Positions 1 to 64,000 of a stretch of 64,000 nucleotides of DNA are shown here, piece after piece; within the stretch, counting starts at the first letter, position 1; each line of letters opens with the position of its first letter. The stretch lies in the NCBI RefSeq assembly GCF_902497775.2, contig NZ_OZ024668.1, positions 2,751,826 through 2,815,825 of the forward strand, written 5' to 3'. The position numbers were made by a program, and so were the translations under genes. A model generated the notes under the pieces. That model had not been told where the DNA came from. It did no database searches and worked only from the letters and a program-made list of their open reading frames with translations. Source of the DNA: Pseudomonas fluorescens (GTDB taxonomy: Bacteria; Pseudomonadota; Gammaproteobacteria; Pseudomonadales; Pseudomonadaceae).

Positions 1-1
1 C

Positions 2-343
2 GAATTCGAACTCAAGATTCCCGGGCTTGAGCAACTTCAAGCACACGAGGTCAACGAGGCCAAAACGCTGGGCTTCGTGGCGTCAGCGCAAGAGGACGCC
101 CTGCTGCATCGCTACAAGATAAAAGGCAGCCGCTTTAAATCCAGCAAGGACATCAGCGCCCTTGAGGGCAGCGCACTCAACAGCAGCTATACCCTTCAGG
201 TTTCGGCCTACAGAGAAAAGAGCAAGGTCACCCAAGTGCTGCTGACACCGGTCACTGTCACCGCTGATGGCGTGTTGATGATCCTCGCCGCGCCGCTGCT
301 GCCGGTGGCATTCATGGCGGCGCAACCGTTTCGGGTCAAATAG
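2..343 (+). CDS. 3' part of a hypothetical protein gene
   Basis: An open frame enters from the left window edge with no stop and ends at a TAG at 341-343, so only the C-terminal 113 residues are visible. The visible part is mixed and polar, followed by a hydrophobic stretch near the end (GVLMILAAPLLPVAFMAAQ) that could be one membrane segment. I do not recognise the family. The following 144 bases separate it from the autotransporter and contain no gene. The real start lies outside the window. Confidence 0.5.
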   Translation, partial: EFELKIPGLEQLQAHEVNEAKTLGFVASAQEDALLHRYKIKGSRFKSSKDISALEGSALNSSYTLQVSAYREKSKVTQVLLTPVTVTADGVLMILAAPLLPVAFMAAQPFRVK

Positions 344-487
344 CGGTTGTACAGGCAAGTGATATCATTTTGACGTCAACTAATTTACCATCGCCGCGCT
401 CTTCTGCGTGGCCCACCTTTTTTTGTCGCTGCAAGGTCCAGCCCGCACGGAAGCGAAGCACTCAAAACGCCGCTAAAGGAATGAACC

Positions 488-3103
488 GTGACCCCCGTGA
501 TGTTCCGCAAAACCCTGCTCGCCCTGGCCGTAACCGCCACTGCCCTGCCCGCCCTCGCTGAAACTGTCCAACTGACCAACGCCGGCTTTAAAAGCGAGCA
601 CCAGCGCTACAGCGGTAATCTCGAGATCAACGGCGCCTACACCGGCGGCAGCGACGAAGATGCTATCGAGCTCAATGGCTCGAGCATCGAGAAAGACCTG
701 ATTCTCAACGCCACCATCAACAGCACCGGTGACTTCGCCGGCGGCGTCGACATGGATGTCTGGGAAGGCACGCAGCCGTGGGTCGCCAACAGCGTTGGCG
801 GCGACGTGATCAACAAGGGCAGCATTTCCGCCATCGGCGGTGGCGCCAACGCGCTGATGATCGACCCGGCGAAGATCGGCGGCAGCGTCATCAACGAAGG
901 CCTGCTCTACGCAGAAGGCGCACCGCTGAACGACGACGGCGGCCGCGATGTCGCCCGCGCGGTGGATTTCTCCGGCTCCTCGGTAATCAAGGGTGACCTG
1001 CTCAACGCCGCCAGCGGCAAGATCATCGCCAAGGGCGAAGACGCCAAAGGCATCAACCTTGAAGGCGGCGAGATCGTCGGCAAGGTCATCAACCGCGGCC
1101 TGATCGAAGTCACCGGCGAAGGCGCCACCGGCATCGACGCCACCACCAGCGGCTCGGGCGTTTACACCGACATGGTCGACCTGGCCGGCATCGAGAACCA
1201 CGGCACCATCATTGCCAACGGCAACGACGCCGAGGGCATCCGCATCGACGGTGCCAGCTTCACCGGCATGAACAACCACCTGGTCAACACCGGCACCATC
1301 CGCGCCGAAGACGCCGCCATCGCCATTGGCTTCAGCGACTTCGACAGCCCGGGCGCCCAGCCCTGGTACAAAGAAGAAGGCGATTTCAACATCTTCAACA
1401 GCGGTTCGATCATTTCTGCCGACGAGGCCATCGACGCCTCGCAAAGCAACCGCCCGGTCGAGCTGATCCTGCGCAAAGGCAGCGTCATCGTCGGTAACCT
1501 GATCGACCTGAGCAACATCGAGATCGAAGGCGACACCTCGTTCACCGGTACCGACAGCCGCGCTGACGGCGCCAACATTCGCCTCAAAGACGGCGGCTGG
1601 ATCGATGTCGGCAGCGTCAGCGACAACCTGAAAACCACCCTGACCTTCGAGGCCCCGCACAGCAGCATCGACGGCAACCTGTACGTCGCCGGCAATTCGG
1701 CCCTGGGCCTGAACCTGAGCAGCGCCACCGACGCCAACACAGCCGTGCTGAAGGTCAGCGGCACCACCCAGTTCGGCCAGGGCGCCCAGTTGCAACTGGC
1801 GGCCAAAGGCGAAGACTTCAACGCCAACGGCAGCACCTACAAACTGCTCGAAGCCGGCCAGATCGAGCTGCTGGGCGCCGACGGCGAAAGCGTCGACCCG
1901 AACGGCAAACTCAACCTGGTCAGCAGCTCGGCGCTGCTCAAGGTCGACAGCTTCACCGTCGACAACAACCAGGTGGTGGCGGTAGTCACCGGCAAGGGCA
2001 AGGAAGAAGTCGAGCAGATCATCACCAACCAGGGTGGTTCGGCCAACAGCCAGAAAGCCCTGAACAGCCTGACCGCCGACGGCATGATCGGCAAGCTGGC
2101 CAACAACGACCCGTTCAAGCAGGCCCTGCTCAACGCCGACGAAGCCCAGATCGCCAAGCTGGCCTCGGAACTGACCCCGGAAACCAACGGCGGCGCGACC
2201 CAGGCAGCCACCACCAGCCAGAACCTGGTGAGCAACGTCACCGGCAGCCGCACCAGCTCGCTGCGCGGCGCCTCCTCGGGCGAAGGCTTCAAGGAAGCCG
2301 GTGTCTGGGTGCAGTCGCTGTACAGCGACGCCAGCCAGGACCTGCGTGACGGCGTGGCCGGCTACAACGCCTATAGCCGCGGTATCGCCGTGGGTGCCGA
2401 TGGCAAGCTCAACGACAACCTGACCCTGGGTCTGGCCTACAGCTTCATCAACACCGACGTGAACGGCAAAAGCGGCAACCAGACCGAAGTCGACAGCCAT
2501 GCCTTTACCCTCTACGGCGGGTTCGAGCACGGCAACTACTTCGTCGATGCCAGCCTGACCTATGGCTTCAACGACAACCAGAGCAAGCGCAGCATTGCCG
2601 GCACGCAAGCCAAAGCTGACTATGACAGCGATCTGCTGGGCCTGAACCTGATCGGTGGCTACACCTACCACATCAACCCGCAGGTTCTGGTCGAACCGCG
2701 CCTGGCTGCCCGCTACAGCCTGGTGAACATCGACGGCTACCGTGAAAAAGGCTCTTCGGCGGCGCTGAAAGTTGAAGACCAGCGTTACGAAGCCATCGAG
2801 CTGGGTGCAGGCCTGCGCGTGGCCGGCAGCTTCGCCCTGGGCGCCGGTACCCTGGAGCCGCAAGCCAAGCTGATGGCATATCACGACTTTGCCGCTGACG
2901 AAGCGAAAAGCACCTCGACCTTCCTGGCCGGCAGCACGCCGTTCGTGACCAGCGGTGCCAAGGCGGCGCGTGACAGCTATGAAGCCGGCGTGGGTGCCGA
3001 CTACAAACTGGGCGCGGTAACCCTGGGCGTCAACTACGACTACATCGGCAAGTCGGGCTTCGATGCCGACGTGTTCTCGGCGAAAGTCCGTTACGACTTC
3101 TGA
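488..3103 (+). CDS. autotransporter with C-terminal beta-barrel (type Va)
   Basis: Encodes 871 residues. An N-terminal signal peptide (residues about 1-25, cleavage after ALPALA) leads into a long passenger of repeated Gly/Asn/Ile strands (residues about 26-580) typical of a right-handed beta-helix. Residues about 600-871 form an autotransporter beta-domain with alternating aromatic strands that ends in VRYDF, the usual C-terminal aromatic signature. The passenger should be displayed on or released from the outer membrane. I chose the GTG at 488 because AAAGGA lies 7 bases upstream; an ATG at 500 is an alternative. The stop overlaps the next start (TGATG), so the hydrolase is probably translationally coupled. 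No catalytic motif was recognised in the passenger, so adhesin versus enzyme is open. Confidence 0.88.
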   Translation: MTPVMFRKTLLALAVTATALPALAETVQLTNAGFKSEHQRYSGNLEINGAYTGGSDEDAIELNGSSIEKDLILNATINSTGDFAGGVDMDVWEGTQPWVANSVGGDVINKGSISAIGGGANALMIDPAKIGGSVINEGLLYAEGAPLNDDGGRDVARAVDFSGSSVIKGDLLNAASGKIIAKGEDAKGINLEGGEIVGKVINRGLIEVTGEGATGIDATTSGSGVYTDMVDLAGIENHGTIIANGNDAEGIRIDGASFTGMNNHLVNTGTIRAEDAAIAIGFSDFDSPGAQPWYKEEGDFNIFNSGSIISADEAIDASQSNRPVELILRKGSVIVGNLIDLSNIEIEGDTSFTGTDSRADGANIRLKDGGWIDVGSVSDNLKTTLTFEAPHSSIDGNLYVAGNSALGLNLSSATDANTAVLKVSGTTQFGQGAQLQLAAKGEDFNANGSTYKLLEAGQIELLGADGESVDPNGKLNLVSSSALLKVDSFTVDNNQVVAVVTGKGKEEVEQIITNQGGSANSQKALNSLTADGMIGKLANNDPFKQALLNADEAQIAKLASELTPETNGGATQAATTSQNLVSNVTGSRTSSLRGASSGEGFKEAGVWVQSLYSDASQDLRDGVAGYNAYSRGIAVGADGKLNDNLTLGLAYSFINTDVNGKSGNQTEVDSHAFTLYGGFEHGNYFVDASLTYGFNDNQSKRSIAGTQAKADYDSDLLGLNLIGGYTYHINPQVLVEPRLAARYSLVNIDGYREKGSSAALKVEDQRYEAIELGAGLRVAGSFALGAGTLEPQAKLMAYHDFAADEAKSTSTFLAGSTPFVTSGAKAARDSYEAGVGADYKLGAVTLGVNYDYIGKSGFDADVFSAKVRYDF

Positions 3104-3954
3104 TGAGCATGCGTCTTGCCGGCCCACGCCCGTGGGCCGGCCTCTGGCAAACCGTGGGGGCGCTGCTGGTCAGCGCCCTTCTCTGTGCCTGCCAATCCCC
3201 CTATCAAGGGTTGCAACAACTGGCTGAACAGCACGGTCGCCACGTAGAAATCGTGCCGGGCCAGGCGTTCCCGCTGGCCCTGCTGCCGCCGTCTGCACAG
3301 CGCCCAACCGAGCGCCTGCGGGTGTACCTGGAAGGCGACGGCCATGCCTGGGCCACGGCTACCCAGCCGAGCCTCGACCCAAGCCCGCGCAACCTGCTGG
3401 TGGCGCGCCTGGCAATCAATGATCCAACACCCAATGCCTACCTTGCCCGGCCATGCCAGTTTGTCTCGGCTGCCGGTTGCACGGCGGCGCTGTGGACTGA
3501 TCGACGCTTTTCGCAAGAGGTGGTGACCAGCCTCAGCGAGGCGCTGGACCGGCTCAAGCAGCGTGTTGGCAATCGCCAGTTCGAGTTGGTGGGCTATTCA
3601 GGTGGCGCGGCGTTGGCCGTACTGTTGGCCGCGCAACGGGACGATGTCGCACAGATCCAGACCATCGCCGGCAATCTTGATCCAGGCTTGTGGGTACAGC
3701 TCAAAGGCTTGTCGCCCCTGAACGGTTCGCTGGACCCGATGGTCTATCGGGACCGCCTCAAGTCACTCCCTCAGCGCCACTTGCTGGGAGGCGCAGACAA
3801 GATGATTACTGGCGACATATCCGCCAGCTTTCGCGGCACGTCCGGCTCAAGCCGGTGCAATCAACGGGTGATCATCCCTGCTGCGACGCATGAGCAAGGC
3901 TGGGAAGCCGCCTGGGCAATCTGGCAAGGCCAGGTGATCGGACCGTGCCTGTAA
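3103..3954 (+). CDS. lipoprotein alpha/beta-hydrolase
   Basis: Encodes 283 residues. The N-terminus has a hydrophobic segment ending in LLCAC, a plausible lipobox, so the protein is probably lipid-anchored. Residues around 160-170 hold the nucleophile elbow GYSGG (G-x-S-x-G), and a late His in ATHEQGW fits the triad. This marks an alpha/beta-hydrolase (esterase or lipase type). It starts on the ATG that overlaps the autotransporter stop by one base, so the pair forms one operon. A role in processing or releasing the passenger is possible but is only inferred from this linkage. Substrate unknown. Confidence 0.75.
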   Translation: MSMRLAGPRPWAGLWQTVGALLVSALLCACQSPYQGLQQLAEQHGRHVEIVPGQAFPLALLPPSAQRPTERLRVYLEGDGHAWATATQPSLDPSPRNLLVARLAINDPTPNAYLARPCQFVSAAGCTAALWTDRRFSQEVVTSLSEALDRLKQRVGNRQFELVGYSGGAALAVLLAAQRDDVAQIQTIAGNLDPGLWVQLKGLSPLNGSLDPMVYRDRLKSLPQRHLLGGADKMITGDISASFRGTSGSSRCNQRVIIPAATHEQGWEAAWAIWQGQVIGPCL

Positions 3955-4250
3955 AACCGGGCATTCCAGCGGTCGCAAACGAGATAGACCGCTCCCGCTG
4001 TAGGTCGTACCTGTCAGACCACTGATACATTTAGCGTCAGACCAGTCCTGAATTCCGCTAGCGAATTGTGGACGAAAGCCTAGCTTCCTAAACTTCGCTG
4101 ACGACGGACAGGTTGCCCTGTTTGCCCCGATCAATATCACGGGTGACAGGCCGATGGCCTGCACGAATTGCATCTTCGCGCGTCATCGTGTTTACCGCGT
4201 GCACTCCCGCCTCCGGAGCTTGAAGCTCTGAACAACGAGCCGCTAAAACA
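3955..4250. other. intergenic region without a convincing gene
   Basis: 296 bases between convincing genes. It holds a 7-bp hairpin (AGCGGTC at 3968-3974, GACCGCT at 3987-3993) without a T-tract, and two direct copies of GTCAGACCA at 4013-4021 and 4036-4044. The repeats resemble half-sites of a GntR-type operator, but no adjacent regulator gene is present. Short open frames here show no recognisable protein features. Confidence 0.4.
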
Positions 4251-5048
4251 ATGAACAAAAATGAAATAGATGAAAGTAACTTCCAATTTCTGTCGATGTG
4301 GAAACGCCTCGCCGGTGATCACCCGGGTGCCAATCTGGCCGACGAACCTGGCCTGTCGATGCGCTGGGCAGACAATGCCTTTGCGTTCTGGAACGCGCTG
4401 TACCTGACCGAACAGATCAGCGACGCTGAACATTTGCGCACCCGGCTCACAACCGCCCAGAGGTATATGAAAAGCAAACAGCACGACGGCTTGGTGTATG
4501 TGTGCGAGGACTATTTGAGCGCAAGCCTGCTGGAGCAAATGGAGACCATCGTCGATAGCACAGGCTTGGTGTTTGCCCTGCACCTGACGGGCATGGTGGG
4601 TAACCTCCTGCCGTTCGCCGAACACAACCTGCACCCGGCCCTGACATTCAAGCGAGCGGAGAATGAAGAAATCCTGCAGGCCTATGCCGATATCAACAGT
4701 GCAGGCTACGGCTTGCCCCTTGCGGCGGGTCGAGCGGGCCTGATGGGATCGGATCTGTGGAGGTCCAGTGCGTATGCCTATGTCGGTTACGATAACGGCG
4801 TGCCGGTCTCGACATCTGCCGCCATCGTCAATGACGGGCAGTTGTACCTGGCCTTGGTGGCGACGCTGCCTGAAGCGCAACGCAAGGGGTTTGGCCATGC
4901 CACCGTGCGCCATGCCCTGCAGTGTGCCTACGAAGCTACCGGCCTGACTCGAACCAGCTTGCATGCCACCGAGGCCGGTGCTCCCGTGTATGAGCGTATT
5001 GGCTACCACCGGGTCACAAGGTTTCGAGCGTACATGCCCAAGCCTTGA
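4251..5048 (+). CDS. GNAT-family N-acetyltransferase
   Basis: Encodes 265 residues. The C-terminal half carries a GNAT fold, with the acetyl-CoA loop QRKGFGHA (Q/R-x-x-G-x-G/A) near residue 207 and the typical end of the family, GAPVYERIGYHRV. The N-terminal half (about residues 1-130) is less conserved and may be a second, degenerate GNAT-like half, as in two-domain acetyltransferases. It should transfer acetyl from acetyl-CoA to an amine; the acceptor cannot be named. It is a single gene with no obvious operon partner. Base composition falls sharply immediately after its stop. Confidence 0.8.
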   Translation: MNKNEIDESNFQFLSMWKRLAGDHPGANLADEPGLSMRWADNAFAFWNALYLTEQISDAEHLRTRLTTAQRYMKSKQHDGLVYVCEDYLSASLLEQMETIVDSTGLVFALHLTGMVGNLLPFAEHNLHPALTFKRAENEEILQAYADINSAGYGLPLAAGRAGLMGSDLWRSSAYAYVGYDNGVPVSTSAAIVNDGQLYLALVATLPEAQRKGFGHATVRHALQCAYEATGLTRTSLHATEAGAPVYERIGYHRVTRFRAYMPKP

Positions 5049-5082
5049 CCTAAAACCAATCCACGACAAGGGCCGCAGCGAG

Positions 5083-5196
5083 GTAACATTTTCCAAAAAA
5101 ATAATTGAATGGCTTAATGATCACGGCTGGAGCATACCCCAAAATGATAATGACAGACCTATACAGCTCGATAATAAGCAAGGAACCATACAATGA
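5083..5196 (+). pseudogene. short open remnant overlapping the AT-rich gene
   Basis: In a different frame from the AT-rich gene, codons from 5083 to the stop at 5194-5196 read a protein-like segment (VTFSKKIIEWLNDHGWSIPQ and onward). A GAGG lies just before it, but the first codon is GTA, not a usable start. It could be the lost N-terminus of a decayed gene or chance coding. Reported because it looks more protein-like than a random shadow frame. Confidence 0.2.
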
Positions 5197-5686
5197 CCTA
5201 GACGTATTTTTTCTTGGCCACGAAAGCTTTGAAGAAATTCCACTTATTTCAAGATACAGCAGACTAGACCCGCTTGCCGCCGCTTTAGGAGACAGCAATG
5301 CTCTAGATTTCCTGATAGGACTTTCAGTGTTCTTGATCAACTCAATAACCACGTTGGCAAGATCAAAAAACATCAATGAAAGCGAGCTATTCGTCGCAAT
5401 AACATTTACAGATTTCTCCACCTCTTCTGAAAACCCCCACATCATTCCAAATATATTCATTTACCCAAACAAGAGCAAGAATCATCAATTCCAAAAAGCC
5501 CTAAAGAACAACAACCCGAACAACAAATCCGTTGAGCTCGCAACCATTCAAGAGCACTTTTCAAGGTGCAATCTGAAAAGTAGCTTTACATTCTATGAAA
5601 GCAGGTTTTTTGACGATGCCTGCAATGAAGACATCATAAGAATATTTGCCGTCCCTAAACGATCCCGCAAAAAAATAGCGAGATAG
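5144..5686 (+). CDS. AT-rich hypothetical protein, possible immunity-type gene
   Basis: Encodes 180 residues. The sequence is rich in Asn, Lys, Ser and Phe and clearly more AT-rich than its surroundings, which suggests recent transfer. No signal peptide or membrane segment is evident and I do not recognise the family. I chose the ATG at 5144 because GGAG at 5129-5132 lies 11 bases upstream; ATG 5150 and earlier TTG/ATG codons in frame are possible. Its position next to a PAAR-like remnant and a SUKH gene makes an immunity or effector-associated role plausible, but this rests only on context. Confidence 0.5.
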   Translation: MIMTDLYSSIISKEPYNDLDVFFLGHESFEEIPLISRYSRLDPLAAALGDSNALDFLIGLSVFLINSITTLARSKNINESELFVAITFTDFSTSSENPHIIPNIFIYPNKSKNHQFQKALKNNNPNNKSVELATIQEHFSRCNLKSSFTFYESRFFDDACNEDIIRIFAVPKRSRKKIAR

Positions 5687-5709
5687 TTACACGCAATGAT
5701 GGAGACTAC

Positions 5710-5806
5710 ATGAGCGCCATTGTTCGCCTCGACGACTCTTACAGACCACGGCGGTTTTGCTCGCACGGATTGCGACCACACCTCAGCATCAACGGAGGAT
5801 GAGGCC
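5710..5806 (+). pseudogene. frameshifted PAAR-like N-terminus
   Basis: An ATG at 5710, with GGAG at 5701-5704, begins MSAIVRLDD. In the +1 frame the text continues LTDHGGF. Spliced across a one-base shift near 5735-5740, this gives MSAIVRLDDS-LTDHGGF, very close to the opening of PAAR-repeat spike proteins (MSAIVRLGD...HGG). In the original frame translation stops at 5800-5802. PAAR proteins cap the type VI secretion spike and carry toxin domains; here only about 20 residues of the domain survive. I infer a decayed effector gene. Confidence 0.4.
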
Positions 5807-6145
5807 ATGGGCCCACTGAAAACCCAAATTGCCGAGTTAAGGCAAGCCCTGCAGCAGCTCGTCGACCACAACGTCGAGAACCCGGACGATGATGACCACT
5901 GGAGTGGCGTGCTGTTCTTCTGTACAACCGACGAACGCACCCGCACCTTGGTTGAGCAGGTGGAAAGCCTCGCCAGTGAGCTCTTCTTCGATCCGCAAGG
6001 AAGGGCCCTGCGCCATCGCATGCGGGTAGCCTGTATTGACGGAGTCATCATTCAGGAGTCAACACCCACCCCAGACGACGAAACGGTCATCCATATCGAG
6101 CTGCTTCAGGCTGGTCGCATCACAGTGAGTACCGCCAGGTCGTAG
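5807..6145 (+). CDS. hypothetical acidic protein downstream of the PAAR-like remnant
   Basis: Encodes 112 residues. The ATG at 5807 has GGAGG at 5794-5798, an 8-base spacing, and is the best start in a longer open frame that begins inside the PAAR-like remnant. The N-terminus is a likely helix (LKTQIAELRQALQQLV), followed by an acidic stretch and a mixed alpha/beta C-terminus. No known motif is visible. It lies between the PAAR-like start and the SUKH gene, so it may be an accessory or immunity protein, or part of the degraded effector gene. Function unknown. Confidence 0.5.
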   Translation: MGPLKTQIAELRQALQQLVDHNVENPDDDDHWSGVLFFCTTDERTRTLVEQVESLASELFFDPQGRALRHRMRVACIDGVIIQESTPTPDDETVIHIELLQAGRITVSTARS

Positions 6146-6296
6146 GGCTACTCAGCCATACCGGAGCGCTCCGTCGCCAAACTGTTCAGCAATGCCACGA
6201 AGCCGACCTGACCCAGCAACGCCAGAACGCCGACGGCATTACCCTCAACAACTACTGGGACCGCGCCTCCTTCATTCAAAAAGCGAGGAGATACCG
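6146..6296 (+). pseudogene. fragment resembling the C-terminal end of a lost protein
   Basis: No intact gene fits here, but two frames read protein-like text joined by a shift near 6200. One gives YSAIPERSVAKLFSNATK. The other gives LTQQRQNADGITLNNYWDR followed by ASFIQKARR. The second segment runs into the ribosome-binding site of the SUKH gene. Effector tails usually sit directly before their immunity gene, so this may be the residue of a toxin C-terminus. The family is not recognised. Confidence 0.3.
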
Positions 6297-6731
6297 ATGT
6301 CGAAGTCACGCGTAATTGGAACAACCACAGAGGCGATCCACGCCGCAGAGGCAGAACTAGGCCGACAGCTGCCAAGCTCTTTCTCGGAGTGGCTAATGGA
6401 TAATAACGGAAAATCAATCGACAGCCTGACTGTCTTTCCGGTGTACGACGCTCGTGACCCAAGAAAAACCTGGGACTCGATTGTTAGACATTTCAAAGAA
6501 AACTGGCAGGGCTGGATCGAAAACTTCCCGCAAAGCCGGCAGAATCTTGAATGCATCGTCCCCTTCGCGGAGTTCGGGACCGGCGATTATTATTGCTTTG
6601 ATTACTCTAAGCCCGGGCTCAGCGGAGAACCATCAGTCACCCGGTGGTCGCACGAGACGGGGGAGGCACTCTTCATTGCCGACAGTTTTTCCGCCTTTCT
6701 GAAAATCCCTCCAAGCTTGCGTATTTCATAG
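6297..6731 (+). CDS. SMI1/KNR4 (SUKH)-type immunity protein
   Basis: Encodes 144 residues. The ATG at 6297 is preceded by GAGGAG, giving a better start than the longer open frame from 6192. The sequence has the SUKH pattern: an N-terminal helix AEAELGRQLPSSFSEWLMDN, a central IVPFAEFGTGDYYCFDY core, and SVTRWSHETGEALFIADSFSAFL near the end. SUKH proteins bind and neutralise nuclease or other toxins delivered by type VI or contact-dependent systems. No intact toxin lies upstream, so this may be an orphan immunity gene kept after effector loss. Confidence 0.7.
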   Translation: MSKSRVIGTTTEAIHAAEAELGRQLPSSFSEWLMDNNGKSIDSLTVFPVYDARDPRKTWDSIVRHFKENWQGWIENFPQSRQNLECIVPFAEFGTGDYYCFDYSKPGLSGEPSVTRWSHETGEALFIADSFSAFLKIPPSLRIS

Positions 6732-6921
6732 CAATCGCCTTGGCGCACTCAGAAGATAGCCCACCCGCAACTGAATCTGGCGAACAGCGCACTTGAACAG
6801 TAAATTTTCGAGTTTGGAAATGACCGCTAGCCCAATTTGCGGAGCAGGTAATCGCACTGATGGAGGGCGCATGAGCTATTGGCCAGGCAAAGCACCTGCC
6901 CACGACAGAACAGCAGAAACG

Positions 6922-6947
6922 AAAAAAGGCCCCGAAGGGCCTTTTTT
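6922..6947. terminator. bidirectional Rho-independent terminator
   Basis: A perfect 5-bp stem, GGCCC-cgaa-GGGCC (6928-6941), is flanked by six A on the left and six T on the right, so it can work in both directions. On the minus strand it closes transcription of the tRNA-Gly at 6989-7064. On the plus strand it would stop transcripts from the SUKH region. Confidence 0.85.
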
Positions 6948-6988
6948 CTATCACTACAGCACTCTGCTGAATGCTGTAGCGCCATATT

Positions 6989-7064
<76 letters not shown>

Positions 7065-7127
7065 GTCGTGATGGGGACTATTGTAACGATTCAATAAATC
7101 TCGTCAAGCCCTTGATTCAAAAAAGCT

Positions 7128-7688
7128 TTATTTCTGTTCCGAGCCTTCGCGCAGGTGCGGCCAGGCGGCGCGCAGGTAATGCACCATCGACCACAGGGTC
7201 AGGCCCGCGGAAATCATCAGCAAGGCGTAGCCGAGAATCACCCAGAACGTCAGTACCGGCGGGTTGGCCAGCAGGATCACCAGGGCGAGCATCTGCGCCG
7301 CAGTCTTCCACTTGCCCAGGTTCGACACCGCAACGTGCGCCCTCGCCCCAAGCTCGGCCATCCATTCACGCAGCGCCGAAACCACGATCTCGCGGCCGAT
7401 GATCACCGCCGCCGGCAGGGTCAGCCAGAAGTTGGCGTGCACTTGCACCAGCAGGACCAGGGCCACAGCGACCATCAGCTTGTCGGCCACCGGGTCCAGG
7501 AAGGCACCGAACGGCGTGCTCTGCTGCAGGCGACGGGCCAGGTAACCGTCCAGCCAGTCAGTGGCCGCGGCGATGGCGAAGACACTGCTCGCTGCGATAT
7601 AGCTCCAGTGATACGGAACATAGAACAGCAAAATGAAGAACGGAATGAGCAGGACGCGAAGAACGGTAAGCAGATTTGGAATATTCAT
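7128..7688 (-). CDS. pgsA: CDP-diacylglycerol--glycerol-3-phosphate 3-phosphatidyltransferase
   Basis: Encodes 186 residues of an inner-membrane enzyme that makes phosphatidylglycerol phosphate from CDP-diacylglycerol and glycerol-3-phosphate. The CDP-alcohol phosphatidyltransferase motif is complete: DGYLAR ... G ... LDPVADK (residues about 55-80). Several hydrophobic segments follow. The start MNIPNLLT at 7688 is the family N-terminus and is preferred over an upstream in-frame start. The gene lies 32 bases after uvrC, in the conserved gacA-uvrC-pgsA order. Confidence 0.95.
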
Positions 7689-7720
7689 CGGCACAACTGG
7701 CTGCAAAGTGAGCGAGCATT

Positions 7721-9544
7721 CTACTCGCTATGCAGGTTGGCATAAATCGACTCGGCAAGCTTTTTACTGATTCCCGGTGCTTTGGCGATTTCTTCGACGC
7801 TGGCGCGGGTCAGTTCCTGCAGGCCACCGAAGTGTTTGAGCAGGTCGCGGCGGCGTTTCGGGCCGACGCCGGCGACGCCTTCGAGGGTCGAGGTGCGGCG
7901 GGTCTTGCCACGCCGGGCGCGGTGGCCGGTGATGGCAAAGCGGTGGGCTTCGTCGCGAATCTGCTGGATCAGGTGCAGCGCCGGTGAGTCGCCCTTGAGG
8001 GTGAACTCGTGGGCCACGTCATTGAGGTACAGGGTTTCGAAACCGGCCTTGCGCGTGGTGCCCTTGGCCACCCCGAGCAGGATCAGGTCGGGCACCGCCA
8101 GTTCCTGCAGCACCTCACGGGCCATGTTCAACTGGCCCTTGCCACCGTCCACCAGCAGCACGTCGGGCAGCTTGCCCTCGCCTTCCTTGAGCCGGCCAAA
8201 GCGCCGGGTCAGGGCCTGGTGCATGGCCGCGTAGTCGTCGCCCGGGGTCACGCCTTCGATGTTGTAGCGGCGGTAATCGGACTTGAGCGGCCCTTCCGGG
8301 CCGAACACCACGCAGGAGGCAACGGTGGCTTCGCCGCTGGAGTGACTGATGTCGTAGCACTCCAGGCGCTGCGGGGTTTCGTCCAGGGCCAGGACCTGGG
8401 CCAGCGCCTCGAAGCGCGAGGCCATGTGCTGACGGTTGGCCAGGCGTGCGCTAAGTGCCTGCTCGGCGTTGGTCACCGCCAGTTGCTGCCAGCGCGCACG
8501 GGTACCGCGCACCCGGTGGCTAATGGTCAGTTCGCGGCCGCGCAGGGTGTCGATGGCGGCGGTGATGGCGGCGAAGTCCTCGTGCACCACGTTGACGATC
8601 AACTCGCCCGGCAGCTCGCGCTCGGCGTTGCCCACGTAATACTGCGAGAGGAACGCGGCCATGACCTCGGCCACCTCCTCCTCGATGCCCACCTGCGGGA
8701 AGAAGTTCTTGCTGCCCAGTACCCGCCCGCCGCGCACGCTGATCAGGTGCACGCAAGCACCGCCGGGGTTGACGAACGCGGCGACGACATCCACGTCGCC
8801 GCTGCCGCCTTCCATGCTCTGCTGGTCCTGGACCCGGCGCAGCAAGGCGATCTGGTCGCGCAGTTCGGCGGCCTTCTCGAACTCCAGGGCCATGGCCGCC
8901 TGCTCCATCTCGGCGTTCAGCTCGTTGGTCAGCTGGTGGCTGCGCCCTTCAAGGAACATCACCGAGTGGCGCACATCCACCGCGTACTCTTCGGGCTCGA
9001 CCAGGCCGACACAAGGCGCCTTGCAGCGCTTGATCTGGTATTGCAGGCACGGCCGGGTGCGGTTGGCGTAATAGCTGTCCTCGCACTGGCGGACAAAAAA
9101 GGTCTTCTGCAGCAGGCTCAGGCTTTCGCGGATGGCACCGGCGCTGGGGTACGGACCGAAATACTTGCCCTTTTGCTTCTTGGCCCCACGGTGAATGCCC
9201 AGGCGCGGGTAGTCACCGTCGGAGAGGAACACATAAGGATAGGATTTGTCGTCGCGCAACAGGATGTTGTACGGCGGCCGCCATTCCTTGATCAGGGTCT
9301 GCTCGAGCAGCAGCGCCTCGGTCTCGTTGGCGGTGATGGTGGTCTCGACCTGGACGATGCGCGCCACCAGGGCAGCCGTCTTCGGCGCCAGGCCAGTCTT
9401 GCGAAAATAGCTGGCGAGGCGCTTCTTGAGGTTCTTGGCCTTGCCCACATACAGCAGCCGGGCCTCACCGTCGAACATCCGGTAGACGCCCGGGCGACCG
9501 CTGCAGGTCGCCAGGAATGCGCTTGAATCGAACTCAGGTGTCAT
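7721..9544 (-). CDS. uvrC: excinuclease ABC subunit C
   Basis: Encodes 607 residues, normal length for UvrC, which makes both incisions in nucleotide excision repair. Domains in order: GIY-YIG nuclease at about residues 15-95 (GVYRMFDGE ... [14 protein letters not shown]), a Cys-rich linker ([12 protein letters not shown]), a UVR domain near residue 205 ([20 protein letters not shown]), the RNase H-like C-terminal nuclease ([10 protein letters not shown]), and a terminal helix-hairpin-helix pair ([13 protein letters not shown]). It starts 8 bases after the gacA stop, so the two are probably co-transcribed, as known in Pseudomonas. Confidence 0.97.
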
Positions 9545-9552
9545 GAATGCGC

Positions 9553-10191
9553 TCAGAGACTGGCGTCAACCATGCCGTGGCGGACCGCCAGCAGCGTCAG
9601 CTCGACGTCGCTGGTGACCGAGAGTTTTTCGAAGATCCGGTAACGGTAAGTATTGACCGTTTTCGGTGACAGGCACAGCTTGTCGGAGATGATCTGCACC
9701 TTCTGGCAGCCAACGATCATCAGGGCGATCTGAATTTCCCGCTCCGACAACGCATCGAATGGCGAACCTTGCGGCTGGAACGACTTGAGCGCCAGCTGCT
9801 GGGCGATTTGCGGGCTGATGTAGCGCTGGCCAGCAAATACCAGGCGTATGGCCTGGACCATTTCATCCAGCCCGGCACCCTTGGTCAGGTAACCGGCGGC
9901 ACCGGCCTGCAGCAGGCGGGTGGGAAACGGGTCTTCTTCACAGACGGTTACCGCCACCACTTTCACGTCCGGGTGGCTGCGCAGCAGTTTGCGCGTCGCC
10001 TCCAGGCCGCCGATCCCGGGCATTTTCACATCCATCAGGACCACGTCGGGCTTGAGCTCGCGCGCAACTTTCAGCGATGCCTCGCCGGAGTCGGCCTCGC
10101 CCACCACCTGCAGGCCATCGATATCGGCCAGCATGCGCGTGATGCCCGTACGCACCAGATCGTGGTCATCGACCACCAGCACCCTAATCAA
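9553..10191 (-). CDS. gacA: response regulator GacA
   Basis: Encodes 212 residues. GacA receives phosphate from GacS and activates small RNAs that relieve RsmA repression, controlling exoproducts and biofilm. The receiver domain has D8-D9, the phospho-acceptor D54 in [10 protein letters not shown], and a late Lys in TKGAG. The C-terminal LuxR-type helix-turn-helix ([12 protein letters not shown] ... [14 protein letters not shown]) binds DNA. I chose the TTG start at 10191 because GAGG lies 7 bases upstream and the protein then begins [11 protein letters not shown] like known GacA. A longer open frame adds 16 residues without support. Confidence 0.96.
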
Positions 10192-10290
10192 GCAGACACC
10201 TCGCACTGCGGCGGTAATTGGATCCCGCCACCTTAGCAAAAAATACAGCCGTAGACCTAACGGAACACGTCATTTGCCTGACGTCATTTT

Positions 10291-10677
10291 TCATTTGCCC
10301 GACAGCCGCCCATACATCCCCCGCTCATAGCCACCGGCCTTTACCGGTGGCCGCTGCCCTCGCTCGGCAAGGCTGCCCAGCAATTGCTGAACGGCGGCCT
10401 GGTCGGTCGTTTGCAGCAGGCGAAAACTGCTGAGCAATTGCTCTTCTTCGGCGTTCAGGCTGCTGTGCTCAACCGGGGTATGCATCCCGCTCAACACATA
10501 CAACGCATCGACCCCACGCGCCGCCACCGCCGCCAGGTAGTCGGCCTTGGGGGTACGCTCACCGCTTTCATACTTGCCCTGGGCGTTGGGTTCTACCCCA
10601 CCGATGTCGCCAAAGGCACGCTGGGTCAGGCCCAGGCGTTCTCTTTCTTCCCTGATACGCGAACCGATTCCGTTCAT
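10291..10677 (-). CDS. XRE-family helix-turn-helix regulator
   Basis: Encodes 128 residues. The N-terminal third is a Cro/C1-type helix-turn-helix (GSRIREERERLGLTQRAFGD ... KYESGERTPKADYLAA). The rest has no catalytic residues and probably serves oligomerisation. It lies directly upstream of gacA on the same strand, with 99 bases between, and divergent to the alginate operon across a 658-base gap. The C2-like N-terminus suggests phage ancestry, but no other phage gene is nearby. A perfect 10-bp palindrome (CATCCGGATG, 10700-10709) just upstream could be its own operator. Target genes unknown. Confidence 0.85.
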   Translation of the reverse strand: MNGIGSRIREERERLGLTQRAFGDIGGVEPNAQGKYESGERTPKADYLAAVAARGVDALYVLSGMHTPVEHSSLNAEEEQLLSSFRLLQTTDQAAVQQLLGSLAERGQRPPVKAGGYERGMYGRLSGK

Positions 10678-10981
10678 CTGTCTGACGTCCCTTATCCAGC
10701 ATCCGGATGGATGAGCACACAGCCCTCAATGGCGTGCCTCGAACGAAGCCAGAACTATGCCGCGATAAGGTCCGCTGCACAAGTCAAAGCCCGCTCTACC
10801 TGTCAGGGATTGTCAGGACAACCGTCAGGCCCTCGGCCGCTCGCCTATGCAGTTGTTGTACAAGGCACTAATAAACCGACAACTTCCATTAATAGCTAAC
10901 GTGCCATCACCGGACCATTTGTGGCGCTCTAATACAACGTTGTGCGAAGAATAAATAAGTTCAAGAGGACCTGAAAAGCCC

Positions 10982-11075
10982 CGTCAAAAAAACCATGAAA
11001 ATCGCCAGATGCAGCCGAGGCAACGGCTTTCTGGCGTCATTTTCACGACAATATGCAGATATCGGTTTTTTGACG
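10982..11075. repeat. 94-nt nested inverted repeat (possible long hairpin)
   Basis: Three arm pairs share one axis. Outer: CGTCAAAAAAACC (10982-10994) with GGTTTTTTGACG (11064-11075). Middle: TGAAAATCGCCAG (10996-11008) with CTGGCGTCATTTTCA (11031-11045), which has a 2-base insertion. Inner: AGCCG (11013-11017) with CGGCT (11024-11028), with loop AGGCAA. As RNA this gives a long, interrupted hairpin about 260 bases before algD. It could be a leader structure, attenuator, small RNA or protein-binding element. Confidence 0.75.
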
Positions 11076-11088
11076 CCGAACTAACCAC

Positions 11089-11150
11089 AAACTTTAACTC
11101 ATTGATTTATAACGGTTTTTAAACTTTAACAGAACGAATTTAAACTTTAT
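11089..11150 (+). repeat. three phased AAACTTTA direct repeats
   Basis: AAACTTTA occurs at 11089, 11121 and 11142. The spacings of 32 and 21 bases are close to three and two helical turns, so the copies lie on one face of the DNA. They sit 190-250 bases upstream of algD in AT-rich sequence and could be sites for an activator or bending protein. Confidence 0.45.
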
Positions 11151-11335
11151 CCAACTCAGAGTTAGAGACAGCTTGCCGAAGTTAAAAAAACTCCCTTAGG
11201 ATGTAATAAGACAACGAAAAACGCTTGCATCGCCTCCTTTTAGCGCGCTGCTTTTTCTTGCGCGTCTGCCGCGTCGACTATGCCGTTTAACTGAGTATCT
11301 CGGTCAGCCTTTGCTGCACCTTGGGAGAGGGAACT

Positions 11336-12643
11336 ATGAATATCAGTATCTTTGGATTGGGTTATGTGGGCGCTGTCTGTGCCGCCTGTTTGTCCGCCCG
11401 TGGGCACCAGGTGCTGGGCGTGGATATCTCGCCGGCCAAGATCGACATGATCAACCAGGGCAAGTCGCCCATTGTCGAGCCGGGCCTTGAGCAATTGCTG
11501 CTCGATGGTGTGCGTCATGGCCGCCTGCGCGGCACCACGGATGTCCAGGCCGCGGTACTGGCCACCGAAATGTCGCTGCTGTGCGTCGGCACCCCAAGCA
11601 AGAAAAACGGCGACCTGGACCTGGTCTACATGGAAGCGGTTTGCCGCGAAATCGGCACCGCCATGCGTGACAAGGCCAGCCGCCATACCGTTGTGGTGCG
11701 CAGTACCGTGCTGCCCGGCACCGCCAAGAACGTAGTGATCCCGATCCTCGAGAAGTACTCCGGCAAGCGCGCCGGCATCGACTTCGGCGTGGCGGTCAAC
11801 CCCGAGTTCCTGCGTGAAAGCACCGCGATCCAGGACTACGACTTCCCGGCCATGACTGTGATCGGCGAGCTGGACTCGCAATCGGGCGACCTGCTGCAGT
11901 CGCTGTACCAGGGCCTGGATGCCCCGGTGATCCGCAAGTCGATCGAAGTCGCCGAGATGATCAAGTACACCTGCAACGTCTGGCACGCCACCAAGGTCAG
12001 TTTTGCCAATGAAATCGGCAACATTGCCAAGGCGTCCGGGGTCGATGGCCGCGAAGTGATGGATGTGGTCTGCCAGGACTACAAGCTCAACCTGTCGCGC
12101 TACTACCTGCGCCCAGGCTTCGCCTTCGGCGGCTCGTGCCTGCCCAAGGACGTGCGCGCCCTCACCTACCGCGCCGGCCAGCTGGACGTCGAGCACCCGC
12201 TGCTGGCCTCGATCATGGCCAGTAACCGCAACCAGGTGAAAAACGCCTTCGACCTGATCACCCGCCAGGACAAGCGCCGCATCGGCCTGCTGGGCCTGAG
12301 CTTCAAGGCCGGCAGCGACGACTTGCGCGAAAGCCCGCTGGTGGAACTGGCGGAAATGCTCATCGGCAAAGGCTACGACCTCACCATCTACGACGCCAAC
12401 GTCGAGTACGCCCGAGTGTTCGGCGCCAACCGCGAGTACATCGAGTCGAAGATCCCTCATGTTTCGTCGCTGCTGTGCAACGACCTGCAGCAGGTGATCC
12501 GCGACGCCGAGGTGGTGGTACTGGGCAACAACGATGACCGTTTCGCTCAAGCCCTGGATGCCAGCGACGGCAAGCAGATCATCGACCTGGTCGGCTTCAT
12601 GGCCCACGGCAGCGATGCCCAGCGTGAAGGTATCTGCTGGTAA
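11336..12643 (+). CDS. algD: GDP-mannose 6-dehydrogenase
   Basis: Encodes 435 residues. AlgD oxidises GDP-mannose to GDP-mannuronic acid with NAD, the committed step of alginate synthesis, in the cytoplasm. The N-terminal Rossmann motif is FGLGYVGAVCAACL, and the catalytic Cys is residue 268 in GGSCLPKD, the same number as in P. aeruginosa. The C-terminal UDP/GDP-binding domain follows. The ATG at 11336 has GAGAGG just upstream; a longer frame from 11321 is less likely. It is the first gene of an 11-gene operon, with a 162-base gap before alg8. Confidence 0.96.
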   Translation: MNISIFGLGYVGAVCAACLSARGHQVLGVDISPAKIDMINQGKSPIVEPGLEQLLLDGVRHGRLRGTTDVQAAVLATEMSLLCVGTPSKKNGDLDLVYMEAVCREIGTAMRDKASRHTVVVRSTVLPGTAKNVVIPILEKYSGKRAGIDFGVAVNPEFLRESTAIQDYDFPAMTVIGELDSQSGDLLQSLYQGLDAPVIRKSIEVAEMIKYTCNVWHATKVSFANEIGNIAKASGVDGREVMDVVCQDYKLNLSRYYLRPGFAFGGSCLPKDVRALTYRAGQLDVEHPLLASIMASNRNQVKNAFDLITRQDKRRIGLLGLSFKAGSDDLRESPLVELAEMLIGKGYDLTIYDANVEYARVFGANREYIESKIPHVSSLLCNDLQQVIRDAEVVVLGNNDDRFAQALDASDGKQIIDLVGFMAHGSDAQREGICW

Positions 12644-12805
12644 GGCCCCAATACTCCATTCAGAGAGTACCCGGCGATTCACCCAGGCACCCCGCCTGAC
12701 TGACTGCTCACCTGCCTCCTGCCCGGCCGACCCTGTCTTGGCCAGGGGCGAAAAGTGCGCATGTCATTCAGCCGGGCGTGGCCCGAACACAGGAGCAACG
12801 ACTAC

Positions 12806-14338
12806 ATGGAACGACAGCAACAGCCGCCCTCGGGCCGGCCGGACTACCTGCAGGCAGGCGCGCGTTTTTGCGCCTGGGCCTGCCTGTTCGGCCTGATCGC
12901 GCTGGCGTCGGAGATGGTCGCGCCGCAGTACCTGGACCCTGCGCACCACAAGTTCATCTTCATCATCGGTGCCCTGGGCATGTGGCGCTATGGCAATGCC
13001 ATCGTCCACTACCTGCGCGGCATGTACTTCCTGCACTGGAAGTTCCCACGCATGCGCAAGGCGGTCGAGCGCATGGGCGATGCGGCACTGCCGGCGCACA
13101 TGTTCATGGTGGTGACCAGTTTTCGCATCCCCACCCACACCACCTTCAAGGTCTACCAGTCGGTGTTCCAGGAGGTGCAGCGGCTGAAGGTGCCGTGCAC
13201 GGTGATCGCCTCGATCGTCGAAAAGGGCGATGAGCAGTTCATCAAGGAGATCATGCGCAACGAGGTCAAGGACCGCGACGACATCAGGCTGGTGATCGTC
13301 CGCGCCCGCGGCACCGGCAAGCGTGATGGCCTGGCCCATGCCTTCCGCGCCCTGTCGCGGCAGATGCCGCTGGAGGACTCGGTGGTCGGTGTGGTCGACG
13401 GCGACACCATGATGCTGCCCGGCTGCGTCGAGCGCGCGGTCAAGCTGTTTGCCTACCTGCCCAACGTCGGCGGCCTGACCACCAACGAGTTCTGCGAAGT
13501 CGAAGGCAGCAACCTGATGCGCCAGTGGCACTCGATGCGCTTCGTCCAGCGGCACATCAACATGTGCTCGATGGCCTTGTCGCAGCGGGTGCTGACCCTG
13601 ACCGGGCGGCTGTCGTTCTTTCGCGCCAGTGTCATGACCGACCCAGACTTCATCCGCGACGTCGAAGCGGATTTTCTCCAGCACTGGCGCCTGGGGCGCT
13701 TTCAGTTCCTCACCGGTGACGACAAGTCGTCGTGGCTGAGCCTGATGCGCGCTGGCTGGGACACCTTCTACGTGCCCGACAGCAACACCCTGACCGTCGA
13801 GCATCCGCCAGACAACAGCTTCTGGCGCGCCACCCGCCAGTTGATGTTTCGCTGGTACGGCAACTCGCTACGCCAGAACTTCCGTGCCACCGCCCTGCTC
13901 GGCCGCGCCCGCCTGGGCCTGTTCACCCTGTACGTGTTGCTCGACCAGCGTGTGTCGATGTGGACCTGCCTGATGGGCCTGACCGCCTCGGTGGTCGCCG
14001 GCATCGTGTTCGGCATCCAGTACCTGCTGGTGTACCTGTTCTGGGTGCTGCTGTCGCGCAGCATCGTCACCGTGCTGTTTCTGTTCGCCGGCCACCCGGT
14101 CAGCCCGGTGTACCCGTTCGTTCTTTATTACAACCAGATCATCGGCTCGCTGATGAAAGTCTACGCCCTGTTCCACATGGACCAGCAGAGCTGGACCCGG
14201 CAAAAAACCACGTTAAGCAACGGCGCCGTCAACTTCGATGCCGCCCTGAACCGCTGGTCCTCCAAGGCGATGCTGTTTTCATCCATCGCGATTTTCTTCG
14301 GGGTCATCTCGGTTCTTCTCGAACTCACGCAACGTTAA
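12806..14338 (+). CDS. alg8: alginate polymerase, glycosyltransferase family 2
   Basis: Encodes 510 residues. Alg8 is the inner-membrane synthase that polymerises mannuronate from GDP-mannuronic acid, working with Alg44. N-terminal membrane helices lie at about residues 20-65, then a GT2 domain with VVDGDTM (DxD), TNEFCEVEG, TGDDKSSW and FRWYGN (QxxRW-like), then C-terminal helices. I chose ATG 12806 because AGGAG lies 10 bases before it; a GTG at 12755 would add 17 unsupported residues. The alg44 start is 15 bases downstream. Confidence 0.93.
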   Translation: MERQQQPPSGRPDYLQAGARFCAWACLFGLIALASEMVAPQYLDPAHHKFIFIIGALGMWRYGNAIVHYLRGMYFLHWKFPRMRKAVERMGDAALPAHMFMVVTSFRIPTHTTFKVYQSVFQEVQRLKVPCTVIASIVEKGDEQFIKEIMRNEVKDRDDIRLVIVRARGTGKRDGLAHAFRALSRQMPLEDSVVGVVDGDTMMLPGCVERAVKLFAYLPNVGGLTTNEFCEVEGSNLMRQWHSMRFVQRHINMCSMALSQRVLTLTGRLSFFRASVMTDPDFIRDVEADFLQHWRLGRFQFLTGDDKSSWLSLMRAGWDTFYVPDSNTLTVEHPPDNSFWRATRQLMFRWYGNSLRQNFRATALLGRARLGLFTLYVLLDQRVSMWTCLMGLTASVVAGIVFGIQYLLVYLFWVLLSRSIVTVLFLFAGHPVSPVYPFVLYYNQIIGSLMKVYALFHMDQQSWTRQKTTLSNGAVNFDAALNRWSSKAMLFSSIAIFFGVISVLLELTQR

Positions 14339-14353
14339 GGAAAGGCGCCTGCC

Positions 14354-15505
14354 ATGAGTAGCTCAAGTACACCCGCAGTACCGGCCAACGTAGTCCACGA
14401 AGCCATCGACGAACGCCAGTACGTGCGCACCAAACTCAACGCCCGGGTCAAGCTCAGCGCGGCCGGCCAGCCGCCGTTCGACAGCACCCTGCAGGACATC
14501 TCCCTGGGCGGCATCGGCCTGGTTCATCCCGAGCCGCTGAAGATCGGCAGCCTGTACCACGCCTCGATCCAGTTGCGCCTGAACCAGGTCGACCTGAACA
14601 TCGACAGCCAGATCAAAATCGTCTCCCAGCGCGGCCAGGAAGTCGGCGCCCAGTTCGTCGAGCTCGACGCGCAAAAGCGCGACATCCTGCGCTACATCAT
14701 CAGCGCCTACCTGTCGGGCGAGATCGCCGACATCAATGGCCTGTTCAACGTGATGCAGCGGGAAAACTACATCAAGGAACGCAAGCACAAGTACGCCAGT
14801 GCGCGCAGCTCCGGCGAGCGTCTCAAGGCCACTGTCGGCACCCTGCTGTATGCCGCTGCCGGCATCGCCGCGCTGGGCTTTGTCGCCTACAAGTGCTACC
14901 TGCTGTTCTTCCGCATCCCGGCAGTGCAGGCCCAGGTCTCGGCCAACGCCCAGGTCATCAGCATGCCCGACAACGGCTATGTGAAGTTCCTCCTCGCGCC
15001 TGGGCAAACCGAGGTCAAGGCCGGCACGCCAGTGGCGAGCATTTCCACTCAGCTGGCCACCAGCTTCACCAGCCCGGCCGACATGAAGGCGGTGGCCGAC
15101 CTCTCGCCCGGCGACCTGCAGACCCTGCTTGGGCGCGCCACCATCGAGACGGTGATCAACAGCCCGTGCGACTGCGAAGTCTACTTCCCCAGCAAGCCAC
15201 TGGACGGCTATGGCTACAAGCAGGCGCCACTGGTGCATTTGCTGCCCAAGGATGAAGGCCTGTTCGTCACCGCCAACGTGCCGTTCGACAAGCTCACCGA
15301 CATCGGCCGGGTGACCTCGGTGGACCTTAAGGTGTTCGGCCTGGATGAAACCTTCAGCGGCAAGGTCATCGACTCGCGCGTCGATGAGGCCAACAAGAAC
15401 CTGGCCCTGACCATCGCCCCCGACAGCCCGCTGCCGCGCGCCGCGTACCAGAAGCCGGTAGCGGTGGACCTGTACCTGGGCCTGCCGTTCACGGCTTCGC
15501 GCTAA
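14354..15505 (+). CDS. alg44: c-di-GMP-binding alginate copolymerase subunit
   Basis: Encodes 383 residues. Alg44 activates Alg8 on binding c-di-GMP and links the membrane synthase to periplasmic parts. The N-terminal PilZ domain has both binding motifs, RQYVR (R21 and R25, the RxxxR pattern) and DISLGG (D48-x-S-x-x-G). One membrane helix lies at about residues 155-178, then a periplasmic HlyD/MdsC-like part. Intact PilZ residues indicate that the polymer remains under c-di-GMP control. ATG 14354 follows a GGAAAGG sequence. Confidence 0.93.
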   Translation: MSSSSTPAVPANVVHEAIDERQYVRTKLNARVKLSAAGQPPFDSTLQDISLGGIGLVHPEPLKIGSLYHASIQLRLNQVDLNIDSQIKIVSQRGQEVGAQFVELDAQKRDILRYIISAYLSGEIADINGLFNVMQRENYIKERKHKYASARSSGERLKATVGTLLYAAAGIAALGFVAYKCYLLFFRIPAVQAQVSANAQVISMPDNGYVKFLLAPGQTEVKAGTPVASISTQLATSFTSPADMKAVADLSPGDLQTLLGRATIETVINSPCDCEVYFPSKPLDGYGYKQAPLVHLLPKDEGLFVTANVPFDKLTDIGRVTSVDLKVFGLDETFSGKVIDSRVDEANKNLALTIAPDSPLPRAAYQKPVAVDLYLGLPFTASR

Positions 15506-15529
15506 GCCCCACCAAGGAAGGAATAGGCA

Positions 15530-16978
15530 ATGAATGCGAAGACGCCCTCCCGCCTGTTGCTGGCAAGCATCGGTCTTGCCTGCGCCGGCAGCGCCCTGGC
15601 CGGGCAAAGCCTGGAGCAGATCCGCTACGCGCTGTACAAAGATCCCAGTGCCAACGTCAGTGCCGACCTGCGCGCCCTGGCCGAGCGCGGAGACCTGGCG
15701 TCCAAGCTGTTGCTCGGTGATGTGCTAGCCAACAGCGATGGCGCCAGCCGCGCAGAAATCATCGCCCTGTACAAAGAGGCGTTTGCCGATGGCCGTGGCC
15801 AGGTACCGGCACTGGCCTCGCTGGCGCGCCTGCTGGACCGCACCCCGAGCCTGCAAAAGGGCCAGCAGCAGTGGATGGCCCAGGCCCTGACGCGCTACCC
15901 GGCGACCCTCGACCCGCGCAATGCCAGCACCACCCTGGAAGTGTTCCTGGTTTACCCGCAACGGGTCTCCACCGAGCAAGCGGCGCAGTTACTGGCGCTG
16001 TACCAGCAGTCGTGCCTGCTCAATTGCCGCCCCGAGCTGTACCAGGCGGTATTGGCCGAGCGTCAGGGTGACCGCGCGGGCGCCGAGCGTTTCTACCAGC
16101 AGGCGGTGCGCGTGGATGTGCGGGCGATCGATCGCTACTACCGCTTCCTCGGCGACGATCAGGACCGCGCCTTCCCGGCCTTTGCCCGCAGCCTCGAAGC
16201 GCTGCGCCCGGCCCTGGCGGTAGAGATCGTGCACCGCATCGGCTCGTTGCTCGACAGCATCAACAGCGTGCAGCGCGCCGAGCAGGAGGCCGACCGCTAT
16301 GAGCGCCAGGCCAGCGCCATGGGCCCGGCCCGGGTGCAGGATGCCGCGCAACTGGCCGCCGACAAGCAGCGCAGCGATGCCCTGGACCTGGCCCGCACCG
16401 AAGCCCACCGCTGGCGCGACAACGCCGTCGAACGCGGGTTTGTGCCGGCGATGGTGTCCAAGGCCAACTACATGATTTCCAACCCCACCGAGCACAACGC
16501 CGAAGAGACCCAGGCGCTGATCGACCAGGTCCAGGCCCGCGAAGCAACCCGGGCCAAGGCGCTGCAGGCCTCGTTCTACATGGTCAACAACTGGCTGACC
16601 CTGGACCCGGACAAGGCCCGCGCACTGATCGACGAGCTGCTCGCCAGCCGTTACCCCGACGCCGAACTGCTGCTGGCCGAGTACTACAGCAAGGGCGTGG
16701 CCGACCAGCCCGACCAGGACAAGGCCCTGGAGATTTTCCAGGCCCAGGCCCGGGCCGGCTCCACCGCCGCCTGGTACCGCATGGCCACCCTGCATGCTTA
16801 CGGGCGCGCCATCTGCCACGACCCGGTCAAGGCCTACACCTATGCCCAGGTAGCCCTGGCGCTGGGTGAGAACGGTGCCCGCAGCCTGGTCAAACGCCTG
16901 GAAAAGACCCTGAAAAAGGATGACATCGAGCGTGCCCTGGCGGCGCGTACCGATCTGTTGAAGGAGGCAACCCTGTGA
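15530..16978 (+). CDS. algK: alginate outer-membrane scaffold, TPR/Sel1 protein
   Basis: Encodes 482 residues. AlgK is a periplasmic TPR protein that helps place the AlgE porin and binds AlgX. Helical Sel1/TPR-like repeats run through most of the length (for example LLLAEYYSKGVADQPDQDKA and YRMATLHAYGRA). The N-terminus is a signal peptide. AlgK is normally a lipoprotein; here the candidate lipobox IGLAC (Cys18) is weak, with Gly at -3 and Arg8 close by, so ordinary cleavage after ALA is also possible. AAGGAAGGAA precedes the ATG. The stop overlaps the algE start. Confidence 0.88.
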   Translation: MNAKTPSRLLLASIGLACAGSALAGQSLEQIRYALYKDPSANVSADLRALAERGDLASKLLLGDVLANSDGASRAEIIALYKEAFADGRGQVPALASLARLLDRTPSLQKGQQQWMAQALTRYPATLDPRNASTTLEVFLVYPQRVSTEQAAQLLALYQQSCLLNCRPELYQAVLAERQGDRAGAERFYQQAVRVDVRAIDRYYRFLGDDQDRAFPAFARSLEALRPALAVEIVHRIGSLLDSINSVQRAEQEADRYERQASAMGPARVQDAAQLAADKQRSDALDLARTEAHRWRDNAVERGFVPAMVSKANYMISNPTEHNAEETQALIDQVQAREATRAKALQASFYMVNNWLTLDPDKARALIDELLASRYPDAELLLAEYYSKGVADQPDQDKALEIFQAQARAGSTAAWYRMATLHAYGRAICHDPVKAYTYAQVALALGENGARSLVKRLEKTLKKDDIERALAARTDLLKEATL

Positions 16979-18426
16979 AAGCCCACCACACCCTGTTCGG
17001 CGCCCTGCTGGCCCTGGCACCGCTGTACCCGGCGCAAGCCCTGGAAGAAGTCACCGGCCCCGAGGCCGACAGCAGCGAGCCGGTGCGGGTCGCTGGCGCC
17101 AGCGAACCGGTGATCACCTCGGAATTCTTCAACAAGCTCACCGTGCAGACCGGCTACGGCCCGGAAAACTCCGAAGTCGGCCGCAGCCGCGAGATGTTCT
17201 ACAGCCTGCGCTACGAGCCATCGTTTGCCTGGTACTCACCGGAAAAACGCTGGGCCAAGTGGATGGTCTATGGCCGTGTGTGGCTGAACTACGACTCCAG
17301 CGAGTCGGCCAGCGTGCAGAACGAAAACGCCAACAACCTCGACCGTGAACAGCCCAAAGGCTGGTACGCCGAGCTGCGCGAGCTGTATGTGAAGCGCAAC
17401 CTGCTTGGCGACGACCCGCGCTTCTCGCTGTCGGCCGGGCGCCAGCGCTATTTCGACGACTACGGCATCTGGTGGGACGACAGCATCGAGTCGCTGCGTT
17501 TCAACTACAACGACACCTTCTCCCGTGGCTTCGTCGCCGTGGCGCAGAAGTTCTACAACTACAACAGCGACGTCAACCGCCTGGCCGACAGCGAGGAGCG
17601 CACCACCTACCTGATGGGCGAATACGCCTACCGCTGGAGCGAGCACAACTGGGCCGGCGTACGCCTGCTGCACGAGAACGACCACAGCGGCCACGACGCC
17701 GAAGACCGCTACGACTTCAAGGGCATGCGCTACGGGCTGTTCTTCAAGGCTGACGACCTGGACGTGACGCCGCTGTTCAGCGACTACCACCTGGAGCTCG
17801 CGGGCCTGGATGGCAAGGTCGACAACACCGACGTCAACGGCGTCACCAGCACCGGCCACAACGCCAGCGGCTGGGCGGCCCTGGGTGAAATCGGCAAGCG
17901 ATTCCACGACTTGCCGTGGACGCCACGGGTAGCCCTGCGCGGTGGCCTGACCGACAAACCGAGCAACGACAACGACGGCTTTCGCCTGAACGCCATCCAG
18001 TCCGACCGCATCACCCGCCAGGGCAGCTACAGCACGCGCCTGGCCAGCGCCTTCGTCAGCCTCGATCTGCGCAACCTCAGTTACTACGGCATCGCCCTGG
18101 AAACCAACCCGACGCCGCGCAGCGCCCTGGATTTTCGCCTGACCGAACTCAAGCTGCGCGATGCCAACGGCACCCTGCCGATCCGCCTCGAAGGCGACCA
18201 GCGCAGCGAGCGCAACCGCGCCATTGCCCAGGGCACCCACGGCGGCGGCAAGGATGTCGGGCAGATGCTCGACCTCAATTACTACTGGAAGATGTTTCCG
18301 GTGGCCATCGACGGCAAGCACCTGGACGTCAACGCCCTGGTCAGCGCCAGCTACCTCAACGCCGGCAATGCCCTGGACAGTGGTGATGACTACCAGCTGA
18401 CCTTCGGCGTCGTGGTCAGTTACTAA
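16975..18426 (+). CDS. algE: alginate export outer-membrane porin
   Basis: Encodes 483 residues. The GTG at 16975 overlaps the algK stop, and a signal peptide ends near PAQA. The mature protein is an amphipathic beta-barrel with alternating aromatic strands that ends VVVSY, and shares the porin-family stretch SAGRQRYFDDYGIWWDDS with the known AlgE pattern (GRQR ... W-D). It would export the polymer across the outer membrane. Judged from memory of the P. aeruginosa protein, it is clearly divergent from that AlgE. The assignment rests on family signature, length (490 in P. aeruginosa) and position after algK. Confidence 0.88.
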   Translation: MKAHHTLFGALLALAPLYPAQALEEVTGPEADSSEPVRVAGASEPVITSEFFNKLTVQTGYGPENSEVGRSREMFYSLRYEPSFAWYSPEKRWAKWMVYGRVWLNYDSSESASVQNENANNLDREQPKGWYAELRELYVKRNLLGDDPRFSLSAGRQRYFDDYGIWWDDSIESLRFNYNDTFSRGFVAVAQKFYNYNSDVNRLADSEERTTYLMGEYAYRWSEHNWAGVRLLHENDHSGHDAEDRYDFKGMRYGLFFKADDLDVTPLFSDYHLELAGLDGKVDNTDVNGVTSTGHNASGWAALGEIGKRFHDLPWTPRVALRGGLTDKPSNDNDGFRLNAIQSDRITRQGSYSTRLASAFVSLDLRNLSYYGIALETNPTPRSALDFRLTELKLRDANGTLPIRLEGDQRSERNRAIAQGTHGGGKDVGQMLDLNYYWKMFPVAIDGKHLDVNALVSASYLNAGNALDSGDDYQLTFGVVVSY

Positions 18427-18440
18427 GGACGGAACCCGAG

Positions 18441-19868
18441 ATGATCTTCGCCTCCAACGTCTTCCTGTTCCTTTACCTGCCGCTGTTCCTGGCCGTGTAC
18501 TTCCTCGCCCGGGCGCAGTGGCGCTCGACGGTGATCGTCGCCGCCAGCTACATTTTCTACGCCTGGTGGCGGCCGGACTTTCTCCTGCTGTTCGTGGCCA
18601 TCACCTATTGGAACTACTGGTTCGGCCTGCGTATCAAGGCGCGCCTGGATGCCGGCGACAAGCGCTGGGCGTTCCGCCTGCTGTGGATCGGCATCATCGG
18701 CAACCTGTCGACCCTGGGCTACTTCAAGTACGCCAACTTCGGCGCCGACGTGCTGGCCGCCCTGCTCGCGCCGCTGGGCATCAACACCTTCACCCTGGAG
18801 ACGATCTTCCTGCCGCTGGGCATCTCCTTCTATGTGTTCCATGCCCTGAGCTACATCGTCGACATCTACCGCAAGGACGCCACGCCGACCAACAACTTCA
18901 TCGACTTCGCCGCCTTCGTCGCGCTGTTCCCGCACCTGGTGGCAGGGCCCATCCTGCGCTACAGCCAGCTGGCGCCGCAGCTGCGCCAGCGTACCCACTC
19001 GCTGGAGCTGTTTTCCCTGGGCGTGTGCCGCTTCATGCTCGGCTTCATCATGAAGGTACTGATCGCCGACCAACTGGCGCCGATCAACGTGCTGTTCATC
19101 AGCGAAGGCACCTTGCAGTTGAGCGATGCCTGGTTCGGCCTGGTGGTCTCGACCCTGCAGCTGTACTTCGACTTCGCCGGCTACAGCCACATGGCCCTGG
19201 GCCTGGCGTTGATGATGGGGTTCCGCTTTCCGGAAAACTTCAACCAGCCCTACGTGTCGCAGAGCATCACCGAGTTCTGGGCGCGCTGGCACATGACCCT
19301 GGCGCACTTTCTGCGCGACTACGTGTACATGCCGCTGGTGCGCAAGCGCATCGCCGGGGCGCTGCCGGCGCTGGTCTACACCATGCTGCTGTCGGGCCTG
19401 TGGCATGGCGCCAGCTTCGCCTTTATCTGCTGGGGGCTGTTCTTCGGGTTCGGCATGGTCATCGAGCGCAAATTCAACCTGGCGACCAAGATCACCACGC
19501 CCTACCACCTGGGCCGCAACCTGCGCACCTTCGTGCTGATCATCCTGAGCATGCCGCTGTTCTTCACCAACGACCTGCGCCACAGCATCGACATCTACCA
19601 GGCGCTGTTCGGCCTCAACGGCCTCGGCTCGCTGGACCTGTACGTCCTTGGCGCCTCGAAGATGGCCATGTCGTTCGCCGCCATTGCCCTGTGCTGGCTG
19701 GTGCTGGCTGGCAGCAACAACGTGCGGTTCTACGCCGGCAACAAGGAGCAGTACTTCATGCGCCATGTCGGCGGCCTCAAGGCCCTGCTGCTGTGGGCAG
19801 GGTTTGCCCTGGCGCTGAGCAGCCTGGCGGCGCATTCGTTCTCGCCCTTTCTGTACTTTCAGTTCTAG
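18441..19868 (+). CDS. algI: alginate O-acetyltransferase, MBOAT family
   Basis: Encodes 475 residues of a multi-pass inner-membrane protein that passes acetyl groups to the periplasm for alginate O-acetylation. The MBOAT catalytic His is residue 322 in SGLWHGASF, the same number as in P. aeruginosa. Other family text includes LPLGISFYVFHALSYIVDIY and FFRWRAR-type WARWHMTLAHFLRDYVY. The gene follows algE by 14 bases. In the usual Pseudomonas order algG, algX and algL lie between algE and algI; here they come after algF. Confidence 0.96.
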   Translation: MIFASNVFLFLYLPLFLAVYFLARAQWRSTVIVAASYIFYAWWRPDFLLLFVAITYWNYWFGLRIKARLDAGDKRWAFRLLWIGIIGNLSTLGYFKYANFGADVLAALLAPLGINTFTLETIFLPLGISFYVFHALSYIVDIYRKDATPTNNFIDFAAFVALFPHLVAGPILRYSQLAPQLRQRTHSLELFSLGVCRFMLGFIMKVLIADQLAPINVLFISEGTLQLSDAWFGLVVSTLQLYFDFAGYSHMALGLALMMGFRFPENFNQPYVSQSITEFWARWHMTLAHFLRDYVYMPLVRKRIAGALPALVYTMLLSGLWHGASFAFICWGLFFGFGMVIERKFNLATKITTPYHLGRNLRTFVLIILSMPLFFTNDLRHSIDIYQALFGLNGLGSLDLYVLGASKMAMSFAAIALCWLVLAGSNNVRFYAGNKEQYFMRHVGGLKALLLWAGFALALSSLAAHSFSPFLYFQF

Positions 19869-19877
19869 GAGACCGCC

Positions 19878-20972
19878 ATGTACCCGGTCATGAATTCGGC
19901 CAGCAAGGTCAACGGCATTGCCTTCGGCGTCCTGCTGGCGGGCATGTTCGTCTACTCGCTGCCACCGGTGTTCAGTTTTGCCCGCAACCAGACCGACGCC
20001 TGGAACCTGTTCGTCGACGGCAAGCTGCTGCGCAAGTTCGAGCAAGTCTACGAGAAGCGCTTTTTCCTGCGTGAGCCGTCGGTCGAGCTGTGGGCCAACG
20101 CCCAGTACCGGCTGTTCGACGAAGGCACCAAGGGCGTGGTGCTGGGTAAGGACGGCTGGCTTTACACCAACCAGGAGTACCGCGTACCGAACAACCTTGA
20201 GGCCAACCTCGACGGCCAGCTCAAACAGATCGCCGAGATCGAGCAACGGCTCAAGGCCCACAACAAGCGCCTGATCGTGCTGCCGCTGCCGATGAAAGTC
20301 GACGTGTATGCCGCCCACACCCAGCGCGCGGTCGACCCGCGGGCGATCAGCCTGTACGAGCGCTTCGTCGAGCGTCTGCAGGCGCAGGACATTGCGGTGA
20401 CCCCGCTGCGTTCGGCATTCCTAGCCAACCTCGCCGGCCCCGAGCTGTTCCTCAAGTCGGACACCCACTGGAGCCCGGAAGGTGCGCGCCTGAGCGCCTA
20501 CGAACTGGCCCACCAGCGCCCGGAGTTGCTCGGTGACGAGCGCTACTTGTCGCACAAGGTCGCCGACAAGACGGTCAAGGGCGACCTGATGAACTACATC
20601 CAGTTCAACCACGCGCAGCTGGCGCCGCAGTTCGGCCCCAGCCAGATCGCCCTGTACGAAACCCTCAAGGCCGAACAGAGCGCCAGCGACCTGTTCGCCA
20701 GCGAAAACCAGAGCCTGATGCTGGTGGGCACCAGCTACAGCAAGATCGATGACTGGAACTTCGTCGGCTTCCTCAAGGAGGCACTCAACCGCGACCTGCT
20801 GAGCGTGTCGGTGGAAGCGCGCGGGCCGTTCGAGGCCATGAGCCAGTTCCTGGCCAGCGACCAGTTGAGCAACCCCGAGATCGACACCGTGGTCTGGGAG
20901 TTCCCCCTGCGCACCCTGCTCGCCCACCGCCTCGGCTCCCTGAGCCGCCCCGGCCAGACCCAACATTTCTAA
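19878..20972 (+). CDS. algJ: alginate O-acetyltransferase, SGNH-like
   Basis: Encodes 364 residues. AlgJ works with AlgI and AlgF in periplasmic acetylation. One N-terminal membrane segment (VNGIAFGVLLAGMFVYSLPP) is followed by a domain with the SGNH-like catalytic set: D195 and H197 in KSDTHW, and Ser in GTSYS (residues 284-288). AGGAG lies 7 bases before the ATG. It is 9 bases after algI. Confidence 0.94.
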   Translation: MYPVMNSASKVNGIAFGVLLAGMFVYSLPPVFSFARNQTDAWNLFVDGKLLRKFEQVYEKRFFLREPSVELWANAQYRLFDEGTKGVVLGKDGWLYTNQEYRVPNNLEANLDGQLKQIAEIEQRLKAHNKRLIVLPLPMKVDVYAAHTQRAVDPRAISLYERFVERLQAQDIAVTPLRSAFLANLAGPELFLKSDTHWSPEGARLSAYELAHQRPELLGDERYLSHKVADKTVKGDLMNYIQFNHAQLAPQFGPSQIALYETLKAEQSASDLFASENQSLMLVGTSYSKIDDWNFVGFLKEALNRDLLSVSVEARGPFEAMSQFLASDQLSNPEIDTVVWEFPLRTLLAHRLGSLSRPGQTQHF

Positions 20973-20982
20973 GGAGAGACTG

Positions 20983-21627
20983 ATGAATACCGCACTGCAA
21001 CGCCTGCTCGCCACTTCCGCCCTGCTGCTGGGCAGCGCCGCCGTTCATGCCGCCGAAGGCAACGCCGACCTGTACGACGCCGTGGCCCCGGCCGATTCGG
21101 CTTTCGTCCGGGTGCTCAATCTGTCGAGCAGCAACATCGACGTGACCCTGAGCGGCAAGATCAACCCGCAGCGGGTCGCCGCCGGCCAGCTCAGCGGCTA
21201 CCGCTTCACCCCGGCCGGCGCGCACAAGATCGCCGTTGGTGGCACCGCCATCGAACCGCAGCTCAAGGCCAACGCCGCCAGCACCGTGGTCTTTGATGGC
21301 AGCAAGCTGACCCTGATCGCCGACAAGTACGTCAACGAACCGAAGAAAGCCCAGGTCGCCTTCTACAACCTGACCCCGGCCCAGGCGGCGTTGAAAACCG
21401 TCGACGGCAAGCACGTGATCGTCGACCCGTTGGGCAAGGACCAGACCGGCAGCCGCATGGTCAACGAGATCAAGATCGGCTTTGCCGCCTACGTCCAGGA
21501 GCAGAACGTGGCCAGGTTCGATGAACTGTTCCTGAAAAAAGGCCGCTCCTACAGCTACGTGCTGCTGCCTAAGGGCGCCGGCTACCAGAGCATGAGCCTG
21601 GCCAACAGCATCGACCCGAGCGAGTGA
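20983..21627 (+). CDS. algF: alginate O-acetylation periplasmic protein
   Basis: Encodes 214 residues, close to the 216 of P. aeruginosa. A signal peptide ends after AVHA, and the remainder is beta-rich (YDAVAPADSAFVRVLNLSS, VTLSGKINPQ, GYRFTPAGAHKIAVGG), as expected for AlgF. It supports O-acetylation with AlgI and AlgJ. AAGGAG lies 6 bases before the ATG. Here algF is followed by algX, not algA. Confidence 0.93.
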   Translation: MNTALQRLLATSALLLGSAAVHAAEGNADLYDAVAPADSAFVRVLNLSSSNIDVTLSGKINPQRVAAGQLSGYRFTPAGAHKIAVGGTAIEPQLKANAASTVVFDGSKLTLIADKYVNEPKKAQVAFYNLTPAQAALKTVDGKHVIVDPLGKDQTGSRMVNEIKIGFAAYVQEQNVARFDELFLKKGRSYSYVLLPKGAGYQSMSLANSIDPSE

Positions 21628-21629
21628 TC

Positions 21630-23033
21630 ATGAAGCGCATTCTTCCCCTTGGCCTGGCGGCCCTGCTGGGCCCGCTGCTGAGCACCCCGGGCGTGGCCGC
21701 AGAGCCCGCCAAGGCCACCTGCACCAGCCTTGAATGCATGGTTTGCCCGGGCCTGAGCAACCCGCAGAACTACGCCGAAGGGCGTATGAAGCTGATGCGC
21801 GAGATCGTCCCGGCCAAGGACCGCTGGCTGTTCCGCTCGGCGGTCGACCTGACCAACGATTTCGGCATCCCGGCGCCCATGCGTGCGGAGTTCGCGCGTT
21901 TGATGGCCGCCTTTCGCCAGCAGGGCATCCATGTAGCCATGGCGGTGCAACCCACCCGTGGCCTGATGCACCGCGACAAACTCTATGCCGACAAGCTGCA
22001 TGGCTTCGACTTTGCCCGCGCCAGCGGCAACCTGGACAGCTACCTGCAGCAACTGCGCGCCGGTGGCGCGGTGGTGCCGCCCTTGATGCAACTGGTGCAC
22101 ACTCCGCCCAAGGGCGAGTTCTTCTTTCGCCGTGACCACCACTGGACCCCGGCCGGCGCCGAAGCCACCGCGCGACTGGTCGCCGAAGAGGTACGCCGCC
22201 AGCCGTTTTATGCCCAGCTGAGCAAAAAGCGCTACCGCACCGAACCCGGCGTCATGGTGCCCAAGGACGGCACCATGAACCTGGCGCTGAGTTATATCTG
22301 CGGCAACAATTATGGTTTCCAGTATGTACGCGGCTACCAGACCATCCCCGAAGCCGACGGCGCCGATGCGCTGTTCGACGACGCGCCGGACCCAGAGGTG
22401 ATCCTGGTCGGCGACAGTAACGCCGCCGCCCGTGAAGACGAGAGCAAGCAGTTCAACTTCGACGGCTACCTCAAGCAGTACCTGGAAGTCGACATCCTCA
22501 ACTACGCCCTGCCCGGCGTCGGCCAGGACGGCTCGCTGCTCGAATACCTGCTGTCGGAGAACTACAAGCCCAAGGCGCCACCGAAGCTGATCATCTGGGA
22601 GCTGCCGGCCAACTACCAACTGGAGTCCGAGCAGATGTACCGCCAGTTGATCCCGGCGATCAAGGGCGGTTGCCCGGTGTCGACCGAGGTCCTGGCCAAC
22701 CGGGTGCAGCGCCCGCCGCTGCGGGTCAACGAGCGCATCGAGCTGCTCAGCAATGCCGGCGAGGCGCGCAAGAACCTCAGCAACGGCCAGGGCTTTCTCG
22801 ACATCCGTATCAGCGACAAGAACGTCAAGGACTTCTACGTGATCGTCTATTACGACAACGGTGCCCGCGACAAAGTCTGGTTCCGCCGCGAGGCGGTGGT
22901 CACCGGCGGCCAGTACTACCTGGAGCTGAGCCGGGCCAAGGAGTTCGCCGGGGCCAACCTGCTGTCGGTGTTCATGGAGCCGACCAAGCCTGGCACTGCC
23001 GCCACTCAAGTGGAAACCCGCGTATGCCTGTAA
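21630..23033 (+). CDS. algX: alginate acetyltransferase, SGNH-type
   Basis: Encodes 467 residues. AlgX binds alginate and performs the final O-acetyl transfer in the periplasm. After a signal peptide and a Cys-rich start, the SGNH-like domain shows RRDHHW (D169, H171) and the nucleophile Ser263 in VGDSNA. The known P. aeruginosa enzyme has GTSHS at that place, so this copy has a GDSN block. A C-terminal carbohydrate-binding module follows. I chose ATG 21630, two bases after the algF stop; GTG 21624 is possible. It overlaps algL by 10 bases. Confidence 0.9.
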   Translation: MKRILPLGLAALLGPLLSTPGVAAEPAKATCTSLECMVCPGLSNPQNYAEGRMKLMREIVPAKDRWLFRSAVDLTNDFGIPAPMRAEFARLMAAFRQQGIHVAMAVQPTRGLMHRDKLYADKLHGFDFARASGNLDSYLQQLRAGGAVVPPLMQLVHTPPKGEFFFRRDHHWTPAGAEATARLVAEEVRRQPFYAQLSKKRYRTEPGVMVPKDGTMNLALSYICGNNYGFQYVRGYQTIPEADGADALFDDAPDPEVILVGDSNAAAREDESKQFNFDGYLKQYLEVDILNYALPGVGQDGSLLEYLLSENYKPKAPPKLIIWELPANYQLESEQMYRQLIPAIKGGCPVSTEVLANRVQRPPLRVNERIELLSNAGEARKNLSNGQGFLDIRISDKNVKDFYVIVYYDNGARDKVWFRREAVVTGGQYYLELSRAKEFAGANLLSVFMEPTKPGTAATQVETRVCL

Positions 23034-24139
23034 AAACCTGGGCAGCACTGGGCCTGGGCCTGTGCGCCAGCCTGCAGTTGGGCAGCAGCCTGGCCGCCAC
23101 CTCGATCTGGCCGCCGCGGGCCACCGCGCAGTCGGCGATGATCGCCGACTACCGGACCTTGAGCTGCAGCAAGGAAGTACCGCCGCCCTACACCGGCAGC
23201 TTGCAGATGCAGAGCAAGTACGACCAGCGCGACGCCAGCAAGTCGACCCTGCGCAGCACCCCGGATGCCAGCAGCGAGCAGATCGACAAGCAGGTCAAGC
23301 CGTTCATCGGCGGGCTGATCTACGCCAGCAAGCGCTTCCAGCGGGCCAAGAATCCGCAGGAAGCGAACATGGCCCTGGCCTGTCAGGACCAGTGGCTGGA
23401 GCGCTGGGCCCAGGCCGGTGCGCTGCTCAACCCCGACGCCAGCAGCACCGGCATGGCCGCACGTAAATGGGCAGTGGCGGCCATGGCCTCGACCCTGCTG
23501 ATGACCCAGGCCGCCAGCGACGCCAAGCTGCAATTGTCGCCGGCGCAAAAGGCCTGGTTCAGTCAACTGGGCGAGCGCATCATCGCCGAGTACCAGCCGC
23601 GCCGTACCCCGGGCTTTGCCTGGTTCAACAACCATGACTACTGGGCGGCCTGGGCCGTGGCGGCGACCGGCATGCTGGTGCAGCGCGACGATTTCATCCA
23701 GTGGGCCGACGGCAACCTGCGCCGTGGCCTGCAGCAGGCGGTCAAATCCGCCGATGGCAGCTACGCCTACCTGCCGCTGGAAGTGGCGCGCAGCAAGCTG
23801 GCCGCCACCTACAGCCAGTACGCCCTGGTGCCGCTGGTGCTCCTGGCCGAATCGGCGCGGGCCAATGGCCTGGCGTGGAGCAGCGACGATCAGCAGACCC
23901 TGGAACGGCTGGCAAACTTCGCCGCGCGCAGCATCCTCGACCCCGACGGCCTGCCCGAGCTCAAGGGCAAGTCACAGAGCGACGTCGCCCCGTACAAACT
24001 GGCCTGGCTGATCCCCTTCCTGCAGCGCGCCCCGGGCAACCGCCTGGCCCGCCAGCTGTATGACAGCGAGGATGGCGAGGTCGACAACTACAGCCAGATC
24101 GGCGGCCCGCTCAAGCCGTTCTATCCCAAACTGCCGTAA
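23024..24139 (+). CDS. algL: poly(beta-D-mannuronate) lyase
   Basis: Encodes 371 residues of a periplasmic polysaccharide lyase family 5 enzyme, which degrades polymer that misses export. A signal peptide ends near SLAA. The alpha/alpha-barrel catalytic residues of this family are present: N203 and H204 in FNNHDYWAAW, and Arg and Tyr seven residues apart in EVARSKLAATYSQYAL. The gene starts inside algX, with a 10-base overlap. Since it appears active, the polymer should contain mannuronate linkages. Confidence 0.93.
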   Translation: MPVKTWAALGLGLCASLQLGSSLAATSIWPPRATAQSAMIADYRTLSCSKEVPPPYTGSLQMQSKYDQRDASKSTLRSTPDASSEQIDKQVKPFIGGLIYASKRFQRAKNPQEANMALACQDQWLERWAQAGALLNPDASSTGMAARKWAVAAMASTLLMTQAASDAKLQLSPAQKAWFSQLGERIIAEYQPRRTPGFAWFNNHDYWAAWAVAATGMLVQRDDFIQWADGNLRRGLQQAVKSADGSYAYLPLEVARSKLAATYSQYALVPLVLLAESARANGLAWSSDDQQTLERLANFAARSILDPDGLPELKGKSQSDVAPYKLAWLIPFLQRAPGNRLARQLYDSEDGEVDNYSQIGGPLKPFYPKLP

Positions 24140-24156
24140 CCCAAGGACGAACCGTC

Positions 24157-25761
24157 ATGGCCATGCTTGCCCGCCCGCTTACCCTTTCCTGCCTTGCGCT
24201 GCTGTTCAGCGCCATGGCCCAGGCTGCCAGCCAGAGCTTGGCGCTGCAGCAATCGCTGAGCGCGGTGAACAGCGCCGAACACCAGCGCGACCTGCAACAG
24301 TTGCAGCAACAGGTCAGCCAGGCCGTGCAACTGCAGGTCAGCGAACGTGCGCGCCCGGCTGGCCGCGCCAGCGTCAGCCTGCAACCGATGTTCTCGTCCC
24401 AGGCTGGCAGCTGGCCGTTCGAGCCGTTCGTCAACAACGGCCTGTTCCGCGCCATCGCCGGCTACCAGGCGCATCACCCGCAAGCGGTGCTGGTGCGCGG
24501 TGGCAGCATCACGCTCGCGCAGTTGCACGATGCCCTGAGCGACCCGAAGATCATCAAGCGCTACAAGGACGGCTACCTGCTCAGCTACCCGCTGGTGATC
24601 GCCAGCGACGGCGGCCTGCTGCTCGAAGGCACCAGCCTGTACCTGTACAGCTACTCCGGCACGGCGCTGATCAACCAGGGCTGGCTGGGCTTGAACCAGT
24701 CGCGCCTGGAGAGCGTCGCCGGCGACAAAACCGCCAGCACCGACCGCGCCTGGCGCCCGTTCGTGGTGGCCTGGGCCGGCAGCCACACCCAGGTGCTGGG
24801 CTCGACCCTCAACCGCCTGGGCTACAACGCCAACCTTTCGCGCGGCCTGACCACCGCCCTGAGCAGCCAGCAGGCAGCGTCCACCCGCCCGGCCACAGTG
24901 ATCATCCGCGACAGCCAGTTCAATGAGCTGTCCAGCGCGGTGGAGCTGCAACACAGCCAGGCGCAGATCGACAACAGCCAGTTCGGCCAGTCCCAGCAGT
25001 ACGCCATCGACGTGCGTGACAGCCAGGTGACAGTGCGCAACAACCAGCTGCGCGGCATCGACAACAACAGCGGCATCCGCCTGCGCGGCCAGACCCGCGC
25101 ACGCATCGAGCACAACCTGATCCTCGGCGCGCACAAGGCGGCCATCGAAGTCAGCGAGCAACAGGGTGCGCTGCTGCTGACCGGCAACCTGATCGGCGAC
25201 AGCCGTGGCAACGGCATCCAGCTGCGCAACCTGGCGCCGACGCCTGCCGCGCCGCTGTTGATCAGCGACAACCTGATCGGCAACAGCCAGGGCAGCGCAG
25301 TGGATGCCAGCGAGGTCGGCGCCGTCAGCCTGATCGGCAACCGCATCGGCAACAGCCCGGAATACGCCGTCAGCCTGCGCAATGCCGCGCCGCTGGCCGG
25401 CCCCCTGACCTTGAGCGGCAACACCCTGGGCAAGGTCGGCAAGGCGGTGGTACGGGTCGAGGGTTTGCAGCAGGTGGTGCTGGGGCCGAACACCTTCGAG
25501 GGCAAGCCGATCCAGCAGAACTTGCTGATCGGTGACTTGTTGCCGGTGCAGAGCCTGCTGCTCGATGCCACCCAGCGCCGGGGTTGCGTGGTGCGGGTCG
25601 AGCTAGGCGATCGCCCGCTGCAGGCGCAAAAAGCACTCGTCTTCGCCGACACAGACAAAGCCCTCGCGCAGGTACAGGAACCGTGCCGGGTTGCTCTTGA
25701 ACACCATCAGGCGCAGCAGCGGCAATTGCCGTTGGCGGGTCCAGTCGGCCAGTTGCGCTAA
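24157..25761 (+). CDS. algG: AlgG-like parallel beta-helix protein, catalytic DPHD motif absent
   Basis: Encodes 534 residues. The N-terminal half matches AlgG (AVLVRGGSITLAQLHDAL, RPFVVAWAGSHTQVLGSTLN), followed by a right-handed beta-helix of repeated N-x-I/L-G rungs. AlgG normally epimerises mannuronate to guluronate using a DPHD motif. The aligned place here reads YAIDVRDS (D285-V286-R287-D288), so the catalytic His is missing. It may be a structural AlgG that only shields or guides polymer. The last about 50 residues overlap the convergent GNAT gene by 159 bases and look like antisense read-through. Confidence 0.8.
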   Translation: MAMLARPLTLSCLALLFSAMAQAASQSLALQQSLSAVNSAEHQRDLQQLQQQVSQAVQLQVSERARPAGRASVSLQPMFSSQAGSWPFEPFVNNGLFRAIAGYQAHHPQAVLVRGGSITLAQLHDALSDPKIIKRYKDGYLLSYPLVIASDGGLLLEGTSLYLYSYSGTALINQGWLGLNQSRLESVAGDKTASTDRAWRPFVVAWAGSHTQVLGSTLNRLGYNANLSRGLTTALSSQQAASTRPATVIIRDSQFNELSSAVELQHSQAQIDNSQFGQSQQYAIDVRDSQVTVRNNQLRGIDNNSGIRLRGQTRARIEHNLILGAHKAAIEVSEQQGALLLTGNLIGDSRGNGIQLRNLAPTPAAPLLISDNLIGNSQGSAVDASEVGAVSLIGNRIGNSPEYAVSLRNAAPLAGPLTLSGNTLGKVGKAVVRVEGLQQVVLGPNTFEGKPIQQNLLIGDLLPVQSLLLDATQRRGCVVRVELGDRPLQAQKALVFADTDKALAQVQEPCRVALEHHQAQQRQLPLAGPVGQLR

Positions 25762-26034
25762 CACCCAGCTGCCGACGCCACGGCCGCGAAAGCCTTCGAG
25801 CAGGTGCAGTTCACGGATGAACAGGGCCTGGCGGTCCTGGCTGAGGCTGAAGTAGCCCAGCGGTTGCTCGGCTTCGCTGATCAGCCACTGCTCGCGCCAC
25901 TCCCAGGCCTGGTCGAAGGCTTCTTCCTGCCAGAGCAGATCGAACTCGCGGTAATACGCCAGCATGGCCCGGCGCGTGAGGTCGCGGGCGAAGGTGCGGT
26001 ACTGGTCGGTGGCGGGGGTCAGTTGCACAGTCAT
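25603..26034 (-). CDS. GNAT-family N-acetyltransferase
   Basis: Encodes 143 residues with the full GNAT fold. The acetyl-CoA loop is FRGRGVGSWVL (R-x-x-G-x-G/A), and the C-terminal NPARFLYLREGFVCVGED is typical. Substrate unknown. Its 3' end lies under the 3' end of algG on the other strand, a 159-base convergent overlap. It occupies the place where algA stands in the usual alginate operon. Confidence 0.85.
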   Translation of the reverse strand: MTVQLTPATDQYRTFARDLTRRAMLAYYREFDLLWQEEAFDQAWEWREQWLISEAEQPLGYFSLSQDRQALFIRELHLLEGFRGRGVGSWVLAQLADWTRQRQLPLLRLMVFKSNPARFLYLREGFVCVGEDECFLRLQRAIA

Positions 26035-26070
26035 AGTGGTTCTCTTCGCGGGTCATGCCCGCGATGCTTT

Positions 26071-26469
26071 TCAAGGTTTGAATTCGTCGGCATAACACAC
26101 CGGCGAACTCCCCGGCCCCTGGCGCTCCAACTCATCCTCAAGCCACTGCGCCAGTACCGTGGCATTGTTGTGCGCGGTGTCCTTGCCGGCATACAGCAAG
26201 GTCACATCGCCCTGCCCGGCCATGCCCAGTAGCTTCCACCAATGCACAGGCTGGGCCGTCAGCTCCTGGCGATACTGCTCGGCAAAGCCGGCAAAATCCA
26301 TCTCTCCCTTGTGAAAAGCCTGACGCAACGCCGTTGAAGGCGCCACCTGCGGCAGCCACAAAGCCTGCAGCTGGTCCTTGCGCTTGTTGCGCGGCCACAG
26401 CCGGTCGACCAGCACCCGCTGGCCATCGGCGGCGTCCTGCGGGTCATAAACGCGTTTGCAGCGGATCAT
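26071..26469 (-). CDS. DUF488 family protein
   Basis: Encodes 132 residues. It has the DUF488 opening with VYDPQDAADGQRVLVDRLWPR and the later LLYAGKDTAHNNATVLAQWL. The family is common in bacteria, soluble and of unknown function. It is 36 bases upstream of the GNAT gene on the same strand and may be co-transcribed with it. Confidence 0.88.
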   Translation of the reverse strand: MIRCKRVYDPQDAADGQRVLVDRLWPRNKRKDQLQALWLPQVAPSTALRQAFHKGEMDFAGFAEQYRQELTAQPVHWWKLLGMAGQGDVTLLYAGKDTAHNNATVLAQWLEDELERQGPGSSPVCYADEFKP

Positions 26470-26597
26470 CGTTACGCTCCATCGGCAGGTCCTTTGATGC
26501 TAAGACTTTCCTTGACCGAGGTCACGGCACTGTCAGCGATTGTTTTTATCATGGCCGGGCAAGGCTAAACCCTTCCTGGTAACCCGGACCCGTCATC

Positions 26598-28214
26598 ATG
26601 ACCACCCCGACCCTGGCTGGCAGCCCATCGCTGGCCAACCACGACCCACGCCCCCGTCTCGATCACAAACCCGGCCGCACCACCCTGACCCTGTTCTTTG
26701 GCTTGCTCGTGGCCGGCCTGGTGTATACCGCCTGGAGCCTGATGCGCGACATCGACGCCACCGGCACCGTGGTCACCACCTGGACACCGTTTCTGCTGCT
26801 CGGCCTGGCATTGCTGATTGCCCTGGGCTTCGAGTTCGTCAACGGCTTTCACGACACCGCCAACGCCGTGGCCACGGTGATCTACACCCATTCGCTGCCA
26901 CCGTCGGTGGCTGTGGTCTGGTCCGGCTGTTTCAATTTTCTCGGCGTGCTGCTGTCCAGTGGCGCAGTGGCATTCGGCATCATCGCCTTGTTGCCGGTGG
27001 AGCTGATTTTGCAGGTCGGCTCCTCGGCCGGCTTCTCGATGGTTTTCGCCCTGCTGCTGTCGGCAATCATCTGGAACCTAGGTACCTGGTGGCTGGGCCT
27101 GCCGGCCTCGTCGTCACATACCCTGATCGGCTCGATCATCGGCGTCGGCATCGCCAACGCGCTGATGCACGGACGCGATGGCAGCAGCGGCGTGGACTGG
27201 ACCCAAGCCAGCAAGGTCGGCTATTCGCTGCTGCTCTCGCCGCTGGTGGGTTTTTCCTGCGCGGCGCTGTTGCTGCTGGCCCTGCGCATGCTGGTCAAGC
27301 GCCGCGAGCTGTACCAGGCGCCGGTGGGCAATACGCCGCCACCCTGGTGGATTCGCGGGCTACTGATTCTCACCTGCACCGGGGTGTCGTTCGCCCATGG
27401 CTCCAACGACGGGCAAAAAGGCATGGGCCTGATCATGCTGATCCTGGTCGGCACCCTGCCCATGGCCTATGCCCTCAACCGAACCATGCCGGCAGACCAG
27501 TCGCTGCAGTTTGCCGCGGTAGCCGAGGTCACCCAGCAGGCCTTGCAGCGCAGTACCGCGCACCCGGCACCGGCGGATCCACGTCAGACCCTCAGCGCCT
27601 TCATCCGCCAGCCGCAGGCCAGCGACGAGCTGCTACCGGCCCTGGCGGCGCTGGCCGGCATGATCGGCACCGAGGTCAAAGGCTATGGTTCGCTGAACAA
27701 GGTACCGGCAGAGGCCATGGCCAACGTGCGCAACGACATGTACCTGACCAGCGAGGCCATCCGCCTGATCGACAAGCATCAATTGGGGCAGTTCGATGCC
27801 GATACCCAGGCCAAGGTGCAGCTGTTCAAGCAACAGATCGACAGCGCCACCCGCTACATTCCGCTGTGGGTGAAGATCGCCGTGGCCATCGCCCTGGGGC
27901 TGGGGACCATGGTCGGCTGGCGGCGGATCGTAGTGACCGTCGGCGAGAAGATCGGCAAGACCCACCTGACCTACGCCCAGGGCGCTTCGGCGGAGCTGGT
28001 GGCGATGTGCACCATCGGTGCGGCGGACATGTACGGGCTGCCGGTGTCGACTACCCATGTCCTGTCGTCCGGGGTAGCCGGGAGCATGGTTGCCAACGGC
28101 TCGGGCTTGCAGATGCGCACCCTGTTCAACCTGCTGATGGCCTGGGTGCTGACCTTGCCGGCGGCGATTGTGCTGGCGGGGGGGTTGTATTGGGTGTTTC
28201 GGCAGGTGTTTTAG
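26598..28214 (+). CDS. pit: Pit-family inorganic phosphate transporter
   Basis: Encodes 538 residues of an inner-membrane, proton-coupled phosphate (metal-phosphate) transporter. The two inverted signature repeats are clear: GFEFVNGFHDTANAVATVIY near residue 75, and a second half with GVSFAHGSNDGQKGMGLIML and MYGLPVSTTHVLSSGVAGSM. A hydrophilic loop of about 130 residues separates the halves. A REP pair follows the stop. The 128-base gap upstream is divergent from the DUF488 gene and must hold both promoters. Confidence 0.93.
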   Translation: MTTPTLAGSPSLANHDPRPRLDHKPGRTTLTLFFGLLVAGLVYTAWSLMRDIDATGTVVTTWTPFLLLGLALLIALGFEFVNGFHDTANAVATVIYTHSLPPSVAVVWSGCFNFLGVLLSSGAVAFGIIALLPVELILQVGSSAGFSMVFALLLSAIIWNLGTWWLGLPASSSHTLIGSIIGVGIANALMHGRDGSSGVDWTQASKVGYSLLLSPLVGFSCAALLLLALRMLVKRRELYQAPVGNTPPPWWIRGLLILTCTGVSFAHGSNDGQKGMGLIMLILVGTLPMAYALNRTMPADQSLQFAAVAEVTQQALQRSTAHPAPADPRQTLSAFIRQPQASDELLPALAALAGMIGTEVKGYGSLNKVPAEAMANVRNDMYLTSEAIRLIDKHQLGQFDADTQAKVQLFKQQIDSATRYIPLWVKIAVAIALGLGTMVGWRRIVVTVGEKIGKTHLTYAQGASAELVAMCTIGAADMYGLPVSTTHVLSSGVAGSMVANGSGLQMRTLFNLLMAWVLTLPAAIVLAGGLYWVFRQVF

Positions 28215-28215
28215 C

Positions 28216-28270
28216 CATCGCGGGGCAAGCCCGCTCCCACAGGTATGTGCGAGCGGGCGTGCCCCGCAAT
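28216..28270. repeat. REP pair
   Basis: Two inverted copies of the GCGGGGCAAGCCCGCTCC palindrome, the second with a change (GCGGGCGTGCCCCGC), between the convergent pit and GST genes. It probably also serves as a transcription or mRNA-decay barrier. Confidence 0.85.
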
Positions 28271-28276
28271 AGGGCG

Positions 28277-28972
28277 CTAAGCAGGAATCTTCAACCCCCG
28301 CTCCACCGTCGGCCGCGCCACAAACGCCGCCAGCACCCGCTTGACGTTGGCAAAGTCATCAAAGCCGACCAGCTCACCGGCCTCGTAAAAACCGATCAGG
28401 TTGCGCACCCAGGGCAAAATCGCGATGTCGGCAATGCTGTACTCGTCCATCACCCAATCGCGCCCCTGCAGGCGCTTGTCCAGCACCCCGAGCAAACGCC
28501 GCGACTCGGCCACGTAACGATCACGCGGACGCTTGTCTTCATACGCCTTGCCAGCAAACTTGTTGAAGAACCCCAACTGGCCAAACATCGGCCCGATCCC
28601 GCCCATCTGGAACATCAACCACTGCAGGGTTTCGTAGCGCTTGGCCGGGTCCGCAGGCAGCAGCTTGCCGGTCTTTTCCGCCAGGTAGATCAGGATCGCC
28701 CCGGACTCGAACAATGCCAGCGCCTGGCCGCCCGGGCCATTGGGGTCGAGGATCGCCGGGATCTTGTTGTTGGCGCTCAGGGAGATGAATTCCGGAGTCA
28801 GCTGGTCATTGGTTTCAAAGCTGACCTTGTGCACCTCGTAGGCCAGGCCGATCTCCTCGAGCATGATCGACACTTTCACGCCGTTGGGCGTAGGCAGCGA
28901 GTACAGCTGCAGCAGCTCAGGCTGTCGGGCAGGCCATTTGCGGGTGATCGGGAATGCACTGAGATCAGTCAT
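28277..28972 (-). CDS. glutathione S-transferase family protein (YghU/YfcG-like)
   Basis: Encodes 231 residues. The N-terminal thioredoxin-like domain starts LLQLYSLPTPNGVKVSIMLE and has NNKIPAILDPNGPGG and the SG dipeptide in LFESGAILIYLAE. The all-helical C-terminal domain has the N-capping text YSIADIAILPWV. The TPNG pattern fits the Nu class, which has disulfide-bond reductase activity with glutathione. Single gene. Confidence 0.9.
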   Translation of the reverse strand: MTDLSAFPITRKWPARQPELLQLYSLPTPNGVKVSIMLEEIGLAYEVHKVSFETNDQLTPEFISLSANNKIPAILDPNGPGGQALALFESGAILIYLAEKTGKLLPADPAKRYETLQWLMFQMGGIGPMFGQLGFFNKFAGKAYEDKRPRDRYVAESRRLLGVLDKRLQGRDWVMDEYSIADIAILPWVRNLIGFYEAGELVGFDDFANVKRVLAAFVARPTVERGLKIPA

Positions 28973-29021
28973 GAGCAGGACCTTGGGCCGTAAGATGAGA
29001 GCGACACTGTAACCAGTTTTG

Positions 29022-29528
29022 TCACCGCCGCGCGACCATCACCCAGTCGCGATGGCGCTCCGGCCCGCATTCGAAAAACGCCTCGCCCACTTTGCTAAAA
29101 CCATTGCGCTGGTAGAAGCGGATGGCCCGGGCATTCTGTTCGTTGACGGTCAGGCGAATGCCGCCGCGCACCTGCGCCAGGGTGTCGTCGAGCAACAGCT
29201 GCGCGCCGCCCTGGCCATGTTGCTCGGGCAGCACATAGCAGCGGCTGAGCTCCGGCAGGCCGTCCGCCTCGGCAATTCCCAGCACCTCGGGCGCGTTGTC
29301 GACCAGGCTGTAGCCCACCACCTCACCCAGGTGCTCCAGCACCCGCAGGCGCTTGCGCGGGTTGAGCAGGTGCAGGACGAAATGCTCGGGCTGCAGCCGG
29401 GTGTCGATGTATTCCTGCAACGCCTGGGCGGCAGCGTCCGGCGGGCTGGCCAGGGCGAAGGTCTGGCCAGCGATGATGCTCAGCGCCTCGGCATCACTGG
29501 GCCGGGCAACACGGGTAGTGAATGGCAT
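29022..29528 (-). CDS. GNAT-family N-acetyltransferase
   Basis: Encodes 168 residues. It has the acetyl-CoA loop LPEQHGQGGAQLLLDDTL (Q-x-x-G-x-G/A type) and the closing NARAIRFYQRNGFSKVGE. The pattern resembles RimI/YhbS-like enzymes acting on small amines or protein N-termini; the substrate is unknown. Single gene. Confidence 0.88.
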   Translation of the reverse strand: MPFTTRVARPSDAEALSIIAGQTFALASPPDAAAQALQEYIDTRLQPEHFVLHLLNPRKRLRVLEHLGEVVGYSLVDNAPEVLGIAEADGLPELSRCYVLPEQHGQGGAQLLLDDTLAQVRGGIRLTVNEQNARAIRFYQRNGFSKVGEAFFECGPERHRDWVMVARR

Positions 29529-29586
29529 GCAGCAACATCCTGTCGAACGGGCGATCCGGCATGGTAGCCCGAACCCGGCGACGCCG

Positions 29587-30081
29587 TCAGCGCCGACGAA
29601 ACAACGGCCGCGGCTCGATCACCGAACGCCCGTACAGCACGCTCATGCCGGCCAGGCCCAGCAAGGCATCCTCGGCGCATTTGTCTTCCCGCACGGCGTA
29701 ACTGTCGAAGCCGCACTGGCGCATATGGCTGAGCTGGTCGCGCAGCACATCACCCACCGCGCGCAGCTCACCATGCCAGCCCAGCCGGGTGCGCAACAGG
29801 TACGCCTGGCTGTAGCCACGGCCGTCACGAAAGCTGGGGAAATCCACCGCGATCAGCGGCACCTGGGGCAGCCAGGCACGCAGCGGCTCGATCTCATCGT
29901 CCGGCCCCAGCCACAAACCGTCACGGCCCATGGGCCGCTCGGCGCGGCGGGCAATCCAGGTGGCCAGCGGCAAGATCAGCAGGCCATCGGGCAGCACCTC
30001 GCCGGGTTCGCGCAACAGCTGCCAGGGATCGTGCTCGATCAACTGCGCTTGACCATTGCGCAGGCCAATTACATTACGCAT
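29587..30081 (-). CDS. DUF934 protein, partner of the sulfite/nitrite reductase
   Basis: Encodes 164 residues of the DUF934 family (GEVLPDGLLILPLATWI, LIAVDFPSFRDGRGYSQAYL). These proteins are regularly encoded next to assimilatory sulfite reductases. Here the start overlaps the reductase stop by 13 bases, so the two are translated together. It probably assists electron supply or assembly of the reductase; the mechanism is not established. Confidence 0.9.
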   Translation of the reverse strand: MRNVIGLRNGQAQLIEHDPWQLLREPGEVLPDGLLILPLATWIARRAERPMGRDGLWLGPDDEIEPLRAWLPQVPLIAVDFPSFRDGRGYSQAYLLRTRLGWHGELRAVGDVLRDQLSHMRQCGFDSYAVREDKCAEDALLGLAGMSVLYGRSVIEPRPLFRRR

Positions 30082-31751
30082 ATCAGCTCCTCCGGGCGCT
30101 TGGTATAGACCCGTTCCTTGAAGGGTTCCAGGCCGACCCGGCGCACGGTGTCGACAAAGGGCTCATCCAGCTCGCGATAGGCGCAGTAGGTGGCGATGAT
30201 CTGTTCGATCACCTGCGGGATCTCGGCGGCGCTGAACGACGGGCCGATGACCTTGCCCAGGGTACTGTGCTTGCCCTGGGCGCCACCGAGGGTCACCTGG
30301 TACCACTCGCTGCCATTTTTATCGACGCCGAGGATGCCAATATTGCCGATGTGGTGGTGGCCGCAGGCGTTGATGCAGCCGGAGATGTTCAGGCTCAGTT
30401 CGCCCAGGTCGTGCAGGTAGTCCAGGTCATCGAAGCGGCGCTGGATCGACTGCGCGATGGGAATCGAGGTGGCGTTGGCCAGAGCGCAGAAGTCGCCACC
30501 CGGGCAGGCGATGATGTCGGTCAACAGACCAATGTTGGCCGTGCCCAGGCCCCGCTCGCAGGCCAGGCGCCAGAGTGCATGCAGGTCGCGCTTGCGCACG
30601 TCGGGGAGGATCAGGTTCTGCTCGTGGGCAATGCGGATCTCGCCAAAACCGAACTGCTCCGACCAGTCGGCCACGGCATCCATCTGCGCATCGGTCAGGT
30701 CACCCGGTGGCGAGGCATCGCCCGGTTTGGTCGAGAGCACCACGCTGGCATAGCCCGGCACCTTGTGCGGTTTGACGCAACAGGCCACCCAGCGGGCGAA
30801 GGCGTGGTCCTGGGCCAGGTGGGTGTCGTAGGCCAGTTCATTGTCGATGACGCTGTCGTAGGCCGGTGGTTCGAAGGCGGCGGCGACCCGCTGGAACTCG
30901 TCTTCGGTCAGTTGCGCCGGGCCGTCCTTGATGTGTTGCCACTCCTCCTCCACCTCGCGGGAGAACGCCTCGATGCCCAGCGCCTTGACCAGGATCTTGA
31001 TCCGCGCCTTGTACTTGTTGTCGCGCCGGCCATGGCGGTTGTACACGCGCAAAATCGCTTCGACATACGACAACAGGTGCTGCCACGCCAGCCCTTCGCG
31101 GATCTGCAAACCGAGGATCGGCGTGCGCCCCAGGCCGCCGCCGACCATCACCCGCAGGCACATCTGGCCACGGCCGTCGCGGTACAGGTAGAGGCCGATG
31201 TCATGCATCATGATCGCCGCGCGGTCTTCAATCGCCGAGCAGATGGCGATCTTGAACTTGCGCGGCAAAAACAGGAATTCCGGGTTGATGGTCGACCACT
31301 GGCGCAGGATCTCGGCCAGCGGCCGCGGGTCGAGCAGCTCGTCGGCGGCAACACCGGCAAAGGCTTCGGTGGTGATATTGCGCACGCAGTTGCCGGAGGT
31401 CTGGATCGCATGCATCTCGACCTCGGCCAGGCGCTGAAGGATGTCCGGCACCTGGGCCAGTTCGATCCAGTTGAACTGAATGTTCTGGCGCGTGGTGAAG
31501 TGGCCGTAGCCACGGTCGTACTCGCGCGCGATCTGCGCCAGGGTGCGCATCTGCCGGGCGCCGAGGGTGCCGTAGGGGATGGCCACGCGCAGCATGTAGG
31601 CATGCTTTTGCATATACAGGCCGTTCTGCAGGCGCAGGGGCAGGAACTCTTCTTCGCTCAGTTCGCCAGCCATGAACCGGCGCACCTGATCGCGAAACTG
31701 CGCCACGCGCTCGAACACCAGTGCACGGTCATACTCGTCATAGTGATACAT
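30069..31751 (-). CDS. cysI: sirohaem assimilatory sulfite/nitrite reductase
   Basis: Encodes 560 residues. Two nitrite/sulfite reductase ferredoxin-like half-domains are visible, and the Cys ligands of the coupled 4Fe-4S cluster and sirohaem are intact: CPGGDFC (C-x5-C) and GCINAC (C-x3-C) near residues 410-460. It reduces sulfite to sulfide for cysteine synthesis. The pairing with DUF934 favours the sulfite role over nitrite. It neighbours a sigma54 regulator of SfnR type, which also concerns sulfur supply. Confidence 0.9.
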   Translation of the reverse strand: MYHYDEYDRALVFERVAQFRDQVRRFMAGELSEEEFLPLRLQNGLYMQKHAYMLRVAIPYGTLGARQMRTLAQIAREYDRGYGHFTTRQNIQFNWIELAQVPDILQRLAEVEMHAIQTSGNCVRNITTEAFAGVAADELLDPRPLAEILRQWSTINPEFLFLPRKFKIAICSAIEDRAAIMMHDIGLYLYRDGRGQMCLRVMVGGGLGRTPILGLQIREGLAWQHLLSYVEAILRVYNRHGRRDNKYKARIKILVKALGIEAFSREVEEEWQHIKDGPAQLTEDEFQRVAAAFEPPAYDSVIDNELAYDTHLAQDHAFARWVACCVKPHKVPGYASVVLSTKPGDASPPGDLTDAQMDAVADWSEQFGFGEIRIAHEQNLILPDVRKRDLHALWRLACERGLGTANIGLLTDIIACPGGDFCALANATSIPIAQSIQRRFDDLDYLHDLGELSLNISGCINACGHHHIGNIGILGVDKNGSEWYQVTLGGAQGKHSTLGKVIGPSFSAAEIPQVIEQIIATYCAYRELDEPFVDTVRRVGLEPFKERVYTKRPEELICVM

Positions 31752-31850
31752 GGTTCGGACCTCATCAGGGAGGCCGTCACTATGGCTTTTGGGTGTACTG
31801 AGTTACAGATTCAGGTTGGGGGTATTTATACGGATCAGATGGACTTGAAG

Positions 31851-31903
31851 CATCGCGGGGCAAGCCCGCTCCCACCCTGTAGGAGCGGGCTTGCCCCGCG
31901 ATG
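31851..31903. repeat. REP pair with perfect 22-bp arms
   Basis: Two REP units face each other with 22-bp perfect arms (from CATCGCGGGGC to its complement) and a 9-base spacer. It lies between the reductase start and the 3' end of the sigma54 regulator gene, and would act as terminator or mRNA stabiliser for the latter. Confidence 0.9.
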
Positions 31904-31908
31904 AGGCC

Positions 31909-32982
<1,074 letters not shown>

Positions 32983-33125
32983 GGTGCATTCCTGGCAGTG
33001 AAAGCGCAGGGCCATAGTGCCCGAAACAAATTAGAACAAATAATTATTAATTAGCATTTATATATTCCAATAAGAGATATGTGTTTTGCACTGCTGCCCC
33101 AGCAACAGTCGCCCAGCAATCCGTG

Positions 33126-33141
33126 GCTGCTGGCCAGCAGC
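33126..33141. promoter_or_regulatory. 16-bp palindrome, candidate activator (UAS) site
   Basis: GCTGCTGGCCAGCAGC is a perfect palindrome about 64 bases before the -24 element at 33205. This is a normal distance for an enhancer-type activator site, and the sigma54 activator is encoded next to it. Binding by that activator is inferred. Confidence 0.45.
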
Positions 33142-33204
33142 ATCGATCCCCGAGAACATCCTCGTTGGCAACGTAGCCCAACAAATCCGGGGCCTGCAGC
33201 GCCC

Positions 33205-33220
33205 TGGCACGCATTTCGCT
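33205..33220 (+). promoter_or_regulatory. sigma54 (-24/-12) promoter
   Basis: TGGCACGCATTTCGCT matches the sigma54 consensus TGGCACG-N4-TTGC, with one change in the -12 block (TCGC) and correct GG-N10-GC spacing. The transcript would start near 33231, 26 bases before the hydrolase ATG at 33257. Confidence 0.8.
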
Positions 33221-33256
33221 CAAGCCTGGGCAAACGCACCGTGCAAGGACCTCTCG

Positions 33257-34480
33257 ATGACACTGCAAAAAACCTTCGCCTTCGGCCTGAGCCTGCTGGC
33301 CCTGTCGCTCAGCGCCGTGGCCGCTGAAACCTTCGCGCCCAAAGCCGACCCGCTGCAAGGCGATGGCCGGGTCTCGGCGTTCTACAGCTGGAGCCAGGCC
33401 ATCCCGGCCAGCCCAGGCAAACTGCTGCGCAGCGAACCCCTGGAACAAACCCTGAGCCTGCCCGGCGCCGCCTCGCAGTTGCGCATCCTCTACAGCTCTA
33501 CCGACGGCATCGACGGCAAGACCCCGGTGGCCGTCTCCGGCGCGCTGTTCATTCCCAAGGGCAAGGCGCCGGCAGGCGGCTGGCCGGTGGTGACCTGGGG
33601 CCATGGCACGGTGGGCGTGGCGGATGTCTGCGCGCCGTCCTGGGCCGGGCGCTCGTACCGCGACGTGCAGTACCTGGCGCGCTGGCTCAACGAGGGCTAT
33701 GCCATTGTCGCCACCGACTACCAGGGCCTGGGCGTGCCCGGCGGCCACCCGCTGCTGAACAACCGCATGGCTGCCTACGGCATCCTCGACGCTGCCCGCG
33801 CGGCGATTGCCGGGGTGCCGGGCTTGGCCAACAAGGTGCTGGTGGTCGGCCAGTCCCAGGGCGGCGCCGGCGCCTTCGCCTCGGCCGCCTATGCGCCGAC
33901 CTACGCCCCGGAGCTGGGCCTGAAGGGCAGCGTCGGCACCGGGGTGATCTACACCGTCGGCGCGAAGAACGTCGGCGAACAGGACCAGGACAAGGTCGAC
34001 GCCTCCCTGGCCTATGGCTTCTACACCCTGCTGGCAGCCCAGCAGTACGACCCGAGCATCGACCCGCGCGACTTCTACACCGACAAGGCCCTGCCGCTGT
34101 TCGAGCAGGCCCGCACCACCTGCCTGTCGTCGCTGGTGGCCGATGTGGTCGGCACCGGCCTGACCCCGGCCAACACCCGCAAGGCCAACAGCGGCGAGCA
34201 GCTCAAACCCTGGCTGGCGCAGGTGTCCTACCCAACCCTGAAACTCGCCCAGCCGATCTTCATCGGCACCGGCGCCGAAGACAAGACCCCGGCCGCCGCC
34301 ACCCAGGTAGCGCTGATGCAGGACGCCTGCAAGACCGGCTCGATCGTCGAAGGTCACTTGTACAAGGGCCTGGGCCATAGCGAAACGGTCAATGCCTCGC
34401 TCAAGGACTCGCTGCCCTTCGCCCGCAAAGTGTTCAGCGACCAGCCCATCGCACCGATCTGCAACCCCACCGTGCAATAA
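33257..34480 (+). CDS. secreted lipase-like alpha/beta-hydrolase
   Basis: Encodes 407 residues. A signal peptide ends after AVAA. The mature part is an alpha/beta-hydrolase with nucleophile elbow GQSQGG (near residue 200) and a late His in KGLGHSETVN, as in the secretory lipase (LIP) family. I chose ATG 33257 because AAGGA precedes it and a signal peptide begins there; the open frame runs further upstream without support. As first gene behind a sigma54 promoter with a sulfonate-type monooxygenase, it may cleave a sulfur-containing ester in the periplasm. Substrate unknown. Confidence 0.85.
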   Translation: MTLQKTFAFGLSLLALSLSAVAAETFAPKADPLQGDGRVSAFYSWSQAIPASPGKLLRSEPLEQTLSLPGAASQLRILYSSTDGIDGKTPVAVSGALFIPKGKAPAGGWPVVTWGHGTVGVADVCAPSWAGRSYRDVQYLARWLNEGYAIVATDYQGLGVPGGHPLLNNRMAAYGILDAARAAIAGVPGLANKVLVVGQSQGGAGAFASAAYAPTYAPELGLKGSVGTGVIYTVGAKNVGEQDQDKVDASLAYGFYTLLAAQQYDPSIDPRDFYTDKALPLFEQARTTCLSSLVADVVGTGLTPANTRKANSGEQLKPWLAQVSYPTLKLAQPIFIGTGAEDKTPAAATQVALMQDACKTGSIVEGHLYKGLGHSETVNASLKDSLPFARKVFSDQPIAPICNPTVQ

Positions 34481-34491
34481 GGACGCTGACC

Positions 34492-35691
34492 GTGAGCATC
34501 GAATTCTTCACCCGCCTGCCCTTGCACGGCGAAACCCAGTTCCTCCCTGGCGACCCGCGCAACCGCGGCGACTGGCATGCCGACGCCGACGACAGCACCG
34601 GCGCGGTCTCGAACTTTGCCGTGGGCGATCACTTCACCTACATCGACTACCTCGGGCAGATCGCCCGCGCCGCCGAGATCAACGGCTTTGGTGGCGCACT
34701 GATGGTCAACGCGCCGTCCGGTGAAGAGCCATGGACGGTGTGCTCGCTGCTGGCCCGCGAGACCCGTACCTTAAGCTACGTCACCGCCTTCCAACCCTTC
34801 CACTACACGCCCTGGGTTGCCGTGCAGCAGGCGGCGACCTACCAGCGCGCCAGCGGCAACCGCCTGGTGTGGAACATCATCAATGGCGGCTCGGATACGG
34901 TGCAGCGCCAGGTTGGCGACTTCAGCGACCACGATGAACGCTATGAGCGCGCGATCGAGTTCATGGACGTGGTCAAGGGCTACTGGCACTCGGAGAACTT
35001 CCACTATCAGGGGCGCTTCTACAAGGCCGAAGGTGGCGGCCTGCGCGGCCCGCAGAAAAAGGCCGAACTGCCGCTGATCTGCACCGCCGGCTCGTCGCTT
35101 GCGGCGCGGGAATTCGCCGCCCGCCACGCCGACTTCTACCTGATGCGGGCCGAGCACCCGAGCGAGATCCGCGCGCTGATCGCCGACATTCGCGAGCGGG
35201 CGCTCAAGCATGGCCGCAGCAATATCCGCTTTGGCCTGTCGATCGATGTCATCACCCGCGAGACCGAAGCCCTGGCCCTGGCCGAGGCCAAGCGCTTCTT
35301 CGACGAAGGCGTGGCCAAGGGCGCGGTCAAGGCCGTGGCCGCCCATGCCGGGCTGCGCACCGCGCGCAAGCTCAGCTACGAAAGTGAGTACGCGGCCAAG
35401 GATGAAACCCGGCCGTTCGACGACTTTTTCATCTACCCCAACGTCTGGGCCGGTTTCGGTTATATCGGCATCCCGCCAGGCCTGGCGCTGGTTGGCAGCT
35501 ACGAGAACGTGGTGGCGCGGATTCGCGAGTACAACCAGTTAGGCATCGACCTGTTCTTCCTCGCCGGTTACCCGCACCTGGAAGAAGCCTACCGCCTGGG
35601 CGAGCACATCCTCCCGCATTTTCGCAGCGAACGAGCGCCGCTCAAGCGCATCGACACCCAGGCGCCGGCCCTGCGTGCGGCAGGAGCCTGA
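34492..35691 (+). CDS. SsuD/SfnG-type FMNH2-dependent monooxygenase
   Basis: Encodes 399 residues of the luciferase-like flavin monooxygenase family. Family text includes GGALMVNAPSGEEPWTV, GNRLVWNIINGGSD and the C-terminal GVPPGLALVGS-like GIPPGLALVGSYENVVARI. These enzymes desulfonate alkanesulfonates or oxidise dimethyl sulfone with reduced FMN. It starts with GTG at 34492 after AAGGA, 11 bases after the hydrolase. A flavin reductase is not present in the cluster, so reduced FMN must come from elsewhere. The exact substrate cannot be assigned. Confidence 0.88.
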   Translation: MSIEFFTRLPLHGETQFLPGDPRNRGDWHADADDSTGAVSNFAVGDHFTYIDYLGQIARAAEINGFGGALMVNAPSGEEPWTVCSLLARETRTLSYVTAFQPFHYTPWVAVQQAATYQRASGNRLVWNIINGGSDTVQRQVGDFSDHDERYERAIEFMDVVKGYWHSENFHYQGRFYKAEGGGLRGPQKKAELPLICTAGSSLAAREFAARHADFYLMRAEHPSEIRALIADIRERALKHGRSNIRFGLSIDVITRETEALALAEAKRFFDEGVAKGAVKAVAAHAGLRTARKLSYESEYAAKDETRPFDDFFIYPNVWAGFGYIGIPPGLALVGSYENVVARIREYNQLGIDLFFLAGYPHLEEAYRLGEHILPHFRSERAPLKRIDTQAPALRAAGA

Positions 35692-35695
35692 GGCC

Positions 35696-37255
35696 ATGGA
35701 CACTTTTGATCGACAGCGCCGGCGCTTTCTCGGCTACAGCCTGGCGCTGGGCGGCGGCCTGCTGCTCAGTGGCTGCGGCCCCGACACACCTGCCGCCAGC
35801 AACCTGGCCAGCGACCCGCCCCGCCATGGCGGGCGCCTGCGCCTGGGCGTGCTGTCGGGCGGCCAGGTCGGCAACCTTGATGCCCACAAACCGATCGGCA
35901 GCGGCATCGTTCGCGGCTTTGCCCTGTACAGCAAGCTGTGGGAATGGGACGAGCAGATGCAGCCGCGCCTGGCCCTGGCCGAAGAAGCCGAGGCCAGCGC
36001 CGACGCCAGCAGCTGGACCGTGCGCCTGCGCCAAGGCCTTGAGTTTCACAACGGCAAGACTATCGATGCCGACGACCTGATCTTCTCCATTCGCCGCCTC
36101 ACCGACCCGAAACTGGCCTCGCCCTATGCCGCGCTGCTGCACTGGGTCGACCGCGACAACCTGGAAAAACTCGACGCGCGCACCGTGCGCATCCGCTTCA
36201 AGGACGGCCGTAGCTACTTGCCACTGGCAGAAACCTGGGTCAACTTCGGCGGCATCGTCCCGGTCGATTACCACCCGCTGACCAACCCGGTGGGTGCCGG
36301 CCCCTACAAGCTGAAAAGCTTCACCCCCGGCCAGCGCTCGGTGTTCAGCCGCTTCGAGAACTACTACAAGGACGGCAAACCCTACGCCGACGAACTGGAG
36401 ATCATCGACTTCAAGGACCAGGTCTCGCGCCTGGCTGCCTTGCGTGCCGGGCAGATCGACATGGCCAACGGCCTGCCCAGCGAGCAATTGCAGATCATCG
36501 AACGCGACCCGCGCCTGCAACTGGTGACCTCGGTCAGCGGCAACTGGCTGTCGTTCGACATGAACACCCGTAAGCCGCCGTTCGACAACCCGAAGGTCCG
36601 CGAGGCGTTTCGCCTGCTCGCCGACCGCCCGGAGCTGGTGCGCCGTGCCTTGAACGGCCAGGGCCGGGTGGCCAACGACCTGTACGCACCGAACGACCCG
36701 ACCTTCAATCACAGCCTCGGCCCGCGCCCGCATGACCCGCAACGGGCGGCGCAACTGCTGCGCGACGCCGGTTACGAGCAACTTGAAGTCGAGCTGGTGA
36801 CCACCAGCGGCCCAGCCCTGGCATCGGCGCTGGTGTTCGCCGAACAGGCCAAGGCCATGGGCGTGAGCCTCAAGGTGCGCCAGGTCGACCAGGCCACCTT
36901 CGACGGCCCGCAGCACGACCAGTGGCAACTGAGCACCGGCGGCACCATCGGCGCGCCGTTTCTGGCCAGCGCCATGCATATCGACGCGCCCTTCGCCGTG
37001 GCCAACAAGACCCACTTCAACGACCCGCAGTTCAGCGAACTGTTCCTCCAGGCCATGGCCCAGCCGGACCTGGCCAAGCGCAGCGCCCTGGTGCACCAGG
37101 CCCAGCAGATCCAGTACGAGCGTGGCGGCCTGCTGATCTGGGGCTATGTGAATCTGCTCGATGCCTTCTCGCGCCAGGTCGGCGGCGCCGCGGCCGAGCA
37201 GACGCTGTTCAGCACCTGGCGTTTCGACAACCTCTGGCTGCGCGGCCAGGCCTAG
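35696..37255 (+). CDS. ABC transporter solute-binding protein, family 5 type
   Basis: Encodes 519 residues. The N-terminus has a twin-arginine run (RRRFLGYSLALGG) and the lipobox LLSGC, so it may be Tat-exported and lipid-anchored. The body has the SBP_bac_5 pattern (dipeptide, oligopeptide or nickel binding proteins), such as GGRLRLGVLSGGQVGNLDAH near the mature start and FHNGKTIDADDLIFSIRRL. No permease or ATPase is next to it, so it must share another ABC transporter. It follows the monooxygenase by 4 bases. It ends head-to-head with hpaA, a 4-base convergent overlap. Confidence 0.85.
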   Translation: MDTFDRQRRRFLGYSLALGGGLLLSGCGPDTPAASNLASDPPRHGGRLRLGVLSGGQVGNLDAHKPIGSGIVRGFALYSKLWEWDEQMQPRLALAEEAEASADASSWTVRLRQGLEFHNGKTIDADDLIFSIRRLTDPKLASPYAALLHWVDRDNLEKLDARTVRIRFKDGRSYLPLAETWVNFGGIVPVDYHPLTNPVGAGPYKLKSFTPGQRSVFSRFENYYKDGKPYADELEIIDFKDQVSRLAALRAGQIDMANGLPSEQLQIIERDPRLQLVTSVSGNWLSFDMNTRKPPFDNPKVREAFRLLADRPELVRRALNGQGRVANDLYAPNDPTFNHSLGPRPHDPQRAAQLLRDAGYEQLEVELVTTSGPALASALVFAEQAKAMGVSLKVRQVDQATFDGPQHDQWQLSTGGTIGAPFLASAMHIDAPFAVANKTHFNDPQFSELFLQAMAQPDLAKRSALVHQAQQIQYERGGLLIWGYVNLLDAFSRQVGGAAAEQTLFSTWRFDNLWLRGQA

Positions 37256-38154
37256 CGCAACCCCGCCTGACGCTGACGGTACTCCCCCGGCGTCTGTTGC
37301 GCGTAACGCAAAAAGAACCGGCTGAAATACGCCGGGTCCTTGAAGCCCAGGCTGTAGCAGATCTCGTTGGCCGAACTGCCGGTGTACAGCAACAGGCGCC
37401 GCGCTTCCTGCATCAGCCGTTCAAGGATCAGCCGCTTGGACGGCAGGTCGGCGATACGCCGGCACACTTCGTTGAGCCGCGCCTCGGTCACGCCGATGCC
37501 CTGGGCATAGCGCGCCAGCGGCCAGTGTTCGAGGTAGTGGGCTTCGATCAGCTCGTTGAAACGATGGAACACCTGCAAGTCTTCATGGCGGGTTTGCCGT
37601 GCCGGCAACGAGCGCGCGCACAGGCGCAGCAGGCTGGTCATGATCAGCCGCGTCAGGCTTTCCAGCGCCGCCCCGCGCCCGGCTGCGCTGGCGTTGATCT
37701 CACTGTGCAGCTCGTCGAACAGCAGCGCCAGGCGCCGCGCCTCGGCGGCGTAGCTCGGCTCCAGGCCATTCAAGGCCACGCAGGCCGGCGCCACCTGCGG
37801 CCCCGGCGCCAACCCCGGATCAGCTTCGAGCAACTGCCAGACCAGTTGCTGGCGCACGGTCAGCACATGGCCGTCGGCATCGGGCTCGGTGACGAAGGAA
37901 TGCGGGATGGTCGGCGGCGTGAGGAAGAACATCGGCCCTGATTCAACGTACTGCTGGTCGTCCAGGTACACCCGCACCGTGCCGCTCTTGACGTAATGCA
38001 CCTGGAAAAACCGGTCATGGCGGTGCACCGGCATGTTGCGGCCGAAAAACCCGGCCAGGTTGCCGAGCTTGTCGTAGTGCACCTCGGCATCGCTGTAGCG
38101 CTGGTCATAGACCTGACCGATGTTGATGTTGGGGATTGGCTGGCGCTCGCTCAT
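37252..38154 (-). CDS. hpaA: AraC-family regulator of 4-hydroxyphenylacetate catabolism
   Basis: Encodes 300 residues. An N-terminal cupin-like sensor (MPVHRHDRFFQVHYVKSG, then PPTIPHSFVT) is followed by two AraC helix-turn-helix motifs (LARYAQGIGVTEARLNEVCR and ANEICYSLGFKDPAYFSRFF). HpaA is known to bind 4-hydroxyphenylacetate and activate the monooxygenase genes. It is divergent from hpaG1. I chose ATG 38154; a GTG at 38166 would add four residues. Confidence 0.9.
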   Translation of the reverse strand: MSERQPIPNINIGQVYDQRYSDAEVHYDKLGNLAGFFGRNMPVHRHDRFFQVHYVKSGTVRVYLDDQQYVESGPMFFLTPPTIPHSFVTEPDADGHVLTVRQQLVWQLLEADPGLAPGPQVAPACVALNGLEPSYAAEARRLALLFDELHSEINASAAGRGAALESLTRLIMTSLLRLCARSLPARQTRHEDLQVFHRFNELIEAHYLEHWPLARYAQGIGVTEARLNEVCRRIADLPSKRLILERLMQEARRLLLYTGSSANEICYSLGFKDPAYFSRFFLRYAQQTPGEYRQRQAGLR

Positions 38155-38216
38155 GGCCCTGCTCACTCTTGTTGCTCTGTCGCCAGCTTACTCCTGCAGC
38201 AAGCCGCTTGCATTTC

Positions 38217-38230
38217 GTTAACATCTTAAT
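38217..38230. promoter_or_regulatory. candidate HpaR box 1 (near-palindrome)
   Basis: GTTAA-CATC-TTAAT lies between hpaA and hpaG1, one base short of the palindrome GTTAA-N4-TTAAC found at box 2 and at hpaR. It sits 20 bases (two helical turns) before box 2. Confidence 0.5.
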
Positions 38231-38236
38231 TATAAC

Positions 38237-38250
38237 GTTAATACATTAAC
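38237..38250. promoter_or_regulatory. candidate HpaR box 2 (palindrome)
   Basis: GTTAA-TACA-TTAAC is a perfect palindrome 49-62 bases upstream of hpaG1. The same 5-N4-5 core occurs in the palindrome in front of hpaR, which supports a shared operator. Confidence 0.65.
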
Positions 38251-38298
38251 AATTATTCGAGCAGGGACCCTGCCCCCTGCCCCAGCCAGGAGAACCCC

Positions 38299-38970
38299 AT
38301 GAGCCGTGCCTTGCACGATGCTGCCAGCGGTACCCTGTTCGGCGTTGCGCTGAACTACCAGGGTTTGCTGAACCAGCGTCTCGCCGAATTCGAACAGCCG
38401 CCGTACCAAAAGCCGCCGGTCAAGCCGGTGCTGTTCATCAAGACCCCCAACACCCGCAATGGCCACGGCCAGCCCGTGGTCTATCCGCAAGGCATCGAAC
38501 AGCTGCAACCGGGCCCGGCCCTGGGCGTGGTGATCGGCAAGCGTGCCACCCGGGTCAGCGTCGACAATGCCCTCAGCCATGTCGCCGGCTACACCATCGT
38601 CAATGAATTCAGCCTGCCGGAAGACAGCTATTACCGCCCGGCGGTCAAGGCCAAGTGCCGCGACGGCTTCTGCGCCCTGGGCCCTGAGCTGGTACCCGCC
38701 GCGCAGATTGGCGACCCGCAGCAACTGAGCATCAAGCTGTTCGTCAACGGTGCCCTGCGCCAGCAGAACAGCACCGCCAACATGGTCCGCAGCATCGCCC
38801 AGCTGATTGCCGAGATCAGCGAGTTCATGACCCTGCACGAGGGCGATGTGCTGATCACCGGCACCCCCGAGGGCCGCGTCGATGTGCTGCCCGGGGACCA
38901 GGTAGAAGTCGAGATCAGCGGCCTCGGGCGCCTGACCAACAGCATCGTTGCCGCGCAGGAGAAGCGCTGA
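38299..38970 (+). CDS. hpaG1: HpaG N-terminal-type subunit (decarboxylase/isomerase)
   Basis: Encodes 223 residues of the fumarylacetoacetate-hydrolase fold. Together with hpaG2 it forms the enzyme that decarboxylates 5-carboxymethyl-2-oxohex-3-ene-1,7-dioate and isomerises the product. Family text: FGVALNYQGLLNQ, VKPVLFIKTPNTR, VITGTPEGRVDVLPGDQVEV. In enteric bacteria the two halves are one fused protein; here they are separate. The stop overlaps the hpaG2 start by one base (TGATG). Confidence 0.93.
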   Translation: MSRALHDAASGTLFGVALNYQGLLNQRLAEFEQPPYQKPPVKPVLFIKTPNTRNGHGQPVVYPQGIEQLQPGPALGVVIGKRATRVSVDNALSHVAGYTIVNEFSLPEDSYYRPAVKAKCRDGFCALGPELVPAAQIGDPQQLSIKLFVNGALRQQNSTANMVRSIAQLIAEISEFMTLHEGDVLITGTPEGRVDVLPGDQVEVEISGLGRLTNSIVAAQEKR

Positions 38971-39743
38971 TGAAACACGCACGTATCCGCTACCAGGGCC
39001 AAGTCCACGCCGTCACCGTCGAGGCCGACAACGCCGTGCGCCTGGCTGACGGCCGCTTGCTGGCAGAGCAGCAGGTCGAGTGGCTGCCACCGGCCACCGG
39101 CAACATGTTCGCCCTGGGCCTGAACTACGCCGACCACGCGGCAGAGCTTGCCTTCACGCCGCCCACCGAGCCGCTGGCGTTCGTCAAGTCGGTGGGCACC
39201 TACACCGGCCACAACCAGGTCAGCTGGCGCCCGGACAACGTCGCCTACATGCACTACGAGTGCGAGCTGGTGGCGGTGATCGGCAAGCCGGCGCGCAACG
39301 TCAAGCGCGAGGACGCCCTGGATTACCTGGCCGGTTACACGGTGTGCAACGACTACGCGATTCGCGATTACCTGGAGAACTACTACCGGCCCAACCTGCG
39401 GGTGAAAAACCGCGACGCCACCACCCCGGTCGGGCCGTGGATCGTCGATGCCGCCGATGTGCCGGACGCCTCCAACCTGACCTTGCGCACCTGGATCAAC
39501 GGTGAGCTCAAGCAGCAAGGCAGCACCAAAGACATGATTTTCGACATTCCCTACCTGATCGAATACCTGTCCAGCTTCATGACCCTGCAGCCGGGCGACA
39601 TGATCGCCACCGGCACCCCCGAAGGCCTGGCCGACGTGGTGCCGGGCGATGAAGTGGTGGTCGAAGTCGAAGGCGTCGGGCGCCTGGTCAACCGTATTGT
39701 CAGCGAAGCCGAGTTCTTCGCCCTCAACCGCCAAGAGGCATGA
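38970..39743 (+). CDS. hpaG2: HpaG C-terminal-type subunit (isomerase/decarboxylase)
   Basis: Encodes 257 residues of the fumarylacetoacetate-hydrolase fold with FALGLNYADHAAEL, the metal-ligand region HYECELVAVIGKPA (E-x-E-type), and MIATGTPEGLADVVPGDEVV. It is the second half of the bifunctional HpaG enzyme. Its stop overlaps the hpaE start by four bases, so translation is coupled through G1-G2-E. Confidence 0.93.
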   Translation: MKHARIRYQGQVHAVTVEADNAVRLADGRLLAEQQVEWLPPATGNMFALGLNYADHAAELAFTPPTEPLAFVKSVGTYTGHNQVSWRPDNVAYMHYECELVAVIGKPARNVKREDALDYLAGYTVCNDYAIRDYLENYYRPNLRVKNRDATTPVGPWIVDAADVPDASNLTLRTWINGELKQQGSTKDMIFDIPYLIEYLSSFMTLQPGDMIATGTPEGLADVVPGDEVVVEVEGVGRLVNRIVSEAEFFALNRQEA

Positions 39744-41209
39744 GCAACATGATCAAACACTGGATCAACGGCCGTGAGGTCGAAAGCAAAGACGTGTTCG
39801 TCAACTACAACCCGGCCACCGGCGAAGCCATTGGCGAAGTCGCCAGCGGCGGCGCCGAAGAGGTCGGCCAGGCAGTAGCAGCGGCGAAAGAAGCCTTCCC
39901 GAAATGGGCCAACACCCCGGCCAAGGAGCGCGCGCGGCTGATGCGCAAACTCGGTGAGCTGATCGAGCAGAACGTGCCGCACCTGGCTGAACTGGAAACC
40001 CTCGACACCGGTTTGCCGATCCACCAGACCAAGAACGTGCTGATCCCGCGTGCCTCGCACAACTTCGACTTTTTCGCCGAAGTCTGCACACGCATGGACG
40101 GCCACAGCTACCCGGTCGACGACCAGATGCTCAACTACACCCTGTACCAGCCGGTGGGCGTGTGCGGGCTGGTGTCGCCATGGAACGTGCCGTTCATGAC
40201 CGCCACCTGGAAGACCGCGCCGTGCCTGGCCCTGGGCAACACCGCGGTGCTGAAGATGAGCGAACTGTCGCCGCTGACCGCCAACGAACTGGGGCGCCTG
40301 GCGGTGGAAGCCGGGATTCCCAACGGCGTGCTCAACGTCATCCAGGGCTACGGTGCCACCGCTGGCGACGCCCTGGTGCGCCACCCGGACGTGCGCGCTA
40401 TCTCCTTTACCGGCGGCACCGCCACCGGCAAGAAGATCATGCAGACCGCGGGCCTGAAGAAGTACTCCATGGAGCTGGGCGGCAAGTCGCCGGTGCTGAT
40501 TTTCGAAGACGCCGACCTTGAGCGCGCCCTGGATGCGGCGCTGTTCACCATTTTCTCGCTCAATGGCGAGCGCTGCACCGCCGGCAGCCGTATCTTCATC
40601 CAGCAGAGCGTCTACCCGCAGTTCGTCGCCGAGTTCGCTGCGCGAGCCAAACGGCTGATCGTCGGTGACCCGCAAGACCCGAAAACCCAGGTAGGCTCGA
40701 TGATCACTCAAGCCCACTATGACAAGGTCACCGGCTACATCAAGATCGGCATCGAGGAAGGCGCCACCCTGCTCGCTGGCGGCCTGGAGCGCCCGGCCAA
40801 CCTGCCGGCGCACCTGGCCCGTGGCCAGTTCATCCAGCCGACGGTGTTTGCCGATGTGAACAACAACATGCGCATCGCCCAGGAAGAAATCTTTGGCCCG
40901 GTGGTGTGCCTGATCCCGTTCAAGGACGAAGCCGAGGCGCTGCAGTTGGCCAACGACACCGAGTATGGCCTGGCCTCGTACATCTGGACGCAGGACATCG
41001 GCAAGGCGCATCGTCTGGCCCGCGGCATCGAGGCCGGCATGGTGTTCATCAACAGCCAGAACGTGCGCGACCTGCGCCAGCCGTTCGGCGGGGTCAAGGG
41101 TTCGGGCACCGGCCGTGAAGGCGGGCAGTACAGCTTCGAGGTGTTTGCCGAGATCAAGAACGTGTGTATCTCGATGGGCAGTCATCATATTCCGCGCTGG
41201 GGCGTCTGA
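39740..41209 (+). CDS. hpaE: 5-carboxymethyl-2-hydroxymuconate semialdehyde dehydrogenase
   Basis: Encodes 489 residues of the aldehyde dehydrogenase superfamily, oxidising the ring-cleavage semialdehyde with NAD. The catalytic Glu245 lies in MELGGKSPVLIF and the catalytic Cys279 in NGERCTAGSR; the NAD motif FTGGTATGK is present. ATG 39740 follows AAGAGG; ATG 39749 is possible. A REP pair separates it from hpaD. Confidence 0.95.
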   Translation: MSNMIKHWINGREVESKDVFVNYNPATGEAIGEVASGGAEEVGQAVAAAKEAFPKWANTPAKERARLMRKLGELIEQNVPHLAELETLDTGLPIHQTKNVLIPRASHNFDFFAEVCTRMDGHSYPVDDQMLNYTLYQPVGVCGLVSPWNVPFMTATWKTAPCLALGNTAVLKMSELSPLTANELGRLAVEAGIPNGVLNVIQGYGATAGDALVRHPDVRAISFTGGTATGKKIMQTAGLKKYSMELGGKSPVLIFEDADLERALDAALFTIFSLNGERCTAGSRIFIQQSVYPQFVAEFAARAKRLIVGDPQDPKTQVGSMITQAHYDKVTGYIKIGIEEGATLLAGGLERPANLPAHLARGQFIQPTVFADVNNNMRIAQEEIFGPVVCLIPFKDEAEALQLANDTEYGLASYIWTQDIGKAHRLARGIEAGMVFINSQNVRDLRQPFGGVKGSGTGREGGQYSFEVFAEIKNVCISMGSHHIPRWGV

Positions 41210-41212
41210 CAG

Positions 41213-41280
41213 CATCGCGGGGCAAGCCCGCTCCCACAGGTTTTGAGGCTGCCTTGTGGGAGCGGGCTTGACCCGCGATG
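41213..41280. repeat. REP pair between hpaE and hpaD
   Basis: Two inverted REP units (CATCGCGGGGCAAGCCCGCT and its near-complement, with GACCCGC in the second) fill the gap inside the hpa operon. This suggests uneven mRNA stability or partial termination between the genes. Confidence 0.85.
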
Positions 41281-41329
41281 AAGGCGCAACCGATCGCAAA
41301 CAAGAACAACAATCTCCAGGAGTTCCATC

Positions 41330-42187
41330 ATGGGCGAAGTCGTCCTGGCAGCCAAAGTCTGCCACGTACCCTCGATGTACCTGTCCGAACTGCCCGGCAA
41401 GCATCATGGCTGCCGCGAGGCGGCGATCGCCGGGCACAAGGAAATCGGCCGCCGCGCCCGCGAACTGGGCGCCGATACCGCCGTGGTGTTCGACGTCCAC
41501 TGGCTGGTCAACAGCGGCTACCACATCAACTGTGGCGAGCACTTCAAGGGTACCTACACCAGCAACGAGTTGCCGCACTTCATCAAGAACATGGACTTCG
41601 AGTACCCCGGCTGCCCGGAACTGGGCGAACTGATCGGCCTTGAAGCCAACGCCGCCGACGTGCGCACCCTGGCCCACAACATCCAGAGCCTTGAGCTTGA
41701 GTACGGCACCCTGGTACCGATGCGCTACATGCACATGGACGTGCCCAACGAACAAAAGCTCAAGGTCGTGTCGATCGCCGCCTGGTGCGCCTGGCACCGC
41801 CTTGAAGACAGCTTCGCCTTTGGCGCCGCGGTGCGTCGGGCCATCGAAAAGAGCGACCGCAAGGTCTTGGTACTGGCCTCGGGTTCGCTGTCGCACCGCT
41901 TCTCCGATGACCGCAACGCCGAAGCCAACATCCACAACTGGACCCGTGAATTCGACAAGCAGATGGACCTGCGCGTGGTCGAATTGTGGAAGCAGGGCCG
42001 CTTCAAGGAGTTCTGCGCGATGCTCCCGGACTACGCCAACCACTGTTATGGCGAAGGCGGCATGCACGACACGGCGATGCTCCTGGGCCTGCTCGGCGGC
42101 GCCGACTACAACAAGCCGGTCGAGGTACTGACCGAGCCGTTCGGCAGCTCCGGCACCGGGCAAATCAACGCCATCTTCCCCCTGTAA
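41330..42187 (+). CDS. hpaD: 3,4-dihydroxyphenylacetate 2,3-dioxygenase
   Basis: Encodes 285 residues of the class III (LigB-type) extradiol dioxygenases, which open the homoprotocatechuate ring with Fe(II). Conserved His-rich parts are VCHVPSMYLSELPGKHHGC near the start and VVFDVHWLVNSGYHINCGEH further on, plus LASGSLSHRF. GGAG lies 9 bases before the ATG. The gene is flanked on both sides by REP pairs. Confidence 0.95.
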   Translation: MGEVVLAAKVCHVPSMYLSELPGKHHGCREAAIAGHKEIGRRARELGADTAVVFDVHWLVNSGYHINCGEHFKGTYTSNELPHFIKNMDFEYPGCPELGELIGLEANAADVRTLAHNIQSLELEYGTLVPMRYMHMDVPNEQKLKVVSIAAWCAWHRLEDSFAFGAAVRRAIEKSDRKVLVLASGSLSHRFSDDRNAEANIHNWTREFDKQMDLRVVELWKQGRFKEFCAMLPDYANHCYGEGGMHDTAMLLGLLGGADYNKPVEVLTEPFGSSGTGQINAIFPL

Positions 42188-42190
42188 CCC

Positions 42191-42247
42191 TGTAGGAGCG
42201 GGCTTGCCCCGCGATCACCCCATCGCGGGGGCAAGCCCGCTCCTACA
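42191..42247. repeat. REP pair between hpaD and hpaF
   Basis: Inverted REP units with the outer arms TGTAGGAGCGGGCTTG and its complement, separated by a short CACCCC spacer. It lies directly between hpaD and hpaF inside the operon. Confidence 0.88.
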
Positions 42248-42263
42248 TGAGACGGAGATCCTC

Positions 42264-42656
42264 ATGCCGCACTTCATCGCCGAGTACACCGACAACATCG
42301 AGCAGCAGGCCGACCTGCCCGGCCTGTTCGACAAGGTCCACGCCAGCCTGGGCGCCAGCGGCGTGTTCCCCCTGGGCGGCATCCGCAGCCGTGGCGTGCG
42401 CCTGGACAGCTGGCGCATGGCCGATGGCAAGCATGACTATGCCTTCGTCCACATGACCCTGAAGGTCGGCCACGGCCGTGACCTGGAGACCCGCACCCAG
42501 GTCGCCCAGGCGCTGTTCGAGGTGATCACCGCGCATTTTGCCGAGCTGCAAAGCCAACGCCTGCTGGCCCTGTCGTTCGAGATGATCGAGCTGCACCCGC
42601 AGCTGAATTTCAAGCAGAACAACGTGCACGCCTTTCTGCAAAACCAGGCGGGCTGA
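42264..42656 (+). CDS. hpaF: 5-carboxymethyl-2-hydroxymuconate delta-isomerase
   Basis: Encodes 130 residues. HpaF (CHMI) is a small tautomerase-like trimeric enzyme acting after HpaE. The N-terminal Pro after Met (MPHFIAEYTDN) is the catalytic base of this superfamily. Other family text: GGIRSRGVRLDSWRMADG and HDYAFVHMTLKVGHGRD. GAGACGGAG precedes the ATG. Confidence 0.95.
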   Translation: MPHFIAEYTDNIEQQADLPGLFDKVHASLGASGVFPLGGIRSRGVRLDSWRMADGKHDYAFVHMTLKVGHGRDLETRTQVAQALFEVITAHFAELQSQRLLALSFEMIELHPQLNFKQNNVHAFLQNQAG

Positions 42657-42707
42657 GCCACAGCCACCCGCCCTCCCCAACGGCCCTCTGACAAAAAGTA
42701 CAAGATC

Positions 42708-44012
42708 ATGAGCACAGCCAATACTGCCGAACACGCTGCCCTTGCCCAACATGACTCGACCCACAGCAAGATCACCTGGCGGCTGATGCCGCTGCTGCTG
42801 ATCTGCTACCTGTTCGCTCACCTGGACCGCATCAACATCGGCTTTGCCAAGATGCAGATGAGCAGCGACCTGCACTTCAGCGACACGGTCTACGGCTTTG
42901 GTGCCGGGCTGTTCTTCATCGCCTACGCGCTGTTCGGCGTGCCGAGCAACATGGCTCTGGACCGGGTCGGGCCACGGCGCTGGATCGCCACCCTGATGGT
43001 GGTCTGGGGCACCCTGTCGACCAGCATGCTCTGGGTCGAATCGGCCTCGGGTTTCTACGTCCTGCGCTTTTTGCTGGGCGTCGCCGAAGCCGGCTTCTTC
43101 CCCGGTATCCTGGTCTACCTCAACCGCTGGTACCCGGCCCGCCGCCGTGGGCAGATCACCGCGCTGTTCGCGATTGCCGTACCCATGGCCGGTGTGGTCG
43201 GCGGGCCGTTGTCGGGCGGCATCCTCGAACTGTTCCACGACGCCGCCGGCCTGCGTGGCTGGCAGTGGATGTTCCTGATCGAGGGCGCGCCGGTCATCCT
43301 CCTCGGCCTGGTGGTGCTCAAGTGCCTGCCGGACAGTTTCGAAAGCGTCAGCTGGCTCAACGGCACTGAAAAGCAGCAGCTGCGCGAACAACTGAACCAG
43401 GAAGAGCAGCGCAAATCCATCACCTCGTTTGCCGGCATCCTGCGTGACAGCCAGGTCTGGCTGCTGGTGGCGGTGTACTTTGCGGTGATGCTGGCGGTCA
43501 ACACCCTGGCGTTCTGGATGCCGACCCTGATCCATGGCGCCGGCATCGGCAGCGATGGCCGGGTCGGGCTGCTGAGCGCCGTGCCCTATCTTGCCGGATG
43601 CTTCTTCATGATCGCCTGCGGGCGTTCATCGGACCGTCAGCGTGAACGCCGCTGGCACCTGTGCGTACCGCTGCTGATGTCGGCCATCGGCATCGCCGTG
43701 GCGGGCCTGGCGCCGGGCAACCCGGTGATGGTGCTGGGCGGCCTGATCATCGCCGGCATGGGCGCCAGCGCCGCCTTGCCGATGTTCTGGCAACTGCCAC
43801 CGGCGTTCCTGTCGAACACCACCCAGGCGGCCGGCATCGCCCTGATCAGCTCGTTCGGCAGCATCGCCTCGTTCCTCGCCCCGTACCTGATCGGCTGGAT
43901 GCGCGACACCACCCAGAGCGCCAGCCTGGCCCTGTACGTGCTGGCGCTGTTCATCACCCTCGGCGGCTTGCTGGTGCTGCGCACCAAGGCTGCCATCGTC
44001 AACCCTCAGTAA
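42708..44012 (+). CDS. hpaX: 4-hydroxyphenylacetate MFS permease
   Basis: Encodes 434 residues with 12 predicted membrane helices of the major facilitator superfamily, anion:cation symporter group. The signatures are [36 protein letters not shown] and [20 protein letters not shown]. HpaX brings 4-hydroxyphenylacetate into the cell. It is transcribed between hpaF and hpaH, with a 51-base gap upstream. Confidence 0.92.
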
Positions 44013-44023
44013 GAGATTTCGCC

Positions 44024-44827
44024 ATGCTTGACCACAGCCAGATCCTGCAAGCCGCCGCCCAGCTGGACCGCGCCGAACGCAGCCGCGAACAGGTGCGGCA
44101 GTTCTCCCTGGAGCACCCGGGCATCAGCATCGAGGACGCCTACGCCATCCAGCGCGCCTGGGTTGCGCAAAAGATCGAGGACGGGCGCAAGCTGGTCGGC
44201 CACAAGATCGGCCTGACCTCGCGGGCCATGCAGGTGTCGTCGAACATCACCGAACCGGACTACGGCGCGCTGCTCGATGACATGTTCTTCGACGAAGGCA
44301 GCGATATTCCCTTCGAGCGCTTTATCGTGCCGCGGGTCGAGGTGGAGCTGGCGTTCGTGCTCGGCAAGCCGCTCAAGGGGCCGAACGTGACCCTGTTCGA
44401 CGTGCTCGACGCCACCGAGTGGGTGATCCCGGCGCTGGAAATCATCGACGCACGCATCCAGCAGGTCGACCCGCACACCCAGGCCACCCGCAAGGTCTTC
44501 GACACTATCTCCGACAACGCCGCCAACGCTGGCGTGGTCATGGGCGGGCGCGCGGTGCGCCCGGGCGATATCGACTTGCGCAAGGTGCCGGCGGTGCTCT
44601 ATCGCAATGGCGTGATCGAAGAGTCCGGGGTCTCGGCCGCGGTGCTCAACCACCCGGCCAAGGGCGTCGCCTGGCTGGCCAACAAACTGGCACCGTACGA
44701 CGTCACCCTCGAAGCCGGGCAGATCATCCTCGGCGGCTCCTTCACCCGCCCGGTGGCGGCCAACCCGGGCGATACCTTCCATGTCGACTACGACATGCTC
44801 GGTTCGATTGCCTGCCGTTTCGTTTGA
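44024..44827 (+). CDS. hpaH: 2-oxo-hept-4-ene-1,7-dioate hydratase
   Basis: Encodes 267 residues. HpaH adds water to 2-oxohept-4-ene-1,7-dioate and belongs to the hydratase/decarboxylase (MhpD-like) family. Family text: [32 protein letters not shown] and [21 protein letters not shown] chose ATG 44024, 11 bases after hpaX; the open frame upstream belongs to a shadow of hpaX. Confidence 0.95.
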
Positions 44828-44837
44828 GGACTTGCCC

Positions 44838-45641
44838 ATGGACATACCCATCAACCGCTTCAAACAACGCCTGCAACGGGGCGAGGCGCAAATCGGCCTG
44901 TGGCTTGGCCTGGCCGAGCCGTACTGCGCCGAACTTGCTGCCAACGCCGGTTTCGACTGGCTGCTGATCGACGGCGAACACGCGCCCAACGACCTGCGCG
45001 GCATGCTCGGCCAGTTGCAGGCCATCGCCCCCTACCCGGCCCAGGCGATCATCCGCCCGGTGATCGGCGACACCGCGCTGATCAAGCAGGTGCTGGATAT
45101 CGGCGCGCAAACCCTGCTGGTGCCGATGGTCGAAAGCGCGGAACAGGCACGCGAACTGGTGCGCGCCATGCACTACCCACCCAAAGGTGTGCGCGGCGTC
45201 GGCAGTGCCCTGGCGCGGGCCTCGCGCTGGAACAGCATCCCCGGCTACCTGGACCAGGCCGATGAACAGATGTGCCTGCTGGTGCAGATCGAAAGCCTTG
45301 AAGGGCTGCACAACCTCGAGGCGATCGCGGCGGTCGAGGGCGTTGACGGGGTGTTTATCGGCCCGGCGGACTTGAGTGCGTCCATGGGTTATCGCGGCAA
45401 CCCCGGCCACCCCGAGGTGCAGGCGGCGATTGAACAGGCGATTGTGCAGATTCAAAAAGCCGGCAAGGCGGCGGGGATTCTCAGTGCCGATGAGGCCTTG
45501 GCGCGGCGCTACCTGGAACTGGGCGCCGGGTTTGTCGCGGTGGGGGTGGATACCACGGTGTTGATGAAGGGCTTGCAGGGGTTGGCGGGCACGTTCAAGG
45601 GGGATGTGCGGGTGGGTTCGTCTGGGCCTTCTGTGTATTGA
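44838..45641 (+). CDS. hpaI: 4-hydroxy-2-oxoheptane-1,7-dioate aldolase
   Basis: Encodes 267 residues of the HpcH/HpaI class II aldolase family, which makes pyruvate and succinate semialdehyde. Motifs: [32 protein letters not shown] (active-site His), [14 protein letters not shown] (Glu metal ligand) and [15 protein letters not shown] (Asp metal ligand). GAGGA lies 8 bases before the ATG. It closes the pathway operon; a REP pair follows. Confidence 0.95.
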
Positions 45642-45654
45642 CAGTCCCGGCCTC

Positions 45655-45712
45655 ATCGCGGGTCAAGCCCGCTCCTACACATCCCCGTAGGAGCGGGCTT
45701 GCCCCGCGATGC
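45655..45712. repeat. REP pair between hpaI and hpaR
   Basis: Two inverted REP units lie between the convergent hpaI and hpaR genes and probably act as a shared transcription end. The first unit carries GGGTCAAGC in place of GGGGCAAGC. Confidence 0.85.
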
Positions 45713-45714
45713 AG

Positions 45715-46152
45715 TTACCGCCCTACCTGCTTCAACTCCTCCAGTAGTCCCAGCAGCGCCTGCAGCTTCTGCTCACCGAACTGCTCCTGAATCCGCCGGT
45801 AGTTGCTCTCCATGCACTGGCTCATCGAAGCAAAAATCTCCTCCCCCTGGGCCGTCAGGTTGACCCGCACCCGACGCTGATCCTGCTCGGCCTTGCGCCG
45901 GCTGACCAGTCCGGCCGCCTCCATGCGCACCAGCACCCCGGTCATGCTCGGCTTGAGGATGCAGGCCAGTTCCGCCAGGCGGTAGATCTCCATTTCCCCT
46001 TGTTGGCGCAGGATACGGATCACCCGCCACTGCTGCTCGGTGAGCCCGTGCTGGTTGAGCGAGGGTCGAAAAAAACGCATGGCCGCTTCACGGGCTTGCA
46101 GCAAGGTCAGGGTCAGGGACGGGCGCGGTTGGGGCATGGAATGGCTAATCAT
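45715..46152 (-). CDS. hpaR: MarR-family repressor of the homoprotocatechuate operon
   Basis: Encodes 145 residues with the MarR winged helix: LTEQQWRVIRILRQQGEMEI, LACILKPSMTGVLVRMEAAG (recognition helix) and VSRRKAEQDQRRVRVNLT (wing). HpaR represses the meta-cleavage genes and itself, and is released by pathway intermediates or substrate. A palindrome lies 7 bases upstream. The start may be ATG 46152 or the internal ATG at 46137. Confidence 0.92.
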   Translation of the reverse strand: MISHSMPQPRPSLTLTLLQAREAAMRFFRPSLNQHGLTEQQWRVIRILRQQGEMEIYRLAELACILKPSMTGVLVRMEAAGLVSRRKAEQDQRRVRVNLTAQGEEIFASMSQCMESNYRRIQEQFGEQKLQALLGLLEELKQVGR

Positions 46153-46158
46153 CAGGCT

Positions 46159-46182
46159 ATTTTGTTAACACTTTAACAAAAT
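46159..46182. promoter_or_regulatory. hpaR operator palindrome
   Basis: Perfect 10-bp arms, ATTTTGTTAA and its complement, flank CACT. The core GTTAA-N4-TTAAC is identical in form to the site before hpaG1. It overlaps the region where the hpaR promoter must lie and is 120 bases before the FAD oxidoreductase gene on the other strand. Confidence 0.75.
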
Positions 46183-46301
46183 CAACGCCTTGCCACAGCC
46201 CTGGCACCGGCAGTCAAGCCCGGCGGCACGCAGGGTCAAGACGCAAGCGCGGTACAAGGCCTTAATAGAGCCCATCAGTACTTCACTTTTCAGGCTGCGC
46301 C

Positions 46302-47600
46302 ATGATCAACATCGAAACGCCGACCTACTACACCGCCACCAAAAAATACAACCTGAGCTTCCCGACCCTGGAAGAGGACGTGGACGCCGACGTGGTCATC
46401 ATCGGCGGTGGCTTTTCCGGGATCAACACCGCCCTGGAACTGGCGGAAAAAGGCATCACCAACATCGTCGTGCTCGAAGCCCGCTACCTGGGTTTTGGCG
46501 GCACTGGGCGCAATGGTGGGCAGATCATGGCCGGCATCGGCCACGACCTGGAGAAGATCAAGCAGCACGTCGGCGACGATGGCCTGCGGCAGATCTTCGA
46601 GATCAGCGACCTGGGCGCCGACATCATCAAGAGCCGCATCGCCAAGTACGCCATCGACGCCGACTTTTGCCACGGCTACGGCTACATGGGCTTCAACGCC
46701 CGCCAGGAACAGACCCTGCGCGCCTGGGAAAAGGACTTCAAGTCGGTCAACTCCCAGCATGAGATCCGTTTTCTCGGTGGCAGCGAGGTCAAGCAGATCA
46801 TCGGCTCCGACGCCTACAGCAGCGCCCTGTTGCACATGGGCGGTGGCCATGTGCACTCGCTGAACCTGTTGCTCGGTGAAGCCAAGGCGCTCAGCGGGCA
46901 CGGCGTGCGCATCTTCGAGAACAGCCCGGCGCTGCAAGTGCAGTACGGCGAGCGCATTCGCGTGCGCACCGGCCGCGGTTCGGTGACTGCCAGCAAGCTG
47001 CTGTGGGCCTGCGACAGTTTCCTCAACAAGCTGGAACCGGAACTGCACCGCTCGACCATCAACACCTATGCCTTCCAGATGATGACCGAGCCGCTGTCAG
47101 AAGAACTGATCCAGCGCATCAGCCCGATTCGCGGCGCCTACAGCGACATCCGCCCGGTGATCGACTACTACCGGGTGACCAACGAGAACCGCTTGTTGTT
47201 TGGTGCCGCCACGCCACTGGTCGAACACATCCCGCGCGACCTCAAGGCCTGGAACCGCAACCTGATGCTGAAGATTTTCCCCTACCTCAAGGACGTGAAG
47301 ATCGACCTCGCCTGGGGCGGGCCGATGGCCTGCAGCCCCAACCTGTTCCCGCAGATCGGCACCCTGCCCGGTCGGCGCAACGCTTTTTACGTGCAAGGCT
47401 ATTCCGGTTTTGGCGTGACCCCCAGCCACATCATCTGCAAGGTCCTGGCCGAAGGCATGAGCGAAGGCTCGGCGCGCTATGACCTGATCAGCTCGGTGCC
47501 ACGCCCGACCATCCCGGCCAAGGATCAACTGCGCTCAGTGCTGCTGACTGCCGGCAAGTCCTGGCACCAGTTGTCCGGCTACTGGAATGGCCGGCGCTGA
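46302..47600 (+). CDS. FAD-dependent amine oxidoreductase (PuuB-like)
   Basis: Encodes 432 residues of the DAO family. The N-terminal FAD-binding motif is VVIIGGGFSGINTALELAEKG (GxGxxG), followed by GTGRNGGQIMAG, typical of gamma-glutamylputrescine oxidase-like enzymes. The C-terminal FAD contact is YVQGYSGFGVTPSH. It would oxidise an amine to an aldehyde with oxygen as acceptor. It is followed by a cupin gene and preceded by the hpaR operator, so it may serve amine feeding into aromatic degradation. Substrate unknown. Confidence 0.85.
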   Translation: MINIETPTYYTATKKYNLSFPTLEEDVDADVVIIGGGFSGINTALELAEKGITNIVVLEARYLGFGGTGRNGGQIMAGIGHDLEKIKQHVGDDGLRQIFEISDLGADIIKSRIAKYAIDADFCHGYGYMGFNARQEQTLRAWEKDFKSVNSQHEIRFLGGSEVKQIIGSDAYSSALLHMGGGHVHSLNLLLGEAKALSGHGVRIFENSPALQVQYGERIRVRTGRGSVTASKLLWACDSFLNKLEPELHRSTINTYAFQMMTEPLSEELIQRISPIRGAYSDIRPVIDYYRVTNENRLLFGAATPLVEHIPRDLKAWNRNLMLKIFPYLKDVKIDLAWGGPMACSPNLFPQIGTLPGRRNAFYVQGYSGFGVTPSHIICKVLAEGMSEGSARYDLISSVPRPTIPAKDQLRSVLLTAGKSWHQLSGYWNGRR

Positions 47601-47634
47601 ACCCGATTGTTTTCAACCCTCAAGGAACACTGCC

Positions 47635-48000
47635 ATGACCCTGACTGCCGTTAAACAGAACATCCAGCTCAGCGAACTCGACGCCTGGGGCACCGTTGCC
47701 GACCTGGGCTCGGAAATACTCGAAGGCGAAGTACGCGCCTTCGGCAAAATGACCTTCGGCGCACCGACCGATGCCATCAGCAGCGCCTACTTCGGCACCA
47801 CCACGGGCAAGTTCCGCATGGTCTACCCGTTCAACGAACAGGCGGTGGTGGTCACCGGCCAGGTGCGCTTGACCGACGAAGCAACGGGGGTGAGCCGCAC
47901 CTACAACCAGGGTGACAGCTGGTTCGTGACCAAGGGCACGCCGGTGTTATGGGAGATTCTCAGCGAGAGCTTTGTGAAGCATTACGTTGCGGTGGTCTGA
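47635..48000 (+). CDS. small cupin-domain protein
   Basis: Encodes 121 residues with one cupin domain (YPFNEQAVVVTGQVRLTDE, GDSWFVTKGTPVLWEI), the DUF861/cupin_3 pattern. The metal-binding His residues typical of cupins are sparse. It follows the FAD oxidoreductase by 34 bases and is probably co-transcribed. Such cupins often accompany PuuB-like oxidases. The role is unknown. Confidence 0.83.
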   Translation: MTLTAVKQNIQLSELDAWGTVADLGSEILEGEVRAFGKMTFGAPTDAISSAYFGTTTGKFRMVYPFNEQAVVVTGQVRLTDEATGVSRTYNQGDSWFVTKGTPVLWEILSESFVKHYVAVV

Positions 48001-48007
48001 CTGAAAG

Positions 48008-48042
48008 CATCGCGGTGCGACGCCTCGACTTGCCCCGCGATG
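48008..48042. repeat. degenerate REP unit
   Basis: CATCGCGGTGCGACGCC ... TTGCCCCGCGATG is a decayed REP pair: only the outer GCGGG/CCCGC parts are kept. It lies between the convergent cupin and TetR genes. Confidence 0.6.
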
Positions 48043-48047
48043 AGGCC

Positions 48048-48632
48048 CTAAAGCCTGGCCAAAGACGCCCCGAACATCCACCACAACGCCGCCAACCGCC
48101 GCTCGAACGCATCCGCCCCCGCATAAATCAACTCGACATTCAAACTGTCGACGATCCCCAGGTACGCATCGCCATACAGGCGCTGCTGCCCCTCCTCCAG
48201 CCCCGGCGCGAACGTGCGCAACGCCTGGGCAAACAACTCGCCCAGCCGCGCCAGGTACGCCTCGAACCCGGCGCAGATCACCGGCCGCAATTCACTCGGC
48301 GGGAAAAACGCCGTGCGCAGCATGAAGCGCAGATGCGCCGAGGCCTGGTAGCGCTCGTTCAAGCGCTCGACAAAGCGCTGCCCGGGCAGTTCACCGGCCG
48401 GCACCTGCTCGGCAAAGCAGGCTTCCAGGTACTCGTGCTCAGCATGCAATGCCAACGCGTAAACCACCTGGAACAGGTCATCCTTGCCAGCGAAATGCGC
48501 ATACAACGACGGCTTGCGCATACCTGCAGCGGCAGCGATATCGTTCAGCGACGAAGCGTCATAACCCAGCTCGGCAAACTGCTCGACGGCAATCGCGCAG
48601 ATCTTCTGTGCCGACGGCGTCAAGCTTCTCAT
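48048..48632 (-). CDS. TetR-family repressor
   Basis: Encodes 194 residues. The N-terminal helix-turn-helix is clear (FAELGYDASSLNDIAAAAGM, then KPSLYAHFAGKDDLF). The C-terminal part is a helical ligand-binding domain. I chose ATG 48632 because GGGAGA lies 7 bases upstream. It is 27 bases after the efflux gene on the same strand, and a TetR-type palindrome stands before that gene, so it probably represses its own operon. Confidence 0.9.
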   Translation of the reverse strand: MRSLTPSAQKICAIAVEQFAELGYDASSLNDIAAAAGMRKPSLYAHFAGKDDLFQVVYALALHAEHEYLEACFAEQVPAGELPGQRFVERLNERYQASAHLRFMLRTAFFPPSELRPVICAGFEAYLARLGELFAQALRTFAPGLEEGQQRLYGDAYLGIVDSLNVELIYAGADAFERRLAALWWMFGASLARL

Positions 48633-48659
48633 AGCGGTGTCTCCCACAACAAATACGGA

Positions 48660-49883
48660 TCAATGGCCAGCCAGGCTCTGCAGGTGCGGCTCGGCATGGC
48701 GGGTGCTGACATGCACCAGCAGGGCGACGAATACCGCCGAGAGGCCGAGCAACAGCGCCCAGTGCGACGCACCCAAAGGCGCCATGATGCCCGACAATGG
48801 CGTGGCAAACGACGAAATGATCAACTGGAAGGCCCCCAGCAAAGCGGCGGTCGAGCCCAGCGCCTTGCTTTGCGAGGACATCACCAGCGACATCAGGGTC
48901 GCCTCGGCAATGCCCAGGCCGAACATGGCCACGGCCATACCGGCGACGATGCCCACCAGCCCTGCCGAACTCAGCGCACCGGCCAGCACCAGCGCCGCAC
49001 CGACCAACATGCACGCCGCGCCCCAACGCGCCAGGCGCACCAGCCCCTTGCGCGCCACCAGGCGGCCAGCGGTGATGGCGCCGAGCAAAATGGCCACACC
49101 GGTAGCCCCGAACAATGTGCCGAAGGCTTCTACCGACAGGCCGAAATGGTGCTGGTAAACCAAGGCCGCACCGCCGATGTAGGCAAACAGGAAAAAGAAC
49201 ACCGCCGACAAGGCCAGGGCCGGGCGCAGGAACTGGCGGTCACAGGCAATACGCACGTAGGTGCGCCAAAACTCCCGTGGCTGCCAGGCCATGCGCTGGT
49301 CCTCGGGCAAGGTCTCCTTGAGCATCACGGCAGAGTTGAGCAGTACCAGCACACCCAATCCTGCCAGCACCAGCATGATCGCCCGCCAGCCAAAGTGCGC
49401 ACCGACAAAACCGCCCAGCGCCGGGGCGATTACCGGTGCCAGGCCTTCGATGGTCATCAGCAAGGCAAAGATCTGCGCAGCCCGCGCGCCTTCGGCGACG
49501 TCGCGGACCATGCTCATGATCACCACCAGGGTCAGGGCGCTGCCCAGGCCCTGGATGAAGCGCGCCAGCAGCAGGCTGTTGAGGTCTGGCGCCGCAGCGG
49601 CGGCCAGGGAACTCAAGACGAACACCAGCAGACCGGCAAGCAATGGCCGGCGCCGGCCAAGGGTGTCGACCAGCGGGCCGAACAACAGCTGCCCGGCGCC
49701 CATGGCCAGGAGGAACACGGTCAGGGTCAGCTGCACCCCGGCATAGGAGGTGGCGAACTCGCTGGCAATACTCGGCATGCTGGCCAGGTACATGTCGACC
49801 GCCGAGGGCCCGAGGGCGCCGATCAAGGCCAGGGAAATGGCAAAGCCGACCTGGGCGGTCGGCGTGGAGGTTGCACTGTGCAT
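48660..49883 (-). CDS. Bcr/CflA-family multidrug efflux transporter
   Basis: Encodes 407 residues with 12 predicted membrane helices (MFS, DHA1 drug:proton antiporters). The Bcr/CflA motifs are MYLASMPSIASEFATS near helix 1 and GQLLFGPLVDTLGRRRPLLA in the first cytoplasmic loop. It likely exports a toxic compound; the substrate is unknown. First gene of a two-gene operon with the TetR repressor. Confidence 0.9.
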   Translation of the reverse strand: MHSATSTPTAQVGFAISLALIGALGPSAVDMYLASMPSIASEFATSYAGVQLTLTVFLLAMGAGQLLFGPLVDTLGRRRPLLAGLLVFVLSSLAAAAAPDLNSLLLARFIQGLGSALTLVVIMSMVRDVAEGARAAQIFALLMTIEGLAPVIAPALGGFVGAHFGWRAIMLVLAGLGVLVLLNSAVMLKETLPEDQRMAWQPREFWRTYVRIACDRQFLRPALALSAVFFFLFAYIGGAALVYQHHFGLSVEAFGTLFGATGVAILLGAITAGRLVARKGLVRLARWGAACMLVGAALVLAGALSSAGLVGIVAGMAVAMFGLGIAEATLMSLVMSSQSKALGSTAALLGAFQLIISSFATPLSGIMAPLGASHWALLLGLSAVFVALLVHVSTRHAEPHLQSLAGH

Positions 49884-49933
49884 AGGCTCGATTCCAGATA
49901 AAAACGGGACCTGGCTGGCGCTTACCGCTAAAC

Positions 49934-49951
49934 CTACCTATCGGTAGGTAG
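49934..49951. promoter_or_regulatory. TetR-type operator upstream of the efflux operon
   Basis: CTACCTA-TCGG-TAGGTAG is a palindrome with perfect 7-bp arms, 51 bases upstream of the efflux gene start. Its form is typical of TetR/AcrR-family operators, and the repressor is encoded in the same operon. Confidence 0.8.
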
Positions 49952-50014
49952 CCAGATTGGGCGAGCCTATACAGACCGCATCCTGCGGTCAAGTCAACAA
50001 CGATGAAGCGATGC

Positions 50015-50959
50015 TCAGGCCAGGCTGCTGGCGCGGTAGTCCTTGGGCGACTGCTCGAACTGCTTCTTGAACGAGCGGCTGAAGTGCGCCGAGTCGGTGA
50101 AGCCCCATTTGTAGGCGATGGTGGTGATCGATTCGCGCTTGAGCACCGGGTTGGCCAGGTCGGCGGCGCTGCGCTTGAGCCGCGCGCGCTGGATGTAGCG
50201 GCAGACGCTGTCGCCCTGCTCTTCGAACAGGCGGTAGAGGTGGCGCACGGAAATGTTCAGGCGGTTGGCGAGGTTGACCGGGGTCAGGTTGGCCTGGCCG
50301 AGGGAGTCGTCGATGACTTTCTGCACATAACTGCGCAGGTTGGCGCCCTGCAGTGAAGCCGGCAACGCCGCAAGATCGTCGCTGCCTTCCAGGGCCGAAC
50401 CCAGTAACGACAGGAAGGCACTGTGCAGCGCCTGGCCCTCGCCCTGCTCGTCTTCACCGGCGCTGTGCTCTTTGCACAACTGGTCCATCAACAAGTGCAG
50501 CATGCGCCCGCAGGCGCGGGTCTGGGAGATCTTGCCGAAGGTGCGGCTGTCGTTGCCCAACTGCTTGCACACCTCGGCCCGCGACAACGACAGCGAGGCG
50601 TGCTCGATCAGGCCGAAGGGCATGATTTCGCAAGCGCCTGCGGCGTCCATCAGAAGCATTTCGCCGGGCGCCAGCTGGATGCTGACGCCGTTCTGGGTAA
50701 TCTGCGAGAAGCCGGTGCGCTGGCTGACCAGGAAGCAATGCTGGTCGTTGTCGCGGTCACTGTTCAAGCCCTTGCGGCGGATCAGCCCGGCATTGGTGCG
50801 CAGGTTGGCCAGGGCCAGGCCGCCACGCGACCAGGTGGAAATCTCGCCGATGAACAACGAGGGGTTGAACGCCAGTTCCGTCTCGTACACCCCGCAGATG
50901 TTCTGCATCGTTGCGTTCCAGCGTTCCAGCGCAGGGCTGCTGGCGTGATGGATACTCAT
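50015..50959 (-). CDS. FeaR-like AraC-family regulator
   Basis: Encodes 314 residues. The N-terminal AraC_binding_2 domain (FIGEISTWSRGGLALANLRT, HCFLVSQRTGFSQITQNG) is the type found in FeaR. The C-terminal domain has two helix-turn-helix motifs (NLANRLNISVRHLYRLFEEQ and ITTIAYKWGFTDSAHFSRSF). FeaR controls use of tyramine and phenylethylamine, whose products are arylacetates. I chose ATG 50959 because GGAGG lies 5 bases upstream. The neighbouring permease is the likely target, but the inducer is not known. Confidence 0.83.
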   Translation of the reverse strand: MSIHHASSPALERWNATMQNICGVYETELAFNPSLFIGEISTWSRGGLALANLRTNAGLIRRKGLNSDRDNDQHCFLVSQRTGFSQITQNGVSIQLAPGEMLLMDAAGACEIMPFGLIEHASLSLSRAEVCKQLGNDSRTFGKISQTRACGRMLHLLMDQLCKEHSAGEDEQGEGQALHSAFLSLLGSALEGSDDLAALPASLQGANLRSYVQKVIDDSLGQANLTPVNLANRLNISVRHLYRLFEEQGDSVCRYIQRARLKRSAADLANPVLKRESITTIAYKWGFTDSAHFSRSFKKQFEQSPKDYRASSLA

Positions 50960-51076
50960 GGGTACCTCCACAATGGCATCTTGTTTTTGTTGGGCAATAG
51001 TTAACATGTTATCTATGTGCGCGCAACTTGCTTGAAGCAGCCAGAATGAAAGCAGGTTTGATGCCAGATGGCCGGG

Positions 51077-51661
51077 TCAGAGCCCGGCCAAGAGCGCCGG
51101 CAAGCCTTGCAGCGCGACCAGCAGGTGCTGGCGTTGCTCGGGGCTCAGGCGAATGTAGCGACGAAAGGCCGGCAGGCGGTTGACCACCTCGCTGGCGCCG
51201 ACGTGTTCGAGGGTCAGGGTCCACTGGCCGGCGCACCTGTGCAGCAGCAGGCGCTTGAAGTCCAGGGGCATCAGTGCCTGCAGCAACGGCCCGTCGGCCT
51301 GCAGGCGGCGTTGCAGTTCGGCCTGCAGCGCCGGTTCACCCTTGCGCAACTGAACCCGCAGGTCGCTGCGCCGCAACGACCCGCTATGGTGCAGTTCCAG
51401 GCGGGCATTGCCCTGCCCTGTGGCAGGCAGCGTCAAGCTGAACTCGGTCAGCACCAGGTGCATGAGCAATTGCGCCTCGCAACGCTCGCGCACCTGCACC
51501 GCCTGCCCGGCCCAGGCGAAGCGGCCGAGGCCCGGGCCGAGCACCTCGAAGCTGTCCAGGCCCAGGTTGTGTTGCACCCTCTCAAGGGTCAGCCCCGGCC
51601 GATAACCGGCCGGCGCCCGTTCAGACAGCCTTTGCCACAGTTGGCGCAGGGCAATAGCCAT
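51077..51661 (-). CDS. DUF3156 family protein
   Basis: Encodes 194 residues. The sequence (ERVQHNLGLDSFEVLGPGLG, RFAWAGQAVQVRERCEAQLL, LMPLDFKRLLLHR) matches the DUF3156 pattern known from pseudomonads, with no known function. I chose ATG 51661, which overlaps the end of the permease gene by 41 bases, so the two are translationally linked. Confidence 0.78.
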   Translation of the reverse strand: MAIALRQLWQRLSERAPAGYRPGLTLERVQHNLGLDSFEVLGPGLGRFAWAGQAVQVRERCEAQLLMHLVLTEFSLTLPATGQGNARLELHHSGSLRRSDLRVQLRKGEPALQAELQRRLQADGPLLQALMPLDFKRLLLHRCAGQWTLTLEHVGASEVVNRLPAFRRYIRLSPEQRQHLLVALQGLPALLAGL

Positions 51662-53123
51662 GTGCGGTCTCCGGTTGGTGAGCGAATTCACGCGCCAGCA
51701 CCTCTTCCACCGAGGCCGGCTTGAACGGATTGACCTTCTGCACCAGCAGCGTCCAGAACAGCGCATACACCGCCGTGCCGGCCAGCATCAGGCCGAAAGG
51801 CACATAGATATCGGCCGGGTCCATGCCGGGCGGGGTGATGAACCACATGCCCAGGACAATGCCGACGCTAGACAGGATCTGCGGCAGCGGAAACAGCGGC
51901 GAGCGATAGGCCCGTGGCAGGTCCGGGCGGCGGATGCGCAGGATCACCACCGACAGGGTCACCAGCAGGTAAGCGGTGCTCCAGGCGCACACCGCCGCCA
52001 GCACCAGGTGCATGATGCGGTCGGTGTTGCCGCCCAGCCACAGGGCATGCAGGCACGGAATCAGTGCGGCGACGAGGATGCACAGCAGCGGCGTTTTAAA
52101 GCGCGGGTGCAGGTAGGTAAAAACCTTGGGCAAGGCGCCGTCGACAGCCATGCCATAGAGAATCCGCGGCACCCCGGCCATCAACGTATTGATGGTCGCC
52201 GCGCCCGCGAACAGAAAGCCGATGCCCAGCCACAGCGGGCCAATATCGCCCATCACCTGTTCGGCAAAGCGCGGGATGGCCATGGGCGTATCGAGCAGGT
52301 GCACACCGCTGGCGGCATCGAGCAGCACGTTCTCGACCTGGCGCTTCATCGCCGCGCCGTAGATGAACATGCATGTCGCCACCCCGAGCAGGCCCAGGGC
52401 CATGGCCCGCGGCATGCTTTTGGCCGACTGGCGCAGGTCCGGGGCCAGTGGCGTGACGAATTCGCAGCCGACGAACATGAACATCGCCATGCCCACCAGC
52501 GAGAGGATGGTCACCAGGTCCGTGCCCACCAGCGACACCCCGAACCAACCCTCCAGCTCGACTGCCGGTGCGGCGACCAGACCGAGCACGCCGAAGACCA
52601 TCAAGGTGGTCCACATGCCGAAGGTGAGGATGATCTCGGCCTTGCCGAACGCACTGACGCCAAAGGCATTGAGGATGGCGAAGATGATCACGAAACCGAC
52701 GCCCAACAGCCACGAGCCGCCGGCCGATTCGGCCAGGGTGTTGAGGTGCTCGAAGTTCACCAGGGCCATGACCCCGGCCAGCATGGTCTCGGCGGTGCCG
52801 GCGAAGACATGGACGATCAGGTACGCCGACAACGTGCCGGTGATCGCGAAGAAGCGGCCCATGCCGCAGTTGATGTAGTCGTAGACCGCGCCGGTGGTCG
52901 GCAGGATCGACGCCGCCTCGGCAAAGGTGGTCGCCTGCGCCAGCATCATCACCACGGCAATCAGCATGGCCACGGCGAAAGCACTGCCGCCGATGCCGAA
53001 GCCCATGGTCGCGGTAAGGATCACCGGGCTTGCCATGATCAGGCCGATGGTACTGGCAAGGGCGGTGGGAAAGCCGACCGTGCCGCGATTCAGGTGCGCA
53101 CTGAGCGTGTCGTTGAGCGACAT
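51621..53123 (-). CDS. APC-family amino acid/amine permease
   Basis: Encodes 500 residues with about 12 membrane helices of the amino acid-polyamine-organocation superfamily. The N-terminal text NRGTVGFPTALASTIGLIMA and PTTGAVYDYINCGMGRFFAI fits helices 1 and 3 of APC porters. The likely cargo is an amino acid or amine, given a FeaR-like regulator downstream and amine-oxidase-like genes nearby. I chose ATG 53123; a longer upstream frame has no support. Confidence 0.85.
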   Translation of the reverse strand: MSLNDTLSAHLNRGTVGFPTALASTIGLIMASPVILTATMGFGIGGSAFAVAMLIAVVMMLAQATTFAEAASILPTTGAVYDYINCGMGRFFAITGTLSAYLIVHVFAGTAETMLAGVMALVNFEHLNTLAESAGGSWLLGVGFVIIFAILNAFGVSAFGKAEIILTFGMWTTLMVFGVLGLVAAPAVELEGWFGVSLVGTDLVTILSLVGMAMFMFVGCEFVTPLAPDLRQSAKSMPRAMALGLLGVATCMFIYGAAMKRQVENVLLDAASGVHLLDTPMAIPRFAEQVMGDIGPLWLGIGFLFAGAATINTLMAGVPRILYGMAVDGALPKVFTYLHPRFKTPLLCILVAALIPCLHALWLGGNTDRIMHLVLAAVCAWSTAYLLVTLSVVILRIRRPDLPRAYRSPLFPLPQILSSVGIVLGMWFITPPGMDPADIYVPFGLMLAGTAVYALFWTLLVQKVNPFKPASVEEVLAREFAHQPETAHGYCPAPTVAKAV

Positions 53124-53228
53124 GGCAAAAGACCTCGAGCAGAAGGATGACAGTGGTCCTACTCTGCGCCCGGTGGCAATGGCCGTCTTGCCCGTGCCTG
53201 CCGTCAAGGTTGTAGCTGGCTGCCAGGT

Positions 53229-53678
53229 TCAGCCCGCAGCCGGCAGGCGCACGCAGTCCTGCGGGCCGAGCAGGCGGCCGTCGGCGGCGCGCAGCTCCAA
53301 GGGCCGGACCGCTTTGCCCTGTTCACGATCGACCAACTGCGAATGGGCCTCACCTTCAGCGAAGTAGAACGCCTCGCCCCACTGGCGCAAGCCGACGACC
53401 AAGGGGAACAGGCCCAGGCCTTTTTCGGTGAGCACGTATTCCTGATAGGCGCTGCCTTCGGACACCGGCACCAGTTCGAAGATCTGGTGCTCGACCAAAT
53501 GGCGCAGGCGGGTGCTGAGGATGTTCTTGGCCATGCCGAGGTTGCGCTGGAACTCACTGAAGCGCTTCAAGCCGTCGAAGGCATCTCGCACGATCAGCAG
53601 CGACCACCAGTCGCCAATGGCATCGAGGGAACGGGCCACCGGGCATTCGGCGTCTTGCAGGCGGGTGCGTTGGACCAT
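53229..53678 (-). CDS. HxlR-family regulator
   Basis: Encodes 149 residues with the HxlR winged helix: CPVARSLDAIGDWWSLLIVR, RFSEFQRNLGMAKNILSTRL (recognition helix) and YVLTEKGLGLFPLV. I chose ATG 53678, whose N-terminal CPVAR block fits the family. It is divergent from an MFS exporter gene across a strong palindrome, so it probably represses both genes. Inducer unknown. Confidence 0.9.
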   Translation of the reverse strand: MVQRTRLQDAECPVARSLDAIGDWWSLLIVRDAFDGLKRFSEFQRNLGMAKNILSTRLRHLVEHQIFELVPVSEGSAYQEYVLTEKGLGLFPLVVGLRQWGEAFYFAEGEAHSQLVDREQGKAVRPLELRAADGRLLGPQDCVRLPAAG

Positions 53679-53698
53679 GGGAAATCTCGCCAATAAAA

Positions 53699-53756
53699 GT
53701 GGTTGCAATATAAAACCAGTTTCTCTAGCGTACAACTGGTTTCATTATGCAACCAC
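53699..53756. promoter_or_regulatory. 58-bp nested palindromic operator
   Basis: Two perfect 9-bp inverted repeats share one centre (53727.5). Outer: GTGGTTGCA (53699-53707) and TGCAACCAC (53748-53756). Inner: AAACCAGTT (53713-53721) and AACTGGTTT (53734-53742). It fills the gap between the divergent hxlR-like and MFS genes and can hold two dimers of the regulator. Confidence 0.85.
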
Positions 53757-53769
53757 AAGGACTTGAACC

Positions 53770-54978
53770 ATGCCGCCCGCCCATCGATTGTCATCTGCCG
53801 TTGTCTTGCTGTTCTCCGTGGCCTGCGCCCTGGCGGTGGGCAATGTCTATTACGCCCAGCCTTTGCTCGAAGCCATGGCCCGGGAATTTGCCATCGACCC
53901 GGGCCTGGTCGGCCTGGTAGTGACCCTGACCCAGGTCGGCTATGGCCTGGGCCTGTTACTGCTGGTGCCGCTGGGCGATCGCCTCAACCGGCGGTGGCTG
54001 ATCGTCGGCCAGTCGCTGTTGTCGGCCCTCGCCCTGCTGCTGATTGCCTGGGCACCGAGCACGCCCTGGCTGTTGCTGGGCATGGGCCTGAGCGGCCTGC
54101 TGGCGGTAGTCACCCAGGTGCTGGTGGCCTATGCCGCCACGCTGTCGGCGGCCAGCGAGCGGGGCCAGGTGGTGGGGGTAATCACCAGCGGCATCGTCAT
54201 CGGCATCCTGTTAGCCCGCACCCTGTCCGGGGCCATGGCCGATCTGGCCGGTTGGCGCTCGATCTACTGGCTGTCGGCGGCCTTGACCCTGCTGATTGCC
54301 GCCCTGCTCTGGCGCGTGCTGCCACGCCAGGAACCGGCGCAGGCGGCGGGCAGTTACCGCGAACTGATGCGCTCACTGGCGTTGCTGCTGCGCGATGAAC
54401 CGCTGCTGCGCCGGCGCTCGTTGCTGGCCCTGCTCAGCTTCGCCTCGGCGATGGTGCTGTGGACGCCGCTGGTGCTGCCCCTGAGCGCCCCGCCGTTGTC
54501 GTTGTCGACCAGCGAAGTCGGCCTGTTCGGCCTGGCGGGCGCAGCAGGCGCACTCGCCGCAGCACGGGCCGGGGCACTGGTGGATCGCGGCCTGGGCCAG
54601 TGGGTCAGTGGCGGCTCGCTGTTGTTGATGCTGGCGTCCTGGGCGGCCATCGCCCTGACCGGTTATTCGTTGTGGGCGTTGCTTTTGGGCGTTGTACTGT
54701 TCGACCTTGGCCTGCAGGCCGTGCACGTGGCTAGCCAGAGCCTGATCTATCGCCTGCCCGAAGCCACCCACAGCCGCCTGACCGCCGCCTACATGCTGTT
54801 CTATTCGGTGGGCAGCGCCTTTGGCGCGCTGAGCTCGACCCTGGTCTATGCCTGGGGCGGCTGGCTGCTGGTATGCGCCTACGGCGCGCTGCTCAATGCC
54901 GTGGCCCTGGGTTACTGGTGGCTGAGCGAAGGCGCGCGGGCTCAAAACTGCACGTCGAGTATCACGTTGTCCAGGTAG
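53770..54978 (+). CDS. MFS transporter
   Basis: Encodes 402 residues with 12 predicted helices. The first helix region ALAVGNVYYAQPLLEAMARE and the loop VPLGDRLNRRWLIVGQSL are typical of MFS exporters close to the YgaY/YdhP-type DHA1 group. It is divergent from the HxlR gene and is probably induced when the repressor leaves the operator. The 3' end overlaps the tip adhesin gene on the other strand by 37 bases. Confidence 0.88.
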   Translation: MPPAHRLSSAVVLLFSVACALAVGNVYYAQPLLEAMAREFAIDPGLVGLVVTLTQVGYGLGLLLLVPLGDRLNRRWLIVGQSLLSALALLLIAWAPSTPWLLLGMGLSGLLAVVTQVLVAYAATLSAASERGQVVGVITSGIVIGILLARTLSGAMADLAGWRSIYWLSAALTLLIAALLWRVLPRQEPAQAAGSYRELMRSLALLLRDEPLLRRRSLLALLSFASAMVLWTPLVLPLSAPPLSLSTSEVGLFGLAGAAGALAAARAGALVDRGLGQWVSGGSLLLMLASWAAIALTGYSLWALLLGVVLFDLGLQAVHVASQSLIYRLPEATHSRLTAAYMLFYSVGSAFGALSSTLVYAWGGWLLVCAYGALLNAVALGYWWLSEGARAQNCTSSITLSR

Positions 54979-55907
54979 GTACCGGCGGGCGGTGTGCTCT
55001 GATCGGTGTAGACCTTGGCGTTGTAGTTGAAGATCTGGCTGCCGGTGCCGGTGCCCACACCGGGGTTGATATCGGCGTCGCTGCTGGCCCGCCGGGCCGT
55101 GGTGACGCTGCCCCAGCGCACGCTGCCGGCGCTCTTGAAGATGTCATAGGCCATATAGTTGTTGGCCGCCGACTTCATCCGCCGGCGCCCGGCGGACACG
55201 TTCTGGCCATCGTCCAGGCCCACGGTGTAGTTGCTGCCCTTGGTGCAAGAGACGTTGACGTTGCTGGTGACCGTGCTGAAACCACCGACCACCGGCGCGC
55301 TGCCGAAGCTGATGTTGGGGCTGGTGATCTGGCAATCATTGGTGACGGTCAGGCTCACGGTCAGGCTGGTGGTGCCGGTGAGGTTCTGCCGGCCCAGGCA
55401 GATATTGCCCAGGCCGATGCCCCAGCAGTAGCTGATGTTCCAGTACACCGACAGGGTTTCCTGGTAGAGGCCGGCGGCGACGTTGCTGCCGGTCAGGGTC
55501 TTCACGTAGAGCGGCACCGACTTGGGCGTGGTGCCGTTGAGCAAGCCGAGGGCATCGATAATGCCGTTGCGGGCAAAGTCGTAGGGCAGGCTGCGGGCGA
55601 CCGGGAAGTTGCTGGTGTTGTTGGCGTACAGGGTGTAGCTGATCACATCGCCTGTGGGCCCGAGCATACCGGTACTGCCCGCGGGCGGGGTGAAGGTAGC
55701 GTAGAAGTGATCGTCGCTGGCCAGCAGGCTCACCAGCGAGCCTGTGCATTGCAGCCCGCCGTTGAGGGTCGAGGCCGACTGGATGGCATTGCGCACCAGG
55801 GTCGAACTGACGCTGCCGAAACTGGCCGGCGCGGTATCGATCACCGCGCACAACGCCTGCACCGGCGGGCTGGCAAGCACTGCCAGCAGCATCAGCAGGC
55901 GCTTCAT
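54942..55907 (-). CDS. two-domain spore coat U-type tip adhesin (CsuE-like)
   Basis: Encodes 321 residues. After a signal peptide (MKRLLMLLAVLASPPVQA), two SCPU domains follow: residues about 20-170 (FGSVSSTLVRNAIQS, VPLYVKTLTG) and about 175-321 (ISFGSAPVVGGFSTVTSNVN, YDIFKSAG, YLDNVILDVQF). This matches the tip adhesin of archaic chaperone-usher pili such as Csu. The ATG overlaps the usher stop by four bases (ATGA). Last gene of the pilus operon. Confidence 0.87.
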   Translation of the reverse strand: MKRLLMLLAVLASPPVQALCAVIDTAPASFGSVSSTLVRNAIQSASTLNGGLQCTGSLVSLLASDDHFYATFTPPAGSTGMLGPTGDVISYTLYANNTSNFPVARSLPYDFARNGIIDALGLLNGTTPKSVPLYVKTLTGSNVAAGLYQETLSVYWNISYCWGIGLGNICLGRQNLTGTTSLTVSLTVTNDCQITSPNISFGSAPVVGGFSTVTSNVNVSCTKGSNYTVGLDDGQNVSAGRRRMKSAANNYMAYDIFKSAGSVRWGSVTTARRASSDADINPGVGTGTGSQIFNYNAKVYTDQSTPPAGTYLDNVILDVQF

Positions 55908-58237
55908 TGGCACACCAGCGGGCCGATCAGCGGCACCTGGTCCTGCTCGGGGTCCAGTTTGAACTGCACCCGGCAACTGCCGCCATCGGCCAGATGCACC
56001 TGCAGGCTGTTGTCTGCGGCCAACCCTTCCAGGTACACCAGCCCGTCCCAGCCGACCACTGCCAACGCCCCGCTCTGCTCGTGGCGCACCTGGCTGCCCA
56101 GGGACAGTTCCTTATTGTTGCCATCGACCAGGACGATACTCGCCGCCACCACGCGCTGCAGCGGGAACTCCAGCAGGTAGCCGCTGCCGCGACGCACCGC
56201 CACCCGTTGCTCGACCTGCGGGCTCTGGACGTTGGCCGGCAGCTCCATGGGGTCGATCTCGTACTTGGCCCGGTAATAGGCGCTGCTCCAGGGCACCAGC
56301 AAATGGCCGTTCTTGTCGGTGCGCCCAATCAACTGGTTTTCGTAGCGTACCGGCACCTGGGCAAAGCCTTGGGTACTGACCACCACGAAGGCATCGTCGA
56401 TGCGGTTGGCGGCGAACACCCCGGCGTCCATCCACACCAGCGAACCACTGGCATCGGCCCAGCGGGTCATGCTGTCGCTGCCGCCATAGGCGCCGGCCTG
56501 CAGTTGCACCGACTGCAGGCGCCAGGTGACATCGGCCTGGCGATAGGCCTCGCGGTCGCCGTCGGCGTAACCGAGGTTGAAGCCGACCCCGCCTTCGCTG
56601 GGCACCGCGCGGCTGTAGTTGACCCGTTGCTGGTTCTCGCCGTCCTTGTTGCGCTCGACGCTGAAGCTCAGGGTGCCGCGCAAATCGAAAGGGATCACCA
56701 GTTGCGCCTGCACCGCCCACTGGCTGTCGCCGATTTCGCGGTTGGCCGACAGGTACAGGCTGCTGTTGCGCCACAGCGGCTTGCTCCAGCTGAGGTTGAG
56801 CAAGCGGGTGCGCGAGTTGTCACCGGCGCGCACATCGAAATAACCGGCGCCGAGGCTACCGTAGCGCTCCAGATTGACGCTCATGGTCACCTGCTCGCTG
56901 CGCTGGCTCAGGCGCGTGTAGGGGCTGTCGACCAGCGACAGGTCGGCGTAGTCGCCACGCCGTTGCAGGCGCTGATAGTTGAAGCCCAGGCGCTGGCTGT
57001 TGTACTGGTAGCCGAAGCTCAGTTGCTGGCCGCTGCGGCTGTCGAAGCTGCTCTGGCTCAGCGCGGCGTTGACCACGCCCCAGTTGCCCACCTGCCAGTT
57101 GCCGCCCAGCCCGCCAAGGGCCAGGGACTCGGCCGCTTCAGCATGGCTTTCGAGGGTGAAGCTGTCGCTCAGGCCGTAGCGCAGGCTGGCCGCGGCAACC
57201 CCCGGGCCATAGGCAAAATCGCGAATCGCGTAATCCCGGCGCAGGCTACCGGCAGCCACCGAAAAATCCGCCAGGCCCTTCTGCAGCAGGCTGCTGGTGA
57301 CATAGAACGGCAAGGTGGTCGATACCTGCCGCCCCAGGGCATCGGTGGTCACCACCACCGCCTCGCCAGCACCGTTGATGAACGGCACGTTGGTCAGGGT
57401 GTAGGGGCCTGGCTGCAGCTCGGCGCTGGAACTCTTGTAGCCGTTGATGAACAGGTCCACCGAAGACGGCACTGCCGCCTCCCCGGCAAAGGCCGGCAGT
57501 GGATAGGTGACCAGGTCCGGGCGCACGGCAAAGTCGCGCGACAGTTGCAGGCCACCCAGGCGCACCGAGCCGGTCCAGGGCAAGGCGCCGCTGATCACGT
57601 CGCCGACCTCCAGGGTCAACAGGCGCGCTTCGTCGGTGTAGCGCCAGGTGGTGTCGTAGCGGCGAAAACCTTCCTGGCTGTCGGCGTAGTCGTTGCCGCC
57701 CAGGGACTGGCGCCACTGGCCGGTGGTCGACAGCGTGCCCCAGCTGTCGAACAGGCGCAGTTCGTTCCAGGCCGCCAGATAACGGCCGCCGTCGTCGGTG
57801 TCGTTGAGGTACAGGTCATAGTTGAGCAGCGCACCGAAGCTGCTCTGCGCTTCGCTGGCGGGGTACAACTGGCGGCTGCCGATGCGCTGGGTCGGCAGCC
57901 AGGTCGGCGGCACCTGCAAAACCAGGCGCTGGCCCTGGCTGTCGTAGTCACTGTGCAGGCCGGGGATGCTGTCCAGCGCCACCTCGTCGCCGTACTCGCC
58001 GGGCAGTTCGATACCGGCGGCCTGCAGGTCGGCCGTGGCCATGTACAGGCGCCCGGCGCGCTGCTGCACAGCCACCAGCTCAGGGCTGCTCATCTGGTTG
58101 ACCACCAGTTCCAGGAACAACGGCGCATCGGCAACCGCCTCGAGGCTGGCCGGGGGCGGCGGCAGTTCGCCGGCCAGCAGCGAACCACAGCACAGCACGG
58201 TCAGCCCACAGGCCCGCAGCGCCGAAGAGATGCTCAC
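55904..58237 (-). CDS. outer-membrane usher of an archaic chaperone-usher pilus
   Basis: Encodes 777 residues. After a signal peptide (residues about 1-23), an N-terminal chaperone-binding part leads to a 24-strand usher barrel with a plug (RLGGLQLSRDFAVRPDLVTY, SSVDLFINGYKSSSAELQPG, YTLTNVPFINGAGEAVVVTT). C-terminal domains end in RVQFKLDPEQDQVPLIGPLV. CsuD-like in length and order. It starts with GTG at 58237, 62 bases after the chaperone. Confidence 0.92.
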   Translation of the reverse strand: MSISSALRACGLTVLCCGSLLAGELPPPPASLEAVADAPLFLELVVNQMSSPELVAVQQRAGRLYMATADLQAAGIELPGEYGDEVALDSIPGLHSDYDSQGQRLVLQVPPTWLPTQRIGSRQLYPASEAQSSFGALLNYDLYLNDTDDGGRYLAAWNELRLFDSWGTLSTTGQWRQSLGGNDYADSQEGFRRYDTTWRYTDEARLLTLEVGDVISGALPWTGSVRLGGLQLSRDFAVRPDLVTYPLPAFAGEAAVPSSVDLFINGYKSSSAELQPGPYTLTNVPFINGAGEAVVVTTDALGRQVSTTLPFYVTSSLLQKGLADFSVAAGSLRRDYAIRDFAYGPGVAAASLRYGLSDSFTLESHAEAAESLALGGLGGNWQVGNWGVVNAALSQSSFDSRSGQQLSFGYQYNSQRLGFNYQRLQRRGDYADLSLVDSPYTRLSQRSEQVTMSVNLERYGSLGAGYFDVRAGDNSRTRLLNLSWSKPLWRNSSLYLSANREIGDSQWAVQAQLVIPFDLRGTLSFSVERNKDGENQQRVNYSRAVPSEGGVGFNLGYADGDREAYRQADVTWRLQSVQLQAGAYGGSDSMTRWADASGSLVWMDAGVFAANRIDDAFVVVSTQGFAQVPVRYENQLIGRTDKNGHLLVPWSSAYYRAKYEIDPMELPANVQSPQVEQRVAVRRGSGYLLEFPLQRVVAASIVLVDGNNKELSLGSQVRHEQSGALAVVGWDGLVYLEGLAADNSLQVHLADGGSCRVQFKLDPEQDQVPLIGPLVCQ

Positions 58238-58299
58238 ACACTGTATCCGACCATTACCGGGTCCTCCCTGGCCCCTGTTGTCTTGCCGCTAGCTGTCGT

Positions 58300-59091
58300 T
58301 CATTGGCCCTGACTCAGGGTTTGCGCAGGCTCCTGGCCATTGACCCGGCCCTTGAGCACCGAAGCGGCACTCAGCGGCTGTGGCGCCGGCCAGCGCATGC
58401 TTGCACCGGGCAATACATAGCCAAGCAAACCTTCCACCAGCGGCCGGCTTTGCCCGCCCTGCTGCAGCACCACGTCGGTCAGGCGCGCGTGCACCGGGCC
58501 GGTGTTGCGGATTTCTACATAGGGTTTGCCTTGCACCGAGACCTGGCGCCAGCTCAAGGCCGGCTTGCCCAGCGCACTGTCACCGCGCTGGCCCGTGACG
58601 TCCGGCTTGCCCCACAGGCCTTCGCCGTAGACAAACAGCGGCACCGAGTAGCGCATCTGGAAACGAATCGCCGCCTGGGCCTTGTCGGCGTTGGCCGCTG
58701 CCGGCAAGGCCGGGGGAATTTCATCGATGATGATCCGGTAGGCCTGCTCCTGGCCGACCGGGGAGCTGCCCGTGCGGGTCAGGCGAATCAACTGCTTTTG
58801 CCCGGGGGCGATGTTGGCCACCGGCGGGCTGCCGATGATCTCGCGCTGGGCCTGGTACTGGTCGTCGAACTCGCCCTGGCGCCAGGCGAACACCCGGACC
58901 TGCAGGTTGGCCGGCGCGTCGCCGCGGTTTTCCAGCCACAGCGCACCGGCTTTCTGATTGGCCTCCAGCACCGGATCGATCGGCCAGATCAGTACCGAAG
59001 TGGCGGCCTGCAACGGCGCACTGCACAGCAAGGCCAGGGCACACGCCAACAGGTTGTAGCTCAAGCGCGAACTGCCAGCGCCTACTTCCAT
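58300..59091 (-). CDS. periplasmic pilus chaperone (CsuC-like)
   Basis: Encodes 263 residues. After a signal peptide (ending PLQA), the chaperone's first Ig domain has ATSVLIWPIDPVLEANQKAG, VRVFAWRQGEFDDQYQAQRE and QLIRLTRTG. The second has RFQMRYSVPLFVYG and PYVEIRNTGPVHARLTDV. It delivers pilins to the usher by donor-strand complementation. I chose ATG 59091 because AAGGAG lies 7 bases upstream; an upstream in-frame start adds nine residues. Confidence 0.92.
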   Translation of the reverse strand: MEVGAGSSRLSYNLLACALALLCSAPLQAATSVLIWPIDPVLEANQKAGALWLENRGDAPANLQVRVFAWRQGEFDDQYQAQREIIGSPPVANIAPGQKQLIRLTRTGSSPVGQEQAYRIIIDEIPPALPAAANADKAQAAIRFQMRYSVPLFVYGEGLWGKPDVTGQRGDSALGKPALSWRQVSVQGKPYVEIRNTGPVHARLTDVVLQQGGQSRPLVEGLLGYVLPGASMRWPAPQPLSAASVLKGRVNGQEPAQTLSQGQ

Positions 59092-59131
59092 GCACACACT
59101 CCTTATTGTCGAAATCATCCAGCGGCGCTGC

Positions 59132-59635
59132 TCAAAAAGTCAGCACCACCTGCACCACATCGGTATAGCTGCCGGCCGGCAGGCTGCCGGTCAGCTGGGC
59201 TCGGGCGTAGACCGGCAGCTTGATCGCCGTCGGGTCGCTGTAGCTCACCGCCACGCTCTGGTTGATGCCCAGGCTCTGGCTGAAACCGGCGTCGCGAAAC
59301 AATTGATAGGCCACCAGCGAAGTGCCGCTGCTGCGTTTGAGGTTGCGCGTGCCGCTGGCGCTGTTCAATCCTGCATCCACGCTCATGCTCAGGCTCACCC
59401 CCGGCGTGCATTGCAGGGTCACCGTGGTGCCGCCCAGGGCCGTGGTCACACTGCTGGTCGACAGCGCCGAATAGCTGCCGAAATCCAGGTTGCCGTAGTT
59501 GCTCACCCCGCCCACCACCAGGCAACCGGCCGCCACCGTGGCACTGACCTGAAAGGTACTGGTGGTGACCGCCGCCAACGGCAGCGGCAGGCTGCAGGCA
59601 ACCATGGCCAGCAGCGCAGGCAAGGCGCGGGTCAC
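59132..59635 (-). CDS. spore coat U-domain pilin subunit 4
   Basis: Encodes 167 residues with a signal peptide and one SCPU domain (STFQVSATVAAGCLVVGGVS, NYGNLDFGSYSALS, VAYQLFRDAGFSQS, LPAGSYTDVVQVVLTF). It lies directly after the third pilin, with 3 bases between. It is a pilus subunit, possibly a minor or adaptor pilin. Confidence 0.88.
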   Translation of the reverse strand: MTRALPALLAMVACSLPLPLAAVTTSTFQVSATVAAGCLVVGGVSNYGNLDFGSYSALSTSSVTTALGGTTVTLQCTPGVSLSMSVDAGLNSASGTRNLKRSSGTSLVAYQLFRDAGFSQSLGINQSVAVSYSDPTAIKLPVYARAQLTGSLPAGSYTDVVQVVLTF

Positions 59636-59638
59636 GGT

Positions 59639-60172
59639 TCAGAAACTCAGCTCGACTGCCACCGTGTCGGTGTACACCCCGGCCGGCAGGCCCGCCTTGC
59701 CTTTGGCCAGGCCATACAGGTTGACCGTCTGCGCCACGCCGGTACTGGTCGGCAGCGTAATGGTGCCGTCGATGACCAGCAGCTGTGTGTGCCCTGAATC
59801 GGTGTAGAAGTCATAGGGCACGTAATTGGCGACGCCATCGTAGAGCGCGCGGCTGCCGCCAGCCGATTGGCTGTCATGCGCCCCGGCGCCAATTTTGACC
59901 ACGGGCACGGTGCCGCTGGAACAAAGAATGCTCATGGCGCCACCGCCACCACCCAGCACCTGCCCGGCGGCAGTGGTAAACAGCGCTTCCTGGGTACCGA
60001 AGTTCAACGTACCGAAGTTCAGACCACTGGCGCCGCCGCCACCGTTGACCTGGCAACTGGCGGTCAGCGTCAGGGTGGCGCTGATGTTGCCGGTTACCGT
60101 GGCCGCCTGGGCCTGGGCCGCGAGCGCCAGGCCGATGCCGGCGAAAATCAAGCGTGAAAGGTTTGGGTGCAT
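59639..60172 (-). CDS. spore coat U-domain pilin subunit 3
   Basis: Encodes 177 residues with a signal peptide (ending AQAA) and an SCPU domain (NISATLTLTASCQVNGGGG, LNFGTLNFGTQEALF, VPYDFYTDSGHTQLL, LPAGVYTDTVAVELSF). The Gly-rich loop (VLGGGGGAMS) is unusual. Pilus subunit. Confidence 0.88.
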   Translation of the reverse strand: MHPNLSRLIFAGIGLALAAQAQAATVTGNISATLTLTASCQVNGGGGASGLNFGTLNFGTQEALFTTAAGQVLGGGGGAMSILCSSGTVPVVKIGAGAHDSQSAGGSRALYDGVANYVPYDFYTDSGHTQLLVIDGTITLPTSTGVAQTVNLYGLAKGKAGLPAGVYTDTVAVELSF

Positions 60173-60189
60173 GAATCACTCCTTGCGTG

Positions 60190-60717
60190 TTACCAGTCCA
60201 GGGTCACCATCAGGGTGTCGCGGTAAATGCCGGCCGGCAGCGCCTTGGGATGGGCGACTACTGCACCGTAGATCGGAATTGGAATCTGTGCGGCGCTACT
60301 GACCGAAAAATTGCGGGTCTGGCCGATGTTGTAGCGGGCCCGGCCCGACGGGTCGGCAGACAGCTCATAGGGAATCAGCTCACGGCCGTTGCTCAGGCGT
60401 CGCGTGGCGCCGTCACCGTTGGTACCGCCATTGATACTCACGGTAAAGGCCCGCACCGCCGGGTTGCAGCGCACTTGCAGGCTGCCGTCGCCGGTAGTTT
60501 CTTCGATGCCGGAGCGCAGCGGGTTGGTCCAGCTCGGGCCCTGACTGCCGAAGTCCAGCACGCCGCCCCCAGGCGTCTCCAGCGTGCCGGGGCCGCCGCT
60601 GATCTGGCAGGCACTGCTGATCACCAGGCGCGCCTGGATATGCCCGCTCATGGCCGCAAAGGCATCGGGGCCGATCAACAGCAGTGGGCCAACAGTCAAC
60701 AGCAATACCCGTTTCAT
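60190..60717 (-). CDS. spore coat U-domain pilin subunit 2
   Basis: Encodes 175 residues. A signal peptide (MKRVLLLTVGPLLLIGPDAF) is followed by an SCPU domain with SSACQISGGPG, LDFGSQGPSWTNPLRSG, LIPYELSADPSGRARYNIG and LPAGIYRDTLMVTLDW. I chose ATG 60717; the longer open frame upstream overlaps the first pilin. Pilus subunit. Confidence 0.87.
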   Translation of the reverse strand: MKRVLLLTVGPLLLIGPDAFAAMSGHIQARLVISSACQISGGPGTLETPGGGVLDFGSQGPSWTNPLRSGIEETTGDGSLQVRCNPAVRAFTVSINGGTNGDGATRRLSNGRELIPYELSADPSGRARYNIGQTRNFSVSSAAQIPIPIYGAVVAHPKALPAGIYRDTLMVTLDW

Positions 60718-60749
60718 ACTGCCAGTTCCTTTAACAGGCGCCGCCCCGG

Positions 60750-61292
60750 TTACCAGGTGACGGTGACTTTGAGCAGATCCGAATAACGCCCCACCGCCGG
60801 CACCTGGGCCAGGCGGTCGATACGCGCATATAACGGCAGCGCCACCGAGCCCGAGTCGGGCACCCGCGCATGCTGGGCGACATTGACCGGCAGTGGCATG
60901 CGCCAGGCCGGGTCCTGATACAAACGGTAGGGAATGAGTTGTGCCGAAGGCTGGTTGCTGGCCAGGTAGCGCACCTCGCCGATGCCGCCGTGCTGGCCGC
61001 CATCGACCTGTACCTGGTAAGCGGTGTCGGGGTTGCATTCAAGGCGAGGTGGGCGCCGAGCGATCAACTGGCTGCTGAGCGGGCCGGTCGGGTCGTCCAG
61101 CCGCGCGGCGCTACCGAAATCGAGCACGCCAAGGGCCTGGGCGCCGGCATCGCGGGGCTGGTGGATGAGCACGCAACCGCGCTGCACCTCCACTTTGACC
61201 TCAACCATGAAATCGGCGGCGCCTGCCGTGCTGGCCATGCTCAGCCCGAATAGCGTCGCCAAAGAGCGTCCCTTCACCTTGTCATCCTTCAA
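60750..61292 (-). CDS. spore coat U-domain pilin subunit 1 (first gene of the pilus operon)
   Basis: Encodes 180 residues. A signal-like N-terminus (LATLFGLSMASTAGA) and an SCPU domain (RGCVLIHQPRDAGAQALGVL, LDFGSAARLDDP, LIPYRLYQDPAWRM, RYSDLLKVTVTW). As first gene it should be near the promoter. The strand has no strong terminator before the next cluster. Confidence 0.85.
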   Translation of the reverse strand: MKDDKVKGRSLATLFGLSMASTAGAADFMVEVKVEVQRGCVLIHQPRDAGAQALGVLDFGSAARLDDPTGPLSSQLIARRPPRLECNPDTAYQVQVDGGQHGGIGEVRYLASNQPSAQLIPYRLYQDPAWRMPLPVNVAQHARVPDSGSVALPLYARIDRLAQVPAVGRYSDLLKVTVTW

Positions 61293-61519
61293 CGCAGGAG
61301 TGATCTGAGCTTGAGGGTAGCAGTGAAGGAAAAACCTGCCAGTTCGCAGGGAAATGTATAGCCCCCGTACAAGATTCCTCTGTAGGAGCGGGCTTGCCCC
61401 GCGATAAAAACCACCACCTATCCCCTTTCCAGATCACTGGCCGCCCTCAATCATATTGGTTAAATTAGCCGCCCTCGCTCAAGCTGGCCCTTGAGTCCCG
61501 TTGCCCCGAGGAACCCGGT
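61293..61519. promoter_or_regulatory. divergent intergenic region of the pilus operon and zapE
   Basis: 227 bases between divergent genes, so it must hold both promoters. A single REP unit lies at 61381-61405 (TGTAGGAGCGGGCTTGCCCC). The AT-rich stretch near 61405-61465 could carry a sigma70 promoter, but no clear -35/-10 pair was fixed. Confidence 0.45.
61381..61405. repeat. single REP unit
   Basis: TGTAGGAGCGGGCTTGCCCC followed by GCGAT, the same sequence as the REP units in the hpa operon but without a partner. Confidence 0.75.
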
Positions 61520-62617
61520 TTGCCTACCCTGTCCCCTTCCTGGATACGTTCGCCGTTGCGCGCCTTGCGCCGTTTGCGCAAGCCGGCGGCTGATGACAGC
61601 CCCCTGGCAGCGACCGTTCGCCAGCACTTCTTCGTCAAAGCCGAGGCCCGCGGCTACACCTTGAGCGCCGGCCAGCTGCGCGTTATCGAGCACATGGCGA
61701 CCCAGGCAGCGCAACTTGAACGCGGCCAAGCGCGCAGCCTGTACCTGTATGGCGCGGTCGGGCGCGGCAAGAGCTGGCTGCTCGATGGTTTCTTCCAGGC
61801 CTTGCCCCAGGCCGACAAGCGCCGTCTGCACTTTCATGACTTTTTCGCCCGCCTGCACCAGGGCATGTTCGAGCATCGCCACGCGCAAAACGCCCTCGCC
61901 TGCTCCCTGGATGAACTGCTCGAAGACTGCCAGGTGCTGTGTTTCGACGAATTCCACGTGCATGACATCGGCGATGCCATGCTCATCACCCGGTTGTTTC
62001 AGGCCTTGTTCGAGCGGCGGATGTTTTTGCTGGTGACCTCCAACTACGCGCCGCAAGGCTTGTTGCCCAACCCGCTGTATCACCAGCGGTTCGAGCCGGT
62101 TATCCGTTTAATCAACAGCCAGATGCAGGTGCTGGAAGTCGGCGGCGAACAGGACTTTCGCAGCCTGCCCAGCGCGGCTGGTCAGCAGCGGTTTACCCAG
62201 GGGCACTACCTGTGGCCGGGCAGCCGCGAACAGCGCCAGGCCTTGCAGTTGCCTGAGCCAGGAGATACGCCGGTTTTACTGGAGGTTGGCAAGCGCAAAC
62301 TGCGGGCACGCCTGAGCGAGCAACGCACGGTGGGGTTTGATTTTGTCGAACTCTGCGAACAACCCACGGCGGTGATCGACTACCTGGAACTGGCGCGGCG
62401 TTTTGATCACTGGATCATCGACCGCCTGCCGAACCTTGAAGACTGCTCGATTGCCGCCCAGCAGCGCTTCATCAACCTGGTCGATGTGCTTTATGACCAG
62501 GACAAGCACCTGGTGCTGATCGGCAGCCTGCCACTGGCCGCCAGCCTGGGCGGCAGCGCCAGCGACCTGGCCCGCACCCGTAGTCGGTTGGGGCAGTTGC
62601 GTCAGGCTGGCGGCTGA
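61520..62617 (+). CDS. zapE: cell division ATPase ZapE (AFG1-like)
   Basis: Encodes 365 residues. Walker A is GAVGRGKSWLLD (near residue 76) and Walker B is VLCFDEFHVHDIGD, with the AFG1 family text FHDFFARLHQGMF and TSNYAPQGLLPNPLY. ZapE interacts with FtsZ during division. It starts with TTG at 61520: GAGGA is about 8 bases upstream and no early ATG exists. Single gene, followed by REP-like sequence. Confidence 0.88.
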   Translation: MPTLSPSWIRSPLRALRRLRKPAADDSPLAATVRQHFFVKAEARGYTLSAGQLRVIEHMATQAAQLERGQARSLYLYGAVGRGKSWLLDGFFQALPQADKRRLHFHDFFARLHQGMFEHRHAQNALACSLDELLEDCQVLCFDEFHVHDIGDAMLITRLFQALFERRMFLLVTSNYAPQGLLPNPLYHQRFEPVIRLINSQMQVLEVGGEQDFRSLPSAAGQQRFTQGHYLWPGSREQRQALQLPEPGDTPVLLEVGKRKLRARLSEQRTVGFDFVELCEQPTAVIDYLELARRFDHWIIDRLPNLEDCSIAAQQRFINLVDVLYDQDKHLVLIGSLPLAASLGGSASDLARTRSRLGQLRQAGG

Positions 62618-62649
62618 GACCTGAACTACGAGCGCTTCGCGCTCGATCG

Positions 62650-62723
62650 CCGGAAATGCCGGCTCCCACAGGATTGGCTGTGTTCTCAAGGTTGGTCCTG
62701 TGGGCGGGCTTGACCCGCGATGA
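62650..62723. repeat. degenerate REP pair
   Basis: GCCGGCTCCCACAGGA and TCCTGTGGGCGGGCTTGACC face each other with a long spacer between the convergent zapE and acyl-CoA synthetase genes. Probably the shared 3' end. Confidence 0.6.
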
Positions 62724-62728
62724 AAGCC

Positions 62729-64000
62729 CTACCCAACCCGTGCCAGGCTCTCCAACACCGCCTCGATCTCCACCAACACCGCCGGATCATCCAGCGTCGA
62801 AGGCGGGGTATACGGCTGCTGGTCGGCAATCTTGCGTAGCACTGCGCGCAAGATCTTGCCCGAACGGGTCTTGGGCAGGCGCTTGACCACCCGTACCTGG
62901 TTAAAGCACGCCAAAGCGCCGATCTGCTCGCGCACGCTGGCCACCAGCTCGCTCTGCAACTGCGCCTCAGAAACTTCCTCGCCGTCCTTGAGCACCACCA
63001 GCGCCAGCGGCACCTGGCCTTTGATGTCGTCGTGCACGCCAATCACCGCGCATTCGGCCACCGCCGGATGGCGGGCCACCAGGTCTTCCATCTCGCCGGT
63101 GGACAGTCGATGGCCAGAGACGTTGATGACGTCATCGGTGCGGCCCATGATGTAGACAAAACCGTCTTCATCCAGATACCCGCCGTCACCGGTGTGGTAA
63201 TAGCCGGGATAGGTCTTCAGGTAGGCATCCAGGTAGCGCTGGTGATCGCCCCACAAGGTCTGGCTGCAACCGGGCGGCAGCGGCAAGGCGATGACAATCG
63301 AGCCTTGCTGGTTGGCGCCCAGCAGATGCCCGTCATCATCCAGCACCCGCACGTTGTAGCCCGGCACCGCCCGGTTGCTCGAACCCGGCCGCGCCGCACT
63401 GCCCTCCATGCCCACGCAAGGCGCGGTCACCGGCCAGCCGGTTTCGGTCTGCCACCAGTGGTCGTGCACGGTCTTGCCGCTGGTTGCCTCCAGCCATTGA
63501 TGGGTGCTGGAATCGAGTTTCTCACCGGCCAGAAACAGCTGGCGCAGGGAGCTCAGGTCATAGCGGCGCAGCAGCGCACCGTCGGGGTCTTCCTTGCGGA
63601 TCGCGCGCATGGCGGTGGGCGCGCAGAACAGGCCGTTGACCCGGTACTGCTCGACCACCCGCCAATAGGCACCAGCATCCGGGGTGCGGATCGGCTTGCC
63701 TTCGTAGAACACCGTGGTGCAGCCATTCATCAACGGCCCGTAGACGATCAGCGAATGGCCGACCACCCAACCGACATCGGAAATCCCCCACCACACGTCA
63801 CCCGCCTGCATGCCATAGATGTGGCGCATGGCAAAGCGCAGGGCCACGGCGTTACCGCCGTTCTCGCGGACGATCCCCTTGGGTTTGCCGGTGGTGCCGG
63901 AGGTGTACATGATGTACAGCGGGTCGGCGGCAGCCAGTTCCACCGGCGCCACCGGGCTGGCCGTGGCCAAGGCCTTGAGCCAGTCCAGGTCGCGGCCTGC
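62729..64000 (-). CDS. prpE: propionyl-CoA synthetase (3' part)
   Basis: The frame is open to the right window edge, so at least 424 C-terminal residues are visible. It is an AMP-forming acyl-CoA synthetase: P-loop YTSGTTGKPKGIVRENGG, then WGISDVGWVVGHSLIVYGPL, DHWWQTETGWPV and the end PKTRSGKILRAVLRK with the acetylatable Lys. WWGISDVGWVVGHS is typical of PrpE. It activates propionate (or acetate) with ATP and CoA. The start lies outside the window. Confidence 0.9.
   Translation of the reverse strand, partial: AGRDLDWLKALATASPVAPVELAAADPLYIMYTSGTTGKPKGIVRENGGNAVALRFAMRHIYGMQAGDVWWGISDVGWVVGHSLIVYGPLMNGCTTVFYEGKPIRTPDAGAYWRVVEQYRVNGLFCAPTAMRAIRKEDPDGALLRRYDLSSLRQLFLAGEKLDSSTHQWLEATSGKTVHDHWWQTETGWPVTAPCVGMEGSAARPGSSNRAVPGYNVRVLDDDGHLLGANQQGSIVIALPLPPGCSQTLWGDHQRYLDAYLKTYPGYYHTGDGGYLDEDGFVYIMGRTDDVINVSGHRLSTGEMEDLVARHPAVAECAVIGVHDDIKGQVPLALVVLKDGEEVSEAQLQSELVASVREQIGALACFNQVRVVKRLPKTRSGKILRAVLRKIADQQPYTPPSTLDDPAVLVEIEAVLESLARVG

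Follow-up and report, generated by a model that had tools for sequence, protein, structure and literature searches.

An alginate-like cluster of eleven genes

The stretch of DNA analysed here (the window, 64,000 nucleotides, bases 2751826-2815825 of a complete chromosome of 5,966,768 bases) carries eleven open genes, all on the plus strand at 11336-25761, in the order D-8-44-K-E-I-J-F-X-L-G (Table 1). The order, strand and coordinates given by a previous, sequence-only reading of this DNA were correct, as was the absence of algA from the cluster: none lies among the eleven genes, and the next gene, on the minus strand, encodes a GNAT protein. The genes are designated epm, after the published cluster with which they are compared below. 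Pfam matches in the cluster comprised PilZ, Alginate_exp, MBOAT, ALGX (in both EpmJ and EpmX), AlgF, CBM_26, Alginate_lyase and Beta_helix. EpmK scored 61.8 bits with the AlgK model NF038194, the cut-off of which is 700, and EpmE matched AlgE structures at E about 1e-15, in an alignment confined to residues 93-241.

Table 1. Features of the epm cluster and its flanks (window coordinates; identities are to the canonical proteins of the same genome).
Feature	Coordinates	Strand	Remarks
XRE-type regulator gene	10291-10677	-	Separates the cluster from the gacA-like gene; divergent from epmD
Putative promoter region	11020..11335	+	Blocks kept in relatives; alignment inspected by eye
epmD (algD-like), GDP-mannose 6-dehydrogenase	11336..12643	+	76.6% to AlgD
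epm8 (alg8-like), GT2 polymerase	12755..14338	+	PF13641/PF13632; 53.4% to Alg8; own clade in tree
epm44 (alg44-like), PilZ co-polymerase	14354..15505	+	PilZ match
epmK (algK-like), TPR lipoprotein	15530..16978	+	NF038194 (AlgK), E 4.8e-17; 28.3% to AlgK
epmE (algE-like), outer-membrane export porin	16975..18426	+	PF13372
epmI (algI-like), MBOAT acyltransferase	18441..19868	+	PF03062
epmJ (algJ-like), SGNH acetylesterase-like	19878..20972	+	PF16822
epmF (algF-like), acetylation protein	20983..21627	+	PF11182
epmX (algX-like), O-acetyltransferase with CBM	21624..23033	+	PF16822 and PF16824; 4knc, E 6.1e-72
epmL (algL-like), PL5 lyase	23024..24139	+	PF05426; ATG at 23024
epmG (algG-like), beta-helix without DPHD motif	24157..25761	+	
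GNAT gene	25603-26034	-	Next gene after the cluster; overlaps the end of epmG

The conserved blocks preceding epmD were TTTTTTGACGYC, and CTTGC followed some 17-18 bases downstream by TAGGAT; L022, though present in the alignment, was set aside in reading it, its computed start lying outside the contig. A strict sigma-70 promoter scan of the region upstream of epmD gave no match. Of the 30 gacA-linked epm loci, 28 have a match to the XRE-type gene, a possible candidate regulator, as does L066. Two terminator-like sites were found 3' of the cluster, against a mean of 0.9 (sd 1.0) in shuffled sequences, and were given no weight; an Rfam scan of the whole window at the gathering threshold yielded one tRNA. 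The last 50 residues of EpmG (25609-25761) are encoded antisense to the GNAT gene; this tail is also present in L101-L103, whereas other copies from the P. putida group stop at about residue 484-502. Further on, at 26071-26469 on the minus strand, lies a gene for a DUF488 protein of the 'inactive N3' subclade (Pfam).

A canonical alginate operon on the same chromosome

The search for a second alg operon and an algA that the sequence-only reading had proposed found both outside the cluster. A complete canonical operon in the textbook order (L011) occupies about 398-415 kb on the minus strand, and its AlgK, AlgG, AlgL and AlgA-type enzyme pass NCBIfam cut-offs, that passed by AlgL being the cut-off of one mannuronate-specific model. 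AlgA-type genes elsewhere in the genome number two, encoding the canonical AlgA and a second AlgA-type protein (44%). The cluster's proteins are 76.6% (D), 53.4% (8), 47.4% (I), 34.6% (X), 29.7% (J), 29.6% (44), 29.5% (L), 29.4% (F), 28.3% (K), 27.6% (E) and 24.2% (G) identical to their canonical counterparts in this genome, in keeping with the divergence that had been remarked on for AlgE, AlgX and AlgG. With a canonical operon on the same chromosome and the two Alg8 proteins in separate clades, the proposal of a second, distinct exopolysaccharide cluster stands.

The AlgG catalytic motif is absent from EpmG

The accessible part of the review PMC4444821 gives DPHD as the AlgG motif, with its histidine as the probable base and Tyr314 holding a water that may be the donor; the carboxylate-neutralising residue is named there only as 'an arginine'. 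The window's EpmG reads YAIDVRD at the motif site. DPHD occurs in none of the 63 epm loci compared (62 distinct) and in none of five Alcanivorax relatives, versus all 30 canonical AlgG loci, these being the best 30 matches from 57 genomes searched (35 with a match) and leaning to close relatives. Two more distant loci (L166 and L167) also carry it. The count of 63 leaves out L175 and L176, whose motif is as in L174, and includes an identical pair (L172 and L206); L130, a repeat of L129, was set aside. EpmG is thus not the normal AlgG that, according to the sequence-only reading, would have spoken for an ordinary alginate locus: besides lacking DPHD, it scores 44.8 bits with the AlgG model NF038177, the cut-off being 700 and the score of the genome's own AlgG 1008.7.

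The residue at the histidine position of EpmG is arginine in 23 loci, glutamine in 12, glycine in 7, serine and histidine in 6 each, asparagine in 3, leucine and alanine in 2 each, and tyrosine and isoleucine in 1 each. A loss of the catalytic histidine from the whole clade was therefore rejected as a description, the residue being present in 6 of 63 loci (L126, L172, L173, L201, L202 and L206; DLHD in four, DLHN and DLHG in the others). These six form one clade, in a tree with several long branches and an uncertain root. G183 and G398 are the sources of L172 and L173; together with G001 and G459 they make up the four genomes out of 47 in which the epm-type Alg8 is the sole Alg8 among the matches listed. 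The sole AlgG-like match in each of the four is the weak one of EpmG, which reads DLHD in G183 and G398, and DLQD in G001 and G459, where there is no canonical AlgG.

Other active-site positions are largely kept. The equivalent of Asp317 is present in 63/63 loci, that of R308 in 62/63 and that of Tyr314 in 60/63, and the residue aligned with Arg345, which we take to be the carboxylate-neutralising residue of AlgG, is arginine in 42/63. On sequence grounds, these retained equivalents may indicate that the chemistry of EpmG is altered, not lost. EpmG might then still be an enzyme, with an alternative base acting alongside the retained Tyr, Asp and Arg or with some other change made to the chain, and the polymer would be epimerised or otherwise altered. 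The near-invariance of the D317, Y314 and R308 equivalents, the histidine in the clade of six and a predicted fold that is a right-handed beta-helix closest to AlgG all speak for such an activity; but ten different residues at the position of the base, a two-residue gap after it in 63/63 loci and five Alcanivorax AlgG-like relatives that are also without the Asp and the Tyr weigh against it, and we regard it as unlikely. The literature searched, with most subscription journals outside that scope, contained no description of the loss of DPHD in epm clusters.

Residues of the remaining activities are conserved

Kept residues were counted over 73 loci (L021-L093), with reference residues taken from the accessible parts of PMC8829089 and PMC4148444. 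EpmD matched P. aeruginosa GMD (1mfz) at E 6.3e-225, compared with 3.5e-73 for the best UDP-glucose dehydrogenase, and retains GGSCLPKD, the Cys of which is present in all 68 loci with a match; judged by these matches, it clearly belongs to the GDP-mannose type. Epm44, aligned to 4xrn and 4rt0, has both RQYVR and DISLGG, and the five PilZ residues counted are kept in 73/73 loci. The two His of EpmI are kept in 70/70 loci covered (3 not covered), the Asp/His/Ser triad of EpmJ in 70/70 and the triad of EpmX in 70/70 covered (1 not covered). For PilZ, EpmI and EpmD, the positions counted were those of known motifs that are visible in the alignments. As regards EpmL, the equivalents of K66, H202, W205, R249 and Y256 are present in all 70 loci in which a lyase was found, and that of Y259 in 63 of them, the other seven having Phe. 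The cluster thus has the residues of a canonical-type GDP-mannose dehydrogenase, PilZ protein, PL5 lyase and acetylation machinery.

The only model cut-off that EpmL passes is that of NF001469 'polysaccharide lyase' (409.3 bits, cut-off 366), unlike the genome's own AlgL, which is best matched by mannuronate-specific lyase models and passes the cut-off of one. This difference would fit a polymer that is not based on mannuronate, with some other uronic acid as the substrate of Epm8, a choice mirrored in the lyase subfamily. Such a polymer is, however, very improbable given a dehydrogenase of GDP-mannose type and the retention in EpmL of the lyase residues that act on mannuronate. The near-total relaxation of the epimerase motif in a cluster that keeps its other activities is, in our view, the part worth following.

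Distribution and gene order of epm clusters

The window's Alg8 was used as query against genome contigs, and the best 80 of 567 relatives were kept. Among these best 80 of 567, the gene order over the part covered was that of epm in 73 loci, canonical in 5 and other in 2 (L068 and L100); some loci are truncated where their contigs stop, and most of G falls outside the 10 kb flank. In the Alg8 tree that had been suggested (91 rows, quick method, midpoint root), 73 epm-type and 7 Alcanivorax-type rows stood apart from 11 canonical rows with an SH-aLRT of 100, the window's Alg8 lying in the clade separate from the canonical one. Besides Pseudomonas, the epm clade takes in rows from Marinobacter, Gilvimarinus and Shewanella. 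The arrangement is common to the clade and is not, as had been supposed, a rearrangement particular to this genome. Reshuffling of an ordinary alginate operon in this strain, still making ordinary alginate, would explain the shared gene types (all except algA) and the 76.6% identity of EpmD to AlgD, but can hardly be maintained with a full canonical operon in the genome and with order and motif loss common to a clade of Pseudomonas, Marinobacter, Gilvimarinus and Shewanella rows; strain-level rearrangement of the canonical operon is itself ruled out by the presence of that operon and by the separate Alg8 clade.

Among 398 sampled Pseudomonas genomes, 361 had an Alg8 match of any kind among the matches listed, and 47 had an epm-type Alg8 (76-100% identity; others among the matches listed were at most 56%). 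The region 5001-26500 of the window was compared with P. wadenswilerensis (L021; 94.9% identity over 17,465 aligned bases) and P. donghuensis HYS (L032; 94.5% over 17,431).

The synteny comparison at gacA showed that, in 30 of the 80 loci, which names and tree assign to the P. putida group (one bears a Pantoea label), the cluster adjoins uvrC and a gacA-like regulator gene and has no algA. Thirteen further loci of the 80 are without algA, the uvrC/gacA neighbourhood not being in view. In 25 of the 80 related loci, and also in L068, D and 8 flank an algA homologue; this rules out the earlier idea that a GNAT gene had replaced algA at the end of the cluster. On our own informal reading of the comparison, algA was lost from the position between D and 8 in this lineage.

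Several individual loci are of separate note. L048 is recorded as Pantoea sp. Cy-639, and its cluster adjoins this Pseudomonas's uvrC (90%) and gacA-like gene (96%); it is probably a mislabelled Pseudomonas. P. mangrovi TC11 (L064 and L068) carries two Alg8 genes of the epm type, together with two EpmG matches, and in L068 an X-L-G end directly precedes a D-A-8 start, which would fit a tandem pair of epm clusters. The Oleiphilaceae metagenome locus L100 has the order D-8-44-K-E-G-I-J-F-X, and the AlgG of the same genome (L167) has DPHD. G046 (L168) and G058 (L170), both with two canonical-like Alg8 genes, have a further alginate-type cluster, D-8-44-K-E-G-X-L-A, whose order is canonical and in which I-J-F had no match over that stretch.

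A proposed route to O-acetylated mannuronan

Taken together, the comparisons suggest that the cluster probably encodes a second synthase-dependent machine, of the epm type, which would make O-acetylated mannuronan containing little if any guluronate and in which EpmG would act as a non-epimerising guide. Once expressed, EpmD would convert GDP-mannose to GDP-mannuronate, the GDP-mannose being supplied by the canonical AlgA or the second AlgA-type protein (44%), both encoded elsewhere. Epm8 would polymerise GDP-mannuronate under the control of c-di-GMP through Epm44, being active when c-di-GMP is high. In the periplasm, EpmI, EpmJ, EpmF and EpmX would O-acetylate the polymer, EpmK and EpmE would export it and EpmL would clear stray polymer. 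EpmG, with the fold of AlgG and without its catalytic motif, would serve as a periplasmic guide and most likely not epimerise; it is because the fold is kept and the motif is not that little or no guluronate is expected in the product. Mutants without AlgG yield oligomers instead of polymer, according to the accessible part of PMC4444821, which fits a guide role separate from catalysis. Binding between AlgK and AlgG was looked for and none was found, according to the accessible part of PMC9734138.

Epimerisation in trans by the canonical AlgG is possible, because a second Alg8 is present, among the matches listed, in 43 of the 47 epm genomes and this genome has a canonical AlgG. A PF12708 search of this genome for a secreted epimerase, other types of which lie outside the model, gave no match. 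Our confidence in a guluronate-poor mannuronan is slightly lowered by the fit of AlgL, and not EpmL, to mannuronate-specific models and by the EpmG histidine in two of the four genomes whose sole Alg8 is of the epm type.

More tentatively, and with considerable doubt, we propose that epm clusters are natural makers of guluronate-free acetylated mannuronan, a deep clade (represented in 47 of the 398 Pseudomonas genomes and in other genera) having given up C5-epimerisation while retaining polymerisation, acetylation, lyase, export and, as a guide, the epimerase fold. As of 2015, no mannuronan-producing organism had been identified in nature and mannuronan was otherwise known from laboratory AlgG mutants, according to the accessible part of the review PMC4444821. 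Should the motif loss prove as meaningful as it looks, these bacteria would be natural producers of mannuronan and would allow the guiding and catalytic roles of AlgG to be separated.

Comparison with known systems

Compared with the canonical operon (L011, and those of P. aeruginosa and P. putida), the epm cluster has all eleven gene types in common, algA excepted, and keeps the catalytic residues of the lyase, the acetylation proteins, the PilZ protein and the dehydrogenase. It differs from the canonical order D-8-44-K-E-G-X-L-I-J-F-A in having I-J-F ahead of X-L-G and no algA, its AlgG-like protein is without DPHD, and 8 of its 11 proteins are 24-35% identical to the canonical ones. Annotation calls for caution: two alginate-type operons can occur in a genome of this group, and an algG label in the second one need not mean an epimerase. 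The accessible part of the biofilm paper on P. donghuensis P482 (PMC11312691) describes alg mutants BV82_4694-4700, which by their numbering look to belong to the canonical operon, and does not name epm.

The epm cluster of P. alkylphenolia is a published system (Lee et al. 2014, Appl Microbiol Biotechnol 98:4137, PMID 24493568, as cited in the accessible part of PMC5890197); the suggestion that the order might already be described in this species group holds in part, as far as a published cluster goes. Two P. alkylphenolica genomes (xwS2 and PSB00016) have exactly two Alg8 matches each, a canonical one (54%) and one of this cluster's type (92-93%); the cluster holding the latter, the sole Alg8 besides the canonical one, has the same gene order as the window's. 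With a canonical Alg8 and an Alg8 of the window's type in each of these genomes, the window's cluster, though from another species, almost certainly belongs to the published epm type; the identification is strong but indirect, the published locus being that of strain KL28 and the genomes compared being xwS2 and PSB00016. The published cluster is said to have 11 co-oriented genes resembling those for alginate, the number also present in the window. A substituted polymannuronic acid has reportedly been suggested as its product, which, like epmJ and epmG, is said to be needed for aerial structures. The window's cluster is a real second cluster of a published type and not private to this genome; as far as the literature searched shows, the type has been thinly followed up since its publication.

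The Alcanivorax clusters (L087-L091 and L093) share the order D-8-44-K-E-I-J-F-X-L and have no algA between D and 8. Their Alg8 proteins are 58-61% identical to the window's and form a separate clade. In Alcanivorax G463, the plus strand encodes Alg8 and the opposite strand, about 9.5 kb on, the AlgG-like protein. In all five genomes checked, the AlgG-like protein is without DPHD, as in epm.
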